A DNA stretch of 64,000 bases from positions 1-64,000 of the forward strand of contig JAGBBV010000007.1 of the NCBI GenBank assembly GCA_017938315.1. Reading direction: 5' to 3'. Source of the stretch: Lachnospiraceae bacterium (GTDB lineage Bacteria > Bacillota > Clostridia > Lachnospirales > Lachnospiraceae). Made by a program: the position numbers and the translations under genes. Below are positions 1 through 64,000 of this stretch, in pieces; the stretch's first letter is position 1, and every line of letters begins with the position of its first letter. The notes under the pieces are model-generated. The model searched no databases. It had not been told where the DNA came from and saw only the letters and a program-made list of their open reading frames with translations.

Positions 1-140
1 AAAGCTTTTGTAAAAAATCAATCAGCAGACTTTAAAAAATGTATAGCTCATTCCAACTGTTCGAAGCGAAGCAAGTTTTGGAATGAGCTATTTATTACAT
101 CTTTAAAGTCTGCTGATTAGATTTTTCTAAAAAGTTTTAT
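1..140. repeat. Long imperfect palindrome
   Basis: A 17-bp arm at 20-36 is perfectly repeated in inverse at 102-118, and a nested 14-bp arm at 43-56 is repeated in inverse at 78-91. The flanking A/T-rich sequence (1-19 and 119-140) also pairs loosely. Together they form one large hairpin. There is no clean terminal T-run, so it may be a palindromic repeat unit rather than a simple terminator. The left edge of the window cuts off its context. The rest of 141-295 shows nothing recognisable. Confidence 0.7.
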
Positions 141-295
141 ATGTGTTAGCATAAGTTGTAACGACGTTTTTTCAGACATTTGTTCCGGACAGCAGCATTT
201 ATGAAAAAGACACTTTCTAAAAAATCTGACGAAAGATTATAAAAGGCTTTTAGAACCGATAATCATTTTGAAAACCAATTCGTGCTATTTATAAT

Positions 296-1372
296 TTAAA
301 CAATAACGCCGCCGCCTAAAACGTATTCCCCTTCGTAGAAAACTACTGCCTGTCCGGGAGTTACTGCCCGTACGGGCTTTTCAAATTTACAGTGAATTTC
401 ATCTTCACCGGTTTGTGTAATAGTGCACCACTCTCCTGCATGGGCATAGCGGATCTTTGCCCACACTCTTCTTGGCTCTTTTAAGTCTGCCATTCCCATA
501 AAGTTAATTTGATTGCAGGTAAGTTCACTACTAAAGACATCTTCTGCCTCGCCGATTACCACCTCATTTGTTTCAGGGCGTATCTGTGTTACAAACACAT
601 GATGTCCCATTGCAAGGCCTAAGCCTTTTCTCTGACCGATGGTGTAATGGGTAATTCCTTTATGGCGTCCCAATATAACCCCATCTTTTGTGACGAAGTT
701 TCCTTCTCCCGGCACTTTTCCCGGTGCTTCTCTTTCAATCAGCCCTGCGTAATCCCCATCAGGAACAAAACAAATATCCTGGCTGTCGGCTTTGTGTGCC
801 ACGGGAAGTTTATTATCTATCGCCATCTGCCTGATTTCTTCCTTAGTGTATGCTCCCACCGGCATTAATGTATGTGACAGCTGTTCTTGAGTCAGGTTAT
901 AGAGTGCATAGGTCTGATCTTTTTTTGCGGTCACGGAATTTCTGATCGCATAGCGGCCGTTTGCCATCTGCTCTACTCTTGCATAATGACCTGTGGCAAT
1001 ATAGTCTGCTCCGATTTCCATGCTTCTGCGCAGTAATGCTTCCCACTTTACATAGCGGTTGCACGCATTGCAAGGGTTCGGTGTTCTGCCTGCCAAATAC
1101 TCTGCCACAAAATAATCCATGACATTCTTCTTAAATTCTTCTTTGAAATTCATGACATAGTAGGGAATATCCAAAACCTGGGCTACGCGCCTTGCATCGT
1201 CTACCGCAGTAAGTCCGCAGCATCCGCCATTTTCTTCTGCAGCTTCCTTCTCCTCATCCTGCCAAATTTGCATGGTCACGCCGATGACATCATATCCCTG
1301 CTCTTTTAACAGATATGCCGCCACGGAAGAATCCACTCCGCCGGACATTCCTACAACAACTTTTTTCTTCAT
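296..1372 (-). CDS. mnmA: tRNA-specific 2-thiouridylase MnmA
   Basis: This ATP-dependent thiouridylase makes 2-thiouridine at the wobble position of Lys, Glu and Gln tRNAs in the cytoplasm. The 358-residue protein has the usual family length. The PP-loop GMSGGVDSS is at residues 8-16. The two catalytic cysteines are visible: Cys101 in NPCNACN and Cys201 in [10 protein letters not shown]. The ATG at 1372 follows an AGAGGA-like ribosome binding site. It is the third gene of a nifS-nifU-mnmA run with gaps of 19 and 41 bp, which fits NifS supplying the sulfur. Family assignment is secure; the direct sulfur hand-off is inferred from gene order. Confidence 0.97.
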
Positions 1373-1391
1373 GAAATATTTTTCCTCTTAC

Positions 1392-1829
1392 TTAATACTC
1401 TTCCCCAGCCTCATCTTCATGGATATCAGCCTTGGGTTTTTCCAGTCCTTCAATCACAATCCCATTCTTCTCTGCGTAATCCCACAATGCTGCATGAATT
1501 GCTTCCGCTGCAAGCAGGGAACAGTGCACTTTTACAGGGGGAAGTCCATCCAGTGCCTCTGTCACTGCCTTATTGGTTACCTTTAAGGCTTCCTCAATGG
1601 TCTTTCCTTTCACAAGTTCTGTTGCCATGCTGCTGGTGGCCACTGCCGCGCCGCAGCCAAAGGTTTTAAACTTGCAATCGCGAATCACATTATTTTCATC
1701 AATATCAAGATACATTCTCATAATGTCGCCGCATTTGGCATTGCCCACAGTGCCTACACCGCTGGGATTTTCTATTTCACCCATATTTCTTGGATTTGAA
1801 AAATGGTCCATTACTTTTTCACTATACAT
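1392..1829 (-). CDS. nifU: NifU/IscU-type Fe-S scaffold protein
   Basis: This is a scaffold on which iron-sulfur clusters are assembled with sulfur from the cysteine desulfurase encoded just upstream. The 145-residue protein consists of the NifU N-terminal (IscU-like) domain. The three conserved cysteines are Cys33 (AKCGD), Cys59 (FGCGAA) and Cys103 (VHCSLLA). The last ~25 residues form an acidic tail beyond the usual domain end. It lies between nifS and mnmA on the same strand, so one transcript probably serves both cluster assembly and tRNA thiolation. It is called NifU-like rather than SufU because of the NifS pairing and sequence style. Confidence 0.93.
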   Translation of the reverse strand: MYSEKVMDHFSNPRNMGEIENPSGVGTVGNAKCGDIMRMYLDIDENNVIRDCKFKTFGCGAAVATSSMATELVKGKTIEEALKVTNKAVTEALDGLPPVKVHCSLLAAEAIHAALWDYAEKNGIVIEGLEKPKADIHEDEAGEEY

Positions 1830-1870
1830 GATTTATTTCTTCCTTTCCACATATTTCTTCTATCACAAGC

Positions 1871-3052
1871 TTATTTGTTCTTCTTACAAAAATCTTCATA
1901 TAACGGAGACATGCTGCGCAGTTTCGCTACAATTTCCTTCACGCATTCCACCACATAATCCATCTCTTCCTTGGTATTTTCCTCAGAAAGAGTAAGACGA
2001 AGAGAGCCGTGGGCCTTTTCGTGGGGAAGACCAATGGCCAAAAGCACGTGGGAAGGGTCTAGGGAGCCTGACGTACAAGCGGAACCACTGGATGCACAAA
2101 TTCCTTTCATATCAAGCATAATAAGAAGTGACTCTCCCTCTATAAACTCAAAGCTGAAATTCACATTGTTGGGAAGTCTGTTTTCTCTGTGTCCGTTTAA
2201 CTTACAATGGGGAATCTCTGCTGCGATTCTTTCTATTAAATAGTCACGGAGTTCTATTTCTTTCTCCATCCTCTCCTCCATGCTTGCAAAAGCACGGCCG
2301 GCCGCTGCACCAAAGCCTACAATACCGGGCACATTTTCCGTTCCTGCCCTTCTTGCCCTCTCCTGGGCGCCGCCGTGAATAAAAGATCTAATCTTCACGC
2401 CTTGTCTGATGTAAAGAAAACCAATTCCCTTAGGTCCGTTTATCTTATGACCGCTGCTGCTTAACATGTCAATATGACATTCCTTGACAGAAAGAGGAAT
2501 GTGTCCGTAAGCCTGTACTGCATCTGTGTGAAACAAAATCTTGTGTTCTTTTGCAATCTCACCGATTTCCTTAATGGGCTGGATGGTTCCGATTTCATTA
2601 TTTGCCGCCATCACAGAAATCAAAATGGTGTCCGGACGGATGGCGCGCTTTAAATCATCCAGCTTAATGACACCGTCTTCATCTACATCCACATAGGTTA
2701 TGGAAAAGCCTCTTTTCTGTAAGTATTCACAGGTGTGAAGAATGGCATGATGCTCTATCTTGGATGTAATAATATGTTTTCCCTTATCTGCATAAGCTTC
2801 TGCTGTAGCCACCAGTGCCCAGTTATCGGACTCTGAGCCTCCTGCAGTAAAATAAATCTCCTGGGGTGTTGCATCAATGCTCTTTGCTATCACTTCCCTT
2901 GCATCCATGACAGCGCGCTTGCTCTTGGCTCCAAGACTGTATATGCTGCTGGGATTTCCAAAGCATTCTTCAAAAAAAGGGAGCATTGCCTCCACCGCTT
3001 CCCTTGCTGTTTTCGTTGTTGCTGCATTATCTAAATAAATTTTATGCTCCAT
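1871..3052 (-). CDS. nifS: Cysteine desulfurase NifS
   Basis: This PLP enzyme removes sulfur from cysteine to give alanine and a protein persulfide, feeding NifU and probably MnmA. The 393-residue protein matches class I desulfurases. His102 lies in KIEHHAILH, the PLP lysine is Lys203 in SSGHKINGPKG, and the persulfide cysteine is Cys326 in SSGSACTSGS on the mobile loop. It is the first gene of the operon. A consensus promoter and a palindrome lie directly upstream (3074-3133), so iron- or cysteine-responsive control is plausible. The function is well supported; the regulator is not identified in the window. Confidence 0.96.
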   Translation of the reverse strand: MEHKIYLDNAATTKTAREAVEAMLPFFEECFGNPSSIYSLGAKSKRAVMDAREVIAKSIDATPQEIYFTAGGSESDNWALVATAEAYADKGKHIITSKIEHHAILHTCEYLQKRGFSITYVDVDEDGVIKLDDLKRAIRPDTILISVMAANNEIGTIQPIKEIGEIAKEHKILFHTDAVQAYGHIPLSVKECHIDMLSSSGHKINGPKGIGFLYIRQGVKIRSFIHGGAQERARRAGTENVPGIVGFGAAAGRAFASMEERMEKEIELRDYLIERIAAEIPHCKLNGHRENRLPNNVNFSFEFIEGESLLIMLDMKGICASSGSACTSGSLDPSHVLLAIGLPHEKAHGSLRLTLSEENTKEEMDYVVECVKEIVAKLRSMSPLYEDFCKKNK

Positions 3053-3073
3053 AAAATCTGATACCTTTCTTTT

Positions 3074-3090
3074 CCTAGTTAATAACTAGG
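3074..3090. promoter_or_regulatory. Palindromic operator, nifS leader
   Basis: CCTAGTTA and TAACTAGG are separated by one base, giving a perfect inverted repeat. It starts about 15 bp downstream of the -10 box, so it would cover the early transcribed region. The position fits a repressor site. An Rrf2/IscR-type regulator is a guess based on the regulated genes; no such regulator is encoded in the window. Confidence 0.6.
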
Positions 3091-3104
3091 TTTTTATATG
3101 CCAT

Positions 3105-3133
3105 AATATATCATTTCTCCTTAGTTCTGTCAA
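3105..3133 (-). promoter_or_regulatory. Sigma-A promoter of nifS operon
   Basis: Read on the minus strand there is TTGACA (3133-3128), exactly 17 bp, then TATATT (3110-3105). This is a near-consensus housekeeping promoter about 52 bp upstream of the nifS start codon. Confidence 0.8.
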
Positions 3134-3181
3134 CGACCACCCATGCATATATTTTCAATAATTAACCGGCAAGGTGGCTTC

Positions 3182-4522
3182 ATGTTCAAATCATTACGCA
3201 AAAATCCTCTTATCATAGGCACTGTTATCCTTACCGCAACCGGCTTTATCAGCCGTTTCATCGGCTTTTTTTATCGCATATTCCTATCCCGCCTATTTGG
3301 AGCGGAGGGCATGGGCATTTATCAGCTTACTTCCCCCGTTTTAGCCCTTTCCTTTTCCTTAACCGTGGCTGGCATCCAAACCGCCATTTCCAAATATGTG
3401 GCAGGGGAAACCGTCACCAAGAATTACCGGTATTCCTTCACACACCTGTTCACCGGCTTTGTGATTTCCATGACTCTTTCTTTTTTATGTGCCTTCGGCA
3501 TCTACATTTTTGCTGACGAAATTGCCCTGTATTTCCTGTTAGAAGAACGCACCGCCCCTCTTCTTAGAATTATTTCCTTTTCCATTCCCATGGCAACGGT
3601 CCATTCCTGTATTAACGGCTACTTTTACGGCATCAGGAAAACTGCCGTACCTTCCGCCTGCCAGCTTACGGAGCAAATCATCCGTGTGGGCAGCGTATAT
3701 GCTATTTATTATTTCTGCTTGGAGAAAGGATATACCCCTACCATCGCATTTGCCGTGCTGGGGCTGGTTATCGGGGAAGCTGCTTCCATGCTTGTCTCCC
3801 TGATTGCAGTCAAAGCACATTATGCGCATGTAGTCCCGAAAAACTATGGTTCCCTACTCGATTTTCACGCTCTCCCTTTCCGGAAAGCTACAGGAAATCT
3901 GATGAAGGTGGCTGTTCCTCTTTCCTTAAACAGAGTGGTTATTAACTTTTTGCAGAGTGTGGAATCCATTTTTATTCCCAACAGGCTTCTTTCCTACGGC
4001 TACGACCAGACCACAGCTCTTAGTGTCTACGGAATCTTAACCGGAATGTCCCTTCCCCTTTTACTATTTCCGGGCGCTATTACCAACTCTATCTGTGTCC
4101 TGCTTCTTCCTGTGGTATCGGAAGCTGAGGCAGGCGGCAACAAACGGACCATAAAAAAAGCCGTGAACAAATCGGTCCGTTACGGCTTTTTACTGGGTCT
4201 TGTGTTTACTATATTATTTTTAGCCGGGGGAAAATTCCTTGGCAACATACTGTATCAAAATGAACTGGCAGGAAGCTTTATTATGATATTAAGTTTCCTA
4301 TGTCCGCTGATGTACATCGCCAGCACATTAAACAGTATCTTAAACGGTCTGGGAAAAACCAGCCTCACCTTCGCTTACAGCATGATCAGTCTGCTGGTCC
4401 GCCTTGGTTTCGTCTTTTTTGCCATTCCTTTATGGGGCATTCACGGCTACCTCTGGGGATTACTTGCAAGCCAGCTGGTGCAAACCCTGTTATGCATGTA
4501 CGCTGTCCGGGAATACTATTAA
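3182..4522 (+). CDS. MATE/MurJ-like polysaccharide flippase (SpoVB type)
   Basis: This is a multi-pass membrane protein of the MOP exporter superfamily (SpoVB, MurJ and O-antigen flippases). Its presumed role is moving lipid-linked cell wall or polysaccharide precursors across the membrane. The sequence opens with a basic stretch followed by many hydrophobic helices. The motif TGFISRFIGFFYRIFLSRLFG near the N terminus is typical of the SpoVB branch. The ATG at 3182 is preferred to the upstream 3143 start because AAGGTGG sits 4-5 bp before it. The gene is divergent from nifS, and its last 33 bp overlap the convergent thiN gene. The substrate cannot be told from sequence. Confidence 0.85.
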   Translation: MFKSLRKNPLIIGTVILTATGFISRFIGFFYRIFLSRLFGAEGMGIYQLTSPVLALSFSLTVAGIQTAISKYVAGETVTKNYRYSFTHLFTGFVISMTLSFLCAFGIYIFADEIALYFLLEERTAPLLRIISFSIPMATVHSCINGYFYGIRKTAVPSACQLTEQIIRVGSVYAIYYFCLEKGYTPTIAFAVLGLVIGEAASMLVSLIAVKAHYAHVVPKNYGSLLDFHALPFRKATGNLMKVAVPLSLNRVVINFLQSVESIFIPNRLLSYGYDQTTALSVYGILTGMSLPLLLFPGAITNSICVLLLPVVSEAEAGGNKRTIKKAVNKSVRYGFLLGLVFTILFLAGGKFLGNILYQNELAGSFIMILSFLCPLMYIASTLNSILNGLGKTSLTFAYSMISLLVRLGFVFFAIPLWGIHGYLWGLLASQLVQTLLCMYAVREYY

Positions 4523-5113
4523 CAGTTTTCCCTCTCTTACGGATACACATACTTCTTCCCCTATAAATTCATTGCTGACGCCTAAGGGATAGCTGTGATC
4601 CAATGTGGCATTTTTTAATGAATACTTAAGTCCTGAAAGGTCCACCCCTTTTGCCTCATTTCCGTAGGCAAATACGGATACATAACCGGCAGCATCTGCC
4701 GGAAACGACATACTTCCGTTACTGATCACGGTCATCACACTTTCACTGCCATATAAGTATCCTCTTGCGTCACGCTCTGCCAAATAGGCAAGATGCTGGA
4801 TGTTGGCAATGGTGTGATCCATTCTCCCGCCGCAGCCGCCGTAAATGTGAACTGTTTTATACCCTGCTTCCAGTCCCTCTTTGATCGCCACCAGCATATC
4901 GGTGTCATCCTTTTCCGGCATAAGCTTTATCACATTGGGATGATCGGGTACATATCCCAAAGAATCAAAATCCCCTACCACCAAATCTATCCGGTAGTCT
5001 TTGGCATACTCATAACCGCCATCCACAGCAATCACATAATCTTCATCCTTTAACTGTAACAGAAGCCGGCTGCACTCGCCGGCTCCTATAATATAACAAC
5101 TTCCTTTTTTCAA
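4490..5113 (-). CDS. thiN: Thiamine pyrophosphokinase
   Basis: This enzyme transfers pyrophosphate from ATP to thiamine to form thiamine pyrophosphate. The 207-residue protein shows the family hallmarks: AVDGGYEYA, VVGDFDSL, KDDTDM for metal and nucleotide binding, and GGCGGRMDH for the thiamine site. The C-terminal beta domain is present. Its 3' end overlaps the convergent flippase gene by 33 bp, and only 3 bp separate it from the chemotaxis gene upstream, so the two are probably co-transcribed despite unrelated functions. Confidence 0.93.
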   Translation of the reverse strand: MKKGSCYIIGAGECSRLLLQLKDEDYVIAVDGGYEYAKDYRIDLVVGDFDSLGYVPDHPNVIKLMPEKDDTDMLVAIKEGLEAGYKTVHIYGGCGGRMDHTIANIQHLAYLAERDARGYLYGSESVMTVISNGSMSFPADAAGYVSVFAYGNEAKGVDLSGLKYSLKNATLDHSYPLGVSNEFIGEEVCVSVREGKLLIVFPDSVHA

Positions 5114-5116
5114 ATC

Positions 5117-6385
5117 TTATTCCCTTCTCAAACTGAACTGACTTACCAATTCCTTCATGGTAACCGCCTGTGCGGATAATTCCTGGCTGGTTGCAGAGGT
5201 TTCCTCTGCCGCTGCGGAATTGTTTTCCACTACACCGCTAATCTGTTCAACGCTTGCTTCAATTTCTTTTACAGACTGTGCCTGCTTATCGGTAGCTGTT
5301 CTGATGTTTGCAACCGCATGTACCAGTGCATCCATCTCTTCAATCACCTGATTCATGGCCTCAGCCGTATCATCTGTGATTTCGTTACCTCTCTGTACTT
5401 CGTTAATAGACTTGCTGATTAATTCCTTGGTACTTACCGCACTTGCTGCACTGCTTTCTGCCAGAGAACGGATCTGGTCTGCTACTACTGCGAATCCCTT
5501 ACCTGCTTCTCCTGCTCTTGCTGCCTCAATGGCTGCATTTAAGGAAAGTAAATTGGTCTGACTTGCAATGCCTTCGATATCTGCGATAATCTTTTCGATT
5601 TCTGCAGAAGTTTCTTTAATATTTTCCATGGCTTCGGTAAGTTCTGCCATCTTTTCTTTACTAATCTGTGCCTGTTCACCAATCTTCTGTGCATTATCAT
5701 GTGCCTGATCGGTCATCTTGGTATTCTCAACTACCTGATTGGTTACTTCCGTAACGGTTGCAAGTAATTCTTCCACTACAGCTGCCTGGTCTGCAACACC
5801 CTGTGCCAAATCCTGGGAACTGGATGCAAGTTCACCGGCTCCTACAGATACATGCTCTGCTGCTTCATCAATGTTAATCATGGTCTTGGAGAATCCGCCG
5901 ATTAATTTCAGAAGTCCTTCCATCAGTGCACGATAGCTTCCTACGTATTCATCTGCATGTTCGCTCTCAATAGCAAAGTTTCCTTTGGAAAATTCATCAA
6001 GGCCAAAGGATAAGTCTTCAATAATTACTTTCAATCGGCCGATTGTGGCACGAAGACTGTCTGCAAGGGAACCGATTTCATTATTGCCTTCATAGCTAAT
6101 TTCTACATCTAAATTTCCTTCTGCCACCTGTGCAACTGCATCTTCCATTTCCTTTAACGGAAGTATCATCTCTTTTACAAGAGACTTATGTAACTTGCTA
6201 ATGATAACGATTGCCAAAATAATGATTGCCACACCTGCAACGATGTTCACCACATTGTTGCCGATGCCTACTGCTCCAACTATGGCCAAAACCTCAGCTA
6301 CAACGAACAGAGCTATAATATTATTAAAAATCTTCTTTAATCTCTGTTCAAAAGTTACTTCTTTTTTTTCCTTTTTCTTGCTCAT
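5117..6385 (-). CDS. Methyl-accepting chemotaxis protein, no extracellular domain
   Basis: This is a signal transducer that would control CheA through its cytoplasmic hairpin. The 422-residue protein has two adjacent hydrophobic segments at about residues 20-65 with almost no loop between them. A HAMP-like linker follows, then a full methyl-accepting domain with the conserved tip [20 protein letters not shown] and [18 protein letters not shown]. The usual 100-300 residue external sensor domain is missing, so the stimulus must be membrane-associated or internal. The start is an ATG after an AGGAGG site at about 6394. No other chemotaxis gene is in the window. Confidence 0.92.
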
Positions 6386-6647
6386 AATGATGTCCTCCTA
6401 AGTGTGAAAATATATAAAAACATTTCATTATTATCTACCATCAATTATACTCAATTATTTCTACTTTATCAACTAAATCTTATTATTATCTGAATTTTCT
6501 GACTATTGTACCCCCTTTAGTATTTCTTTAGTATTTTTTCGATTGTTTTCTCCTATATTTAATTCTATTTCTTCTATTTTTGACAGTATAATCCTATTAA
6601 AATAAATAGGTAAAGCTTTTGGGTTACAAACTATGGAGGTATTTAGC

Positions 6648-7664
6648 ATGAAAATTTTATTTATCGGCGGAACCGGAACCATCAGCATGGCGATTTCCAA
6701 ACTTCTTCTCTCACAGGGACATACCCTGTACCTTGTAAACAGAGGAAACCGAAACCTTGCCTTATCCGGTGACTTAGTTGAATTAAAAGCAGATATTAAC
6801 GATGAGGCGGCGGTTGCTTCTCTCATTAAAGATTTATCCTTTGACGTAGTGGCAGACTTTATCGCCTTTACCCCGGACCAATTAGAACGGGACTACCGTT
6901 TATTTCAGAATAAAACTAAACAGTTTATTTTCATCAGCTCCGCTTCTGCATACCAGAAGCCGCTGTCAGACTATCGCATCACAGAGGGCACTCCTCTTGC
7001 CAATCCTTACTGGGAATACTCCCGCAATAAGATTGCCTGCGAAGACTACCTGATGAAAATGTACCGCGAAGAAGGCTTCCCGGTGACGATTGTCCGTCCC
7101 AGCCACACTTACGATGAGCGTAATGTACCTCTGGGTGTACATGGGGACAAGGGAAGCTACAGTGTGATTAAACGAATCATGGAAGGCAAGCCCGTGATTA
7201 TCCACGGGGACGGGACTTCTCTTTGGACTATCACCCATAACAGCGACTTCGCAAGGGCCTTTGTGGGATTACTTGGAAATGTACATGCCATCGGGGAAGC
7301 AGTTCAGATTACCTCCGATGAATCTGTAACATGGAATCAGCTTTATCAGATTATTGCAGATACACTTGGCGTAGCATTAAATGCCATTCACGTATCTTCT
7401 GAATTTTTAACTGCTTGCAGTGATTATGATTTCGAAGGCAGCCTTACAGGGGACAAGTCAAACACTGTGGTCTTTGACAACAGTAAACTAAAGAGACTTG
7501 TGCCCGGCTATACCGCTACCATCCGTGCCGACCAGGGCATCCGCAGTACCGTAGAATATGTACTCTCCCACCCTGAATGTCAGGTAGAAGATCCTAAGTT
7601 TGATGCATGGTGCGACAAGGTGGCTTTGGTTCTTGCCAAGGCGGCAGCAGAAATCAAAGGTTAA
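6648..7664 (+). CDS. NAD-dependent epimerase/reductase, extended SDR
   Basis: This is a Rossmann-fold enzyme acting on nucleotide sugars or related substrates. The glycine-rich motif is GGTGTIS at residues 7-13 and the active-site serines are in ISSASAYQ. The Tyr-Lys pair appears as WEYSRNKIACEDYL. The ATG at 6648 is chosen because GGAGGT sits 7 bp upstream; the in-frame start at 6633 would lie inside that site. TTGACA at 6580-6585 may be the -35 box, with only a weak -10. It ends 30 bp before a strong terminator, so it is probably monocistronic. The substrate is unknown. Confidence 0.85.
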   Translation: MKILFIGGTGTISMAISKLLLSQGHTLYLVNRGNRNLALSGDLVELKADINDEAAVASLIKDLSFDVVADFIAFTPDQLERDYRLFQNKTKQFIFISSASAYQKPLSDYRITEGTPLANPYWEYSRNKIACEDYLMKMYREEGFPVTIVRPSHTYDERNVPLGVHGDKGSYSVIKRIMEGKPVIIHGDGTSLWTITHNSDFARAFVGLLGNVHAIGEAVQITSDESVTWNQLYQIIADTLGVALNAIHVSSEFLTACSDYDFEGSLTGDKSNTVVFDNSKLKRLVPGYTATIRADQGIRSTVEYVLSHPECQVEDPKFDAWCDKVALVLAKAAAEIKG

Positions 7665-7693
7665 TTTGGGAATAAGGGGAATTCCAACATAGA

Positions 7694-7749
7694 AAGAGCG
7701 TTGCATAAGCAGCTGTCCTTTTTAGGAACTGCTTAGCAATGCTCTTTTT
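7694..7749 (+). terminator. Rho-independent terminator
   Basis: An imperfect stem of about 18 bp (AAAGAGCGTTGC... against ...AGCAATGCTCTTT) with a T-rich loop is followed by TTTTTG. It lies just after the epimerase gene. Confidence 0.85.
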
Positions 7750-7803
7750 GTGTATCTGTTATAAAATTACGCAAAAAATCAAATATCTTTTAAAAATGTG
7801 TGC

Positions 7804-7835
7804 TATGATGTATTTACGGTACCGTAACAAAGGAG
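7804..7835 (+). promoter_or_regulatory. -10 box, 14-bp palindrome and RBS of AraC-GGDEF gene
   Basis: TATGAT (7804-7809) can act as a -10 box. The perfect palindrome TTACGGTACCGTAA (7814-7827) lies right behind it, followed by AAAGGAG (7829-7835), 7 bp before the ATG. The palindrome sits where a repressor would block transcription, which suggests autoregulation. No convincing -35 box is seen. Confidence 0.55.
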
Positions 7836-7842
7836 TGTTTTT

Positions 7843-8667
7843 ATGAGCATGAACAATTTGGAATTACTTACAACTGCACTGGCTTATCTGGAGGATAACC
7901 TGACAGAGAAAATCACCACAGATGACGTGGCGAAGGCCTGCTATTGCTCCAAATCCACTCTGGAAAAACTGTTTCGATGCGTCAGCCACATGTCTGTCCA
8001 TGATTATGTTATCCGCAGACGGATTACCAAGGCTGCCAAGCGTCTTTTCTTTGACCGGGAGGCCTGCGTTTTAGATGTAGCTGTAGAGTACGGCTATAAC
8101 AGCAACGAAGCCTTTACCCGCGCATTTAAACAGATTTGGAACTGTACACCTTCTGAATTCCGCACTAAAACACGGTATTCAGATCTTTTCCCAAGGCTAA
8201 CTTTTGACCTTGATGAAGGAGATACAATCATGAAAAAAGTAGATATTTCTGAATTATATGATTTTTTACGCGGCCGGGTGGGCTGCCACTATATCCTCTG
8301 TGATATTGTGGGCTTAATCCCTATCAACAATGTAGCCCGGGCAGCAGGGGATCTTGCCATTATCGAAGCAATCAAGCGTATGAACGATGTGGCCGGACCT
8401 GAAGACGTAGTCTTCCGTATCGGCTCAGATGAATTTGTTCTTCTGACTGACTCTAAGGATGAAAACTACGTAAAAAAATTGGCTTCCGAAATCGAAAGCC
8501 AAAACGGTAACCCTATTTGCTACGAGGGTCATGAAATTCCTCTCTCCCTTTATATTCTGACCCGCACTGCCATTGACGGCAAAAATGCAAATCACCACGA
8601 AATCCTTTCCCAGTTCAACAACGCGATGGAGGATTTCAAGAGTACCTTAAAAGAAAGACATTCCTAA
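7843..8667 (+). CDS. AraC-type regulator fused to degenerate GGDEF domain
   Basis: Residues 1-110 form an AraC/XylS double helix-turn-helix: first helix pair in TTDDVAKACYCSKSTLEKLF, then DVAVEYGYNSNEAFTRAFKQ. Residues 130-270 resemble a GGDEF diguanylate cyclase core: CDIVGLIPINNVARAAGDLA matches the metal-binding strand, and RIGSDEFVLL replaces the RxGGDEF loop. The change of GG to GS and the missing cyclase surroundings suggest a sensor or dead domain rather than an active cyclase. The start is supported by AAAGGAG 7 bp upstream. The AraC domain is certain; the GGDEF relation rests on pattern matching. Confidence 0.8.
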   Translation: MSMNNLELLTTALAYLEDNLTEKITTDDVAKACYCSKSTLEKLFRCVSHMSVHDYVIRRRITKAAKRLFFDREACVLDVAVEYGYNSNEAFTRAFKQIWNCTPSEFRTKTRYSDLFPRLTFDLDEGDTIMKKVDISELYDFLRGRVGCHYILCDIVGLIPINNVARAAGDLAIIEAIKRMNDVAGPEDVVFRIGSDEFVLLTDSKDENYVKKLASEIESQNGNPICYEGHEIPLSLYILTRTAIDGKNANHHEILSQFNNAMEDFKSTLKERHS

Positions 8668-8723
8668 TTTTGTTGTTAATTTTTTCTTATTTTTGAGCCA
8701 TATAGGGAGCAAGGGGTATGTGA

Positions 8724-9185
8724 TTAGGACTTCTGTTTCATCACATACTCCAGAAAAGCTTCCAGCCCTTTTGTCACATCCTGATAAGTGGCATCAAAGT
8801 CTCCCGTATACCAAGGGTCTGCCACATCCCGTCCTATCCCTGCAAAGGTAAGTAATTTATAAATCTTCTCATCCGGGTCGCCGCCGGCAATGCGGTTCAT
8901 GTTCCGAATATTCCACTCGTCCATCCCAATCAGGTAATCATAGTAATCGTAGTCTGCCTTGGTCATCTGTACTGCCCGGTGGGGCACCACGGGGATACCT
9001 TCGCGGCGCAACTTGTTTACTGTGCCGTGGTGAGGCGGATTGCCAATTTCTTCGCGGCTGGTGGCCGCGGAGGCGATTTCGAATAGGTGGGATAAACCAC
9101 GGGTGTTCACCATATGGGTGAAGACGGATTCTGCCATGGTGGAGCGGCAGATGTTGCCGTGGCAGATGAATAGTACTCTTATCAT
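8724..9185 (-). CDS. Low-molecular-weight protein-tyrosine phosphatase
   Basis: This is a cytoplasmic phosphatase of 153 residues. The P-loop CHGNICRS (residues 8-15, C-x5-R-S) and the general acid motif DPWYTGDF near residue 120 are both present. Such enzymes often dephosphorylate tyrosine kinases of polysaccharide systems or arginine-phosphate proteins. The gene's first 32 bp are one copy of a direct repeat whose other copy is at 13850-13881. The present 5' end and ribosome binding site (GGGAG) therefore appear to have been supplied by the inserted element. The coding sequence remains intact. Confidence 0.95.
   Translation of the reverse strand: MIRVLFICHGNICRSTMAESVFTHMVNTRGLSHLFEIASAATSREEIGNPPHHGTVNKLRREGIPVVPHRAVQMTKADYDYYDYLIGMDEWNIRNMNRIAGGDPDEKIYKLLTFAGIGRDVADPWYTGDFDATYQDVTKGLEAFLEYVMKQKS
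9154..9185. other. Left attachment core (attL)
   Basis: These 32 bp cover the ATG and first ten codons of the phosphatase gene and match 13850-13881 in direct orientation at 29 of 32 positions. The neighbouring integrase gene begins 165 bp to the right. The exact crossover lies somewhere in the identical stretch TGGCAGATGAATA. Confidence 0.75.
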
Positions 9186-9304
9186 TTCTCTAAAACTCCC
9201 TTTTTTCCTGTATTTTCAATACTTTAAGGCATTTTCATTTTTCTTGATTTTCAGCATTTCTTCTTAAATCTTCTTATATTTTCTCATGTTTTTCTCGGCA
9301 AAAG

Positions 9305-9349
9305 TGGTAAATTTGATGGTAAATTATTTCATTTTACCATTTACCTTTT
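9305..9349. repeat. Putative integrase arm-type sites, left
   Basis: GGTAAAT occurs twice in direct orientation (TGGTAAATTT then TGGTAAATTA) and twice inverted (ATTTTACCATTTACC) within 45 bp next to the integrase stop codon. The same motif pair occurs near the right end at 13767-13790. This pattern suits arm binding by the integrase N-terminal domain. Confidence 0.5.
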
Positions 9350-10549
9350 TTACTCTCCCACAACACGTTTTAATTCGACCTGTGCATCTTCAAATTCCAC
9401 ATGCGTATAAGTATTTAGCGTGACACTAATATCTGAATGCCCCATGATGTACTGTAATGTTTTCGGGTTCATTCCACTTCTTGCCATATTGGAACAAAAA
9501 GTGTGTCTGCATACATGAGGGGTAACCTTCGGCATCTGTACACGATAAATACTGTTGTACTTCTCCCAAATGTGTTGCATATACTTTTCCCAATGCAGAG
9601 CAATCATAGGCATATCGTTTTTATCCAAATACAAAAAGCCTGTATAACCATCTACCATAGGCTCTACTTTAGGAGCAACACGATTTTCAATAATCTTACG
9701 GAAACATTGTCCCACTTCTGCTGTCATTGGTACATAACGCACACCACTTTCTGTCTTGGGTGCTTGTATGATATACTGCATTTGACTTGTACGCTGTAAC
9801 TGATGATTTACGCGAATACGCTTTTCTTTAAAGTCAATATCTGCAAGTGTCAATCCGCAAAATTCAGAAATACGCAAGCCTGTATGGAACAAAATATAAA
9901 TACCCTCATAGTATTTACAAAAATGCTTGTCCTCTTGAACAAATTTCAAATATTCTCTTTGCTGTTTTCTTGTAATGGCTTCTCTGGTAACACTATCGTT
10001 TACAACTACAGATGCAAGTTCAAATTGAAATGGATTTTTACGAATTAAATCGTCGTTCTCTGCCATCTGAAAAGCAGGTCTAAGTACACCTCTGATAGAA
10101 TGAATAGAACTATATCCTCTTCCATCTACCTTCTGTAATTTGATTAACCAAGCCTTTGCATCAGACAATTTCACCTTGTCAATCCGTTTACTTCCGAATG
10201 GGTCTTTTTTCAGAATGTTAATTACAGTTTTATACCCTGCTTCCGTATTGTGCCTTACTCCTGTTTTTAAGGAAACATATTTTTCTACTAATGACAACAC
10301 CGTATGATTACCGCCATTTGAAACAATCTGATTAAACATACCCTGTTCAATCTGTTTTTCCTTTTCCCGAAGTGACAAATCCTTCCGTTTTCCCTTTGGG
10401 TATGGGTCATTATGGCCTAATCTCCAACTGTAAACATCCCTCTTAATTCCATCCATATCAAGGTATGTAAAACGATATCTACCGTCTGTTCTTCGGGTCT
10501 CTCCATTGTGTAAAATTCTATTTCTTTTGTCTCTTCTTTTTTCACTCAT
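9350..10549 (-). CDS. int: Tyrosine integrase, Tn916/phage type
   Basis: This recombinase would insert and excise the 9.2-13.9 kb element. The 399-residue protein has an N-terminal arm-binding region, a core-binding SAM-like domain (about residues 85-180) and a catalytic domain. Catalytic residues are visible: Arg in HTGLRISEFCGL, HVCRH (His345, Arg348), MGHSD (His371) and the nucleophile Tyr381 in NTYTHVEF. The ATG at 10549 follows AAAGGAG by 10 bp and is preferred to the upstream start. The gene sits next to attL, as usual. It is intact, so the element may still be mobile. Confidence 0.94.
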   Translation of the reverse strand: MSEKRRDKRNRILHNGETRRTDGRYRFTYLDMDGIKRDVYSWRLGHNDPYPKGKRKDLSLREKEKQIEQGMFNQIVSNGGNHTVLSLVEKYVSLKTGVRHNTEAGYKTVINILKKDPFGSKRIDKVKLSDAKAWLIKLQKVDGRGYSSIHSIRGVLRPAFQMAENDDLIRKNPFQFELASVVVNDSVTREAITRKQQREYLKFVQEDKHFCKYYEGIYILFHTGLRISEFCGLTLADIDFKEKRIRVNHQLQRTSQMQYIIQAPKTESGVRYVPMTAEVGQCFRKIIENRVAPKVEPMVDGYTGFLYLDKNDMPMIALHWEKYMQHIWEKYNSIYRVQMPKVTPHVCRHTFCSNMARSGMNPKTLQYIMGHSDISVTLNTYTHVEFEDAQVELKRVVGE

Positions 10550-10570
10550 GGTTTTTAATCTCCTTTCAAA

Positions 10571-10796
10571 AAAGAGACCCAACGGCTGATGAAAATTATA
10601 AAGAAATAGACTTCAATATTCCTAAAAATACATGGACAGAATATTATCAATCTTATATTGATGAGAATTATGCTGAAAGTGATAGTGTTTGTGAAGGAAT
10701 GACTATTAATGATTGGTATAATGGTATGATTTATGCTATGTTTGTATCTAAAACAGTTGATTTAAATGGTTATTTCCATTGTATCAATATGTAATC
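10571..10796 (+). pseudogene. 5'-truncated small ORF fragment
   Basis: An open frame without a usable start codon begins at the integrase promoter region and ends at the TAA at 10794-10796. It encodes about 70 acidic, Tyr/Asn-rich residues (for example NTWTEYYQSYIDENYAESD, then MTINDWYNGMIYAM). Base use and length suggest a real protein cut off at its N terminus when it was joined to the divergent integrase. No family was recognised. It is 31 bp upstream of the next small gene on the same strand. Confidence 0.35.
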
Positions 10797-10827
10797 AATT
10801 TAATGATTTATAAGGCAAGGTAAATAT

Positions 10828-11031
10828 ATGAGTTATACTGTATTAGAAAATCAAATGAAAAGTACTATTAGCAATTTACCAGCAGGAACAAACTTTATGC
10901 TTCGAGATATAATCAATGACCCACCTGCCTTGTTAGGTAGACGTTTGTATGAAGGAGTTCAAAGCGGAGAAATTCCGAATGTTGTATATAATAAAAAAGT
11001 AGATGGTGTAGAATCCTATACAAAAATGTAA
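10828..11031 (+). CDS. Small protein, possibly DUF1413-like
   Basis: This 67-residue protein is preceded by AAGGCAAGG and followed directly by a strong hairpin terminator, so it is probably expressed. The pattern LPAGTNFMLRDII...LLGRRLYEGVQSG...V.Y.KKVDGVESYTK resembles the short DUF1413/winged-helix-like proteins common in mobile elements. It carries no transmembrane segment or cysteine motif. Its role is unknown; a DNA-binding accessory function of the element is a guess from size and position. Confidence 0.55.
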   Translation: MSYTVLENQMKSTISNLPAGTNFMLRDIINDPPALLGRRLYEGVQSGEIPNVVYNKKVDGVESYTKM

Positions 11032-11040
11032 CAGTAATCA

Positions 11041-11077
11041 AGGGATATTCCATAAGAATGATTTGGAATATCCCTTT
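11041..11077 (+). terminator. Rho-independent terminator
   Basis: Perfect 10-bp stem GGGATATTCC / GGAATATCCC (11042-11051 and 11064-11073) followed by TTTT, right after the small ORF. Confidence 0.9.
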
Positions 11078-11098
11078 TCATATTATATCTTTATTTAT

Positions 11099-11149
11099 GC
11101 CTGTAAATCCACACTCTTCCGAGTGCCTACGGTAAAGGGATTGACAGGC
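11099..11149. other. Structured two-stem element
   Basis: GCCTGT-A-AATCC (11099-11110) pairs with GGATT-G-ACAGGC (11138-11149), an 11-bp stem with one mismatch. It encloses a smaller CACTC/GAGTG hairpin with a TTCC loop. It lies between the convergent small ORF and the TIR gene. No T-run follows on either strand, so it is not a simple terminator. Confidence 0.5.
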
Positions 11150-11169
11150 TATTCCTAATATGAATAATC

Positions 11170-12228
11170 TTAATCTCCAACATTTCCATCAGAAATAAAT
11201 CTATCTATTCCCATCATTATTGCCATAGACAATTCTTGAAGTAATACCATAGACTCTTTACGATTTCTTAGTAAGTCCCTCATCATTGGATGACTACATG
11301 TAAAATCAAACACATTTCTAAATTTGTTTGCTGCCTCTATTTTAACTTTTTTAGAAACATTTGAACAAATAATCTTAACCAATTCATTACCTGCATCATA
11401 AAGCCAAGGAAAATCATCCTTATAAATTGATAATACCATTAATATATTATAAGGAAAGATATTTGCATATTCTTTATCAGAATAACCACTATACGCAAAC
11501 TCCCGAATATACATAGGACTATACTTTCGAGAAGTGCGATGAACCTCATGTTCATATTGTCTTTCTATCTTAGCAATAATTTCATCTGCTTTTTTCTGAA
11601 CTTCTTCAATATTGCCATATAATTTTGAATCTGTATTTCCTAATAATCGTTGAGTATTTCTTACAGTTTCAAGAAGTTCTTCTAAAATATTAGGGTCTAA
11701 ATTAGGAGTTGTGGCTTCACTTGCCCCATCTCCATCTTCTTCTATAATTGTTGAACGCAATTCATTTAAACTTTTTTCAAGGTCTGGATAACAAAGTTCG
11801 AATGCCTTATCTAATCTTGTTGCCGAAAGGCAATTACCTGCAGCTGCATTTAATGTTTCAACTAATCTTTTTACATCTTCGACATTAAAAGACGTGGCTT
11901 GAAATTGTGATATAGGAGAACCTTTCAATTCAGAAGGCTTTACATCAAATAGCAATGGTGCAACATAAGTGTTATCTATAGATTTTGACAAGGCGCCTGC
12001 TTCAAAATTCAACCACGGTGCTGTAAGATTATCTTTAGTTACACAAATAAGCCCAAATGAAGATTCTTTTAATTCCTGTGCAATATCCGTATTCCATCGA
12101 GCCCCCTTCTCAATATCCTCTGATGAAACAAACGGTTCTAAGGCTTGAATAACAGTAGGTAACCAATCACGAAAAATCAATGCTACCTTTTTGCTTCTTG
12201 CACCAGACCAACTAATAAAAACCTTCAT
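11170..12228 (-). CDS. TIR-domain protein, probable defence effector
   Basis: Residues 1-140 form a TIR domain: KVFISWSGARS at the start (beta-A), a central helix region, and the TAPWLNFEAG segment in which Glu76 occupies the catalytic position of NAD-cleaving TIR proteins. The remaining ~210 residues are helical and partly coiled-coil, and match no family I recognise. The ATG at 12228 follows AAAAGGGG by 8 bp and is preferred to a start 36 bp upstream. As cargo beside an integrase it most likely mediates abortive infection by NAD+ depletion. Signalling through a cyclic nucleotide or protein partner cannot be judged. Confidence 0.82.
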   Translation of the reverse strand: MKVFISWSGARSKKVALIFRDWLPTVIQALEPFVSSEDIEKGARWNTDIAQELKESSFGLICVTKDNLTAPWLNFEAGALSKSIDNTYVAPLLFDVKPSELKGSPISQFQATSFNVEDVKRLVETLNAAAGNCLSATRLDKAFELCYPDLEKSLNELRSTIIEEDGDGASEATTPNLDPNILEELLETVRNTQRLLGNTDSKLYGNIEEVQKKADEIIAKIERQYEHEVHRTSRKYSPMYIREFAYSGYSDKEYANIFPYNILMVLSIYKDDFPWLYDAGNELVKIICSNVSKKVKIEAANKFRNVFDFTCSHPMMRDLLRNRKESMVLLQELSMAIMMGIDRFISDGNVGD

Positions 12229-12453
12229 ATCTGTATTCCCCTTTTCATAAGTATTAAAGTACATAAATTATCTCCTTTATTATACAATATTTTCCAATAT
12301 AATTCAATAAAAGCACTTATATAGAGAACAATTATAATATAAATTTAATATCCTTTAACATTAAAATTATATTACATGTCATCAATTTTTATGTACCGGC
12401 TTCTCCCAAAATACAACAACTATATATCTTCACGCATTTTAATCTGTAATTTC

Positions 12454-12484
12454 AAAAAAGACAGACTCTAAAAAGAATCTGTCC
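12454..12484 (-). terminator. Rho-independent terminator
   Basis: On the minus strand GACAGATTC / GAGTCTGTC forms a 9-bp stem with a T-rich loop, followed by TTTTTT. It lies downstream of the 384-residue ORF. Confidence 0.85.
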
Positions 12485-12508
12485 GTAGTTCATGGTTATG
12501 CTTCTTTA

Positions 12509-13663
12509 TTATGAATGCTCAATTTCTTTTTGTAATTGCTTTTTTATTTGAGAATAATTTGTATACTCTACCCTTTCTTTTCTTACTTCCGCCATTTCAC
12601 TAATTTCACGCATTATATTTTCATTTGAACAGACATCTTCTATAGTGACGCTATGAATAGGAATCGGAAAATTATCCCAAATAACAAATGCTTTAAGAGG
12701 ATTAATCTTCATGGCATCTGCTAATCCCTTATCTGCCGTTGCAAAATATGATAAAATAATTTTTTCCTGTTTATTAACATTATCGTTAAACATAATTTCT
12801 TCAATTATCCTAATATGATATATATCCCAAGCGATATTCATAATATTCTCTAGTATTTTTGAAGTTTTATTTAACTTTTTAAATGTTTCCTTTGTTCGTT
12901 CATCATCCATTAAAAATAATGATAATAATACAATTTCTTTTTCAAAATAACAATTCAAAACACGCAGACTATAATATATTAAGTTTTCCACCCTTTTTTT
13001 AATATCTTTATCATATTTCTTTATTAAATATGCTTTCATCACCAAACAACATATTGCATCATATTGTCGCATCTGAACTTTTCTTTGTCTATAAGTAATT
13101 CTGTATAAGTCCGCCACCCTGATAAAATCATAAAAATTCAAATGTACCTTTTTATACTTTATATCTATACGTTCTACTTTTTCATATCTTACAAAAGACA
13201 TCAGCATCTCTACCCAAATACTAGGTTTAATAGGCTTTGCTGCTCTTTCAATAATTGCTGATGCTATTCCAAACTGAAATCCGTTTTCTTTTATATAATT
13301 GAAATAATCTATAACATCTTCTCGTTTAATACCTTTGCTAATATTTTTTCCTCTCATCACTCTATTAAGATAAGAGAACACATTTAAATCAAAATCAACA
13401 CTCTTACCATACGGTATGTATCTTTTATCCATAGGATAACAAGCATCAATAATCCACGTCTTTGTATAATCACCCATTCCATATATTCCGCATTTTCCGA
13501 TTTCAAAATTTTCAAAGGATTCATCTACATTAGAAGCCTCTTCATCAAACAAAAAAATTTTGCAATCCCCCAAAACCTCTTTGTATAATTGAAATTTTAT
13601 TACTTTTTCCAAAGTATTTGTAGATTGTAATATTTCATAAAGAAGTATTTTTTTATTCATCAT
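12509..13663 (-). CDS. Unknown 384-aa cargo protein
   Basis: I do not recognise this protein. It is Lys/Ile/Tyr-rich with strongly biased AT-rich codons, lacks transmembrane segments and a signal peptide, and looks largely alpha-helical after residue 100. The stretch GKSVDFDLNVFSYLNRV near residue 85 loosely resembles the Asp-containing first strand of PIN-like nucleases (LDTNV.SYL), but the other acidic positions were not located. It has its own terminator and sits between the TIR gene and the right attachment site. By location it is accessory cargo, possibly defence-related. Confidence 0.7.
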   Translation of the reverse strand: MMNKKILLYEILQSTNTLEKVIKFQLYKEVLGDCKIFLFDEEASNVDESFENFEIGKCGIYGMGDYTKTWIIDACYPMDKRYIPYGKSVDFDLNVFSYLNRVMRGKNISKGIKREDVIDYFNYIKENGFQFGIASAIIERAAKPIKPSIWVEMLMSFVRYEKVERIDIKYKKVHLNFYDFIRVADLYRITYRQRKVQMRQYDAICCLVMKAYLIKKYDKDIKKRVENLIYYSLRVLNCYFEKEIVLLSLFLMDDERTKETFKKLNKTSKILENIMNIAWDIYHIRIIEEIMFNDNVNKQEKIILSYFATADKGLADAMKINPLKAFVIWDNFPIPIHSVTIEDVCSNENIMREISEMAEVRKERVEYTNYSQIKKQLQKEIEHS

Positions 13664-13766
13664 TTTGTATCACTTACCTTCTAAATAATAATATATACTA
13701 TTATACAAGTTACTTTTACCTCATTCTATGAATCCGAAAAGGTTCTTACGAGTTTGGGTCTTATAA

Positions 13767-13790
13767 AAATGGTAAATTAATGGTAAAACT
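13767..13790. repeat. Putative integrase arm-type sites, right
   Basis: ATGGTAAATTA and ATGGTAAAACT lie in tandem, matching the paired GGTAAAT motifs at the left end of the element (9305-9349). The surrounding 13664-13849 holds no gene. Confidence 0.45.
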
Positions 13791-13830
13791 TGTTCTAAAA
13801 ATGCCAGCAATCCGCATTTTTACAGGAATT

Positions 13831-13881
13831 TCAGTACACAGTTAGTACCTTGCCATGGCAGATGAATAATACTTTTATCAT
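13831..13881 (-). pseudogene. Displaced 5' end of phosphatase gene
   Basis: The minus strand reads ATG and nine further phosphatase codons (MIKVLFICHG), then diverges and stops after 16 residues. A good ribosome binding site (AAGGAG) lies 10 bp upstream. The intact phosphatase at 8724-9185 starts MIRVLFICHG. This is the original start of that gene, cut off by insertion of the element. Confidence 0.75.
13850..13881. other. Right attachment core (attR)
   Basis: Direct repeat of 9154-9185 with three substitutions in 32 bp. Sequence to its right (13882-14048) holds the orphan ribosome binding site, a possible old promoter and a short hairpin (14010-14052) behind the next gene, but no coding sequence. 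Confidence 0.75.
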
Positions 13882-14048
13882 AGTTATCAAACTCCTTAAA
13901 ATGCCGTGAAACGCCCCATTTTGCAAGACATTCCGGCTTTTTGTTATAATCCTTGTTCTGATGTCAACTGGACAAATTATAGCATAATTTAGCAAGTTGT
14001 GACTACCTGTTAGTAGTAGAAATAGTAGTAAAAGTGGAATTCCTACTA

Positions 14049-15524
14049 CTAAGGGTTTTCGTTAGCATTTTCTACAACTATCATTTGATTGAGTAACTGG
14101 TCTACCAATTCAACTTTATTAACCTTTGAGAACGAATAATCATATATCGATGCAATAATTATCTGATTCTCCTGAAAATCCCGTTTTAAAATATTCATCA
14201 TTAACTCAATATTTTCTTGGTCTACTTCCTTCCCACTCGGAGAATCAAGGATTATCGGCAGTTTAATCTTAAGGTGCTTCTCCAATTCTAAAATGTATGC
14301 CATTTTAAATGCAAATACCGTTTTGTGAAGTACTGCTCCTGTCAATTCCTTTAGATTAGAAGTGAATAAATACTTTTTGGTAATACTTTCCGAATCTCCA
14401 ATTCCTAACTCAGTAGCATACTTAACTATTGTATTATACAAAGAAAGAACCACATCGTTATCACTTCTGGATATCTTGGCAATTTGCTCACGCACTTGCT
14501 TTTGCTCTTTCTCCAATTTGTCTATCTCATTTTTTATAGCAACTTGATTCATAGGTATTGCTACTATTTTTTTATCAAAAGCTTCTACTATTGACTCAGA
14601 TTCAAAGAAAGAAATTTGTCCATTTTCTTTCTCTTGCTCCCTCATAATTTTATCAATTTTTGAGACTATTTCAGCTAATTCACATGATAATATTTTCTTT
14701 TTGGCCACCAATAATTCAATAGAATCATTCAGACCAACAATATTATCCTTAGTCACGGTAATACACTGACCATCTTCTGTTTTAATCAATAATTTCATAT
14801 CAGCAACAAACTCTTGGAATTTTTTGTTACCTGTAATACTCTGATTAATTCTACGAATTTCACGCTCTACCGAAGACTGCCTCATTCTCAATTGTTCAAG
14901 TTCAACATTCTTTTTTTCTTGATAAGTATCGGCAGTCAAACTGTCTCCGCTAACACTATCTCTATACTGTGCAATACTAAACATTTGTCTATATTTCGAT
15001 AAATCTGAACTTATCCGTTTCTCCCTTGCAATCAGTTCTGAGCAGTCTTTACCAGAAATACCTCTTACCAATTCATCAATATTAAAATGTATACTGCCAA
15101 TAACCACTCCTCTATTCAACAATGTCCAACCTTTTTCTTGGTCGAAATAAAATGCGCCAAGTACATTGTTAAGAATATCGATATTATCTGTGCTAAATAA
15201 TTTCGAATGCAATGTGCATATCTGCTCCGGCAATACATATATTTCTTCTTCATCATCACATAATAAAGAAATAGCATAACTGTTTTCTCTTGTTAGAAAC
15301 ACCGTTTTTTCTGTATCAAGTATAATTTCTATCTTGGTAAAACACTTTTCAAATTTAATCTTTTTGGTACTTGGTACAGAGTAACCCAATGCATATAACA
15401 TCAATCTAACCAATGTTGTCTTTCCACGGCTATTCTTTTGGCTGAATATTAAATTAACTCCGTCTTCCAAAATAATATTTCTTTCAAATAGACCATCTCT
15501 TATATATATTGATTTGATTAACAC
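14049..15524 (-). CDS. SMC/Rad50-like ATPase of Lamassu/ABC-3C-type system
   Basis: The 491-residue protein has an ABC ATPase head split by a coiled coil. Walker A is at about residues 29-40 (SQKNSRGKTTLVRL, lacking the usual first Gly). Heptad-rich segments span about 170-360. A signature-like LKELTGAVLHK is followed by Walker B LPIILDSPSGKEVD. Such ATPases sense foreign DNA and license a partner nuclease. The GTG start at 15524 follows GGAGGTG and overlaps the stop of the nuclease gene, so translation is coupled. It is shorter than typical LmuB; an ABC-three-component ATPase is the main alternative. Confidence 0.75.
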   Translation of the reverse strand: MLIKSIYIRDGLFERNIILEDGVNLIFSQKNSRGKTTLVRLMLYALGYSVPSTKKIKFEKCFTKIEIILDTEKTVFLTRENSYAISLLCDDEEEIYVLPEQICTLHSKLFSTDNIDILNNVLGAFYFDQEKGWTLLNRGVVIGSIHFNIDELVRGISGKDCSELIAREKRISSDLSKYRQMFSIAQYRDSVSGDSLTADTYQEKKNVELEQLRMRQSSVEREIRRINQSITGNKKFQEFVADMKLLIKTEDGQCITVTKDNIVGLNDSIELLVAKKKILSCELAEIVSKIDKIMREQEKENGQISFFESESIVEAFDKKIVAIPMNQVAIKNEIDKLEKEQKQVREQIAKISRSDNDVVLSLYNTIVKYATELGIGDSESITKKYLFTSNLKELTGAVLHKTVFAFKMAYILELEKHLKIKLPIILDSPSGKEVDQENIELMMNILKRDFQENQIIIASIYDYSFSKVNKVELVDQLLNQMIVVENANENP

Positions 15525-16528
15525 AGATTCACCTCCTTCTTAATCCTGTCTATAGTAAAACGTCTTTTTATGATATTATGAATAATAATTTTAGTAATAA
15601 CTTCTTGAATTTCCTCATCAATGCCACCAACATTAAATTCAGAAACATAATCTTTCCATTTTAATTCTATAAAATCATTAAGTTTCTCACTTGCTTTTTT
15701 AGTGGTCTTAAATCCATTATAATCGCTTAATATCTTGATGAAAAATTCACATTGTTCGCAATGCGAATTGATAATTTCTGCATACCTGTTTATAACCTCT
15801 TCATATACACCTGAATCAAACTGTTCTAAAAAAGAATCTTCACATTGTTCTATCTCTGTTATTTTCACAAGTATCGGCCATATGATGTCTTTCTTACTCA
15901 GTTTTATAGCAGCATCTTTTTTGCCACCATTATCAAAAACTTGCCAATGCCATGTTTCCAGTAATTTTTGACCTATTCCAGAAATATTTGTATTCAAGTT
16001 TCCTACGAAATCATTAATACTTTCCATAATTACTTTATATCTTTCTGACTCATCATCAGTTTCAAATGGCAAAACCTGTATTTTCAATTTATCCGTGTCA
16101 AGCTTCTTATCCATTTTTGACAAATACTCATCAACAATCTTTTTTGCAGAAGGAGGCAATGTATCATACTTCCTATGCGCATGCCCATAAAACGCACTTC
16201 TTGACTTATCATCATTGAATGGATTAGGTGAATTAGTAATCATGATTAATTCTCTTGCATTAACCTTTTCACCACCTTCTGCTAATGACACCAGAGCTTT
16301 TTTCAAATTTTTTCGCACATTAGTAAAATCAGCACTTGCTTTCTCTACTGCTTTTGCCTGTGCCAATACCATTTCTCCAGAAGAGAGTTCTAATTCTATA
16401 TCTTCATAATTTCCCTCAAGACGCAGTTTTTCCACTTCTTTTATATTTTCCAAAAAAAGCACTATTGCCGAATTAACTTGAAAGTCAAACCCAAATACTA
16501 CTGCATCAGCTCTACGACTCCTCGCCAT
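15518..16528 (-). CDS. DUF4297/Cap4-like nuclease effector (LmuA-like)
   Basis: The N terminus GFDFQVNSAIVLFLENI followed by a beta-hairpin with IELELSSGEMVLAQAKAV matches the restriction-type nuclease fold of DUF4297/Cap4 proteins, with Glu and the Q-x-K pair as metal and catalytic residues (about residues 45-60). The rest is helical and should contact the ATPase. The ATG at 16528 is chosen because AAGGAG lies 7 bp upstream; the in-frame ATG at 16552 has no such site. It is translationally coupled to the ATPase. No third component is present, which is compatible with two-gene Lamassu variants. Confidence 0.72.
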   Translation of the reverse strand: MARSRRADAVVFGFDFQVNSAIVLFLENIKEVEKLRLEGNYEDIELELSSGEMVLAQAKAVEKASADFTNVRKNLKKALVSLAEGGEKVNARELIMITNSPNPFNDDKSRSAFYGHAHRKYDTLPPSAKKIVDEYLSKMDKKLDTDKLKIQVLPFETDDESERYKVIMESINDFVGNLNTNISGIGQKLLETWHWQVFDNGGKKDAAIKLSKKDIIWPILVKITEIEQCEDSFLEQFDSGVYEEVINRYAEIINSHCEQCEFFIKILSDYNGFKTTKKASEKLNDFIELKWKDYVSEFNVGGIDEEIQEVITKIIIHNIIKRRFTIDRIKKEVNLC

Positions 16529-16594
16529 TTTATCGCTCCTTCCGTTTGCCACTTACTCTTATATTATATCGTCACCCTTATCATTTTCCCATAG

Positions 16595-16620
16595 AAAAAA
16601 CGCCCCAGTACAACCGGAGC
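16595..16620 (-). terminator. Rho-independent terminator
   Basis: On the minus strand GCTCC and GGGGC pair around a 9-base loop and are followed by TTTTTT. It would stop transcripts from the decayed integrase to its right. Confidence 0.65.
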
Positions 16621-16640
16621 ATCTCTGCTGCGTAGCAATG

Positions 16641-17045
16641 CTACACTACCTTAAACATTTTCTGCGATACCGCTTTGGCATCGTTTTTCTTTTTTATCTC
16701 TGCCTGTGCTTTTCTGAACTCCTCCATTCGTTTCAGTTCCTCCTCGGCATCATCTAAACTGATATGTGTGTACACATTCATTGTAACGCTGATGTCTGAA
16801 TGTCCCATGAGGTATTGTAACGTTTTTGGGTTCATTCCCGTCTTTGCCGTATTGGAGCAATATGAGTGGCGGCATACATGAGGGGTGATGATCGACATCT
16901 GTACTCTATAAATATCGTTATACCTGCCAACCATACGATTGAATCTGTGCTGCCAGTGCATTGCCACAAGCGGATTACCGTCATCTTCGTGGAAAAAAAT
17001 CCGGTGTATCTCTTAAAACATCTTGTTCTCTTGCCCAAAATGTAT
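16641..17045 (-). pseudogene. Decayed tyrosine integrase, C-terminal part
   Basis: The last ~108 codons (16641-16967) encode an integrase catalytic end close to the intact enzyme at 9350-10549: HVCRHSYCSN, LMGHSDISVTMNVYTHI with the tyrosine, then a basic tail. Upstream the homology (RYTGF) continues in another frame. A one-base shift near a run of seven T (about 16990-17002) breaks the gene, and everything before residue ~290 of the family is missing. It marks a second, dead element between the ATPase/nuclease pair and the restriction genes. Confidence 0.85.
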
Positions 17046-17129
17046 ATCTTCTTCCATTTTATTTTAAGCAGATTATCCGACTAGATTACATTTTTCAAAC
17101 CATTTCACAAACACTATACAACTATGTTA

Positions 17130-18461
17130 CTAAAACTTCTTTCTGTAAATAACAAAACTATCATCATTTATCTCTTTAAGCATCTTCTTATTCACTTTAA
17201 ATTTATCATTTCTATCATTTCCATCACTGTTTACCCCCCACTGAGCCCCTATGGAAAAATACTTTTCTTTTGTTATTTCATTCAATTCAATAATTATCAT
17301 TTCTGTATATTCTACAGAATGCGGTGTACGAGGTGCGGACATCTCATCAAACTCTGGATGTTTCTCACTAGGTTTCCATTCACCTTGATCTAAAATATAA
17401 TGATTACGCCACTTAACCATTTCATAATTATTTGTACTGCCCTGTTTTTTATTGTGAATATATATCACAAACCAAATTTTTTTGTACTTCTCTAGCGCGG
17501 CCTTTACTTTCCTTTCATCGTTAAGCAACGTGTTTCCATCTCCCTCACATACTGCTTTTAAATCTCCAATAAAGTGATAAGGCTCTGTAGGAAATGCCAG
17601 ATCTAAACCGGATGCACTATATTCTTTCTTTACATTTTCATTTTTTGTTGTTGCAATATAATCAACATATTTTGCTGAATGATTGTGTAAATAATCACTA
17701 TATAACGCCTCTATATACCACCCATTCCATAAATTTTGCTTCCACTGTCCAAAGCCTGTAATATTTTGAACACTTCTCATATATGTAATTGCTCTGTCTG
17801 CTCTTATCCATTCATTCCAATCTATATAATCCTGATTAATTGCTTCTATCGTTGTGATAATTGGATTTCCACTTTCCGACACTTTATCAAAATAATTTTT
17901 CATCTTGTCTTTCGATATTGCCCCCACTATATTACCATTCTTGTCCTTTTTGCTATAATAACCATTTTGATGCCCCTGAAACAAATCATTTAAAAAAATA
18001 TGACATGAATAGTTTGCTTTATGTCCGCCTTTAGATATCATACTTTTTCCCGCATGTTTGTGTAAATATGTCTCTGGTTCAAAAATACCAAAAATATTTA
18101 TATCATTGTACGAGTACAATCCTAACCAAAGTACTTTACCTTTTGATGAAAATTCGTTATAAAAATCTCTCCACATTTTGTTGTATTGAATTCTCTTTAA
18201 GTCCAACGAATGCTGTCCTTCTTTCCCGCCCATAAAGGTTATATTGGCTACTATAAAATAATAACTTTCTTTTCTGCTGTTGGTATACCTTCCCGTAGCA
18301 ACCTTTTGATTTTTTCTATACTCAAAACAATTAAATGCATCACCTAATGCCCTTTCCAAAACACCATAAATTTCCTGCATATTTTTTGTTGTATCTTTTG
18401 CATATACTATATGAGTCTCTCCATTTTTAATAACCATTTGCTTAGGTACTGCATTCGCCAT
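17130..18461 (-). CDS. Type II restriction endonuclease
   Basis: This is the probable restriction partner of the C5 methylase, whose gene lies 33 bp upstream on the same strand. The 443-residue protein has a late PD-(D/E)xK-like site: LDLAFPTEPYHFIGDLKAV, with Asp, then D-L-K as the metal-binding core, near residue 290. No helicase or ATPase motif is present, so it is not type I or III. I cannot assign an isoschizomer family or recognition site. A divergent nuclease of similar role is the only serious alternative. Base composition is AT-rich like the rest of the island. Confidence 0.75.
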   Translation of the reverse strand: MANAVPKQMVIKNGETHIVYAKDTTKNMQEIYGVLERALGDAFNCFEYRKNQKVATGRYTNSRKESYYFIVANITFMGGKEGQHSLDLKRIQYNKMWRDFYNEFSSKGKVLWLGLYSYNDINIFGIFEPETYLHKHAGKSMISKGGHKANYSCHIFLNDLFQGHQNGYYSKKDKNGNIVGAISKDKMKNYFDKVSESGNPIITTIEAINQDYIDWNEWIRADRAITYMRSVQNITGFGQWKQNLWNGWYIEALYSDYLHNHSAKYVDYIATTKNENVKKEYSASGLDLAFPTEPYHFIGDLKAVCEGDGNTLLNDERKVKAALEKYKKIWFVIYIHNKKQGSTNNYEMVKWRNHYILDQGEWKPSEKHPEFDEMSAPRTPHSVEYTEMIIIELNEITKEKYFSIGAQWGVNSDGNDRNDKFKVNKKMLKEINDDSFVIYRKKF

Positions 18462-18494
18462 TCTTCTTTCTCCTCTAAAACATATAAGAATTTT

Positions 18495-19691
18495 TTAAAA
18501 ATCAATTTGATTTTCGCTATCAACAACTTGCATCCTTCCATATTGAAATAACTGCTTTGCCAAAAATTCTACGCAATTAACATTCACTGCATTTCCAAAT
18601 TGCTTATATGCCTGAAAATCATTTTCATCAGGAATAAATGTTTCTGGAAAACTTTGCAATCTTGCTGCTTCACGTGGAGTTAATCTACGCTTATATTTCC
18701 CAATAACTGGAATTTGTACCATTGCAACTAACGCAGGAAATGCATCTGGACGTTTTACTCGTATGCCCGAAGGTCTAAATTGAATATACCCATCCCATAT
18801 CGAATTGATGCTTGTCCCTGCTTGCCATTCAAATTTTCTATTTGTTGGAATAAAATCGTTGAGGTTATTCCACTTTTTCAGCCAGCCATCTATAAACTCC
18901 TTATTATCTTCATATAATTTACGATTTTTTCTACAAAATTCTGCTTTCCATGCGGGATAATCCTCTAAAGGATATGTCGCTCCGAATTCATATGACCAAA
19001 CAGGGAAACCTATTATTTTTAGATTAATGCCTTGGTAAAACTCATTCCAACACTCTAAAACAGCCTCTTCTTGTTCGTTTATATAGTATTTTTCATCTAC
19101 TAACTCATCAAAGATAGCAGCCTCATATGCGTTAAGCGCGGATTTGTCTTTTTTATCGGGAACATTAAACTGCAGTTCTCCATCATATATATCTTTACGA
19201 ATCCCAAGAATATACACTCTTTCACGTAACTGCGGAATACCCAATTGATGCGGGCTCATAATGATTGCACGTATATTATACCCAACTTTATCAAGTTCAT
19301 CTGCAATAACATTCCATGTATTATGATGGTCATGTGAAAGCAGGTTTCTAACATTTTCTAAAACTATATATTCTGGCTGCTTTGATATTAATATTCGTTT
19401 TATTTGAAAAAACAATGTACCTTTTGTTGGATCTTTAAACCCCATTTGCTTTCCAGCCTTCGAAAATGCTTGACATGGAAAACCTGCACAAAGTACATTG
19501 TGATCTGGTATTTCATCATTTTTAATATCATTTATATCATATGCAGAATTCATACCATAATTTTTCATATATGTATTTATTGCACTTTCATCTATTTCTG
19601 ATGCCAGAACACATTCCCCGCCTAAGTTTTTCATCGCTTGATGAAATCCGCCTATTCCAGAAAACAAGTCTATATACTTAAACTTTGACAT
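18495..19691 (-). CDS. DNA cytosine-5 methyltransferase
   Basis: This enzyme methylates cytosine C5 in its target site and protects host DNA from the neighbouring endonuclease. The 398-residue protein shows the ordered motifs: DLFSGIGGFHQA (I, SAM binding), LCAGFPCQAFSKAG (IV, catalytic Cys), VLENVRNLL (VI), QLRERVYILGI (VIII) and QFGNAVNVNC (X). The target-recognition region between VIII and IX is long (about 190 residues). It is preceded by AAAGGAG and is the first gene of the pair, so methylase would be made before nuclease. Confidence 0.96.
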   Translation of the reverse strand: MSKFKYIDLFSGIGGFHQAMKNLGGECVLASEIDESAINTYMKNYGMNSAYDINDIKNDEIPDHNVLCAGFPCQAFSKAGKQMGFKDPTKGTLFFQIKRILISKQPEYIVLENVRNLLSHDHHNTWNVIADELDKVGYNIRAIIMSPHQLGIPQLRERVYILGIRKDIYDGELQFNVPDKKDKSALNAYEAAIFDELVDEKYYINEQEEAVLECWNEFYQGINLKIIGFPVWSYEFGATYPLEDYPAWKAEFCRKNRKLYEDNKEFIDGWLKKWNNLNDFIPTNRKFEWQAGTSINSIWDGYIQFRPSGIRVKRPDAFPALVAMVQIPVIGKYKRRLTPREAARLQSFPETFIPDENDFQAYKQFGNAVNVNCVEFLAKQLFQYGRMQVVDSENQIDF

Positions 19692-19871
19692 TGCTTAACT
19701 CCTTTTTATTGGTTATTTACTTACAGGCATAATTATAACATATTACTAATAATTTTACATATACTCTAATTAATGAATTTTAGTTTATTCATTTTTCCTT
19801 TAAAGAAAGTACTATTTTATTGAGCGTTTACCGCATATCATACATTTATCAAACATATATATACTATAAAA

Positions 19872-19907
19872 ATATAGCGGCTTCCGGTTCATCTCCAGAG
19901 GCCGCTG
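19872..19907 (-). terminator. Rho-independent terminator
   Basis: On the minus strand AGCGGCCTCTGG pairs with CCGGAAGCCGCT (one mismatch pair) and is followed by ATATTTTTA. It lies just after the McrC-like gene. Confidence 0.8.
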
Positions 19908-19913
19908 TGCCAA

Positions 19914-22136
19914 TTATTGATTAGTTTTACTCTTGTTTTTCTTCATATAGAATTTACAATTCTCTATTCCAACACATCCTGGAAGACCAGACACAGAACA
20001 TTCCACCCTGCTTACTTTCCCTCGTCTTATATAGTGTATAAAGTTCCTACACGTATCTTCTTCTATAAATAATTTTTTTGTACTTTTGGAAATGTAATAT
20101 TCACAATTTTTTTCTCCTACATCGCATCTGGTTCTTTTAAGAAGGCACAGACTCTTTCCATAATAGAAACATTTTTTCCCATTTCCTCCAACCATTATAT
20201 GTTTTTGATATTCATTACTAACATTTTCTAATAAATCTAATTTTTTCACCTCTATATCATTGCTGTCTTCTATATCGATTATAATTGAAGTTTCTGCTAA
20301 CTTATCATTAAAGACTAAACCATCTTTTTGAACTTCTTCAATTACTATCGAATGCACCTTATTTTCTTCTCTTTTTAATTCTATAGCATCGACGGTTTTT
20401 AATAATTCTATTATTTTTTCTTTTAATATATTATCTCCTACTTTTTCACCAACAATTGTAAAAGCAAAATATTCTGGAAGCGATATTGCTTTTGAACCGA
20501 TTACATTTCTTTTAAATAAGTTACTTTTATCTTCATCTCCAGGATACATTGCTCCAACACCTATTACATCTGGAAAAAACTTGTCTTTTGATGCAATCTG
20601 AGTACTATATTTAAGTACCAACTCAGGCAAGTGTCTTTTTTTTACATTATTTGTATTTGAATACTTTGCATCCAAAATATAATAGTATTCTCTATTATTA
20701 CATGATATCTTTAAGACAAAGTCGGGTTTCCATTTTTTATTCCATTTACCTTTCAAAAAATTATACCCCGTAGAATACAAATTAATGCCATCATTCACTT
20801 TATTGACCCATATAGATGGCTCATACAACAATACCATTTCATACCCATTTCCATTGAAGATATACTGATTATTTATATCCTCTGTATCCTCCTCGTCATA
20901 AACAATTCTATTTGTCTCTTGCAGAACATATCCACATTGTTTAATCGCATTTTGAATCTTTATAAGGCAGTAATATTCAAAAATACGACTAAGTGTTTTT
21001 AACTTAAATAGGTAATTCAAATGATCCAATGTGTAATCTCCGGCCTCAAACCACTTAATCATACATTCATAGCATAATCGATAGTGATATATCTGTTTAA
21101 AAGTATTTGAAAACCTTGGCAAACTATACACCTCTAACGGTGAGCATTCCATAATTCTCCTATATTTAGAAAAAATCTCTTTCAGCGTATCCCGTCTATC
21201 ATAAAATCTTTCTATTACTCCCTTATAATAAATATATACACATCTACCAGTAAGTTCATGCGTATTAGGCAACTGAACAACAATTGTGTCCGGTATATTT
21301 TTTAATTCCGCAATTTCTTTATTAAATCCAGATATCTGATTATCTAAATAATCTATAACATTTTTTAGAAATCCCAACACAACTTTATTTTCATATACAT
21401 CATAAGAATATTGGGAAATGTATGTCTTCACTTTTGACGGCATATAATTTTTTTCTTTTATAATTAATCCTGTATCCTTATTCGTCCAAATCAGATTATC
21501 TGGATTACAGGCGATCCATCTTAAACTTTCTTGATCAATTGTTCTCATTGATCGAGCATCCATGATGGCCGCCACCGGTTCAACAGAAGTTTTCTTTTGA
21601 TTATTAAAATATCCATAATTTTCTTCATATATATGTATAATTTCATCTACTATTTTCAGAGTATTCCATATGGATCTTATATCGTTCTTTATAAGACCAG
21701 ACTTCTTTCTATTTTTGCTAAAACAAACATCTAAAAAGTTAGGCAATTTTTCCTCTATTTCCTCTAGCATCTGTTCAACTCTTTTTGCTGTTTGTTTGGT
21801 TGTAGCAATCCTAAAAAAATCTGTAAAGAATACATTCTCTTCTCCGTATTCATCATTTACATAAACACTTATACATGCCAAATCAAAACATCCTTCAAAG
21901 ATAAAACTCGCTTCTGTTTCATAGCAATCTATAACTGTATTATAATGCAACGGAATAGCATAATCTCCCACAAACAATTCTACGCTTTCATAACGTTTGT
22001 CATCTCGTACAATCAGTTTATACTGATAATTTTCAAAAAATAACAACTCATTGTTAACCGTTTCAATAGATGGTTGATGCTCACTCGTCAAGACCTCTAA
22101 AATAGCATTATCAGGCTTTACTATGCATAACTTCAT
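19914..22136 (-). CDS. McrC-like DUF2357 nuclease with Cys-rich tail
   Basis: This is the nuclease partner of the McrB-like ATPase, 5-20 bp downstream of it. The middle (about residues 190-330) matches the DUF2357 pattern found next to McrB-like proteins (VAAIMDARSMRTIDQESLRW, then YDVYENKVVLGFLKNV). The nuclease core is KPDFVLKI...YYILDAKYS near residue 490-520, a PD-(D/E)xK site ending in D-A-K. The last ~110 residues hold about ten cysteines in C-x(5-6)-C spacings, which may bind zinc or a cluster. The start is uncertain: 22136 has GAGG 9 bp upstream; starts at 22145 and 22151 are also possible. Confidence 0.8.
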   Translation of the reverse strand: MKLCIVKPDNAILEVLTSEHQPSIETVNNELLFFENYQYKLIVRDDKRYESVELFVGDYAIPLHYNTVIDCYETEASFIFEGCFDLACISVYVNDEYGEENVFFTDFFRIATTKQTAKRVEQMLEEIEEKLPNFLDVCFSKNRKKSGLIKNDIRSIWNTLKIVDEIIHIYEENYGYFNNQKKTSVEPVAAIMDARSMRTIDQESLRWIACNPDNLIWTNKDTGLIIKEKNYMPSKVKTYISQYSYDVYENKVVLGFLKNVIDYLDNQISGFNKEIAELKNIPDTIVVQLPNTHELTGRCVYIYYKGVIERFYDRRDTLKEIFSKYRRIMECSPLEVYSLPRFSNTFKQIYHYRLCYECMIKWFEAGDYTLDHLNYLFKLKTLSRIFEYYCLIKIQNAIKQCGYVLQETNRIVYDEEDTEDINNQYIFNGNGYEMVLLYEPSIWVNKVNDGINLYSTGYNFLKGKWNKKWKPDFVLKISCNNREYYYILDAKYSNTNNVKKRHLPELVLKYSTQIASKDKFFPDVIGVGAMYPGDEDKSNLFKRNVIGSKAISLPEYFAFTIVGEKVGDNILKEKIIELLKTVDAIELKREENKVHSIVIEEVQKDGLVFNDKLAETSIIIDIEDSNDIEVKKLDLLENVSNEYQKHIMVGGNGKKCFYYGKSLCLLKRTRCDVGEKNCEYYISKSTKKLFIEEDTCRNFIHYIRRGKVSRVECSVSGLPGCVGIENCKFYMKKNKSKTNQ

Positions 22137-22156
22137 GTTGGTCATCCTCACTTCTT

Positions 22157-24616
22157 TTATAAACTAAAGAAACCATAAAACTCATGCTCAGATCTCTCTA
22201 TAATCTTCGAAATTATATTAGCACTCTTAATCATCTGATTTTCCTTACATATACTCATCAACCCATTCAAAAATTCACCATATTTCTTTCCATTTCCGCT
22301 TATGCACGGAAGAATTTTCTGAGATACCGCATAGTCGAGTGCTACCTCTTTTGACGACATATACTCTTCTGCTACAAGATAATAATGACTTATTGCATGA
22401 AGACTTCTTGCACTGATAGTATGGCCTCCCTCTTTCATTTTATCAACAATTCGATCTAGACGATTTCTTGTAATTTGATTCATCTTTTTATCTTTAAAAT
22501 TATGCCAAGCGAAAAAATCATTTAATATTTTCAAAGAAATCACTTCGTCATTATTACTTACCATAGAATCATCTGCCAAATCACTTACAATAGCATCTAC
22601 AGATACTGAATTCATTGATATAACCCATGCTCTGTCAAGAAATCGAGGCGACAAATCTGATGTTGTATGATCATAGTTAATTGTTGCAAGAAATTTTAAT
22701 TCTGCTCCAAATTCATACTTTTCTCCATTTGAATATGATACAACTTGATGACTTGGATCATCACAATAGTAATTAAAATTAGACCAGTAAAACTCAATAG
22801 GGCTTAGATTTGCTTCATCTAACAACACAAGATACGGAGCCTCAACTATATCATATTCATTTTCAATGTTTAATTGGTGCATGCAATCTGCAAATCTAGG
22901 CTGTGTTTTTTCTATTTCTTTTGTTAATGGATTATAATACCCGATCAAATCCTTCGATGATGTCCATCCTCTTTCAACCAAAATTTCAGCAAATCTGGAA
23001 TCATATAACCCAAATGCTTTTGCTATCAATTTACATAGAGATGTCTTTCCTGTACCCGGCTCACCTGCAAATACTGTAATATAATTTTGAACAACACTTA
23101 TTATATAATTATATGCCTCATCTTTACTTATATTTCTACCGGCTTCATTTATTTTTTTACAAAGGACTGACACTATCTGTTCTGCATTTAAACCATTATT
23201 TATGTTTTTGATACCATGCGGTATTATACCTTGCAACTCATCTTCCTCTGGCATTTCAAGTTGTTCTACAAGCAATTTTATAATTTCAGTATTTCTGTTA
23301 TTAGCTGCCCACTCAACAATCATTGCATTTAAGTTATTTGTAGCTTTCTTATAATCATCCTGTGCTGATTCACACGCCCTCTTCCATGTATCTCTATCGG
23401 ATTCCATCTGATCACGTTCTTTTTTTGCTTTTTCAATAGCTAATTCTGTCTCATTTAGTTCTTTTCTCTTTGAAGAAAGTAAATCTTCCAGTTCTTGTTG
23501 CTTTTGAGCGATCGCTTGCTCGCCTAACTTCTCAAGTTCTTTTTTTTGCTCATTTAATTTTTGCTGTTCTTCTATTATTTCAAATACTATATCATCTCTC
23601 TTTAATTTCAGTTCTGAAATTTCTGCATTAATTGCTTTAGTCCTTATATCATACTGGGAATCCGCTCTAACAATATCATCCAGCAATTCTGTATGCGTTC
23701 TTAGATATTCCTCCTTATCTGTCTTCGCATTAGGATTATTTCTAAAATACTCTTCCATAAGGCGTACTTTATAATCACTCAATTCTACTGAAATTTGTAA
23801 TAAGTCACATATTCTTTGAATTCTTGAATCCGTAAGTTGACCGCTTTCCGAAAAAGAATCCGCTATTTGTAAAAATTGTTCTCTGATTTCTGCCAGATTT
23901 TCTATTCCTTCTGATTTATCTAAAAGATTCTTAAAGAAATCTGCCAGTTCTTCATTGTCAAAATAATCAATTTGCTCAGCCGCTTCTATCTCCTGCATTT
24001 TTTCTAATTTATAAATAAATTGTATTCGGTCATTTCTTCTTATCGAAAAATTGCCTTCCAAGATAATTCTTTCCAAATCATGTACTTTATATCTATTTAT
24101 TATTCCACTATTTACGAATATCTTCAGGGTATAATAAGTTTCATAGCCGTACGAATCCTCAATATCTGAAATCATAAATTCAAATGGACCATAACAATCT
24201 TGCGCATATCTTAAAAGTATTTGTTTATTTGGTTTATGTTTAATTCTTATTGTTCGTTTTGTTTTATCATTTAAAAATTCCTCAATCGTATAATCTATAT
24301 CAATAATCTCAATTATTTCATCTTTGTCAAAATCATCTATTGCAGTTAATGAAATCTGATATCTGTTACTATTATCATTATAGGAATCAAAACCCGGATG
24401 TAAATCCTTATTAAAGTCCACTTTAAACTGTAGTAATCTATTTTTAATATCATCGGTATCTCCGTCAGTTATACTTGCCAACGATACTGTTCCACCATTA
24501 GGAAATTCTGTCCAACGACTGTCTCCCATCTCTCTCAAAGTACCATCTTCCATAATTTCGTATTGCGGACGTATAAAACTGCGATTTCCAAAAGCACCTA
24601 GAAAATATCTATACAT
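22157..24616 (-). CDS. McrB-like AAA+ GTPase/ATPase
   Basis: This is the motor subunit of a type IV, McrBC-like restriction system that would cut modified DNA. The 819-residue protein has an N-terminal specificity region (about 1-300), a long coiled coil (about 305-420) and an AAA+ module. Walker A is GEPGTGKTS, Walker B is YLVLLDEANLSP, and ATINYDHTT takes the place of the McrB MNTAD signature, followed by the DLSPRFLDRAW arginine-finger segment. AAAGGAG precedes the ATG at 24616. It is followed at once by the McrC-like gene, so the two form an operon. Confidence 0.88.
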   Translation of the reverse strand: MYRYFLGAFGNRSFIRPQYEIMEDGTLREMGDSRWTEFPNGGTVSLASITDGDTDDIKNRLLQFKVDFNKDLHPGFDSYNDNSNRYQISLTAIDDFDKDEIIEIIDIDYTIEEFLNDKTKRTIRIKHKPNKQILLRYAQDCYGPFEFMISDIEDSYGYETYYTLKIFVNSGIINRYKVHDLERIILEGNFSIRRNDRIQFIYKLEKMQEIEAAEQIDYFDNEELADFFKNLLDKSEGIENLAEIREQFLQIADSFSESGQLTDSRIQRICDLLQISVELSDYKVRLMEEYFRNNPNAKTDKEEYLRTHTELLDDIVRADSQYDIRTKAINAEISELKLKRDDIVFEIIEEQQKLNEQKKELEKLGEQAIAQKQQELEDLLSSKRKELNETELAIEKAKKERDQMESDRDTWKRACESAQDDYKKATNNLNAMIVEWAANNRNTEIIKLLVEQLEMPEEDELQGIIPHGIKNINNGLNAEQIVSVLCKKINEAGRNISKDEAYNYIISVVQNYITVFAGEPGTGKTSLCKLIAKAFGLYDSRFAEILVERGWTSSKDLIGYYNPLTKEIEKTQPRFADCMHQLNIENEYDIVEAPYLVLLDEANLSPIEFYWSNFNYYCDDPSHQVVSYSNGEKYEFGAELKFLATINYDHTTSDLSPRFLDRAWVISMNSVSVDAIVSDLADDSMVSNNDEVISLKILNDFFAWHNFKDKKMNQITRNRLDRIVDKMKEGGHTISARSLHAISHYYLVAEEYMSSKEVALDYAVSQKILPCISGNGKKYGEFLNGLMSICKENQMIKSANIISKIIERSEHEFYGFFSL

Positions 24617-24853
24617 TATTTTTTCTCCTTTATCTTAATCATACTTTAATCAATAATTTATCATTTGTTGTAAATATATTATCCTGTATGCATTTTCACC
24701 TCCACAACTAGTTCTTGCACTTTTATTCTTTCATCGTATTTGAACCTCTAATCCCCTCTAAATATCTCGCTTTTAATATACAAATAAATCTATCACAAGA
24801 TATATTCATTTTCCTGTTTTCCTACATTTGTATACTCATCACTTTTATAATAT

Positions 24854-25564
24854 TCACTTCCAACAATTTCCACATTTCCTCTTCTTTTCATTTGGTTTTA
24901 TCTGCACTGAATAATTCTCTGCTGCTTCATATGTATCAAAATATATTGGCTCTTCCATTGCATTTTTACCGTTTTTAGTTGCAGAGCACTCTCCTACTAT
25001 ATGAATTTTCCCGTTTTTATTATTAACAGCGTAATTGCCACTATTTGCCGGATTAGCATTATCTGCCTGTGTTGCTACTTCTTCCGTTACATTCTGCGTC
25101 TCAGTAGTGGTTATCTCCGCTGACGCCACTACAGTTTCTTCCGGTATCGGATTTACTATCGTCTCCGGTTCTGGTTCTGGCTCTGGCACTTGCTCTGATA
25201 TTGGCTTTAATTCCGGAGTTGGTTCTGGCGTTGGCTCCAGCGTTGGTTCTTGTATTGGTTCTTCCGTTGGTGCAGGTATTGCCTCTGGAGTTGGTTCCGG
25301 ATTTTTTTCCGGTGTTGGCTTAACCGTTGGCTTCAATGTTGCTGTTGGCATTGGTGTTGGCTTAGTGGTTGCTTCGTTTACTGATTCATTTATTTTCTCC
25401 CCAACAACCACATCTTCAACTTTTGCAGTCTGCTCTTCTACAGTCGTTTCCGCATCCGCTTGAATATCAGCTGTGGTCTCTTCTTCATTTCCGGTACCAC
25501 AACTTAATACCATTGCACCAAACAGTAATGCTACTATCCAACCAAATTTTTTCTTCTTTTTCAT
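24854..25564 (-). CDS. Lipoprotein with Pro/Thr/Glu-rich stalk
   Basis: This is a predicted surface lipoprotein of 236 residues. Basic residues MKKKKKF are followed by a hydrophobic segment and the lipobox VLSC. A ~70-residue stalk of PTP/PEP repeats spans roughly residues 75-145. The C-terminal ~60 residues (YAVNNKNGKIHIVGEC... then KKRKCGNCWK) resemble small Cys-containing surface modules that read K-x-H-x3-C and end in C-x-x-C. The ATG at 25564 follows GAGGGTGGG and is preferred to the start at 25612. The function is unknown. The 5' leader is duplicated at 34669-34788. Confidence 0.82.
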   Translation of the reverse strand: MKKKKKFGWIVALLFGAMVLSCGTGNEEETTADIQADAETTVEEQTAKVEDVVVGEKINESVNEATTKPTPMPTATLKPTVKPTPEKNPEPTPEAIPAPTEEPIQEPTLEPTPEPTPELKPISEQVPEPEPEPETIVNPIPEETVVASAEITTTETQNVTEEVATQADNANPANSGNYAVNNKNGKIHIVGECSATKNGKNAMEEPIYFDTYEAAENYSVQIKPNEKKRKCGNCWK

Positions 25565-25582
25565 TTGTATCCCACCCTCTCT

Positions 25583-25706
25583 TATCATCACACTATCTTT
25601 ATTGTACCTCACTCCTCCCTTCTATATCTGTCTCTCTCCCGCTTTTGTCATTTTTTTGCCGATTTTTGTCACATTTTCCCATTGTAAAAATGCAAAATAA
25701 AAAAAG
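25583..25706 (-). repeat. Leader cassette, copy 1
   Basis: About 120 bp upstream of the lipoprotein gene, roughly 90% identical to 34669-34788 upstream of a membrane-protein gene. On the minus strand it contains two TGACAAAA motifs 21 bp apart and a GGAGTGAGGTACAAT stretch. This suggests a shared promoter or operator region. Confidence 0.8.
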
Positions 25707-25761
25707 AGATTGCGTTCACCTTTGTAAAGTACACCCAATCTCTTTCATCATCTATTCAAAT

Positions 25762-26094
25762 TTACAACTCATTATACTTTTTTGCACTATCCTTAGATTT
25801 CTCTACCGGATACTTTTCGGCATTTCGTTTCATCTTTGCCTGCACAATTTCATCCATATCAAGGCCGCATCGATCTGCCATCAGAATGCAATAGCATAAT
25901 ACATCTGCCAGTTCTTCTTTTATTTTATCTTCTTTATCCTGACATTCAGTATCTGAACCGCTCCATTGAAACACTTCCAATAATTCAGCAGCTTCTAAGC
26001 TAATGGAAAGCGCCAGGTCTTTCGGATTATGGAATTGTTTCCAGTTTCTGTCATCTCTGAATTTTAGTACTTGATTGATGGTTTCCCGGGTCAT
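25762..26094 (-). CDS. MazG-like nucleotide pyrophosphohydrolase
   Basis: This small all-alpha NTP pyrophosphohydrolase of 110 residues would hydrolyse (d)NTPs to monophosphates. The metal-binding helices are visible: SLEAAELLEVFQW (E-x-x-E) and KEELADVLCYCI (E-x-x-D). AAAGGAG lies 9 bp before the ATG. It starts 24 bp after the stop of the GIY-YIG/DUF2075 gene on the same strand, and the two probably form an operon. A defence role by nucleotide depletion, or house-cleaning, is possible; the linkage favours the former, but this is inference. Confidence 0.88.
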   Translation of the reverse strand: MTRETINQVLKFRDDRNWKQFHNPKDLALSISLEAAELLEVFQWSGSDTECQDKEDKIKEELADVLCYCILMADRCGLDMDEIVQAKMKRNAEKYPVEKSKDSAKKYNEL

Positions 26095-26118
26095 TTTTTC
26101 TTGCTCCTTTTTCTCTTG

Positions 26119-27873
26119 CTATTCCATTGCCTTTTTCAGTTCGTCCCGCAGTTCCTTATTACATGCGTATATGTACAAACCTTTTACGCCACGTGTCATC
26201 AAAACACGGACCTCGTGCTTTAATAATTCCTGTGCAAAATTTTTCATGGAACCATCGCTCATGGTTTTTCGCATGGTTACTTTTGAATTTTTGGTTTCTT
26301 TGGGATCATATTCAATTCTTCCATTGCGATACTTAACGGACTCCCCTAAAATTACACCGGCATAATTTAAGTCAAATCCCTGAATGGTATAGGTAGAACC
26401 TACTTCATTGATGGTATGCTCCTGTTCCGCCCAGGATTGATCACTTATTTTTCTTTTTTGTTTAGTACTTAATGCTTTTTTCAATTGCTTATTCCATGGC
26501 TTATGCCATTTTCCTATTGAAACTTCCCAATAATCTACAAACCGGTCTTCCGGTCCTTTTCCGTCATTGTAAGCCCAATCGTAGTTTGCGATCAAACGTG
26601 ATAATTTGCTCTCCTCTTTATTTGCTTTTTCTTTTATAGCAGTTTCCAATTCTTCCGGCGAATCAAATATTCTTATTTCATAATCACTATGCGGGATTTT
26701 ATGAATAACCCGGTTCTTAGTAAAGGAATCAATCCAATGTAAGGTTTCTTTATCAGCCTGCATACGTAGCTGCTCTGTCAGCGTAAAATGGTTGTTTTGC
26801 TCAATAGCTTTGTCACGGTACTTGGAAATCATTTGACTTTCCCAATATTGGTCCATTCTCAATATCTGATTTTCATCAAATACGATTACCACCACTTTTG
26901 CTTTTTTTACAATGTCATCCAACTGGTTTTTGCCTCTGTAGCCTTGATTACCTTGTGTAAAAAGCAGATGTGCCTCATCAATAAATACCACATCAACGGA
27001 ATTATCCTCCGGGTGCTTATTTAAGAATGCAGCTGCTTTATTTACCACTTTTCCGTACTTATCTGTAATTCCGAATTTTTTCGCTATATCTGCATATACC
27101 TTTACTTGCTCATCATGGTTAACCACAATATGGCACTTAAAATTCTTTGTTTCATTCTTCTCTGCTTTTCGATATAGATCAAAAAAGATACTGCTGTTTA
27201 AAACAGTCTTTCCTGTTCCGGCTTCGCCATCCAAAAATATGATTTGTTTTTCCTGCTTCTGAAGTGCCTGCTCAATTTTCTCTAATATCTGTTCTTTTAC
27301 TTTTGCCTGTTCCGGTTTCAATTTATGTAATGGTGATGCCTTGAATATAGCGGAGTCTTTGACAACACTTTCCTCCGGAAATAATTCCTCATTTGTGCTG
27401 CGAAGTTCTGCCCAAATCGTTTCGAAAATCGGCTCAAATTCATTGTCGGGATAATAATGATTCTGTGGATTGCTTCTGACATTGTGTACTTTCTTTACTT
27501 TTTCCACACTTGATAAATAGTGCCACAGTCTGTTTTCAATATCTAAGGTCAAAGACTTGTTAAAGTGTTCGTGGCCAATGATATAAAGCATGGCTTTTTT
27601 ACTGGTTAAATTCTTTTGCCAATCTTTACCATTCGCGCAATCGCGATAATGATCCCTGGTTCTCCTAAATATGTTATTTGATTCCCCAACATACACTTCG
27701 TATTTACCTGTTTTAGGCCAGTGATGGATATACACTGTCGGGAAGTTCATAATAATATCTTGAATTTCTTCGGTTTCACCCGGCAACGTTTTCTTTTCCA
27801 ATTCTGCCAGTGCTTTTTCGGTATCTTTGATATATTTGATGATAGGTTTTGTAGTATTAACGGTCTTATCCAT
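26119..27873 (-). CDS. GIY-YIG nuclease fused to DUF2075 helicase
   Basis: The 584-residue protein has an N-terminal GIY-YIG-type domain (about residues 45-130: TVYIHHWP, YEVYVGESNNIFRRTRDHY) and a C-terminal superfamily I-like helicase/ATPase of the DUF2075 family. Walker A is DGEAGTGKTVLNS near residue 205 and Walker B is VVFIDEAHLLF near 290. Later motifs TEQLRMQAD and EVGSTYTIQGFDLNYAG follow, and the protein ends ...VRVLMTRGVKGLYIY. This combination is typical of defence-associated proteins in islands. The target is unknown. The ribosome binding site before 27873 is weak. Confidence 0.85.
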   Translation of the reverse strand: MDKTVNTTKPIIKYIKDTEKALAELEKKTLPGETEEIQDIIMNFPTVYIHHWPKTGKYEVYVGESNNIFRRTRDHYRDCANGKDWQKNLTSKKAMLYIIGHEHFNKSLTLDIENRLWHYLSSVEKVKKVHNVRSNPQNHYYPDNEFEPIFETIWAELRSTNEELFPEESVVKDSAIFKASPLHKLKPEQAKVKEQILEKIEQALQKQEKQIIFLDGEAGTGKTVLNSSIFFDLYRKAEKNETKNFKCHIVVNHDEQVKVYADIAKKFGITDKYGKVVNKAAAFLNKHPEDNSVDVVFIDEAHLLFTQGNQGYRGKNQLDDIVKKAKVVVIVFDENQILRMDQYWESQMISKYRDKAIEQNNHFTLTEQLRMQADKETLHWIDSFTKNRVIHKIPHSDYEIRIFDSPEELETAIKEKANKEESKLSRLIANYDWAYNDGKGPEDRFVDYWEVSIGKWHKPWNKQLKKALSTKQKRKISDQSWAEQEHTINEVGSTYTIQGFDLNYAGVILGESVKYRNGRIEYDPKETKNSKVTMRKTMSDGSMKNFAQELLKHEVRVLMTRGVKGLYIYACNKELRDELKKAME

Positions 27874-28015
27874 GGTACTGCTTCGCTTTCTGTTTGTAAT
27901 TATCTATATAATCACATTTTACTACGTTTTACAGTTCCATGGAATCTTTATTTTATAAAATGTCTTGCGAAAGTAATTCTTCGGACCTATATTTTCACTG
28001 GTCATTAACCTCAAG

Positions 28016-28405
28016 TTAACATATACAATTCAACACTGTCCTAATTATCATCTCTTTATCCTCATCCCTGGACTTCTCTATCATAATGATAAGCGCAACC
28101 AATAAGGTATCACTGATTCTTTTTTCGCCATCAACAAACAGCGCATTGTTCCATTCCAAAAACAGCAAGAACTTGATTGCTGCCATTTGCTTATTGCAGT
28201 CATACCAAACCGGGTTCTTTATCATGTCATACAACATATTCACCGCCACTTCTTCAATGGTTTCATTCCCATCATAATATGTCCCCTCCGGACGAGTCAG
28301 TGTTTGATGGTCGTATGCATCCAGTATTTCCAAGGCATCCTTATATGCATTTTTAAGCACATCTGTCTTTTCTTTTGTGATTTCCGCCACTCTATTCTCT
28401 TCCAT
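28016..28405 (-). CDS. Degenerate Fic/Doc domain, RhuM-type C terminus
   Basis: The sequence follows the Doc end of RhuM-family proteins (DALEILDAYDHQTL..PEGT, later KQMAAIKFLLFLEWNN and DTLLVALIIMIEKSRDEDKE). The segment between PEGT and the catalytic helix is largely deleted, and the Fic motif HPFxDGNKR reads NPVWYDCNKQ: catalytic His, Gly and Arg are all changed. AMP-transfer is therefore unlikely. The N-terminal DNA-binding half of RhuM is absent. GGAG lies 9 bp before the ATG at 28405. A further fragment of the same gene is at 34787-34908. It may be a relic or a non-catalytic partner. Confidence 0.7.
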   Translation of the reverse strand: MEENRVAEITKEKTDVLKNAYKDALEILDAYDHQTLTRPEGTYYDGNETIEEVAVNMLYDMIKNPVWYDCNKQMAAIKFLLFLEWNNALFVDGEKRISDTLLVALIIMIEKSRDEDKEMIIRTVLNCIC

Positions 28406-28419
28406 CGTCAACTACTCCA

Positions 28420-29175
28420 TTACACAATCCTTATAATTTGCTCATACAAAAGTATCTCCTGTGCATTTATATTCTTATTATCATGGTAATGCCCGAAAAA
28501 CCACTTTTTAAACTGTACACTTTGACATATCTTTTCAAGATATTCATTCAAATAATCTCTCTTATACTTACCACCACCAATTAATGCTTGGGTACTTGCT
28601 GCACAGCAGTGAGATACTATAAAATCAACTTCATTTCCATGTGCTTGCAAATTTGTAATTCCTTCCATCATCTCCTCTTCCGATGGTAATTCCTGCTCCC
28701 ACCAGCTATAATGATTCACTCTGTATGACTTAAAATTCTCCTCCAATGCCATTCTTTTTTTATAAAAATCCGGATCATCATATTCTAAAATTCCTCCGGA
28801 AATGTCATGACTTTTGGCTCCGCCAAAGGTAAATATCTTCTTACCTGCAATTGTGAACACGTGACCTCTCATCAGGTGTATCACAGACGGTCTGATTTTA
28901 TGAACTTTTCCTCCATTCCATTCTTCTACGGGATAGTTGTAAAGCCTGTCAAAATTTTCATGATTCCCATCTACAAACAATGTAGTAAATGGTTTGCCCT
29001 CCAATTCTTCAAGCATTTTTGTTTCCCATCCTCCGGATGCATCCTTATCCCATATTCCGCCAAAATCACCACAAATAATCATAAAGTCTTCTTTTGTCAT
29101 TTCTTTTTGCTCCGGAAATAAGTCTATATCAAATTTCTCAAACTCCCCATGACAGTCACCGGTTATGTATATCAT
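28420..29175 (-). CDS. Calcineurin-like metallophosphoesterase
   Basis: The 251-residue phosphoesterase shows the family's metal ligands in order: GDCHG (Asp-x-His), CGDFGG, VDGNHENF (Gly-Asn-His-Glu), VSHCC and GHYH. AAGGAG lies 8 bp before the ATG at 29175, which fixes the start, although the frame stays open for another 96 codons upstream. The substrate is unknown; relatives act on nucleotides, RNA ends or phosphoproteins. It lies 14 bp before the degenerate Fic gene and downstream of a tRNA-like RNA, so an RNA end-processing role is an attractive but untested idea. Confidence 0.85.
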   Translation of the reverse strand: MIYITGDCHGEFEKFDIDLFPEQKEMTKEDFMIICGDFGGIWDKDASGGWETKMLEELEGKPFTTLFVDGNHENFDRLYNYPVEEWNGGKVHKIRPSVIHLMRGHVFTIAGKKIFTFGGAKSHDISGGILEYDDPDFYKKRMALEENFKSYRVNHYSWWEQELPSEEEMMEGITNLQAHGNEVDFIVSHCCAASTQALIGGGKYKRDYLNEYLEKICQSVQFKKWFFGHYHDNKNINAQEILLYEQIIRIV

Positions 29176-29463
29176 CGGTCCATCTCCTTTTATTATTTTT
29201 TTCTCTTTTGGCCTTTTCATTGCCCTCTTACGCATCTTCAGATTAAGCTCTCTATATCTTCGCTTTTCTTCTTCATCAGATCCCAACAATTCAAGGTCTT
29301 TCTCCATACCAAGAGAAAACAATACTGCTGCATATGCACCAATCGAATCAGTACACACGCCTTTCTCTATCGATGAAATCCTACTTCTCCTTAAAAACGT
29401 TTTCTCCTTTGAGGTCACAAATTGTGACTTCAACTCTACAAATAAAGCCGCAGCTCTCGCCAC
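29176..29463 (-). pseudogene. XRE/HipB-like HTH remnant in frame with phosphoesterase
   Basis: Upstream of the phosphoesterase ATG, in the same frame, the translation reads like the second half of an XRE regulator: SRISSIEKGVCTDSIGAYAAV, LFSLGMEKDLELLGSDEE, then a basic tail. The first half of the helix-turn-helix is shortened, the only start is a GTG at 29463 without a ribosome binding site, and a stop codon lies just before it. It could be a decayed antitoxin-type regulator whose stop codon was lost, or the N terminus of a rare read-through fusion. Confidence 0.5.
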
Positions 29464-29660
29464 GGCTTCATCATCTAAAATATATGCCTACATTACAGCC
29501 ACGGGGATTACCTCCAGCCAACCGGCTTAACGCTTTAACCTTTTTCGTGGATTTCAACATATTTCTATGTCTACACGAAAGTTTTCACTTCACCCAAAAC
29601 TATTTAAGAACAAAATCATTGACCATTAACCTTTAACGGTTCTTGGAAAACTCAAAACAG

Positions 29661-29785
29661 TTAAATTGGAGATGTTTGCTTTCATCTTTAAACCCAACTT
29701 TGTTGATAGGATTTGAACCTATACTTCATGATTACAAGTCATGCGTGCTCCCATTGCACCACTGAAGTTAAGCAACCCAATTTAA
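29661..29785 (-). ncRNA. tRNA-like RNA (Thr UGU-type arms) in a long stem
   Basis: Read on the minus strand, a tRNA-like core (29769-29696) has a GTGC/GCAC D-like arm with a GG loop, and an anticodon-like arm CATGA-CTTGTAA-TCATG with TGT at the anticodon position. It also has a T arm ATAGG-TTCAAAT-CCTAT, closed by only AACTT/AAGTT. No 7-bp acceptor stem or CCA end exists. Instead the core is enclosed by TTAAATTGG/CCAATTTAA (9 bp) plus GTTGCTT/AAGCAAAC with one bulge. This resembles the tRNA-mimic layout of bacterial Y RNAs, but no Ro gene is in the window. The rest of 29464-29884 shows no gene. Confidence 0.6.
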
Positions 29786-29884
29786 TCAGAATTGGTATCA
29801 GTTTTCTTGTAACGTAACCCTGTTACGGGAAACCGGGTTTGAGGTTTTCGTAATGCAGGCACATTATTTTGCGATTATTCTGTT

Positions 29885-30547
29885 CTACGCCACCTCTATA
29901 AAAGTAGTCGCATTAGATACCTTTATCTGTGTATCCAGTTCTGTCATAAGAATGCCTCTCTTTTCTTCCAGCGCCTCCATTTTCTTCTTAACATCCAGTG
30001 GATCCACCAGTTCTGTTGTATTTTCCTTAACATAGGCTTCTACAACTCCCAAAGGCCTTTCGTCTTTGGTCTTGCTATCCTTTCCAAGAATACTAAGACG
30101 CATTTCCTCTGCCGTAGACTGCAACTGACTGTTCTTTCTGTCGCAGAACTGGACCCTTTCACTGTACTCATTAGCCAATTTATTCTGAAGTCTTCCTTCA
30201 AAATCTGCATCGGCTCCATAAGCACTCATCCCACGAAGCCTACTTCTGAGTGCAATTGCTCCGGCAACCGTAAAAGTTCCATAAGAAGTAGTGATTTCTG
30301 TGCATGCGTTAGAAGCAACGATGGCTGCATCAATCTTCTGAAACCGGTCAATCAAATCAACAATCTGCTGATAGGCTGACTCTGCTTCTTTTGCATACTC
30401 TTCTTTGCTGGTGCGCTTTGCAAAAACCTTATCCTCATTCGGCTTAATGGTATCAACAAAGCTTGCCTTAGCAATCTTATCTGCTATCTTCTTTACTAAC
30501 AGGTCTCTTTCATCCAGAGCCTGCGTTACCAACATTTTCTCGCTCAT
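29885..30547 (-). CDS. Coiled-coil protein, DIP1984-like
   Basis: This 220-residue, highly helical protein has no membrane segment. The start QALDERDLLVKKI, the middle KIDAAIVASNACTEI...TVAGAIALRSRL and the end LVDPLDVKKKMEALEEKR...ELDTQIKVSNATTFIEV follow the pattern of the DIP1984-type family, though longer. No catalytic motif was seen. The ATG at 30547 has GGGAGGA 7 bp upstream, and that site is paired in a hairpin (30554-30599). It is followed by the tRNA-like RNA, so an RNA-binding or ribonucleoprotein role is possible. Family assignment is tentative. Confidence 0.65.
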   Translation of the reverse strand: MSEKMLVTQALDERDLLVKKIADKIAKASFVDTIKPNEDKVFAKRTSKEEYAKEAESAYQQIVDLIDRFQKIDAAIVASNACTEITTSYGTFTVAGAIALRSRLRGMSAYGADADFEGRLQNKLANEYSERVQFCDRKNSQLQSTAEEMRLSILGKDSKTKDERPLGVVEAYVKENTTELVDPLDVKKKMEALEEKRGILMTELDTQIKVSNATTFIEVA

Positions 30548-30553
30548 AAATAA

Positions 30554-30599
30554 ATCCTCCCTTAGAATATTGTCTCTACCGACTATTCTAAAGGAGGAT
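30554..30599 (-). promoter_or_regulatory. Hairpin sequestering the ribosome binding site
   Basis: On the minus strand ATCCTCC-T-TTAGAATA is followed by a 14-nt loop and TATTCTAA-G-GGAGGAT, pairing 15 of 16 positions. The 3' arm contains the Shine-Dalgarno GGGAGGA of the gene starting at 30547. The 5' arm copies the CCTCCTTT anti-SD of 16S rRNA. Translation should be off when it folds, which suggests control by a protein, an RNA or temperature. Confidence 0.65.
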
Positions 30600-30633
30600 A
30601 TCCCATTTGTCATTGAAGCTGTAGTTCAAAAAT

Positions 30634-30954
30634 TTATGCAGCATGCTTCTCCTGCAATTTCTCATAATAAGCACACAGTCTTCTTTCGCGGGAATCCAGT
30701 GGCTTTACAATAATGTCCGGTACAATGGTTGCCCTGCTTCCACGCACGATTGCATCAATCGGAACTTGAAGCAACTCACTTAGTGCATACAAATTATCAA
30801 TGGTCGGCATATTGACGCCATCGGTCCATCGGTACACACTCTGCACACAACCAAGTCCAAGATATTCCTGCACGTCCTTTGGTGTAATTCCACGCATGTC
30901 CATGATTCTGCGTAGGTTAACACCAGTTTCTCGTTTGTTGATTAAAGGGAACAT
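30634..30954 (-). CDS. XRE-family transcriptional regulator
   Basis: This 106-residue protein has one helix-turn-helix at about residues 12-65: NLRRIMDMRGITPKDVQEYLG, then VQSVYRWTDGVNMPTIDNLYALSELLQV. The C-terminal ~40 residues are basic and helical. AAAGGAAGG lies a few bases before the ATG. It lies 86 bp upstream of the coiled-coil gene on the same strand and is the likely regulator of this cassette. The Trp in place of the usual Glu in the recognition helix (YRWTDG) is a known variant in this subgroup. Confidence 0.88.
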   Translation of the reverse strand: MFPLINKRETGVNLRRIMDMRGITPKDVQEYLGLGCVQSVYRWTDGVNMPTIDNLYALSELLQVPIDAIVRGSRATIVPDIIVKPLDSRERRLCAYYEKLQEKHAA

Positions 30955-30993
30955 AAGGCACCTTCCTTTCGTTCACGAAGTTCTCATTCAACT

Positions 30994-31128
30994 CTAGATA
31001 CTGTTTTTGTGTTGTTCAATAATTCGATATGTATCTGTTGCAACGTCACAACTTAGATTTAAGTATAAACTCTTACTATGCTGTAGTTGTCTTATGTGTT
31101 CTTCCGTAAAATTTTCTCTTGTAAGCAT
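30994..31128 (-). pseudogene. Truncated AbiEii toxin, N-terminal 44 residues
   Basis: Starting 3 bp after the AbiEi stop codon, a 44-residue frame begins MLTRENFTEEHIRQLQ, the opening expected for AbiEii nucleotidyltransferase toxins in this branch. It then diverges and ends at a TAG. The GSxxxD catalytic motif and the remaining ~200 residues are missing. The antitoxin-like gene therefore has no working toxin next to it. Confidence 0.55.
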
Positions 31129-31131
31129 TCT

Positions 31132-31878
31132 CTATCCCACCCTTAATTGTACATTAGTTTTTTCTTTTATAAATTCCCTAATTTTCTTTTCCGCGCCTCT
31201 ACGCTTTGCATATCTGAACATGCAACTCTCGTCTATTGCATATTTTGCAAATGCCTCTTCGTAAATGTTTTTCAATTCAGTTTCACTAACACTACTTAGC
31301 AAAATCGAATTAGTCATTACATCTACAAGAAGTTTCTCTATTCTTGTGTTCCACTTTTCCTTTTGTCCCATTGGTGCTTCCGAAACAAGTTTTCCAACTA
31401 CAATCATTCCATCATACCAATACTGATGATAGATTTCCGGAGTAGGATTAATTAGCACTTTACCTGGATATTTTTCTTTAAGTATATCAAAAACAAAGTC
31501 TCCTAAATCTTCCTCAACCGATACATATATCACATTATGTGCCAATTGATGATTCACAAATTCATTCAGTTGTACTAAATCCATAATTGTATAATTAAGG
31601 TACGGGAACTTGTCCTTCAGAAGCCCTGCCACAGCTTTTGCATCATCAGAATACTCATAACCATATGTGCCAACACCATCCTTAGCTACACAGTATTTAT
31701 TTCTTCCAACACGAACAATTCTCCCTTCTTTTAACATCTTTTGTAATTCTAGTTTAAAAGAAGCCTCACTGATTGTTTTTCCATTTTCTTGTATCGTCTC
31801 CATAAGTTCCACTCTGGAAAAGGTTGATTTATTTTCTAAAAATTTCAAATAATATGCCACCATTCTTTCTTCGAACAT
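31132..31878 (-). CDS. AbiEi-like antitoxin/regulator (DUF6577 type)
   Basis: This 248-residue protein has an N-terminal winged helix (about residues 8-55: TFSRVELMETIQENGKTISEASFKLELQKMLKEGRIVRVGRNKY), which is characteristic of AbiEi antitoxins. The C-terminal domain reads NYTIMDLVQLNEFVNHQLAHNVIYVSVEED, VLINPTPEIYHQYWYDGMIVVGKLVSEAP. AbiEi represses its own promoter by binding inverted repeats, and such repeats lie just upstream. AAGGAG lies 6 bp before the ATG. Only a stub of the partner toxin remains downstream, so it is an orphan antitoxin that may protect against a related AbiE elsewhere. Confidence 0.8.
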   Translation of the reverse strand: MFEERMVAYYLKFLENKSTFSRVELMETIQENGKTISEASFKLELQKMLKEGRIVRVGRNKYCVAKDGVGTYGYEYSDDAKAVAGLLKDKFPYLNYTIMDLVQLNEFVNHQLAHNVIYVSVEEDLGDFVFDILKEKYPGKVLINPTPEIYHQYWYDGMIVVGKLVSEAPMGQKEKWNTRIEKLLVDVMTNSILLSSVSETELKNIYEEAFAKYAIDESCMFRYAKRRGAEKKIREFIKEKTNVQLRVG

Positions 31879-31892
31879 AATCTTCTCCTTAT

Positions 31893-32007
31893 CATTTCGG
31901 CAATGCTTTTGCTTTACTGCCGTTTTGCTAATTTAATATTATTACAAAGTTTTACAAAAAGCAATAGCATTTCGGCAGTAGATTTGTTTTTTTGCCGAAA
32001 TGCTATT
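31893..32007. promoter_or_regulatory. TTTCGGCA inverted repeats, likely AbiEi operators
   Basis: A perfect 15-bp inverted repeat AATAGCATTTCGGCA / TGCCGAAATGCTATT (31963-31977 and 31993-32007) and a third direct copy CATTTCGGCAATGC (31894-31907) lie upstream of abiEi. AbiEi proteins bind paired inverted repeats. The larger hairpin is also followed by a T-rich stretch on the minus strand and could terminate the upstream operon. Confidence 0.6.
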
Positions 32008-32092
32008 ACTTATTATGTTCGAAAAAATATATTTTATTCGTTGCAAGAATTCAGTCACAATTAAGCAATACAGTCTGGCGGTTTATTTTTCA

Positions 32093-32437
32093 TCATTTAT
32101 AATACGATATCTCAATCACAACAGAATTTCCTGCATAATCTTCTGTATCACGTATAATAAGAGTTCCCGATGCATAACTTTGGAATATTTGATACGCATT
32201 TGTGTACTCCGGATGATAATCACGACAAAATTCCGCATCACCGCAAATTATCACTTTAGACTGATTCGTCTCCACAATCACCCCTACTTCAAGAACCTTA
32301 CCTCTAATCTTATCACCAACTGACACTCTCGCAAGATGATGTGTCGGATCTCCTCCATACATTTCAACATAGTCAATATACTTTCTAATAACCTCATGTG
32401 AATTACAAAATTGTTCTGTAGGCTGCTTCTTAATCAT
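32093..32437 (-). CDS. Unknown 114-aa protein
   Basis: I do not recognise this protein. It is soluble, rich in Tyr, Glu and Ile, without a signal peptide, and has one HLARVSVGDKIRGKVLEVGVIV segment with beta-rich character that could be a small barrel. The ATG at 32437 follows AGAAGGAG by 7 bp. A TTG start at 32464 overlapping the upstream stop is possible but less likely. It is directly coupled to the nuclease-like gene upstream and probably acts with it. Confidence 0.6.
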   Translation of the reverse strand: MIKKQPTEQFCNSHEVIRKYIDYVEMYGGDPTHHLARVSVGDKIRGKVLEVGVIVETNQSKVIICGDAEFCRDYHPEYTNAYQIFQSYASGTLIIRDTEDYAGNSVVIEISYYK

Positions 32438-32460
32438 ACTCTTTCTCCTTCTCTTTTGTT

Positions 32461-33684
32461 TCAATCACTAAAATCGTTAACTGTCAATAATCCTTCTCTT
32501 TTCTTAAATACGCTAATAATCTTTTCTTTTGTCACCTTGTTGTTTCTGTACAATTCCAACACTTTTAACAGTGTTAATGTTTCAACGATAAGACTACTAT
32601 TTCTTTTAGCCAGATTAATTTGTTGTTCCATAACAGGCTCACGTTCTTTAATTGCCTTATTCTTTTGATGATTTATTATCAATAATGCCTTCAGCTTATT
32701 TTCTTCTACTTCTGGGTGTGTTTCCAAATAATCATGATAATGTGTATCCACTTGAGAAATATTTGTACTTTTAACATTGGAATTCACGCCTTTAATTTCA
32801 CCTATAAAAATAACTTCTTCTGTCTCAATCAATAAATCCTCTTTCTTTAGATCCACAAATCCTGACAAATCACATTCCAGAATTTCCTCAAAAATTTCAA
32901 ATACTAATTCTACTAACTCATTTCCCGTTGTATATAATACTGATTTTAATCTATTATTTTTATCTAGAATCACTTGGGCTTGATTAATCTTTTTTTGTTC
33001 TAATTCTATCTTTTCTGCAGACTCTTGAATTATTTCTTTTTGGTCGGTATCATCAAACATACTTATCTCAGAGAACCATTCCGGTACCTCTTGCTTCTCT
33101 TCTAATAACCCCAATTCATTTAATAAGATAATTAATTTTTCTATATTGTCTACACACAACGTTGACAAAACAACATTTTTAACCATGATGGCGGTCGGTT
33201 TATTACTACTAACAGAAGTTAATAATGCCTCATCCTCGTTTTTAAAATAGAATGAAGCTAAAAATTCTTCTGCTTGCAATGCTGTTCTGGTATTTTCATA
33301 AACCAATTCAATGTTTGATAACGGTTGAAACAATTTAGCAAGTATCTTTTTTGACAATGAATTTAGCATATTCTTCAATTCCACACATTGTGCCTTACCG
33401 TTCCTTTTATATCCAAAACCTACATTTTGAGGATAAAGAATAACTAGTTTTGATTTTTTCCTACTAGTTATCATTTCTGAAACACTTATAAAATCAGAAA
33501 TACTGTTAATTGTCGCTGTACTATCCCATTCATATTCCCATAATGTATTTGCTGAAAGGTCAATAACATTAATATCAAATTCATCTAAAGACTGAATGTC
33601 ATGTAAACTGTTTTGCTTAACTACATTTCCATTGTATTTTACGTCTTTTCCACTATAAGTTACAACCTGTATCGCTTTTTTCAT
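32461..33684 (-). CDS. Nuclease-like protein with PD-(D/E)xK pattern
   Basis: No named family was recognised for this 407-residue protein. Residues 220-300 contain a helix followed by DLLIETEEVIFIGEIKGVNS, in which Glu and E-I-K match a restriction-type nuclease core. A helix with several Gln and Asn residues follows. The N-terminal ~200 residues look like a separate alpha/beta domain. It is the first gene of a pair with the 114-residue protein, and only 24 bp separate the two. Position in the island makes a defence role likely. No ATPase or methylase motif was found. Confidence 0.62.
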   Translation of the reverse strand: MKKAIQVVTYSGKDVKYNGNVVKQNSLHDIQSLDEFDINVIDLSANTLWEYEWDSTATINSISDFISVSEMITSRKKSKLVILYPQNVGFGYKRNGKAQCVELKNMLNSLSKKILAKLFQPLSNIELVYENTRTALQAEEFLASFYFKNEDEALLTSVSSNKPTAIMVKNVVLSTLCVDNIEKLIILLNELGLLEEKQEVPEWFSEISMFDDTDQKEIIQESAEKIELEQKKINQAQVILDKNNRLKSVLYTTGNELVELVFEIFEEILECDLSGFVDLKKEDLLIETEEVIFIGEIKGVNSNVKSTNISQVDTHYHDYLETHPEVEENKLKALLIINHQKNKAIKEREPVMEQQINLAKRNSSLIVETLTLLKVLELYRNNKVTKEKIISVFKKREGLLTVNDFSD

Positions 33685-33950
33685 TTCGCATCGCCTCTCT
33701 TCTCAAATACCAGTTTTCTCCAACCACGTCACAGCCCCAAATCCTTTATTTTTTGGCTTAAATCTGGCATAAAAATCCTCTCTCAAACTCCCAAAACCCT
33801 TGATTTTCCTGCATTCTTCCCGAAAAGCAACTTCTTGCTGTGATATATGCACATTGTTTTTCTAATACATTTTTCCAGAACAACTTAGTAATTTCTTTTA
33901 TCTTTTCTTCTACCACCAATCCACGTTTTATCCTTTCTCCAACAGCCCAC

Positions 33951-34628
33951 TTACATCACTGAAATATTTAAAGCTTTCTTTTTAACTTCCAAAGTTGTTA
34001 TATGTTTCCATATTTCACCATTCAGTATAAATAATTGCCTGTCCATATTTTCAAACATTTTCACTAATTCCTTCTTAGAAATATTTCTTACATCTAAAAC
34101 CATTATTTTTTCTCGCAACTCGCCATTTTCTTTAGAATGACTAACCGCATCGTACTTAAATTCTTTCTTAAAATATTCATATGGATTAAATGGCAAGGAT
34201 TCCTTAAACCTTCCTTGACTTATAGTTACATTAATACTTTCACCGTAGCACAGTGTATCATAAATATATTGATATAAAGCATCCGCATTTTTAAACTCTT
34301 CTTCGTTCTTAAAGTTCATTAATTTATGATGCATTTTCCTAAATTCTAAGATGTCTTCGTGTAAATGATTCAGCCAATTTATTATGCATTCTGTTCTATA
34401 TAAACTCATTGTCTTTATTGCGGAAATTAAACTTATAACTAATCCTGTAATTAGTCCTGCAAATATATTTGCAAACACCGATGACATAAAAGTATTGCTA
34501 TCCTTACATAGCAGTGACAAAACAAACACTGCCACTGAAAGTATCAGAATTATTCCTACCACCCAAAAATGTGGTAAAGTAAAATATAATTTTATTCTTT
34601 TCCATACTTTCTTTAGTCTGCATTTCAT
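33951..34628 (-). CDS. Two-helix membrane protein, unknown
   Basis: This 225-residue protein has two transmembrane segments at about residues 15-40 (VVGIILILSVAVFVLSLL) and 50-72 (FANIFAGLITGLVISLIS). A ~150-residue cytoplasmic helical domain rich in charged residues follows. The ATG at 34628 has GGAG 9 bp upstream; a GTG at 34643 is less likely. The layout, two helices plus a soluble domain, is common among membrane effectors of defence systems, but nothing in the sequence proves it. Its leader is nearly identical to that of the lipoprotein gene at 24854. Confidence 0.65.
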   Translation of the reverse strand: MKCRLKKVWKRIKLYFTLPHFWVVGIILILSVAVFVLSLLCKDSNTFMSSVFANIFAGLITGLVISLISAIKTMSLYRTECIINWLNHLHEDILEFRKMHHKLMNFKNEEEFKNADALYQYIYDTLCYGESINVTISQGRFKESLPFNPYEYFKKEFKYDAVSHSKENGELREKIMVLDVRNISKKELVKMFENMDRQLFILNGEIWKHITTLEVKKKALNISVM

Positions 34629-34668
34629 ATTCAGGCACTCCACGGCTTACTTTTCTCTACAAGTTAAT

Positions 34669-34788
34669 ATCATCACACTATCTCCATTGTACCTCACTCC
34701 TCTCTTCTATATCTGTCTCTCTCCCGCTTTTGTCATTTTTTTGCCGATTTTTGTCAAATTTTCCCATCGCAAAAATATAAAAAAAGGA
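34669..34788 (-). repeat. Leader cassette, copy 2
   Basis: About 120 bp, roughly 90% identical to 25583-25706, now upstream of the two-helix membrane protein gene. Here the first motif is a perfect TTGACA. Confidence 0.8.
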
Positions 34789-34908
34789 TAAGCGCAACCA
34801 ATAATGTATCACTAATTTTCTTTTCTCCACCAACAAACAGAGCATTGTTCCTCTCCAAAAACAGCAAGAACTTAATTGCTGCCATTTGCTTATTGCTATC
34901 ATACTCCT
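34787..34908 (-). pseudogene. Fragment of degenerate Fic gene
   Basis: A roughly 120-bp copy of 28088-28206. It encodes DSNKQMAAIKFLLFLERNNA and the following ISDTLLVALI of the Fic-like protein, without start or stop. It is fused to the leader cassette copy, forming a chimera not seen at either source site. Confidence 0.75.
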
Positions 34909-34994
34909 ATAGTGTAAACACAGCGATTGTCTTGAGTCATCCCACAATAACAGCTCCGCAACGCAGAAACAGTAGATTTTTGCTCAGTTCATGC

Positions 34995-35027
34995 TATACT
35001 AAATAGTAACGGGAATATAAGAAAGGA
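34995..35027 (+). promoter_or_regulatory. Extended -10 promoter and RBS
   Basis: TGCTATACT (34992-35000) is an extended -10 element and AAAGGA (35022-35027) lies 9 bp before the lipoprotein ATG. No good -35 box was found. Confidence 0.5.
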
Positions 35028-35036
35028 TTGAGAAAT

Positions 35037-37151
35037 ATGAATAAGAAGTTAAACATTTGTGCCTTTGCACTGGCACTTTTACTACTCCTGCCGCTTGCCG
35101 GTTGCGGTGGGGTTTCCGATAAAGAAAAGCCTGCCGAAACGCCGGAACAAACAGCTGCCGCTCCCACGCCCATTCTGCCGGAGCCTTCCGCTTTACCGGA
35201 GCCTTCCGTTTTACCGGAACCCTCCACTTTGCCGGAAGAATCTGCATCTGAGGACGAAGTAATCCATGTCAGCACGGCAGGCGAGTTCCTCGAAGCGATT
35301 GCCCCGGACGTGGTTATTGAACTTTCACCGGGTACCTATAACCTTACGGAGTATCTCCGCGAGGCCTCCGATAACGTCTCAGACTATGTATCTCGCAGCT
35401 TCACTGACGGTTGGCAGGCAGAGATCCGCGAGGTCGGAAGATTGACAATTCGCGGGGCAAAAGACGGCAAGGTTGAGGTCGTGGCGGAGCCTCGCTATTC
35501 CGACGTACTCTACTTTAACAACTGTTCTGATATTACCATTGAAAACATCACTTTTGGACATACCATTGAGCAGGGAAACTGCCAGGGTGCAGTGCTGGCA
35601 TTTGATTACTGCCAAAAAGTAAGTCTTGACCGCCTTGATCTCTACGGCTGTGGTACCTACGGTGTGACAGCAGACCACACAGTGGGCATGGCACTCAAGG
35701 ACTGCATTATCCGCGAGTGTAGCTACGGCATTGTCGACCTGCAGCTATGCAGCGACGTTGCCTTTAAGGGCTGCACTTTTAGGGACAACGGAGGTTTCGA
35801 CATGCTGAGCCTAAGCGGCTCCTTTGCCCGCTTCGAAGGCTGCTCCTTCACCGGAAACCAGGGAAGCGATTTTCTTCCCGCTTACTACGACCGTGGCAGC
35901 GAAAGCGGAGCTCGCTTTGAGCGCTGCAGTTTCGGCCGCTGGGAAAGCCAGCGCCTCAATGAGGAATTGAAAGGTCATGGAAGCTTTGTAATTGGACAAG
36001 ACTGTCAGTTTGAGGTCGTGGCAGGCAAGCGGGTGGTACATGTCTCCAATATGGAGCAGCTAATCGAAAACATCGCCCCTGATACGCAGATTCTGGTTGC
36101 TCCGGGCAAATACAACTTAAGCGATACGCTCTCTGCACTCTATGCTAAGGAGGACGGGCACTTTAATGAGAGCCGCCAATTTGTGCGCATCGAGAAGACA
36201 TATGACGGTCCTGAACTTGTCATCACCGGCGTAAACGGGCTTTCCATCTCCTCGGAATCCGGCTCAGCAGCGGATACCGAGATTGTGACAGACCCACGCT
36301 ATGCTAACGTTTTGTGCTTTGAAAACTGTTCCGATATCGGCGTGATGGACCTCACCATGGGCCATAGCGATACCGGCGACTGCGTCGGAGACGTGCTTTA
36401 TTTCAGCCAATGCAGTGATATTATACTCTCCGGGCTGGATCTCTATGGCTGCGGTGTCCACGGCATCGGCACAAGCGAGTGCACTCTCCTATCCTGTTTC
36501 GATTCCACAATCCGCGACTGTGAAAGCGGTGCCCTGGAACTCTACGTCGCGCAGGGCAGGCAGATGTTCCTTAACTGCGTGATGACCGGCTCCGGTAGCG
36601 GCGGCTATTTCTACACAGATGATAGCTCCGACGGAACGTTCTATTTCTACCGTTGCACCTTCGGCGATGAGGAGAGTAACAGCCTTGCCTTCGACGATAG
36701 GATTACCACCGAGGACTGCATCTGGTCTGAGATTACCGAATACCCCGATTATTCTGAGGAATCGTACGAGGACGATGCGTTCTCCGCCCTTGATACGACG
36801 CACCTTAAAATCGCTCCTTTCGATACAATGGTTCTGACATCTGATGAATATTATATTCTGTATGAAATTGTTGACAAAACCTCCGGTGAAGTGAGTTTTG
36901 AAACAAGCGACGATGTGAGAACCCTAACCTTTGAGGAGGATGGCCGCGGATGTTTCTGGACAGACAGTGAAAAAGGGCGTCCTTTCAGCTATGCGATGGA
37001 CAGCTCCAATTCCTGCGCAGTCTCCTTCGACGATGGCGGCAAAGCGTCCTTTAGTCTCTACGCCGATCAGGGCGGCGCCCTGCCGGGCAGCGAAGAGGGC
37101 TCTATCTGGCTTGCACTGTCTCTGGATGATGAGGTACTCTGGTTCTACTAA
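35037..37151 (+). CDS. Beta-helix lipoprotein with internal duplication
   Basis: This 704-residue predicted surface lipoprotein has a signal segment and lipobox PLAGC at the N terminus, a short Pro/Glu repeat (PEPSALPEPSVLPEPS), then two tandem right-handed beta-helix units. Each begins with a VxHVSxxxxFLEAIAPD...PGxYNL motif (about residues 77 and 332). Each contains a DLYGCG stretch and repeating Cys/Asp/Gly turns, as in pectate-lyase-like and periplasmic copper-binding folds. Codon use is clearly GC-richer than the island to its left. It is probably a cell-surface carbohydrate-binding or adhesin protein; no catalytic residues could be assigned. Confidence 0.85.
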   Translation: MNKKLNICAFALALLLLLPLAGCGGVSDKEKPAETPEQTAAAPTPILPEPSALPEPSVLPEPSTLPEESASEDEVIHVSTAGEFLEAIAPDVVIELSPGTYNLTEYLREASDNVSDYVSRSFTDGWQAEIREVGRLTIRGAKDGKVEVVAEPRYSDVLYFNNCSDITIENITFGHTIEQGNCQGAVLAFDYCQKVSLDRLDLYGCGTYGVTADHTVGMALKDCIIRECSYGIVDLQLCSDVAFKGCTFRDNGGFDMLSLSGSFARFEGCSFTGNQGSDFLPAYYDRGSESGARFERCSFGRWESQRLNEELKGHGSFVIGQDCQFEVVAGKRVVHVSNMEQLIENIAPDTQILVAPGKYNLSDTLSALYAKEDGHFNESRQFVRIEKTYDGPELVITGVNGLSISSESGSAADTEIVTDPRYANVLCFENCSDIGVMDLTMGHSDTGDCVGDVLYFSQCSDIILSGLDLYGCGVHGIGTSECTLLSCFDSTIRDCESGALELYVAQGRQMFLNCVMTGSGSGGYFYTDDSSDGTFYFYRCTFGDEESNSLAFDDRITTEDCIWSEITEYPDYSEESYEDDAFSALDTTHLKIAPFDTMVLTSDEYYILYEIVDKTSGEVSFETSDDVRTLTFEEDGRGCFWTDSEKGRPFSYAMDSSNSCAVSFDDGGKASFSLYADQGGALPGSEEGSIWLALSLDDEVLWFY

Positions 37152-37157
37152 TCCGAT

Positions 37158-38837
37158 TCACCCTGCATACAAAAGATTCTCAAAGCATTCCCACTGGTCC
37201 ACGCCGTTGATGGTCTGAACATAATCCTCAAATTCCACCATGATGCGGCATTCTCTGCCATCAGAAAGGCGTGCGTCCACATAGCTTTCTCCATCTGTAC
37301 GGATAAAGTAAAATTCTGTCCCTGCCGGAAATTCTTCCTTTGTCTCATCCGGTAGCATCAAAACCTCCAGAGGAATTTGAGATACCGCAGGGCTCCAGCT
37401 ATTGGATATGGCAAAATACTCTGTGGCCGGTTTGGGAACACCCTTTTCCATATCTATGCTATAGGTCCTCTCTCCGGTCCACGTACCTAAAATCTCCATC
37501 CGTGTTCCTAATTTAAATTCCTGTGGGTTACCAAATACACAGCGATAATACGTTCCGTATTCTCCTGCATCCTCATCCCACAAGCCACAGAATCCCACTC
37601 CTGATAGCCGTTCATTCATCTTGATTTCTTCACCATTCAAATCATAAACGAAGAGACTGCGATAATCATTTTCAGCTGTTCCCTGCACGTAGAGAAAATA
37701 TCGTTCCTTCTCCGGGCCGCTTACACATACAAGGCATGGATAAAAATCATATCCATAATATTCCTCTTCATAATAAACACTATCATTTAATGTAACACAG
37801 AGATATTGAATACCGTATTCTTCATCCTCTTGTGTCTTATAATAAGTGGAAACCATCAGCTTATCTTTTCTTCCGTTGTTCAAATCAATCTCCACTTCAC
37901 TATTTTGGGGTAAATCCATCACATATCCGGTGTCCGGTTTTTTAAGAAATCTCTTCCTAAATAACTCCGGATTTTCATCGAACCATAGGGTAACTGTTAT
38001 TTCCCCCTTTGCATAAGACGCAATTTCATAAGGACTAAAATAAAAAGTGATTCCCTGATATCCCATAGTCCAGTTATAATCTTCCGGCTTATATTCCTCC
38101 AAAACGCTCTGAAGGGATTCAAAGGTTTCATACTCATCTGCATAATTCTCTATCACTTTTTCTGACAATATGGCAGGAAGCTTCTCTACCTTTGTACAAA
38201 CATCCGCAATGGTTAACACCTTTCCTGAAGACGGCTCATAATTAAGCCCCCAAACACCATACATACCATGTGCCCCACCGGTATACTCATTTCCATCCTC
38301 ACGGATACTAAAAATCAAACTATCTGCCCTTTGGACCAAGTAGCTGCTGTTACTGCTGTATTCATAAAAATATTCCGGTGTATCCAGATAGTGTTCCTGT
38401 GCTAAAGATGCATTTTGCTCTATAAAATTATGAAAGATGATATTATTTTCTTCGTTTATTTCCTCCAATCGCTCTGCAAGCTTTGGATATTTTTCTTTGC
38501 TCTCTTCCCCCAGCGCAACAGACTGCCAGGAGGCACTACACAGTCTGATAACAGACTCATCCCACACACCTGTTTCACTTTGCGACCATTCATCCAAATA
38601 GTTGTCCGCTATCATTACCTGCATGGTATTTGCTTTATTGTTCTTTGCTTCTGACAACGCGCCTTCCGCTGTTTCCTCCGATTCAACGTCTTCTTTATCG
38701 TCCACCTGCGCATCTTCTTCAGCAGAAGCCTGTTCCCCGGTAATAGTCTCTTCCCTGTCAGAATGTTCATCATTCGTCTTTCCGCAAGCTGTCAAAAAAA
38801 TAATCATTATAAGAACTACCAAAAAGTTTTTTTTCAT
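37158..38837 (-). CDS. Lipoprotein with DUF4163/DUF3298 (RsiV/PdaC-like) domain
   Basis: This 559-residue lipoprotein (lipobox FLTAC) has an acidic linker and then the DUF4163-DUF3298 pair found in RsiV and the PdaC deacetylase. Key stretches are DSLIFSIREDGNEYTGGAHGMYG (about residue 170), TIADVC and the later GITFYFSPYEIASYAKGE. The C-terminal ~260 residues form a further beta-rich region without an assigned family. No catalytic deacetylase domain is present. It lies 26 bp downstream of another lipoprotein gene and is convergent, 6 bp apart, with the beta-helix gene. Confidence 0.85.
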   Translation of the reverse strand: MKKNFLVVLIMIIFLTACGKTNDEHSDREETITGEQASAEEDAQVDDKEDVESEETAEGALSEAKNNKANTMQVMIADNYLDEWSQSETGVWDESVIRLCSASWQSVALGEESKEKYPKLAERLEEINEENNIIFHNFIEQNASLAQEHYLDTPEYFYEYSSNSSYLVQRADSLIFSIREDGNEYTGGAHGMYGVWGLNYEPSSGKVLTIADVCTKVEKLPAILSEKVIENYADEYETFESLQSVLEEYKPEDYNWTMGYQGITFYFSPYEIASYAKGEITVTLWFDENPELFRKRFLKKPDTGYVMDLPQNSEVEIDLNNGRKDKLMVSTYYKTQEDEEYGIQYLCVTLNDSVYYEEEYYGYDFYPCLVCVSGPEKERYFLYVQGTAENDYRSLFVYDLNGEEIKMNERLSGVGFCGLWDEDAGEYGTYYRCVFGNPQEFKLGTRMEILGTWTGERTYSIDMEKGVPKPATEYFAISNSWSPAVSQIPLEVLMLPDETKEEFPAGTEFYFIRTDGESYVDARLSDGRECRIMVEFEDYVQTINGVDQWECFENLLYAG

Positions 38838-38863
38838 ATTATTCCTCCACGATTGTATCCCTT

Positions 38864-40369
38864 TTATTCCTTTGGCTTAAACTGAACTAATTCTGCAGAT
38901 CCATCCCTACCGCTTTCGCTGATAGCTTGATAATGGATCTCTCCATCAGCAGTTTCGTAAGATATTCCGTAAGATGGGAGCGTTCCATATATTGTCAAGG
39001 TTATTGCAAATGGATTACCCGGTTTAAAGTCACCATAATGATATAACTCTTCTGTAGCAAATATCACATTCCCCATATCATCTGCATCCTCGTAGGTTAG
39101 GGATAATACTTTTAAGTTTTTGATTTCTTCCGTTACGTAAAATGCAGCTATCACTTGCGGCTGTGATGAATCTGCCACATAACTCCATATCTGGCTGTTC
39201 TCTAACTGTTCCTCGGTTATCCACTCTACAGATACTACCTCTTCTTCTGTAATCTCTATATTTTTTTGTTCCCCTACATATTGGTACATGGAAAACGGCA
39301 AAAGTTCAAAGCTGATTGTTCTGTTGCTATACTCGGCAGATTTATTCCAAAACGTATCTTCATCCAGTTCTTCGGAGACAGATACCTCCATCTCTCCGGT
39401 TGTATTATGATAAAATCCAATTTCTTCATAGGACTCATCTTTTTCTTTTGTAAAGTAAAAGTCCTTGTATGACAAACAGGTCTCATTTTCATTAAGTACA
39501 TAGTTCTCAAGTACACTATACATTGCACCGCCTGAACCCTCTACATAAAAAGTTCCATCTTCCAGTAAAAAACATCTGTTTCTGGACCATCCCTCCAATA
39601 ATAAATACGGAATGTCTTGATATGTATATACGGCATAAATATTCTCGCCGTAGTATTTTCCTTCTTTTTCCCTGTCTATTAATCCAATAATAAGTTCCGC
39701 CACGCCATCATGATTTACATCAAAAAAAGTATAGCCTATGGCATCTGCTTCACTTTCTTCACTATTCGTAATCACTTCGCCTATACCGGAAGTTCCTTCC
39801 CTATATTCATAATTGTCTGCACCTCCCATGATTAACTCATAGTTGGAGTCAAGAATTGTATTATACCAAGTTTCAGTTTCCTTATTGCTGTACTTGTCAA
39901 TTAAATCCTCAAACAGCGCACAAATCTCTTGCTTTGCATCGTCATACCCGTCAGGGAAGCTGTTGTTTCCATGAGCCGAAATAGTCTTCCCATCTGCAAA
40001 GGTTACTGACAGTGAAAAACAAGTTCCGTCCATCACATGTTTATTGTTTTTGTCAAAGCCATCCCATCTATTCAGATGATACTTATCCGCAATCCCGCTC
40101 AACTGTTCCAGTATGGGTTCATCCACAATCGTATCTATGATGAGTCCACCGGAAAAAAGTTCCTCCGTATAAAGCCGGATTCCCTCGTCTGTTTTCTCTG
40201 CAGAATACAAAAAGCATTGCTCTGTGGACATTCCTGAGTGTGTAAATGAAAATAAAGTAATTTCCATAGGCTCTACCATTATTACTATCTCCTCCGGTTC
40301 TTCCTTTTTACTGCAGCCGCACAAGGCTATCATCAAAATACACAAAAAAATCAGTTGAAGTTTTTTCAT
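38864..40369 (-). CDS. Lipoprotein of unknown function
   Basis: This 501-residue protein has a lipoprotein signal (MKKLQLIFLCILMIALCGC). It is predicted to be exported and membrane-anchored. The central segment AIGYTFFDVNHDGVAELIIGLID contains a DxNxDGxxE calcium-loop-like motif often seen in Gram-positive lipoproteins that report on the output of repeats. The rest is beta-rich with many acidic residues. GGAGGTGGG precedes the ATG. It is the first gene of a lipoprotein pair with 37158-38837. The role is unknown. Confidence 0.8.
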   Translation of the reverse strand: MKKLQLIFLCILMIALCGCSKKEEPEEIVIMVEPMEITLFSFTHSGMSTEQCFLYSAEKTDEGIRLYTEELFSGGLIIDTIVDEPILEQLSGIADKYHLNRWDGFDKNNKHVMDGTCFSLSVTFADGKTISAHGNNSFPDGYDDAKQEICALFEDLIDKYSNKETETWYNTILDSNYELIMGGADNYEYREGTSGIGEVITNSEESEADAIGYTFFDVNHDGVAELIIGLIDREKEGKYYGENIYAVYTYQDIPYLLLEGWSRNRCFLLEDGTFYVEGSGGAMYSVLENYVLNENETCLSYKDFYFTKEKDESYEEIGFYHNTTGEMEVSVSEELDEDTFWNKSAEYSNRTISFELLPFSMYQYVGEQKNIEITEEEVVSVEWITEEQLENSQIWSYVADSSQPQVIAAFYVTEEIKNLKVLSLTYEDADDMGNVIFATEELYHYGDFKPGNPFAITLTIYGTLPSYGISYETADGEIHYQAISESGRDGSAELVQFKPKE

Positions 40370-40527
40370 ATTCCCACCTCCGTCATACCATGTGACTATA
40401 TACTTAGTTTAACATATTTAAGCAGAAAACTCTATTATATTACACCCCCCTTCCTTTCTTATTGAAGTCCGGCGGATTATAACATATAATGAATTTAACT
40501 TAAAATCACCAAGGAGAAAGCTATAAC

Positions 40528-41802
40528 GTGAAGCAAAAATCAGAACTTTTTTATTCAGAAATCAAAAAACAAACCCAAAGGCTTTTGGGCTTTTTTAAAT
40601 GGTGTGCCATTGCCGGAATTATCGGTATTGCTGTCGGCATGGTTGGCACGGCTTTTTACTACGGATTACATTTTGTGACTGATTTTAGAAATGCCAATCC
40701 TGCCATACTATTTGGTCTTCCTTTCGGTGGTCTATTGATTGTCTTTTTATATCATGTGGCAAAGAGGGATGATGACCACGGAACCAACAGCGTGATTGCT
40801 GCGGTCAGGTCTGAGGAAACGCTTAGATTTAGGACAGCCCCACTTATTTTTGTCAGCAGTTTAATTACCCATTTGTTTGGAGGTTCTGCCGGCAGGGAAG
40901 GTGCGGCACTGCAGATGGGCGGAAGTATCGGTAACGGTATCGGTAAGGTGTTTCACTTAAATGAAAAAGATATGCATGTTGCGGTTATGTGTGGAATGAG
41001 TGCCTGCTTTGCGGCGATTTTCGGGACTCCCATTGCCGCCACTTTCTTTTCCATGGAAGTAGTCAGTGTGGGAATCATGTATTATTCGGCGTTGGTCCCC
41101 TGCGTGTTTTCCAGTTTGGTCGCTGTGGAAATTGCCCATTTTTTTGGAATCGGCAGTGAGTCCATGCTCATTTCTTATGTGCCTGCTTTTACCATGGTAA
41201 ACACCGGAAAGGTTGTGCTTGTATCCATTTTATGTGCGGCACTGAGCATTTTGTTTTGCATTGCCATGCATGGGGCATCAAAATACACAAAAAAATGGAT
41301 ATCTAATCCCTATCTGCGAATCTTTTTGTTTGGTATCCTCATTGTAATACTACAATTATTGACAGGCACTACGGATTATATGGGCGCCGGAATGGATGTC
41401 ATTGAACGCACCATGCACGGTGAGGTTAATGGCGAGGCTTTTATCCTAAAAATACTTCTGACTGCCATTACCCTGGGCGTTGGTTATAAGGGTGGTGAAA
41501 TTGTGCCTTCCTTCTTTGTGGGTGCTACCTTTGGATGTTTCATCGGTCATCTTCTTGGCATCTCTCCCTCTATGTGTGCGGCGGTAGGTATGATTGCATT
41601 ATTCTGCGGCGTTACCAACAGCCCCATCACCTCTGTTCTGCTTGGCTTTGAACTCTTTGGTATGGAGGGAATGAATTATATTTTGATTGGCGTTGCAGTA
41701 AGCTATATGCTATCGGGATACTACAGCCTGTATCACTCACAGAAAATTATGTATTCCAAATTCGATGCCGCTTACAGGGGAAATGTATGGAATCATAAAT
41801 AA
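40528..41802 (+). CDS. ClC-family chloride channel/transporter
   Basis: This integral membrane protein of 424 residues carries Cl- or F-, by channel or proton-coupled antiport. The conserved GSAGREGAALQMGGSIGN carries the gating glutamate at Glu124, and GTPIAATFFSMEVV follows. YKGGEIVPSFFVGATFG contains the second filter helix. The start is GTG, with AAGGAG about 11 bp upstream. The proton glutamate and the serine/tyrosine selectivity residues were not mapped. The gene is single and ends at a bidirectional terminator shared with the convergent flotillin gene. Confidence 0.92.
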   Translation: MKQKSELFYSEIKKQTQRLLGFFKWCAIAGIIGIAVGMVGTAFYYGLHFVTDFRNANPAILFGLPFGGLLIVFLYHVAKRDDDHGTNSVIAAVRSEETLRFRTAPLIFVSSLITHLFGGSAGREGAALQMGGSIGNGIGKVFHLNEKDMHVAVMCGMSACFAAIFGTPIAATFFSMEVVSVGIMYYSALVPCVFSSLVAVEIAHFFGIGSESMLISYVPAFTMVNTGKVVLVSILCAALSILFCIAMHGASKYTKKWISNPYLRIFLFGILIVILQLLTGTTDYMGAGMDVIERTMHGEVNGEAFILKILLTAITLGVGYKGGEIVPSFFVGATFGCFIGHLLGISPSMCAAVGMIALFCGVTNSPITSVLLGFELFGMEGMNYILIGVAVSYMLSGYYSLYHSQKIMYSKFDAAYRGNVWNHK

Positions 41803-41804
41803 AA

Positions 41805-41845
41805 CCCCTCTTTACCTTTGTTCTGATAAAGAGGAGTTTCCCTAT
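41805..41845. terminator. Bidirectional terminator
   Basis: CCCCTCTTTA pairs with TAAAGAGGAG around a short loop, with T-rich sequence on the right and A-rich sequence on the left. It can serve both the ClC gene and the convergent flotillin gene. Confidence 0.8.
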
Positions 41846-41847
41846 TT

Positions 41848-43284
41848 TTATTGGTTTTCAGTTTCTTCACTCTTTACAGCAGGTGCTTCCGCAGTTGGGG
41901 AAACCACTACTACCGGTGAATTGTTATCTGCTGATGCCATCTTGCCTCCCAGTGCACCCATGATAAGGCTCTTGATGTCGATTCCCATACCGGCACTGAT
42001 TCCTTCTGTAACCTGTGTAGTACCATTGACAATGTCAGCCAGCAGCTTTGCGCTGTTTCCTTCACCGTACATGGTGATCTTATCAACCTTGCCAAGAGGT
42101 TCTGCGACATTTTTAGCAATTTCGGGAAGTGCAGCCATAATCATTTCTACAACAGCTGCTTCTCCGTATTTCTTCATTGCTTCCGCTTTCTTATCAATAC
42201 CTTCTGCTTCTGCAAGAGATTTTAATCTGATGGCTTCCGCTTCCGCTTCACCCACCGCACGGATACCTTCCGCTTCACGCTGGCGTTCAATCATCTTTGC
42301 TTCCGCTTCTTTGGTACGGCGGAACAATTCTGCTTCTGCTTCCTGCTCAGCGGCATAACGCTGTGCATCTGCCTTGGCACGGATTTCTGCATCCAAAGTC
42401 TGCTTGGTAACGTCAACTTCTTTCGCTTTCAGTTCTGCTGTTCTTTCCGCACGGGCAATGTCTGCATTTGCAGAAGTAATTTCAATGGTTTTACGCTGTT
42501 CCTGCTCCTGGATGGAATAAGCAGCATCAGCTTCCGCTTTCTTGACATCGGACAGCTGCTTTAACTCAGCCTGGCGAATTGCCAAAGCATTCTGTTTTTC
42601 TGCGATTTCCATCTCTGACTGCACCTTTGCATCGTTTGCTTCTTTTGCAGCCTGTGCCTGTGCAATTGCAATATCGCGGTCAGCCTGTGCCTTTGCAACA
42701 GCAGCACCTTTTTTAATCTGGGCAATATTGTCAATACCAAGGTCTTCAATTACGTTGTTCTGGTCTGAGAATGACTGTACATTGAAGGAAATCATTTCAA
42801 GACCCATCTTCTGCAAATCGGGAATGGCATTCTCCTGAACTCTCTCACCGAAAGCTTTACGGTCTGTGACCATTTCTTCCAAACGCATCTGTCCTACAAT
42901 TTCTCTCATATTACCTTCCAGGGTATCCTGGACACGGCCGATAATCATATCTTCTCTTTCATTTAAGAAGAATTTAGATGCCAGTGCCATCATCTCCTGG
43001 CTCTGTCCGATACGGATTTTAACCGTAGCATCTACCTTTACGTTTATGTATTCTGCATTGGGTACATAGTCCGTTGTCTTAACGTCCACGGAAAACATCT
43101 TCAGTGACAGCTTATCAAGACGCTCCAAAAAGGGAATGCGGACACCCGCCTTACCAATTAAAATACGGGGTTTCCTAAAACCGGAAATCATGTATGCCGT
43201 ATCCGGCGGAGCCTTTACATACCCTATGAGTACAATGACAATCAGTACCACAATTGCTACTGCAATTCCAAATAATATTTCCAT
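41848..43284 (-). CDS. floT: Flotillin-like SPFH membrane scaffold protein
   Basis: This 478-residue protein has an N-terminal membrane segment (MEILFGIAVAIVVLIVIVLIGY), an SPFH/band-7 domain (about residues 30-190) and a long Ala/Glu-rich coiled coil (about 200-390). The C-terminal region contains AVVEMIMAALPEIAKNVAEPL, as in bacterial FloT/YuaG. Flotillins organise ordered membrane domains. The ATG at 43284 follows GAAAGGAG by 7 bp and replaces the upstream in-frame start. No NfeD partner is adjacent, which is unusual for a flotillin gene. The name is by similarity. Confidence 0.9.
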   Translation of the reverse strand: MEILFGIAVAIVVLIVIVLIGYVKAPPDTAYMISGFRKPRILIGKAGVRIPFLERLDKLSLKMFSVDVKTTDYVPNAEYINVKVDATVKIRIGQSQEMMALASKFFLNEREDMIIGRVQDTLEGNMREIVGQMRLEEMVTDRKAFGERVQENAIPDLQKMGLEMISFNVQSFSDQNNVIEDLGIDNIAQIKKGAAVAKAQADRDIAIAQAQAAKEANDAKVQSEMEIAEKQNALAIRQAELKQLSDVKKAEADAAYSIQEQEQRKTIEITSANADIARAERTAELKAKEVDVTKQTLDAEIRAKADAQRYAAEQEAEAELFRRTKEAEAKMIERQREAEGIRAVGEAEAEAIRLKSLAEAEGIDKKAEAMKKYGEAAVVEMIMAALPEIAKNVAEPLGKVDKITMYGEGNSAKLLADIVNGTTQVTEGISAGMGIDIKSLIMGALGGKMASADNNSPVVVVSPTAEAPAVKSEETENQ

Positions 43285-43355
43285 TCTTTTTCTCCTTTCG
43301 TACACCTATGGCCTATGTCTACTTATCATATCATACAATTGTTTTTATTCCAACT

Positions 43356-44951
43356 TTATTTGTGAAACCGGGAAATAAATTTCCATGCATTTTCACAGCT
43401 GTGATGTCTGAGTTCATGCATCTGCCCGCTGACACTTGCAAAGGCGGTGCGGCACACTCCATCCTCGCTGTCAAAATAATGGATTGTCAGATAGCTGTCT
43501 CTGGTTTCATCGTAGAGTTTTTCTATGCGTTCCCCTGCCTGTCCCCAGATCTTTTCACTCCAATTTTCCTTATCTGCATAATCTACAGCGAATTTAGCCT
43601 TTAACTTATTGACACCTGCCGCATATTGTACTCTTTCCAGTGAGGTATCTGCCTGGAAAGGCAATTCCGGTAATGGGGAGTCCTCTCCGCCGGAATAGAA
43701 TATGGGCACCGGAACATCCTGATTAAATCTTCCGCTGTTTGACATGGAAAGAGGATTATGTTTTACAGGAAATAGTGCGCTGGCGGGTGCAAGCCCTGCA
43801 AAGGTTTCCGGATATTCCTGAAATAATTCCCATGTCTTACAGCTTCCCATGGAAAATCCTGTAGCGTAAATACGTTTCTCGTCAATATTATAACGTTTTT
43901 TCAGCCCTTCAATGACTTCCATCACTTCTGTGGCAGTCACGCTCATGTGATTTTCAACGGAGACAAACAAGAATCCGTATTTGTGGGCAACACGATACCA
44001 CTCAGTCACAAAGGTAAAGTACATGGAAGAGTCACCGCCGCCATGAAAACCAATCACTAACGGTGCAGGACCATTGTCAAAAATCCCCTTATTGTAATAT
44101 GCAAAATATCCCACTGTATGCTCTTTTGTATTCTGATAGATGCTCTTATTGTCCGGTGACGTTTTTACTGTGACGCTGCCCGCTTCCTCTGTCATATTCA
44201 TCGCTTCAAAATCAGGCTCAAGCTGCATCTCACCGCACCACATTTTAAATTTCTTTACAAAGGAATTAAAGTCCTCTTTATAGTCTGCTTTTGACTTGAT
44301 GAGCACATTCCCGCAGCCCTGAAAAGCTTTATTTATTTCGTCGGAATTGCCCACGCTTAAGATGGCAATATCCTTTCGCTCCACCTTAGGGATGACACTT
44401 AAATTTTCCATGGAGCACATCGCCGGTGTAATGTCACCGGGTCCCCAAAGGTATTCGCCGTTTATGGTTTTTAACAGGTAGTTTGCCACATAGTCTGCAG
44501 ATGCCCCATAACTGTAAATATCTGTCCTAAACTTGGCACCTTTTATCATATAACCCATAAATTGTTTCCTAAAGAAATCATCCCACTTTACAATTCCGTC
44601 TTCAAAGTTAGGATCCATCTTAACTTCCCCTATGAAATCCACATAGAGTTCTTCCGTCGCATTCTTCCATCCCCCTTCGCAGGTTGGATATACAAATAAA
44701 ACATTGGCATCTACTTTTGCCGCAATCTCTGCAAATCCGCTTTCTTTTGCAAAGGAAATTGCCTCCTCCATGCTCTGTCTGTGTTCCTCAAAGACTACAA
44801 GAAGGGGTGCCCGGAAGGTGTAGTTATGAACCTGTCCGTCAATGTCATTTCCCGGCACATAGGCTTTCAAATAAAATCTTTCATATTCATGTTCCCAATA
44901 CTTTGCACCGTCAGGTAGTGTAGTGACGGTGGGTCTTTGCATTAATCCCAT
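43356..44951 (-). CDS. Alpha/beta hydrolase, PHB-depolymerase-like esterase
   Basis: The 531-residue enzyme has no signal peptide, so it should be cytoplasmic. The C-terminal half is an alpha/beta hydrolase with oxyanion motif VIGFHGGGDSS and nucleophile elbow GFSMGS, as in poly(3-hydroxybutyrate) depolymerase or feruloyl esterase relatives. Late residues (DYADKENWSE and YFDSEDG) probably supply the acid, and the His near HHSC or MHEL the base. The N-terminal ~230 residues form an extra domain. AAGGAGG precedes the ATG. The substrate is unknown. Confidence 0.85.
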   Translation of the reverse strand: MGLMQRPTVTTLPDGAKYWEHEYERFYLKAYVPGNDIDGQVHNYTFRAPLLVVFEEHRQSMEEAISFAKESGFAEIAAKVDANVLFVYPTCEGGWKNATEELYVDFIGEVKMDPNFEDGIVKWDDFFRKQFMGYMIKGAKFRTDIYSYGASADYVANYLLKTINGEYLWGPGDITPAMCSMENLSVIPKVERKDIAILSVGNSDEINKAFQGCGNVLIKSKADYKEDFNSFVKKFKMWCGEMQLEPDFEAMNMTEEAGSVTVKTSPDNKSIYQNTKEHTVGYFAYYNKGIFDNGPAPLVIGFHGGGDSSMYFTFVTEWYRVAHKYGFLFVSVENHMSVTATEVMEVIEGLKKRYNIDEKRIYATGFSMGSCKTWELFQEYPETFAGLAPASALFPVKHNPLSMSNSGRFNQDVPVPIFYSGGEDSPLPELPFQADTSLERVQYAAGVNKLKAKFAVDYADKENWSEKIWGQAGERIEKLYDETRDSYLTIHYFDSEDGVCRTAFASVSGQMHELRHHSCENAWKFISRFHK

Positions 44952-45003
44952 AATCGATTTACCTCCTTAATACATCATGTTCATTATAACACATATCCGT
45001 CAC

Positions 45004-45063
45004 AAAAAAAGAGCTTCTACAAAACAGATTGACACTCTCAAATCATCTGCTTTGTAAAAGCCC
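45004..45063 (-). terminator. Rho-independent terminator
   Basis: On the minus strand GGGCTTTTACAAAGCAGAT pairs with ATCTGTTTTGTAGAAGCTC and runs into TTTTTTT, just after the PEBP-like lipoprotein gene. Confidence 0.85.
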
Positions 45064-45070
45064 TTACTCA

Positions 45071-45745
45071 TTAATTACCTTTTGTATATGTTCCGGTTAT
45101 ATGTCCGTATGCTATGATGTTTCCCTTTGCACCTTCTGTTACCTCATCAAGTGATAGTGCATTTGCCTTAAATTTCATATTGGAATTGTTAAACGCTCCC
45201 TTGGCTCTCTCCACCGGCTCCTTCAGTGCAAAAACATAGATTTCATAGTCGTGTGTACCGCCGGGAGGATAGGGTCCTATGTATTCCTCTTTCGGTGCCC
45301 AGCCCTTTGGAAGATTTGTCTCTGTGACATTGTTGGATTTCCAGTGAATCCAATCTTCTACAGTGGTATCCACCATATAGATGACATAGCACCCTGCCCC
45401 GGGAACAGGTTCCCACGCAAGCTGCGGGGAAACATTTGATCCATTTTCTGTGTTGGTGATGATGCTATCCCATACACCGTCATGTAAATCTTCTGACGAT
45501 AACTCAAACGTAGCAAGTCCTGTATCTTGGAAAATGTCGTTGCTGGTCTCTGCTGTAACTGCTTCCTCTGCCACCTCTTCTGTCACGTCCCCTGTCACAT
45601 CTTCTGTCACGTTTTCTGATGCAGTTTCCGTCTGTACTTCTAAGGCATCTGCGCTTTCTTTAGTACCTCCACATCCTGCCACTGCAAATGTCAAAGCACC
45701 CATAACCATACTAACCACCACTAATTTCTTTCCTGTTTTTACCAT
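45071..45745 (-). CDS. PEBP-family (YbhB/YbcL-like) lipoprotein
   Basis: This 224-residue lipoprotein (lipobox VAGC) has an acidic linker and a phosphatidylethanolamine-binding-protein fold. The ligand-pocket motifs are NVSPQLAWEPVP, DWIHWKSNNV and YIGPYPPGGTHDYEIYVFAL. Bacterial members are thought to bind small anions or lipids; none has a firm role in this lineage. Its start overlaps the stop of the upstream lipoprotein gene by 7 bp, so translation is coupled. A strong terminator follows. Confidence 0.88.
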   Translation of the reverse strand: MVKTGKKLVVVSMVMGALTFAVAGCGGTKESADALEVQTETASENVTEDVTGDVTEEVAEEAVTAETSNDIFQDTGLATFELSSEDLHDGVWDSIITNTENGSNVSPQLAWEPVPGAGCYVIYMVDTTVEDWIHWKSNNVTETNLPKGWAPKEEYIGPYPPGGTHDYEIYVFALKEPVERAKGAFNNSNMKFKANALSLDEVTEGAKGNIIAYGHITGTYTKGN

Positions 45746-46641
45746 GCAGATACCTCCCTAAATTCTTCCTCTGAAAATGGCAAATCCTCTTTTTCAATCT
45801 GCTCAAAATCATTTAACGCCATCTCCAGGGTTTCTTCTTTATAATCTTCCAGTGCATCATCATACACTTCCATTTTTAATGTAATAATTCCTGTATCTGT
45901 CACTGTACCCGACAAAATATGAATTCTCTCAAGCATCATCCCGCCATCCTTTTCACTGGCAAGGACACCCATAATGGTTGTTTCAAAGTCTACAAGTTCT
46001 GTACTTTTAAGGGTTGGGTCTACATTTGTATAGAAGAATTCCAGGGTATCTCTTAGCCGGATATAAATATCACCTTCTGCTGTGGTCTTCTTCCATGCTG
46101 TCCCACCCAATTTTTTGTGGTTTATCTTCCACTTTTTGCAGGACTCACCGGTTATCGTCCATTCTGAAGTAGCGGCATCTCTTTTGTAGGTAACTGTTTT
46201 TTCGATTGTCTGGGGAAGTATTCCCAAAGGATCTGCTCCCTGTACTTCTACAACAACCTCATCTACCGCATCATATTTCCCATCCTCTGAAGCCGTATTA
46301 TCTGCTGCAACAACAGTATGTGATTTCAGTGTTAAACTGCCATATCCGTCTTTCAATAGTTCTTCTGCCATTTGCGTATCCGGCACTTGAATATTATACT
46401 GTTCATAGGTTTCAAGTACATGACACATATCGTTTATATCATATGCTTTACCCGCTGTAGGGGCACCTATTTCCGGTAGTTGCACAATTGCTGCCTCATT
46501 AGCCGCATCTGCCACGCTCCCGCTTGCCACTTCACTCTCCTGTTCTTTTCTGCCTTTGCCTGCGCAAGCACTTAACAGTATCCCCACTATTGCAGTCATA
46601 AGTAAACAGCTTATTTTTAATTTACACATTTTTCTCTTCAT
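45739..46641 (-). CDS. Lipoprotein of unknown function, coupled to PEBP gene
   Basis: This 300-residue exported lipoprotein has signal MKRKMCKLKISCLLMTAIVG and lipobox LLSAC. The mature part contains no catalytic motif I recognise; the region YDAVDEVVVEVQGADPLGIL...VTYKRDAATSEWTITGESCKKW looks like a DUF4878/NTF2-like beta sheet. AGGAG lies 8-9 bp before the ATG. It overlaps the PEBP gene by 7 bp, which suggests a joint surface function. Confidence 0.75.
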   Translation of the reverse strand: MKRKMCKLKISCLLMTAIVGILLSACAGKGRKEQESEVASGSVADAANEAAIVQLPEIGAPTAGKAYDINDMCHVLETYEQYNIQVPDTQMAEELLKDGYGSLTLKSHTVVAADNTASEDGKYDAVDEVVVEVQGADPLGILPQTIEKTVTYKRDAATSEWTITGESCKKWKINHKKLGGTAWKKTTAEGDIYIRLRDTLEFFYTNVDPTLKSTELVDFETTIMGVLASEKDGGMMLERIHILSGTVTDTGIITLKMEVYDDALEDYKEETLEMALNDFEQIEKEDLPFSEEEFREVSAW

Positions 46642-46765
46642 GTCATTCTACTCCTATCAATTTTCTCTTTTTTCTTTCAAAAGTAGAATAACATTTCTGT
46701 TTTTATCCCAATAAGAAAAATTTGCACGAAAAACAGTAATTTCCGCACAAATTTTTCTAATATCA

Positions 46766-47725
46766 TTATGAATAACTTTCTCTGTATTTTGATGGTGTAG
46801 TTCCGGTCATTTTCTTAAATACTTTAATAAAATAATTGGAATCCGTATAGCCTACTCTGGCTGCAATTTCACCGATTTGAAGTTCTGTCTCGGCAAGCAT
46901 AATCTGCGCAAGATTTACCCTCATCTTTACTAAGTAATTAAGGCAGGTCATGGATGTTTCTTTAACAAATAACTCATTTAAGCGGTTTCTGTTTATGGAA
47001 AATTCTTTCAAGACATCTTCAAGTGTCACCTTATCCCCGATATGTTCACTTAAATATTGTATGATTTCCCCAACCAGCTCATCGCTTGCTATGTCGTTTG
47101 CTCCCGAATACATCACGCATAAGTCGCCGATTGCTTTCGTATCTTCCTGCCTTTCATTTACCACATGGGCTGCAGGCTTGGCACAAACATAGCTGATAAA
47201 GCTGAGGAGCTCCATCAGATATGACCGGCTGCGGCAAGGCCAATAGCCGTCACTTTGCCCTGTCAGTTCCTTATTCATAAGCCGGATGATTTTTTTAATC
47301 TTTTCATAGGCTGAGACGCCGGGCACAAGCACGGTATTTGACTTGTTTGGTTCTTTATCAAATGACTTAATCAATAAATAATCCTGATAAATGGTTCTTC
47401 CAAATGCATTCTCAAATTCGCCTGAACTGATGCGTTCTAAAGTAAATTCCTCACGGATTTCCGTTGTTTGCATAAAAACAGTGGTGGTGGAAACATCTTT
47501 CCCCGGGAAAAAGGAAACTTCCTCATCCGTCAGCATAAAGATTGCAGGCGCTGAAACCATCTTTTTGATACCATTGCTTTCAAAAGAAAGGGTCCCTTTA
47601 TCCAGCGCAAGAATTTTGTAGGTATCTTTATCATTGATAAATTCAGACACCCCTTCACATTGCTGCACATAAATATGAACAATGCGGTTCCATTCTTTAT
47701 CATAGCTTCTGGTAAATAATTCCAT
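46766..47725 (-). CDS. AraC-family transcriptional regulator
   Basis: This 319-residue regulator has a C-terminal double helix-turn-helix (about residues 215-315: TLEDVLKEFSINRNRLNELFVKE, then QIGEIAARVGYTDSNYFIKVFKKMTGTTPSKYRES). The N-terminal ~190 residues form a cupin-like sensing domain without a recognised ligand. GGGGAGG precedes the ATG. It is a single gene after the gatB terminator and may control the neighbouring lipoprotein genes; this is inferred only from position. Confidence 0.9.
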   Translation of the reverse strand: MELFTRSYDKEWNRIVHIYVQQCEGVSEFINDKDTYKILALDKGTLSFESNGIKKMVSAPAIFMLTDEEVSFFPGKDVSTTTVFMQTTEIREEFTLERISSGEFENAFGRTIYQDYLLIKSFDKEPNKSNTVLVPGVSAYEKIKKIIRLMNKELTGQSDGYWPCRSRSYLMELLSFISYVCAKPAAHVVNERQEDTKAIGDLCVMYSGANDIASDELVGEIIQYLSEHIGDKVTLEDVLKEFSINRNRLNELFVKETSMTCLNYLVKMRVNLAQIMLAETELQIGEIAARVGYTDSNYFIKVFKKMTGTTPSKYRESYS

Positions 47726-47744
47726 CTCTTCTACCTCCCCATTT

Positions 47745-47777
47745 TACAAAAATGCTCCGGCTACTGTGCCGGAGCAT
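47745..47777 (-). terminator. Rho-independent terminator of the aspS-gatB operon
   Basis: ATGCTCCGG / CCGGAGCAT (47752-47760 and 47769-47777) form a perfect 9-bp stem, followed on the minus strand by TTTTTG. It lies 30 bp after the gatB stop codon. Confidence 0.9.
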
Positions 47778-47806
47778 CCTATGCTTTCATACTATATGAT
47801 TTTCAC

Positions 47807-49231
47807 TTAAATGTCCATCAATTTCTTTTCCAAGATTTCTTTGATGACTGCTGTATCTGCTGTATTTTTAAGTTCTCTCATACAAGCGCCGAAAAGTGCC
47901 TGTTTTGCTTTTACTTTACCGTTCTTGTAGTCTTCAATGGCCTGGGCATTTTCTGCAAATACCCTATCCATAATTCCTTCAATAACGGAAGTATCCACTT
48001 TCGCATCAAGGCCGTTTTCTTTACAGTATGCTACAGGGTCTACGCCTTCTTCCAGCACAGCTGTAAGAATCTTTCTACCGCTCATTCTGTTTACGTCGCC
48101 GCTGTCTACCATTTTGATAATGGCAGCAAGGTCATCTGCGGTAATTGTAAGGTCTCCCAGAAGTTTACCGTTTTTGCGAAGAATACCTACGCAGTCTGTG
48201 AGAATCCAGCCTGCTGCATTTTTGGCATCACAGCCCATGGCTACTACATCATCTAAAAGCTTGCTTACATTATGGTTGTGAATCAGCATATCGATTTCTT
48301 TTTCGGAAATGCCTGCCTCTCTGTATGTATCAGCTTTCTCATCGATTTCCACAGGTTTTGCAGCCTTAATCTGTTCAAGCCACTCATCATCGATAATGAT
48401 GGGCATTAAGTTTGCATCCGGGAAATAACGGTAGTCTGCTTCTGTTTCCTTATTACGCATCGCAAAGGTTTTTCCGCTTGCATCGTCAAAACGTCTGGTT
48501 TCCTGAACAAGCTCCTCTGTTTCAAATTCAATGGCATCCATATGGCGCTGCGCCTCATAGTGGATAGCACGCTCAATTGCCTCAAAGGAAGCCATGTTCT
48601 TAATCTCTGTACGCACGCCGAATTCTTCACTGCCTTCGGGACGCACGGAAATATTTACGTCACAACGCATAGCACCTTCTTCACATTCGGAAATACCGCC
48701 GGAACGGAACATGGATTTTAACTTATTTAAGTACACCAGAACTTCTTCTGCGCTTCTAAAGTCAGGCTGGGTTACAATTTCAATAAGAGGCACACTGGTA
48801 CGGTTAAAGTCTACCAAAGATGCTTTTCCCACGTGAACCAGCTTACCTGCATCCTCTTCCATATGAATCTGCTTAATACGCACATCCCTTGTCCCCTCAG
48901 AGGTCTTTAAGGTTACAAGCCCGTTTGTACAAATGGGATGATTGAGCTGTGTAATCTGATAAGCACAGGGAAGGTCCGGATAATAATAATTCTTTTTATC
49001 AAAAGTAGTGTATCTGCTGATTTCGCAGTTTAACATAAGGCCTGCTGTCACCGCAAGTTCTACTACCTTCTTATTCATTACGGGAAGCATACCGGGCATA
49101 CCACTGCAGGCAGGGCATACGCAGTCATTAGGTTCTTTGGCTTCTGAATGTCCGCCACAGGAACAGAAAATTTTGGATTTGGTATTTAACTCCACATGAG
49201 TTTCCAGTCCGATAACAATTTCATATTTCAT
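47807..49231 (-). CDS. gatB: Asp-tRNA(Asn)/Glu-tRNA(Gln) amidotransferase subunit B
   Basis: This is the kinase/transamidase subunit that activates and amidates mischarged Asp- or Glu-tRNA. The 474-residue protein is full length. The N terminus YEIVIGLETHVELNTKSKIFC and the motif DFNRTSVPLIEIVTQPD are conserved. The Zn-binding cysteines lie in CSCGG and CVCPACSGMPG, and the helical YqeY-like C-terminal tRNA-binding domain is present. It follows the GatA-like gene by 2 bp. Because the neighbouring GatA homologue lacks glutaminase residues, the ammonia source for this GatB is unclear. Confidence 0.96.
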   Translation of the reverse strand: MKYEIVIGLETHVELNTKSKIFCSCGGHSEAKEPNDCVCPACSGMPGMLPVMNKKVVELAVTAGLMLNCEISRYTTFDKKNYYYPDLPCAYQITQLNHPICTNGLVTLKTSEGTRDVRIKQIHMEEDAGKLVHVGKASLVDFNRTSVPLIEIVTQPDFRSAEEVLVYLNKLKSMFRSGGISECEEGAMRCDVNISVRPEGSEEFGVRTEIKNMASFEAIERAIHYEAQRHMDAIEFETEELVQETRRFDDASGKTFAMRNKETEADYRYFPDANLMPIIIDDEWLEQIKAAKPVEIDEKADTYREAGISEKEIDMLIHNHNVSKLLDDVVAMGCDAKNAAGWILTDCVGILRKNGKLLGDLTITADDLAAIIKMVDSGDVNRMSGRKILTAVLEEGVDPVAYCKENGLDAKVDTSVIEGIMDRVFAENAQAIEDYKNGKVKAKQALFGACMRELKNTADTAVIKEILEKKLMDI

Positions 49232-49233
49232 AC

Positions 49234-50418
49234 CTATTCACCTGCCCTTTCTGCGCTTCCTGCAAGACTGAGAAGCACGCTTTCGCTAAATGCTTTGCCC
49301 AAAAGCTGTACGCCGCCGCTTGTAAGTGCGGGTACACCGATTAAGTTTGCAACTGCTGTAAATACACTTTCTTCAAATACAAGTCCGAAGGCTTTATCCA
49401 TCTCATAAGCAGTGTAAGATGTCTTACTGCATACAGGAGTTAATACTGCATCATACTTTTTCATAAGCTCTGCAAATTTCTCTGCTACCACACGGCGCAC
49501 CTTCAGGGATTTGCCGTAGCAGTCATCATAACGGTTCTTTGATAATACGTCGGAGCCATAGAGAATCACTGCCTTGGTAAGGAAGTTGAAGCCTTCTGTT
49601 CTGGTATTTACATATAATTCGTCGATATTTTTATATTCTGCGGCACGATGTCCGAATTTTACACCGTCATAACGGGAAACGTTATTACAGGTTTCCGCTG
49701 TCATAAGAATCTGCCATGCCGTGTTTGCAACATCAAACATATCAACGGAGATTTCTTCTACCACTACACCTGCCCCACGGAGCTTGTCAGCATAAGCATT
49801 TACTTTCTTTGCTGTATCTTCGTCTGCTTTTTCCATCAGTTCTTTTACAATACAAACTTTTTTTCCGCTAACGGAAAGGTCTGTGCTGTAATCATACTTT
49901 TCTTCTTTTAAGGAAGTACCGTCCTTTTCATCATGACCGGCAATTACATCCATCACTTCCTTGATTCCGTTTACATCTGCAGCATAAACACCAAGCTGCT
50001 CACCGGAAGCTGCACAGGAAATAATTCCGTAACGGGAAACGGTTCCGTAAGTAGGTTTTAAGAAATCTACTCCGGAAAGTGATGCCGCTCTACGGGTTGC
50101 ACCGTTCATATCAACACCCAGTGCTGCCTTTACTTCGCCATCTGCAACAGCCTGCGCTGCTGCACCTTTAAGCTGTTCCTGTTTTTCAGCATAGTAAGAA
50201 AATTCACCTACCAGGTCAAGGCCAAACTCACCAACATGAGTCTTGCCTGCCATTTCATAGCCTGCCTTTTCAAGGCGGTCAACTGCTTCTGCACTAAAAA
50301 GCGGTTTAAATCCTTCCAATATGCGGGAGCCTGCTGCAGCCTGCACCCCCTTTACAAGAATAGTGTCGTCAACTGCGATGGTTCCTTTATCTGATATTTT
50401 ACTCGTATAATTATTCAT
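49234..50418 (-). CDS. GatA-like pseudo-amidase without catalytic triad
   Basis: This is a homologue of the GatA glutaminase subunit, 394 residues against about 485. The fold is recognisable (VQAAAGSRILEGF, FLKPTYGTVSRYGIISCA, VIAGHDEKDGTS, and a C-terminal segment ALTSGGVQLLGKAFSE). All catalytic residues are gone: AVKDN reads AVDDT (Lys to Asp17), the PGGSSGGSAA loop is replaced near residues 78-92, and GSDTGGSIRQ reads GVDMNGATRR (Ser to Ala107). About 60 N-terminal residues are missing. The frame is intact and co-transcribed, so it is probably a structural subunit. Confidence 0.85.
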   Translation of the reverse strand: MNNYTSKISDKGTIAVDDTILVKGVQAAAGSRILEGFKPLFSAEAVDRLEKAGYEMAGKTHVGEFGLDLVGEFSYYAEKQEQLKGAAAQAVADGEVKAALGVDMNGATRRAASLSGVDFLKPTYGTVSRYGIISCAASGEQLGVYAADVNGIKEVMDVIAGHDEKDGTSLKEEKYDYSTDLSVSGKKVCIVKELMEKADEDTAKKVNAYADKLRGAGVVVEEISVDMFDVANTAWQILMTAETCNNVSRYDGVKFGHRAAEYKNIDELYVNTRTEGFNFLTKAVILYGSDVLSKNRYDDCYGKSLKVRRVVAEKFAELMKKYDAVLTPVCSKTSYTAYEMDKAFGLVFEESVFTAVANLIGVPALTSGGVQLLGKAFSESVLLSLAGSAERAGE

Positions 50419-50428
50419 CTTACGCACC

Positions 50429-52504
50429 TCACTTTACAAGTCTGGGAACTTGCCAACTGTCTTCACTACGTTCGGGAGCACCTTCTAAAAGGCTTTCTCT
50501 TGAGAATTTCTGTTCTCTTACGTCCTCACGGAGTACATTGGTCATGGGCATTACATGCACCATCTCTTCCACCTTTTCCGTATCAATTTCTTTCAGTGCC
50601 TCTTCATGGGTTTTCATCATCTTGAAGATATCCTGCATATCACTTTCTTCTTTTTCGGAAAGTGATAACTGATTCAGCTGTTGGTCGTTTGAGAAGGTGG
50701 AACGCTTTTCACTGCGTGCTTTGCCACTGCCGGTGGTAAGTCCCCGCGCTGTAAGTGCACTGGTGCCGCCAAGCAAATGAACGTCTTCAAGCTGCTGGTT
50801 GGTAACCTCGCTGGGAGCTCCAAGCAAAAGGTCCTGTGCATTACCGTTAAGCGGGAATGCGATAACTTCCAAAATCTTTTCTTCGTCTGTAAGAAGCATT
50901 ACGGTACGGTCAATACCCGGTGCCATACCTGCATGCGGGGGTGCACCATACTGGAATGCGGTATAAAGTGCATTGAATCTGCTCTTTAATTCTGCTTCAG
51001 AATATCCGGCAATTTCAAATGCCTTCTTCATAATATCGATATCATGGTTACGAACTGCACCGGATGCAAGTTCGATACCGTTACATACAAGGTCATACTG
51101 ATAAGCTAAAACCTGTGTAGGATCATCACCAAGAAGTGCTTCCATTCCCCCCTGAGGCATGGAGAAAGGATTGTGTGTAAAGATGGTATCTCCTGTCTCC
51201 TCATCGATTTCATACATGGGGAAATCAACTACGAAACAGAATTCAAAGGAATCATCCTTAATCAAATCAAGCTGGTCTTTTCTTGCAAGGTAAGAACGGA
51301 TATGTCCCGCTTTCTTTTCGGTATCTCCCTTCTTATCATCACAGATAAAGAACAATGTTTCGCCTTCTTTTACACCTGTAAGTTTAATAATCTCAGCTTT
51401 CTTCTCATCGCTTAAGAACTTTGCGATAGGTCCTGCAAATACCCCTTCTTTTAAAGTAATGTATCCAAGTCCCCCAAGTCCCACTTCAGGAGATGTTGCA
51501 AACTTTAAGGAATCTTCAAAGAACTTTTTGGACTTTCCTGCACAGTTTGCTACAATACCTCTTACCGGTTTTCCCTTAAATGCAGGGAAATCTACGTCTG
51601 CAAAGAAGTCTGTGAGGTCACAGATAATTAAGGGGTTACGAAGGTCCGGTTTATCGGAACCGTATTTCATCATCGCTTCTGCATAGGTAATACGGCGGAA
51701 AGGTCTAGGCGTTACTTTCTTATCAGAGAAAGTTGTAAAGGTATCATAAATCACATCTTCACACACTTCCAAAACTTCTTCCTGGGTTGCAAAAGCCATT
51801 TCAAAGTCAAGCTGGTAAAATTCACCGGGTGAACGGTCTGCTCTGGCATCCTCATCTCTAAAACAGGGAGCCACCTGGAAGTATCTGTCAAAGCCGGATA
51901 CCATAAGGAGCTGTTTAAACTGCTGAGGTGCCTGAGGAAGCGCATAGAACTTACCCGGATGTTTACGGCTGGGCACCAAAAAGTCTCTGGCACCTTCCGG
52001 AGAGGAAGCCGTAAGAATGGGTGTCTGCATATCAAGGAAGTTCAATGATTCCATCTTGTTACGCATATGACGGATAATCTGGGAACGTTTCACAATGTTG
52101 TCATGGTTCTTGGGATTACGAAGATCCAGATAACGGTATTTGAGACGAAGTTCATCCTTGCTAAGGTGAGAGTTTCTCACTTCAAAAGGAAGCATATTAT
52201 GGCTCTTTCCCAGTACCTGAAGGGAATCTGCCACAAGCTCTACATATCCTGTTGCAATCTTTTCATTTACGGTTTCTTCATCTCTCTTATTTACGATACC
52301 GCTTACGGAAATAACCGTTTCTCGGTTGACATTCTTCAGTAACTCCTCATTGTGGACAACCACCTGTGTTACGCCTGTGTAGTCGCGCAAATCGATGAAG
52401 ATAACGCCACCATGGTCACGCACTACATCTACCCAGCCTGCAAGCTGGACAGTTTTTCCGACATGCTCATCGCGTATGTCGTTGCAGAATAGTGTTCTAT
52501 ACAT
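50429..52504 (-). CDS. aspS: Aspartyl-tRNA synthetase fused to GatC
   Basis: Residues 1-575 are a bacterial AspRS: OB-fold anticodon domain, motif 2 (FRDEDARADRSPGEFYQLD), a GAD insertion, and motif 3 near APPHAGMAPGIDRTVMLL. His31 in RDHGGVIF is the residue seen in non-discriminating AspRS that also charge tRNA-Asn. After a ~36-residue linker, residues 613-691 form a complete GatC (LSLSEKEESDMQDIF...LREDVREQKFSRESLL...WQVPRLV). The ATG at 52504 has AAGGAGG 7 bp upstream. It leads an operon with the GatA-like gene (10 bp gap) and gatB, under a T-box. Confidence 0.9.
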   Translation of the reverse strand: MYRTLFCNDIRDEHVGKTVQLAGWVDVVRDHGGVIFIDLRDYTGVTQVVVHNEELLKNVNRETVISVSGIVNKRDEETVNEKIATGYVELVADSLQVLGKSHNMLPFEVRNSHLSKDELRLKYRYLDLRNPKNHDNIVKRSQIIRHMRNKMESLNFLDMQTPILTASSPEGARDFLVPSRKHPGKFYALPQAPQQFKQLLMVSGFDRYFQVAPCFRDEDARADRSPGEFYQLDFEMAFATQEEVLEVCEDVIYDTFTTFSDKKVTPRPFRRITYAEAMMKYGSDKPDLRNPLIICDLTDFFADVDFPAFKGKPVRGIVANCAGKSKKFFEDSLKFATSPEVGLGGLGYITLKEGVFAGPIAKFLSDEKKAEIIKLTGVKEGETLFFICDDKKGDTEKKAGHIRSYLARKDQLDLIKDDSFEFCFVVDFPMYEIDEETGDTIFTHNPFSMPQGGMEALLGDDPTQVLAYQYDLVCNGIELASGAVRNHDIDIMKKAFEIAGYSEAELKSRFNALYTAFQYGAPPHAGMAPGIDRTVMLLTDEEKILEVIAFPLNGNAQDLLLGAPSEVTNQQLEDVHLLGGTSALTARGLTTGSGKARSEKRSTFSNDQQLNQLSLSEKEESDMQDIFKMMKTHEEALKEIDTEKVEEMVHVMPMTNVLREDVREQKFSRESLLEGAPERSEDSWQVPRLVK

Positions 52505-52519
52505 AATAAAACCTCCTTG

Positions 52520-52750
52520 ATAAAATATAAAATCCCGGGAATATTCATCAATATTCCCGGGACGAGTAAACAAAATTTAACCCGCGGTGCCACCCGCATT
52601 GATACTAACTAATAGTATCCTCTTTTCCATATAAAATTATACATAAATCAGAGTGTTCCCAAGCTTACTACTCATCTTAAACGCGCTTTCAGTCGGTGAC
52701 GCATTCTCCCTGATAGACTTTCCACAAAAGCCGAGTCTCCGATAAAAATA
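52520..52750 (-). promoter_or_regulatory. T-box riboswitch of aspS operon
   Basis: The minus strand carries the T-box sequence GGGTGGCACCGCGGG (52595-52581) followed by a 12-bp terminator stem CCCGGGAATATT with a four-base loop (52561-52534) and a U-rich tail. Upstream are Stem I-like segments and a GAGTAGTAAGC stretch. Uncharged tRNA would favour antitermination. A GAC in ACCGACTGAA could be the Asp specifier, but I cannot assign it with certainty. Confidence 0.9.
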
Positions 52751-52772
52751 ATAGCAAAGCGAAAAACATTTG

Positions 52773-53543
52773 TCAACATAGTTTTTTGTTCATATTTGAT
52801 AACAGTAACATCATTTTTTCTCCAACTTCTCTATATTCATCCATCGTCATAGGCCACTTATGTGCTTCTTTCTTTATAAGTTCCCTAATCTCTGCAAGTA
52901 ATGCTCTCTTTTCTTCCGGAAACCTATCTATTTCATTATTATAGATATTGTGAACTGTTTCGTATGCCGTATAGGCAGCAAGTGTATCGCAAAATCTGAC
53001 TTCACTTACTCCTTCCTGCCAGAGACTATATAAACTAATACTGCAACATTCTTGCTCGTCTTCCTCACATGCTACTTTCCATGATAAATATTCTGCTATT
53101 GTTTTGAATGCCAACGATGCCTTTTCATCACTTCCCTTTTGCAACATAATAAATTTTTCCAATCCTATTTTATCTATTAATTTATTTCCTGTAATGATAT
53201 GTTCTAATTCATGCCTAAGTGACGCCCTATAACAGTGCTCTTGCGAATCGTTTGTCATATGTAACTCTATGCATTTAACAACTACACCATTTTCTTCTTT
53301 GTATAATGCCACTGACGGAAATATTGCACCTAAATGAAAGTCTATTTCCGTATTCTCTAATCCTACCGCATTCTTCATTTCTTTATATATTTTTAGATGG
53401 TCCGGCATAGTATTTTTATATTGAAAACTATTATCTTTTGTTTCTGCGTATTTAGCAATGTCTGGGATTATTATTTCATAATCAAATATATTTTTTTTCT
53501 TTATTTTACACTTATTAAATATTTTACTAATTAATGAGCTCAT
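52773..53543 (-). CDS. Putative zinc metallopeptidase
   Basis: No named family was recognised for this 256-residue soluble protein. RHELEHIITGNKLID contains HELEH, which fits the HExxH zinc-peptidase signature. A downstream helix TIAEYLSWKVACEED, about 45 residues later, supplies a Glu that could be the third ligand. No signal peptide is present, so it would act in the cytoplasm. It is AT-rich and lies between the T-box and another small AT-rich ORF, a possible minor insertion in an otherwise core region. Confidence 0.6.
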   Translation of the reverse strand: MSSLISKIFNKCKIKKKNIFDYEIIIPDIAKYAETKDNSFQYKNTMPDHLKIYKEMKNAVGLENTEIDFHLGAIFPSVALYKEENGVVVKCIELHMTNDSQEHCYRASLRHELEHIITGNKLIDKIGLEKFIMLQKGSDEKASLAFKTIAEYLSWKVACEEDEQECCSISLYSLWQEGVSEVRFCDTLAAYTAYETVHNIYNNEIDRFPEEKRALLAEIRELIKKEAHKWPMTMDEYREVGEKMMLLLSNMNKKLC

Positions 53544-53646
53544 ATGACTATCTCCCTATCATATTATCTATAATCTCTTTATAATCTTTTAGCATATTTT
53601 CTTCTATACATCCATTGCATAATTTTGTTTTGTCTTTTGTTCCATA

Positions 53647-53934
53647 TCATATTTCATCCCTTTCTTCACATGACAATTTTCTATCTCCCCATATGTACTC
53701 ACTATTATACTTTTCTTTCATAAAAATGCATAACACGGAAAGATATTCTAAATAACAACAGTATTTCACCTCCGGCGACGGATTTGTAATCCGTTCCTTT
53801 CCGTTTCTGCTGTTTTCAATTTCCTTTTTTTCAAAACTATTGATAAACCTACAAAGTCTTTTTCGTTCTGCAATCAACTGTCTATATGATACCCCCTTTA
53901 AGTTTTGCAGATAAGTATCTGCACTGATCATCAT
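53647..53934 (-). CDS. Small protein of unknown function
   Basis: This is a 95-residue protein without a recognised family. It is helical and charged, with SADTYLQNLKGVSYRQLIAERKRLCRF at the start and a Tyr/Cys-rich end. The ATG at 53934 follows a GGAGGTGAC ribosome binding site and is preferred to the upstream in-frame start at 53949. The spacing from the AT-rich peptidase gene (about 100 bp) and the shared strand suggest common acquisition. Expression is likely; the role is unknown. Confidence 0.55.
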   Translation of the reverse strand: MMISADTYLQNLKGVSYRQLIAERKRLCRFINSFEKKEIENSRNGKERITNPSPEVKYCCYLEYLSVLCIFMKEKYNSEYIWGDRKLSCEERDEI

Positions 53935-54025
53935 TACTGTCACCTCCATAATTTTATTATTTAATTAGCATTACACTATAATAATATCACATAATAAGTC
54001 CAATAAATCACTCTTACAAAATATA

Positions 54026-54060
54026 TGTAAAAAACAGTCTCATGTTTCTCATAAGACTGT
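54026..54060 (-). terminator. Rho-independent terminator
   Basis: On the minus strand ACAGTCTTATGAG pairs with CTCATGAGACTGT-like sequence (54034-54060) and is followed by TTTTTTAC. It lies after the AgcS gene. Confidence 0.8.
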
Positions 54061-54072
54061 CCTAATCGCGCT

Positions 54073-55482
54073 TTATTCATCTCTCTTCCACACCGTTCCC
54101 GTAAGTCCCACTTCATCTTCATAGAACACAGGATTCTCTCCCTGTCTTTTCTTCTCTTCATAATGCGCCAGCACTTTAAATGCCACCTTACTAAGCAGGA
54201 ATATGGCAATGATATTAACAATTGCCATTAGTCCCATGGTGATATCGGCAATGTTCCACACCAATCCGAAATTTGCCTGGGCACCTAAGAAAATCGCCAC
54301 CAGACAGGTCGCACGGAAAATAAACAGCAGTACTTTGCTATTTTTAATAAACAAAATATTGGACTCCGCATAATAGTAATTACCGATTAAACTGCTAAAG
54401 GCAAAAGCAAAAATAGAGACCGTAATAAAATGAATCCCCCACTCGCCTACATTATTGCTGATTGCTGCCTGCACATATGGGATACCGTCAAAGACACCGC
54501 TTTGTCCATCGATGCCTGATACCAAAAGCATCATAGCAGTACTGGAACATATTAAAATTGTATCAATAAAGACGGAAATCACCTGTACAAGTCCCTGCTT
54601 TACCGGGTGATCTACTTCTGCCGATGCGGAAGCGTTGGGTGCACTACCCATACCCGCCTCATTGGAAAACAATCCCCTCTTGATACCGATTACCACTGCA
54701 CTTCCGGCAAAACCGCCTGCCATTGCCCTCACATCAAACGCATTTTTCAAAATCATTGCAAAAATTTGAGGGAGCTCTGTAATATGAAGCAGCATGGTTA
54801 TCAGCCCGATCAAAATATAAACAATCGCCATAACCGGTACGATAACTGAGGAAATAAATCCAATTCTATGAGTACCTCCCCATATAATATATCCTGCGGC
54901 AACTGCCAAAATAATGCCTATCACCAGCGGCCAGATTGTGTTAGAATAGTCTTCTATATAATAGGACAAGGCAGATGACATATTGTAGGCTTGTAACCCG
55001 TTAAATCCATAAGCAAAACAGATAATCAGCAAAACAGAAAACAAGATTCCCATCCACCGCTTGCCAAGAGCACGCTCCATATAGTAGGAGGGTCCTCCTC
55101 TAAATTGTCCGTCTGCTCTTACCTTATAAATCTGTGCAAGGGTACTTTCTACAAAAGCCGAAGCACCTCCAATAAGTGCCATAACCCACATCCAAAAAAC
55201 AGCTCCGGGACCGCCTGCCACGATAGCTGTTGCAATTCCTGCAATATTTCCGGTTCCCACTCTGGATGCGGTAGATATCATAAGCGCCTGAAAAGAAGAA
55301 ACTTTCTTTTCGCCGTCCGCTCCTTCTTCCGTCTTCTCCAGCATAGATTTAATGCCATCTTTTAGCAACCGGAACTGCACACCTTTGGTTTTAATGGTAA
55401 AATAGACACCTACACCAATTAACAAAACAATCAATATGTAGGTATACATGACATCATTCATTTTTGTTAAAACATCATTCAT
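54073..55482 (-). CDS. Sodium:alanine/glycine symporter, AgcS family
   Basis: This is a 469-residue transporter with about ten hydrophobic segments that takes up alanine or glycine with sodium. Family signatures are visible: SFQALMISTASRVGTGNIAGIATAI near residue 65, GPGAVFWMWV, and GIKRGLFSNEAGMGSAPNASA near residue 265. The C terminus is a short charged tail. The ATG at 55482 has AAGGA upstream; the FliB-like gene ends 13 bp before it on the same strand, so they may share a transcript. Confidence 0.93.
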   Translation of the reverse strand: MNDVLTKMNDVMYTYILIVLLIGVGVYFTIKTKGVQFRLLKDGIKSMLEKTEEGADGEKKVSSFQALMISTASRVGTGNIAGIATAIVAGGPGAVFWMWVMALIGGASAFVESTLAQIYKVRADGQFRGGPSYYMERALGKRWMGILFSVLLIICFAYGFNGLQAYNMSSALSYYIEDYSNTIWPLVIGIILAVAAGYIIWGGTHRIGFISSVIVPVMAIVYILIGLITMLLHITELPQIFAMILKNAFDVRAMAGGFAGSAVVIGIKRGLFSNEAGMGSAPNASASAEVDHPVKQGLVQVISVFIDTILICSSTAMMLLVSGIDGQSGVFDGIPYVQAAISNNVGEWGIHFITVSIFAFAFSSLIGNYYYAESNILFIKNSKVLLFIFRATCLVAIFLGAQANFGLVWNIADITMGLMAIVNIIAIFLLSKVAFKVLAHYEEKKRQGENPVFYEDEVGLTGTVWKRDE

Positions 55483-55495
55483 TCCTTATAAACCT

Positions 55496-56614
55496 CTATT
55501 TTAAAAACCACTTCTTATGCATGATTCTCTCTACTGTCTTCAAATTCAAATCAGAGTGTTCCACTTCCCGGGAAAACCGATACACAAGTTCTGTCATCTC
55601 TTCTAAGTCCAAAGTCTTTTCATTTTTCAGCCATCTTGCCATCCAAAGCTCCCATATCATAAAGACACAGTACACAGAAAGTTGTGCCTTTGCATAGATT
55701 TCCCCGTCATAAACAGCTCCCGGAAAATAAGTAAATAAAAAGTACACAAGAAGCTGTTCCAAGTGGATTTCAATATCTTCCTGCAGATATGCTGCAAACT
55801 CTCCCTGTAATTTTCTGTAGTTCTCTTCATCTTTATACAATAAATTTTCTGTTTCCAAGAGCAAAACGCCCCAGTCTTCTTTCAGTAGTTCCAATTGGTA
55901 CAAGTGGCAGAACATGGCGTGTGCAAATGTCATGCCGTTTTTCTTCATATTAACCTTAACAAGATATTTTTTCACAAAGCACAGTGCCTTATCTGTTTTG
56001 TATTTCTCTATCACCTGCATGCAATCAAAGAGTTCCTGCCTATTCATCCTGCCCTGCATATCATGTGCCATTCCGAGCACCAATAGCACTCTTTCGCTGA
56101 TAGGTATTTTACGGTTTTGCAGAATGGAAATCATCTCTTTCCTCGCATCTTCTAAAATCGAAAACAAAAAAGGATCAAAATCATCAAATTCTTCTTCCCC
56201 GTCTCTTTCATAGCTGATAAAGGAGACCGGTTCTTTCAGGTTCATCAAAATTCTCGCCACCTCAGGACAGGATATAGATAATGTAATTTCTCTGACACCT
56301 TCAAACTCTTCCGTATGGCGGGGATATTCCCTGCACGTCTTGCAAAATCCGTCTTCTCCCTGACTTAAATATAAATCACAGAGATTATTTTCATTTAAGA
56401 AGGTACAACGCTTCTCTTCATCCTGACGGAATGTCCCCTGAAGCCAATTCACTGAATGGAGCATTCTTTTTCTAAATGCCCCTTTCGTTTTCTTATATTT
56501 TTTTATAGAATCTTTATCTATTACAATTTGCCAACCTGCACAGCAGGTATCCTCGCATTTGTCCGCAATACAGCTAAATTCTTTATAGTAATCCGGAATG
56601 GTATAAAGCATCAT
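55496..56614 (-). CDS. FliB-like lysine N-methylase family protein
   Basis: This 372-residue protein has the cysteine cluster of the FliB/YkgJ family: CIADKCEDTCCAGWQ at the N terminus and CTFLNENNLCDLYLSQGEDGFCKTCREYPRH near residue 70-105, which probably holds metal or an Fe-S cluster. FliB methylates flagellin lysines in Salmonella. No flagellin or flagellar gene is in the window, so the substrate here is uncertain. GGAGG lies 5 bp before the ATG. A terminator shared with the vWA gene lies just upstream of its start. Confidence 0.85.
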   Translation of the reverse strand: MMLYTIPDYYKEFSCIADKCEDTCCAGWQIVIDKDSIKKYKKTKGAFRKRMLHSVNWLQGTFRQDEEKRCTFLNENNLCDLYLSQGEDGFCKTCREYPRHTEEFEGVREITLSISCPEVARILMNLKEPVSFISYERDGEEEFDDFDPFLFSILEDARKEMISILQNRKIPISERVLLVLGMAHDMQGRMNRQELFDCMQVIEKYKTDKALCFVKKYLVKVNMKKNGMTFAHAMFCHLYQLELLKEDWGVLLLETENLLYKDEENYRKLQGEFAAYLQEDIEIHLEQLLVYFLFTYFPGAVYDGEIYAKAQLSVYCVFMIWELWMARWLKNEKTLDLEEMTELVYRFSREVEHSDLNLKTVERIMHKKWFLK

Positions 56615-56628
56615 TTTTCCTCCGTCAA

Positions 56629-56655
56629 AAGCCGCAGCAAACGCTGCGGCTCTTT
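56629..56655. terminator. Rho-independent terminator
   Basis: AGCCGCAGC / GCTGCGGCT form a 9-10 bp stem with T-rich flanks. It lies right after the stop of the vWA gene on the minus strand. Confidence 0.9.
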
Positions 56656-56656
56656 A

Positions 56657-58759
56657 TTACTGGTTAATTCTAAGCAGCACTTCTACCGGTGCAGCAAAAT
56701 CTGTCAGTTTCCATTTATCGTTATCTTTGATTACGATGTACTGACATTCCTGTGTAAGTAACTGAAGGGGTTCTCCTGCCATCTGCACATAATAGGTTTC
56801 CCTTGTTGTCACGATACACTCATCGCTTCCGTAATAATCTACACTTACGATTTCATAAGAATCCAAAGTTTCCGTGATATCCCTTGTTACGTATTTCTCT
56901 TGGGACTTATAAATATTACTGTCCTCTAACAGGTAATCGGAAATATAAGAGAAATCTGAGTATGTCATGGCATCATCAAAGCCTTCCATATAGGCTTCTA
57001 CCACAGCTTCCGGTCCGTCTTCATAGAATGCAGGACCATCTACACTTAGTAAGATATTCGGCACATAAGTAAACTCATCATTTCCGCCGTATTCCTCTGA
57101 ATGATAGCCAACAAGAATATCTGTTTCATCCATGAATTCACCGGACTCATCATCCTTATATTCAATCACATACAGCTCTTTTTCTGCTTTATAAATTTCT
57201 TCATATATTTCATTCATGGATGCAATATCCATAGTATTGTAAAATTCGCCACCTGTCTGTGAAGTAATTTCTTCAATCTCATACTCATCCACATAGCCGA
57301 TACCAATTACAAAAATGGGAACATGGTATCTTTGTGCCACTTCAATGACTTCGCTGTAAGTACTATTACTATAGTTATCATAGCCGTCAGTAAATGCAAT
57401 GACGCATTTTGCTCCGGGCTGTGCTGCCACTCTGATAACCGCCGTATATAATGCATCATACAAGCTTGTCATATCATCCGTCTGGAGGCTATAAATATCA
57501 TTCACTAAAACTGTAGCATCAGAACAGAATTCTTCCTCTATCTTTACACCGGAACTGAAAGAAGTAAGTTCTACCATGTCACCTGTAGCAAATTGTACAC
57601 TGTTAACAAAGTTAGCCATTGCATCCTGGGCTTCTTCCATATAGCTTCCTTCCATGCTACCGCTTACATCTGCTACAATATCAATCATCAGGGATTCGGA
57701 CTCATCAAGCTGTTCTGCTTTTGATATTTCCTGTTTGATATAATCACCGTTTGCATCTTTTTTCTTGATGAAAAACATTGCAGGATCCAGCGTTGCCGGT
57801 ACCTCTCCGGTGCTTTCTTCCTCTATTCTGGTATACACCTTGATATTGGGGAATTCCGAAACATCAATCTGCTGTACCAAAACCTCTAAGGGATTTTCCG
57901 GTTCTATGTATGGATAAACAATTGCATCCATTTCTTCAAATGCTGTCTCTAATGCCTCGTAGTTTTCCTCTGCAAACAGTTCATCTATTTTGGTGAGCTG
58001 CTCATAATAAGCATCCTTTTCGCTTGCATCGGCAATGGACATATCGATGTAATAATAACTATCATAAATATCGTATGCATAGTTCCTATTTTCTATAGAA
58101 AGGTCTTCCAGCATGTCATTTGCCTGTTCTGCATAGCTCTTGGCACTTTCTATATCTCCGTCTTTAATCGCCTCTTCAAAACTGCTCAAATACGTGTCAA
58201 ATGCAGAAAAGTCTTCTATAAAATCATAGGAATCCTTTGCCTCAGTCGCCTTTGTAAGTTCCTCCTGATAGCCATCCAGTTCTTCCCTGTCCTTAGCCGC
58301 ATCTTCAGAAAGATCTTCCAAATCCTCGATGAACTCTTTTTTATCTGAGATAGCAAATAATCCTAATTTTTCCCACTTTTCACTAATCTCATCTTTTTCT
58401 TCATTGTATTTAGCAAGTTCATAGGTTCCTATTGTTGCTACAATTTCCTCTTTTTGTTTATTTAATTTATTGTTCATGAAATAGAGCACACCGATACCTG
58501 CAGCTGCTGCGGCTGCCACAACTGCCAGGACAATCAATATAATTGCAATAATCAGCCCTGTGTGTTTTTTCGGTTTATCTGCCTTTACTTCCTGTGCCTG
58601 AGGCACCACTGGTTGTACCTGGGACGCTTCCGCCTGCACCTGGGACACCACCGGTTGCTCTTGAACCACTTCATTTGTCTCTCTGATGCACTTTGTTCCA
58701 CAGTTTGTGCAGAATAAGGCATCATCTGCTATTTTTGCTCCACAATTTGTACAAAACAT
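56657..58759 (-). CDS. Zinc-ribbon membrane protein with vWA domain
   Basis: This 700-residue protein has an N-terminal double zinc-ribbon (CTNCGAKI, CTNCGTKC), a Gln/Pro-rich linker and one transmembrane helix (HTGLIIAIILIVLAVVAAAA, about residues 77-102). A coiled region leads into a vWA domain with a complete MIDAS motif (DVSGSMEGS ... TSFSSG ... FTDGYDNYS). The C-terminal ~140 residues form an NTF2-like or SH3-like beta domain. The ribbon should be cytoplasmic and the vWA external, binding a protein partner. Function is unknown. AGGTGA precedes the ATG. Confidence 0.85.
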   Translation of the reverse strand: MFCTNCGAKIADDALFCTNCGTKCIRETNEVVQEQPVVSQVQAEASQVQPVVPQAQEVKADKPKKHTGLIIAIILIVLAVVAAAAAAGIGVLYFMNNKLNKQKEEIVATIGTYELAKYNEEKDEISEKWEKLGLFAISDKKEFIEDLEDLSEDAAKDREELDGYQEELTKATEAKDSYDFIEDFSAFDTYLSSFEEAIKDGDIESAKSYAEQANDMLEDLSIENRNYAYDIYDSYYYIDMSIADASEKDAYYEQLTKIDELFAEENYEALETAFEEMDAIVYPYIEPENPLEVLVQQIDVSEFPNIKVYTRIEEESTGEVPATLDPAMFFIKKKDANGDYIKQEISKAEQLDESESLMIDIVADVSGSMEGSYMEEAQDAMANFVNSVQFATGDMVELTSFSSGVKIEEEFCSDATVLVNDIYSLQTDDMTSLYDALYTAVIRVAAQPGAKCVIAFTDGYDNYSNSTYSEVIEVAQRYHVPIFVIGIGYVDEYEIEEITSQTGGEFYNTMDIASMNEIYEEIYKAEKELYVIEYKDDESGEFMDETDILVGYHSEEYGGNDEFTYVPNILLSVDGPAFYEDGPEAVVEAYMEGFDDAMTYSDFSYISDYLLEDSNIYKSQEKYVTRDITETLDSYEIVSVDYYGSDECIVTTRETYYVQMAGEPLQLLTQECQYIVIKDNDKWKLTDFAAPVEVLLRINQ

Positions 58760-58792
58760 TTTTCGTCACCTCATTTGTATTTTTATTTTAAT

Positions 58793-60208
58793 TTATGGTC
58801 TGTGTATGTTACTTACAAATCCGAATCCGTAGGCAATTCCATAGGCATCAGCCTGTGCCCACAATGTTTTCAGGTTGCCCTCCATGGCTTCTTTTCTCAT
58901 TTCCGGCACAGTGTGAAAGCCGTGTTCTACAATGATTCCAGGCTTATTTACCTTTGCTGCACCCTTAAGCACTCCGTAATATTCGCCACCGCTACTACCT
59001 GTACGCCTAAATACAGTCCCTGCTGCATCTGTTTTATCATTTGCTGCTTTTGTCCATTCGCTGACAGCATTTTTTTCTACTGTGGCAAAATCTTTTACCG
59101 TGGAAATTCCTAATTGGTAATTGGTAGCGGCAAGATTTACCCCGATGCCGTTGGCCACTCTCATCATCGTATCTGATGAACAGGCAAGTCCGTTTGCAAT
59201 CACAAGGGGCTTATTGATGGATATAGGCTGCATGCAGGTGGGATATCCGTTGGCATTTTCCTCATTGGCATTGGTGTGAATAGACATAAACAAATCTGCA
59301 TCTTTCTCTGCAGTATAAGTACCTCGCAAGCTGATATGTCCGCTGTCAAGATTACCGTCCGTATAGCCACCAAGGGTAATACTTCCGCCACTTCTGGTCA
59401 TGTAGGAGTCTATTCCGTAAGTCTCCTTCAAAATGCGCTTTAGCTCCTTGGCAACCTCTATGGTAAAGTCCCCTTCTGCATATCCGTAGGTTTGCTCACC
59501 GGTGACTTGGTTTCTTCCCGCGAAATGTCCCGGGTCAATACAAATCATAACATTACTTGCAAGAATCACTTTGCCTTCCTGTGCAGTATTAGTCTGCCCT
59601 TCAGGCAGTTTCACGTCTACGCGGTATTCATATTGTTGGGGCATGCTTTCTCCAAGCTTGTCTGAAAAAATGTTTTGATCTCCCGTAGCATTTTTATCGG
59701 ATGGAAGGCTTCCCACATTCTCCCAACCTCCTCCTGTCAGCACATTTCTTCTCATCAAAAGATAAGTCTCAACTGCGGCGTCATAATTATCTGTAAAGAT
59801 TATCTGTATTTCCTTGGAAGATATTCTTGCACTTTCTACCGCATCAATCAAAACTGTTATTGGCTGTGCGGCTTCCTGTACCTCTACTTTCGGCAACTTT
59901 TCCTGCTCCGGTTCTTTTGCAGGTTCCGGTGTTTCTGTGGGCTTTGGTGTCTCTGCCGGCTTTGGTTCTTCTGTAGGTTCTGGTATCTCTGTAGGTTTTG
60001 GTTCCTCTTCCTTTTCCGGTGTCTCTGTGGGCTCATCTGCCGACATTTTTTCTATCTCTTCAATGGGAATCTGCTCCACTTTTATATCAGATAACAAAGC
60101 TTCTTCCTCTGTGCTATCCTTCTGCATAAAAATAAGTAATATTGCCAAGAAAACTACGGCAAATATTACACACACAAGAATGACTGGTATATTTTTATTT
60201 TTTTTCAT
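58793..60208 (-). CDS. N-acetylmuramoyl-L-alanine amidase (Amidase_3)
   Basis: This is a 471-residue cell-wall hydrolase anchored by one N-terminal transmembrane helix. A Pro/Thr/Glu-rich stalk spans about residues 60-110, followed by a beta domain and a C-terminal Amidase_3 domain. Zinc ligands are His in IDPGHFAG, Glu in DFTIEVAKEL and His in SIHTNAN, and the catalytic Glu is in IVEHGFHT. It should cleave the amide between MurNAc and the peptide stem. GAGGT precedes the ATG. It lies 33 bp upstream of the vWA gene on the same strand. Confidence 0.93.
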   Translation of the reverse strand: MKKNKNIPVILVCVIFAVVFLAILLIFMQKDSTEEEALLSDIKVEQIPIEEIEKMSADEPTETPEKEEEPKPTEIPEPTEEPKPAETPKPTETPEPAKEPEQEKLPKVEVQEAAQPITVLIDAVESARISSKEIQIIFTDNYDAAVETYLLMRRNVLTGGGWENVGSLPSDKNATGDQNIFSDKLGESMPQQYEYRVDVKLPEGQTNTAQEGKVILASNVMICIDPGHFAGRNQVTGEQTYGYAEGDFTIEVAKELKRILKETYGIDSYMTRSGGSITLGGYTDGNLDSGHISLRGTYTAEKDADLFMSIHTNANEENANGYPTCMQPISINKPLVIANGLACSSDTMMRVANGIGVNLAATNYQLGISTVKDFATVEKNAVSEWTKAANDKTDAAGTVFRRTGSSGGEYYGVLKGAAKVNKPGIIVEHGFHTVPEMRKEAMEGNLKTLWAQADAYGIAYGFGFVSNIHRP

Positions 60209-60339
60209 TAGATTTTACCTCAAGCTTGTCGTTTTCTGTCAACAGATTAATTTTATCACATCCCATTATCCTTGTCACTATATCCAAAATGATATAAAAT
60301 CATTTTAACTATCTTATATTTACGAAGAGGACACCGATT

Positions 60340-62067
60340 ATGAAAATGTTATGGAAACTTACGAAAGAAGCTACCCGTTATAAGGGATTTTATATTCTCG
60401 CCATTTTATCTACACTGTTATTAACCGGAGTAAATCTGGCTGCACCGAAAGTACTTTCTGAGATGACCGGTATTGTAAGTGCCGGTATGAATGAAAGTGC
60501 ATTACTCACCATAAAAAATCTGACTATATTCCTTTTGATACTATATCTGCTACGGGTATTATTCCGCTTTTTAAGCAACTATCTGGCACATAAGGCAGCA
60601 TGGTATCTGGTTGGTGACCTCCGTGACCGCATGTATCAGAAATTACAAAGTCTTGACCTTGGATTTTTTCACGATAAACAGACCGGCGATTTAATGAGCC
60701 GGGTTGTCAATGACACCAGGGATTTTGAACTTTTATATGCCCACATGATTCCTGATATGATTACAAACATTGTGACATTTTTAGGCGTTTTAGTAATACT
60801 GCTCGGTATCAATCCTACACTGGCACTTATCACCTGTTCACCAATCCCCCTTATTCTTATTTCCGGTGTGATTTTTTCCAAAAAAGTCAGACCCTATTTT
60901 AAAGCATCCCAAAAATGTATGGGGGAACTAAATGCCAAATTACAGGATAACTTATCCGGTCTTCATGAAATACAATCCTTTGGGCAGGAGTCTGATGAAG
61001 CAGCCCAAATCAGCAAAAGTAACTTCACACAGGTCCGCGCTATGCTAAGGGCTTTAAAAGCAAGTGCCATTTTTCACCCAAGTGTGGAATTTGTATCCTC
61101 GGTAGGCACTGTATTAGTCGTCGGTGTAGGCGGTTATCTGGCCTATAAAGGCCAGCTCTCCGTGGCTGATATTGTTGCATTCATGCTGTATTTGTCCCTT
61201 TTTTATGCACCTATTTCCGGTCTTGCCACATGGCTTGAAAACCTTCAGCAATCCCTTGCCGGTGCGGAGCGTGTGGCACTTATTTTAGAAACTCCCTCTG
61301 CCATTGAGAATGCAAAGGATGCAAAAGAGCTTTCCCGTGTATCCGGCGAAATCACTTTTGAGCATGTATCTTTTCACTATAGCAACAAAGTGCCTGTCCT
61401 CCACGATATTTCCTTTACCTGCAAGCCCGGTATGATGGTGGCTTTAGTAGGTCCCACCGGTGTAGGTAAGACCACTATCACACAGCTTATCTCCCGTTTT
61501 TATGACCCGGTGGAGGGACATATTTATGTTGATGGAAACGATATCAAAAATGTAACTTTAGAAAGCCTTCGTCAAAACATCTCGCCGGTGCTTCAGGATA
61601 CCTTCCTCTTTAACGGAACCATTGCCGAAAACATCGGCTATGCAAAGCAGGATGCTACCATAGACGAGATAATGGATGCTGCAAAAGCTGCCAATATTCA
61701 TGATGACATTTTACATATGCCGGATGGCTACGAAACCCAAGTGGGCGAGCGTGGATTGCGCTTATCCGGCGGGCAAAAACAACGTATTTCCATAGCCAGG
61801 GCAATTCTTCGCCAGTCTCCTATTATTATTTTGGATGAAGCCACTGCATCCGTAGACGTAGAAACAGAAAAAGAAATCCAGCAGGCTATCAACCATATGG
61901 CAGGCACGCGTACGATTGTAGCTATTGCTCACAGATTGTCTACTATAAAGAATGCAGATATGATTTTAGTAATTCATGAAGGAAAAATAAAAGAGCAAGG
62001 TACTCACGAGGAGCTCCTTGCCCTTGATGGTCTCTATGCTCATATGCAGAAAGCACAGCAGTTATAG
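60340..62067 (+). CDS. ABC exporter, permease-ATPase fusion
   Basis: This is a 575-residue MsbA/LmrA-type half transporter that works as a dimer. Six transmembrane helices lie in residues 1-300. The ATPase domain has Walker A GPTGVGKTT (about residue 372), Q-loop SPVLQDTFLF, signature LSGGQKQR and Walker B IIILDEATASVD, with the H-loop in AIAHRLS. The ATG follows AAGAGG-like sequence. It is a single gene, so it may be a homodimer exporting a lipid, peptide or drug. The substrate cannot be told. Confidence 0.94.
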   Translation: MKMLWKLTKEATRYKGFYILAILSTLLLTGVNLAAPKVLSEMTGIVSAGMNESALLTIKNLTIFLLILYLLRVLFRFLSNYLAHKAAWYLVGDLRDRMYQKLQSLDLGFFHDKQTGDLMSRVVNDTRDFELLYAHMIPDMITNIVTFLGVLVILLGINPTLALITCSPIPLILISGVIFSKKVRPYFKASQKCMGELNAKLQDNLSGLHEIQSFGQESDEAAQISKSNFTQVRAMLRALKASAIFHPSVEFVSSVGTVLVVGVGGYLAYKGQLSVADIVAFMLYLSLFYAPISGLATWLENLQQSLAGAERVALILETPSAIENAKDAKELSRVSGEITFEHVSFHYSNKVPVLHDISFTCKPGMMVALVGPTGVGKTTITQLISRFYDPVEGHIYVDGNDIKNVTLESLRQNISPVLQDTFLFNGTIAENIGYAKQDATIDEIMDAAKAANIHDDILHMPDGYETQVGERGLRLSGGQKQRISIARAILRQSPIIILDEATASVDVETEKEIQQAINHMAGTRTIVAIAHRLSTIKNADMILVIHEGKIKEQGTHEELLALDGLYAHMQKAQQL

Positions 62068-62076
62068 TCTGTTATA

Positions 62077-64000
62077 TTATAATTCCAGTTTTTCGGAAGG
62101 AAGATGAATTCGAAGCATTTTTTCTAATTCTTCTGCCATAACCGGCTTGGAAAGATAATCAGAAAAGCCTTCCTTAATATACATTTCTGCCATTCCTACT
62201 AAGGCATTGGCCGTCAACACAATTATTTCTGTAGACTGATTTGGGCCTTCTTCTTTTCTTATCATATGCATTGTATCGATTCCGTTAAGTTCCGGCATCA
62301 TATGGTCCATCAAAATCAAATCAAACTTCTTATTTTGACATTTTTCCAAACATTCCCTGCCGCCATGTGCCATGGTTAATTTAATGGCTGTCCGCTTTAA
62401 AAGCGACCTGATAACAAGCAAGTTCATTTCATTATCATCAACAACCAGGACTTCTGCTGTGGGAGCATATAGTTTAGGCTTATACTCTTTTTTTGCATGT
62501 TTATCATTATGTCTTGTCTCCTGTATGGCACCCATGATAGTGCTATCCACGACAACCTGAGGAATCGTTACCGTGAAGCAGGAACCCTTGCCATACTCAC
62601 TTTCTACCTCTATAGTTCCATGCATCAGCTCAACAAGTTGTCTGGTAATGTTTAGTCCTAATCCGGTTCCTTCTATGTACTGGTTCTTTCTTTCCTCTAA
62701 GCGTTTAAAACTGTCAAACAGTTTTCCAATGTCTTCCTGCTTGATTCCTATACCGGTATCCTCTATAGACATCTGCAGGGCAAAGGTGTCCTGACTGTAG
62801 ATGCCTTTTACGCTAAAGGTAATTTTTCCGCGTTTCGTATATTTCACTGCATTTGACAACAAGTTATTTAAAATCTGCCGGATTCTGATTTCATCTCCCT
62901 GTAAGATGGAGGGTAATGCCTTATCGATATTGGTCACAATATCAAGTTTTTTATTCTCTGCCCTGACCTGGACTCCCCGGATAACATCCGATAGCATACC
63001 ACGCAGCTGGTAATCACTTTCCAAAATATCTAGTTTTCCTGCTTCTATTTTGGAAAAATCTAAAACATCATTCACCAGTCCCAGTAAGAGCTTACCGGCA
63101 TTTTGAACATGCAAAGCATACTCGTCTATGGCAGCATCCCGGTTTTCACGCAAAATCATCTCGTTCATTCCGATAATGGTATTAATGGGCGTGCGGATCT
63201 CATGTGACATATTTGCTAAGAATCTGGCTTTTGCTGCTCCTGCCGCAATTGCCATTTGCCTTTCCTGTTCTATCGAAATGAGATCTTTGGTTGTCTTAAC
63301 CGCCGCCATAAATAGTAGTACAATCAGTCCAAAGCTGAGAACAAAACCTCCATATAGGGATATAGCCGGCACAAAGAAAACGTGGATTTCCCATATGGTA
63401 ACTATAATCATTACAATCAGCCCATATAAGATTTCTCCATATTCCCGGATTCTTCCCATAAAGAAATCCATAGCAATGGTTCCCGAAAAACAGATGACCA
63501 TGATAATAATCAATATATAGGCTACCAGTGAAGACTCTGACAAACTTACAATATTAAATACCTGTAGCAATAACGAAAAGAAAAAATTTATCATCACACA
63601 GATTGCAAGGGCACTGTGTACTTTTCTGTATCGTCCTTTTTGGACTCTGTTTAAATATACAATAAAAGGGAAGGGAATCAAAATGGTAAGCAAAAATCCT
63701 ACGTGTTCCGCAATAGATGAATTTGCCAGAAAAAACTGGCGGACCCTTGATTCTGCTATCATCGCCATAGACAGTAGCATGATACCCAAGCCTAAATAAA
63801 CAATATCCACATGCTTTTTATACACAAAACGCAATATTATTCCAATGAATACCGTAACAGAACTTAAAACCAGCATGTAGAACGATACCATCAGTACAAG
63901 CGAACACTCCTTAATAAACGTGAAGATAATATCACCTTTTTCGCCAATATATATTTCGTTTAAGAAGCCTGCATATTCATTATGACTAATCAGTTCAATT
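62077..64000 (-). CDS. Hybrid histidine kinase/response regulator, 7TM sensor, cut by window edge
   Basis: The frame stays open to position 64000, so the 5' end lies outside the window; the internal ATG at 63891 is not a convincing start. Seven hydrophobic segments (7TMR-DISM type) span about the first 230 visible residues. The dimerisation domain carries the phosphorylated His in SHEIRTPINTIIGMN. HATPase motifs follow: NNLLSNAVKYT, DTGIGI and GTGLGLNI. A receiver domain has Asp in LILMDHMMPELNG. It probably passes phosphate between domains. No partner regulator is in view. Confidence 0.93.
   Translation of the reverse strand, partial: IELISHNEYAGFLNEIYIGEKGDIIFTFIKECSLVLMVSFYMLVLSSVTVFIGIILRFVYKKHVDIVYLGLGIMLLSMAMIAESRVRQFFLANSSIAEHVGFLLTILIPFPFIVYLNRVQKGRYRKVHSALAICVMINFFFSLLLQVFNIVSLSESSLVAYILIIIMVICFSGTIAMDFFMGRIREYGEILYGLIVMIIVTIWEIHVFFVPAISLYGGFVLSFGLIVLLFMAAVKTTKDLISIEQERQMAIAAGAAKARFLANMSHEIRTPINTIIGMNEMILRENRDAAIDEYALHVQNAGKLLLGLVNDVLDFSKIEAGKLDILESDYQLRGMLSDVIRGVQVRAENKKLDIVTNIDKALPSILQGDEIRIRQILNNLLSNAVKYTKRGKITFSVKGIYSQDTFALQMSIEDTGIGIKQEDIGKLFDSFKRLEERKNQYIEGTGLGLNITRQLVELMHGTIEVESEYGKGSCFTVTIPQVVVDSTIMGAIQETRHNDKHAKKEYKPKLYAPTAEVLVVDDNEMNLLVIRSLLKRTAIKLTMAHGGRECLEKCQNKKFDLILMDHMMPELNGIDTMHMIRKEEGPNQSTEIIVLTANALVGMAEMYIKEGFSDYLSKPVMAEELEKMLRIHLPSEKLEL

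Follow-up and report, generated by a model that had tools for sequence, protein, structure and literature searches.

A GatA homologue without glutaminase residues is conserved in an aspS::gatC-gatA-gatB operon of Clostridia: a candidate glutaminase-free asparagine transamidosome

Introduction

In the textbook machine GatCAB, an amidotransferase, glutaminase, tunnel and synthetase are coupled to one another. Its bacterial forms, including the asparagine transamidosome (S. aureus, 2df4; A. aeolicus, 3h0l; P. aeruginosa, 4wj3), resemble the locus presented here in the GatB residues, in GatC, in the GatA fold and in the AspRS partner. In contrast to these complexes, our locus has lost the glutaminase and glutamine-binding residues of GatA, its GatA has a shorter N-terminus, and AspRS and GatC are fused in 27/30 of the loci compared. 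AspRS-GatC fusion proteins as such are described by the NCBIfam model PRK12820; the fusion found here has the same domain order and scores 461.2 bits, below the cut-off of 1379, and differs in that it accompanies a dead GatA. With archaeal GatDE, the locus would have in common that a GatB-like amidotransferase draws its ammonia from an asparaginase-type protein, provided that an asparaginase-like gene adjacent to some of our loci encodes a partner of the complex. However, the amidotransferase is here GatB and not GatE, GatA and GatC are retained, and the asparaginase-like protein scores far below the GatD cut-offs. A weakened glutaminase site is likewise found in yeast mitochondrial GatFAB with GatF truncated in the domain shaping this site, which uses ammonium chloride better than the full-length complex (PMC4027206); there, however, the change is a laboratory truncation of GatF and the GatA residues are intact.

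The window analyzed here is a stretch of 64,000 nucleotides from a Lachnospiraceae genome. A preliminary description, made from the sequence alone, had proposed that it contains a GatA homologue which has lost every catalytic residue inside an intact aspS-gatA-gatB operon. Among the matches listed in the open-licence literature, we found no prior report of a glutaminase-dead GatA. The observation proved correct and larger than first noted, and the sequences compared below are most likely to represent a conserved asparagine transamidosome that works without a glutaminase. A lineage kept for long without glutaminase would separate the structural from the catalytic role of GatA and would show how ammonia of another origin can sustain tRNA-dependent amidation. 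As a caution, an annotated gatA need not mean a glutamine-dependent enzyme. In the following, GatA* and GatB* denote the degenerate GatA and the GatB of the same operon.

Organization of the operon

The three genes aspS::gatC, gatA* and gatB* are adjacent on the minus strand and almost touch each other (Table 1), which confirms the intact operon and adds the fusion of aspS to gatC. The start of the fusion gene was picked by eye at the ATG following AAGGAGGT, while the longest frame starts at 52573. GatA* matches the Pfam amidase family PF01425 with 194 bits, in line with homology to the amidase fold, and reaches 269.6 bits with the gatA model TIGR00132, below its equivalog cut-off of 481.1; it clearly descends from GatA. 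The fused GatC lies above the TIGR00135 cut-off of 47.1 bits. With the GatE model NF003107, GatB* scores 151.6 bits (cut-off 456), identifying it as GatB and not GatE.

Table 1 Features of the operon and its upstream region in the window.
Feature	Position	Strand	Remarks
gatB*	47807..49231	-	474 aa; catalytic and zinc residues intact; NF004012 558 bits, cut-off 338
gatA* (degenerate GatA)	49234..50418	-	394 aa counting from ATG; alternative GTG start at 50427 possible
Ala107 codon at nucleophile Ser178 position	50098..50100	-	alignment with 2df4
Asp17 codon at catalytic Lys79 position	50368..50370	-	alignment with 2df4
aspS::gatC fusion	50429..52504	-	NF001750 740.5, PF02686 43.8 and TIGR00135 51.7 bits, over cut-offs
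GatC domain at C-terminus of AspRS	50447..50662	-	PF02686 match in genome search
T-box leader match, divergent	52555..52688	-	RF00230 49.1 bits, E 5.5e-10 (cmscan); gathering score 93
Promoter-like TTGACA-17-TATTAT upstream of leader	52748..52776	-	by eye; similar sites in aligned relatives

Loss of the glutaminase site in the window protein

Residues were numbered by alignment with S. aureus GatA (2df4), and GatA* positions are counted from the ATG. The reading of Asp17 in place of the Lys of AVKDN is borne out, as Asp17 occupies the Lys79 column. The GGSSGGS segment, whose serine loop had been described as replaced, is indeed lost and appears as a gap, i.e. by deletion. Ala107 had been assigned to the cis-Ser; the substitution is real, but its column is that of the nucleophile Ser178, and cis-Ser154 lies in the deleted loop. 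In addition, the Arg358 column holds Val and the Asp425 column Ser. We take these two columns to be the counterparts of R334 and D418 of yeast GatA, a mapping of our own. In the yeast study, R334 and D418 are named as glutamine-binding, and S154, cis-S130 and K52 as catalytic (PMC4027206).

Only 16 residues precede Asp17, compared with 78 ahead of Lys79 in S. aureus GatA, so that the N-terminus is about 60 residues shorter; a C-terminal hairpin segment is also missing. Judged from the alignment, the missing segments would have carried the glutaminase site or, presumably, surrounded it, and their loss may have opened the mouth of the tunnel. An AlphaFold model of GatA*, built with 13 close sequences, reached a pLDDT of 61.4 and a pTM of 0.73. 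The top ten Foldseek hits with this model are all GatA chains, confirming the fold; given its pLDDT, the model is too weak for arguments about the pocket or the tunnel.

Distribution and conserved losses of GatA*

A scan of named GTDB genomes yielded 14 GatA* loci, all from MAGs named Lachnospiraceae, Oscillospiraceae or Clostridia; in five of these names, goat rectum or the colon of roe deer or water deer is mentioned. By search, GatA* occurs in at least 4/299 genomes of the family, 3/37 of the genus and 13/391 of the class. The working set comprises 30 loci, with the near-identical L089 and L090 both counted and two rows dropped whose contigs were already represented, L085 by G310 and L088 by G602. 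A gatB gene was seen in 29 of them; the contig of G461 ends within gatA, so this locus is absent from the GatB rows.

Lys79 is lost in 30/30 GatA* (29 Asp, one Glu), and no Ser is found in the cis-Ser154 column of any locus; these two losses, first seen in the window, are shared by its relatives. Likewise, the glutamine-binding Arg358 and Asp425 are lost in 30/30 GatA*, whereas both are present in 46/46 canonical GatA. These canonical rows were chosen by the motifs GSSGGS and IKD/VKD, so their 46/46 conservation of Lys and cis-Ser is by construction, while that of Arg358 and Asp425 is not. The nucleophile column is more variable, with Ala in 17, Ser in 9, Thr in 3 and Phe in one of the loci. 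That every catalytic residue is lost therefore holds for the window protein, whereas the nucleophile Ser stays in nine loci. The Asp of the former GSDTGGS loop is kept in 29/29 GatA*. In stop-to-stop frames, a median of 21 residues precedes the Lys79 column in GatA*, compared with 87.5 in canonical GatA. A misaligned triad is excluded by the alignment with a solved GatA and 46 canonical GatA, and the agreement of 30 loci makes an error of sequencing or assembly very unlikely.

Selection and evolutionary history

Median dN/dS values (Nei-Gojobori) were 0.11 for GatA*, 0.044 for GatB* and 0.052 for AspS. They are based on 20 unsaturated pairs out of 120, which were formed only from rows with near-full-length AspS; the 100 pairs with saturated dS were excluded. 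GatA* is under purifying selection, and a recent pseudogene is ruled out by the open frames together with the dN/dS of about 0.11. For 322 pairs of the GatA* set, the GatA-to-GatB divergence ratio amounts to 1.48, versus 1.25 for 249 pairs of the canonical set, and the constraint on GatA* is therefore only mildly relaxed.

GatB* carries the canonical residue in 11/12 catalytic or zinc columns in 29/29 rows; the columns examined include the catalytic Glu, His, Glu, Asn and Ser as well as the four zinc Cys, all found in 29/29. The twelfth column holds Thr in 26 and Ser in three rows, while canonical GatB mostly has Ser. In a tree of 76 GatB sequences, the 29 GatB* form one side of a 100/100 branch. 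Within GatB*, G237 and G618 branch first, followed by G430, in a tree that was midpoint-rooted and for which the tool warned of long branches meeting. AspRS and GatC are encoded by separate genes in exactly these three loci. Judging from their early branching, the inactivation of GatA probably predates the AspRS-GatC fusion.

Routes to asparaginyl-tRNA and the specificity of AspRS

We further looked into the gene content of 18 GatA*-bearing genomes; the assemblies are incomplete and each search started with a permissive first screen. In 12/18 genomes, no protein other than GatA* matched PF01425, while the other six, namely the window's genome and five more, also contain a canonical GatA. GlnRS was found over the cut-off in 14/18 genomes, with a partial one in G461, and AsnRS in 1/18 (G586). 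In five genomes with a completeness of 91-96% (G385, G490, G683, G467 and G618), GlnRS was found, and AsnRS and canonical GatA were not. Because of this combination, the dead-GatA complex looks like their sole route to Asn-tRNA, unless all five assemblies happen to lack these genes. The AsnRS-like match in G385 is an archaeal-type Asp-tRNA(Asn) ligase, and G013 has such a ligase as well. The genome searches found neither GlnRS over the cut-off nor canonical GatA in G602 (90% complete), nor GlnRS over the cut-off in G511 and G586. For these three genomes there is no evident source of Gln-tRNA, unless GlnRS falls into an assembly gap or GatCA*B serves Gln too, which counts against a neat picture.

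The search for a second gatCAB in the window's genome, suggested in the preliminary description, was positive: contig C39 and the 4.2-kb contig C33 each carry a further GatA, and the genome holds three GatB and three GatC in total. GlnRS is present there, and AsnRS over the cut-off was not found. Since this genome has canonical GatA, an argument from necessity does not apply to it. As a separate observation, the small contigs L079 (G000 C33, 4.2 kb) and L080 (G310 C57, 6.0 kb) carry a canonical aspS::gatC-gatA-gatB set in two species; these sets share 95% DNA identity, compared with 82-87% for other shared loci, pointing to either contamination of both assemblies or recent transfer.

With respect to AspRS, a His at the motif position (HG versus LG) is, as we presume, the mark of a non-discriminating enzyme. 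The operon AspRS carries the RDHGG motif, whereas the AspRS on C7 of the window's genome has NLG in place of DHG. Five out of five congeners searched that do not have GatA* encode one AspRS with RDHGG and one without. From these pairs, it seems that the operon AspRS probably takes the place of the usual non-discriminating AspRS; exceptions are G013 and G385, which have the archaeal-type ligase in addition, and G237, where the RDHGG AspRS is a separate gene.

Such a role of AspRS could in itself account for the operon wherever a canonical GatCAB coexists: the operon would mainly supply the non-discriminating AspRS, while amidation, or at least the ammonia, would come from the canonical GatCAB. 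Both the canonical GatA in a third of the GatA* genomes, the window's included, and the separate RDHGG AspRS of the congeners agree with this. However, GatA* and GatB* are conserved also in genomes with canonical GatA, and the remaining 12/18 genomes yielded no canonical GatA, which makes this explanation unlikely. Less probable still is a complex that no longer amidates, with GatA* and GatB* as leftovers or serving another reaction of Asp-tRNA. It would fit the missing glutaminase site, but the catalytic and zinc columns of GatB* are kept under purifying selection, and the five genomes mentioned above would be left with no known route to Asn-tRNA.

With a probability of about 0.6, we rather regard GatA* as a retained pseudoenzyme, i.e. 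a structural subunit of a transamidosome dedicated to Asn, composed of AspRS::GatC, GatA* and GatB*, that would use ammonia from outside GatA. This reading is supported because Lys79, cis-Ser154, Arg358 and Asp425 are lost at every locus while the GatB* residues are intact and selection is purifying. Against it stand the canonical GatA of six genomes, the AsnRS of G586, the gene content of G602, the incompleteness of the assemblies and the nucleophile Ser in 9/30 loci. Regarding the earlier suggestion that a conserved dead subunit implies a structural role or another ammonia source, the purifying selection, the single GatB* clade, the intact GatB residues and the genomes in which no other GatA or AsnRS was found support it well as an inference; in the window's own genome, the argument from necessity fails. 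A tRNA-channelling role, suggested there as well, is conjectural. In the proposed mechanism, AspRS, which is probably non-discriminating, would load Asp onto tRNA-Asn, and GatB would activate the Asp side chain with ATP and then amidate it. GatA* would hold GatB and GatC together and carry the ammonia tunnel, making no ammonia itself. The ammonia would most simply be free ammonium, which would gain access through the space left by the lost N-terminal segment, GGSS loop and C-terminal hairpin; the better use of ammonium chloride by truncated yeast GatFAB is in line with this. Some lineages may instead obtain it from an asparaginase-like protein encoded next to the operon. While the loss of the site, its conservation, the GatB residues, the operon and the gene content found by search are observed, the specificity of AspRS, the assembly of the complex, the opened tunnel, the origin of the ammonia and any activity are deduced from sequence and gene content.

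An asparaginase-like gene next to the operon

Asparaginase-like genes were recognized by a GGTI motif in nearby frames, and 28 loci had enough flanking sequence, on one side or both, to be assessed. A gene of the GGTIC subfamily adjoins the operon in 11/28 loci, and a broken copy is present in L091. The gene is located downstream in eight loci (G013, L087, G385, G511, G687, G604, G683 and G430), upstream in L094 and L095, and upstream and divergent in G490. Among the 12 genomes with GatA* as single GatA, seven have the neighbor gene, three lack it (G602, G467 and G586) and two are not assessable (G461 and G618). Where canonical GatA is present (six genomes), the gene adjoins the operon in G013 alone; the window's genome contains only another asparaginase-like subfamily, located elsewhere.

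As a special case of the scaffold role proposed for GatA*, the asparaginase-like protein might have taken over from GatA as a dedicated ammonia source, as archaeal GatD serves GatE, and would then release ammonia from Asn or Gln beside the complex. The adjacency at the 11 loci, including the seven genomes without canonical GatA, speaks for this idea, although these loci are not independent, because related loci share history. In agreement with it, no asparaginase-like frame was found in 5/5 canonical gatCAB loci (16-20 kb each), and the best PDB match is archaeal GatD (2d6f, 47 bits). However, asparaginase I follows closely with 43.2 bits, and in NCBIfam 6/6 GGTIC proteins scanned match type I asparaginase better than GatD, all far below both cut-offs; the GatD models give 70-116 bits for five adjacent proteins (cut-offs 310-324), which thus do not qualify as GatD. 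Moreover, the column that we take to be the catalytic Lys holds Gln, the gene is absent at 17/28 loci, the window among them, and its adjacency may instead reflect Asn breakdown. We see a dedicated asparaginase as possible rather than probable.

Both asparaginase-like subfamilies, GGTIC and GGTIG (L252, L075, L128 and others), have Gln or Glu at the presumed catalytic Lys column, and these proteins may differ from ordinary asparaginases. In L252, the asparaginase-like gene is followed by one for an AlaX-like alanyl-tRNA editing protein (8251-9408), and frames of this kind lie downstream in L087, L253 and L257. The AlaX-like protein of G385 scores 169 bits with AlaXM (cut-off 300); the others were recognized by eye.

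A T-box-like leader upstream of aspS

T-box control of tRNA-dependent amidation for Asn was, judging by its title, reportedly treated by Saad in 2012. In that system, one of three aspS genes is T-box regulated (PMC2494555). Upstream of aspS in the window, we observed a T-box-like antiterminator sequence and, read by eye, an inverted repeat with a run of T's behind it. The RF00230 match rests mainly on its 3' half, and the 3' antiterminator sequence is common to relatives. In 4/4 relatives searched, RF00230 scores 35.6-45.7 bits, also below the gathering score; searches of Rfam at the gathering thresholds gave no T-box. Folding of the leader was not better than that of shuffled sequences (z -0.71).

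Across the 29 loci surveyed (L090 excluded), the T-box sequence is found upstream of aspS in 23; two of the other six, L087 and G602, have no upstream sequence. All 22 leaders with a retained 5' domain share an AAC within a GAACRCT-like conserved stretch. It fits an Asn specifier, short of proof since many neighboring bases do not vary either, and the specifier loop departs from the standard form. In G013 (L075, upstream of 7515), the T-box antiterminator and terminator are kept and the 5' domain is missing; a TTGACA/TATAAT pair occupies its place.

Such a leader also enters the most far-reaching version of the hypothesis, namely a GatCAB freed of glutamine dependence, in which an open-tunnel GatA scaffold and a recruited asparaginase-like ammonia source from outside the amidase family would realize the GatDE principle a second time, independently and inside GatCAB, induced by uncharged tRNA-Asn. 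We consider this combination rather doubtful.

Some further features of the window were noted. Downstream of gatB* lie an AraC-like regulator (46766-47725) and a lipoprotein-like gene (45739-46641), both on the minus strand and named by eye; they are shared with G311 and had no match in the compared stretches of G310, G013, G221 and G237. At 29705-29762 on the minus strand, an Rfam tRNA match of 51.8 bits, without an ARAGORN call, sits within an AT-rich stretch (roughly 10-34 kb) with a GC content of 29-38%.
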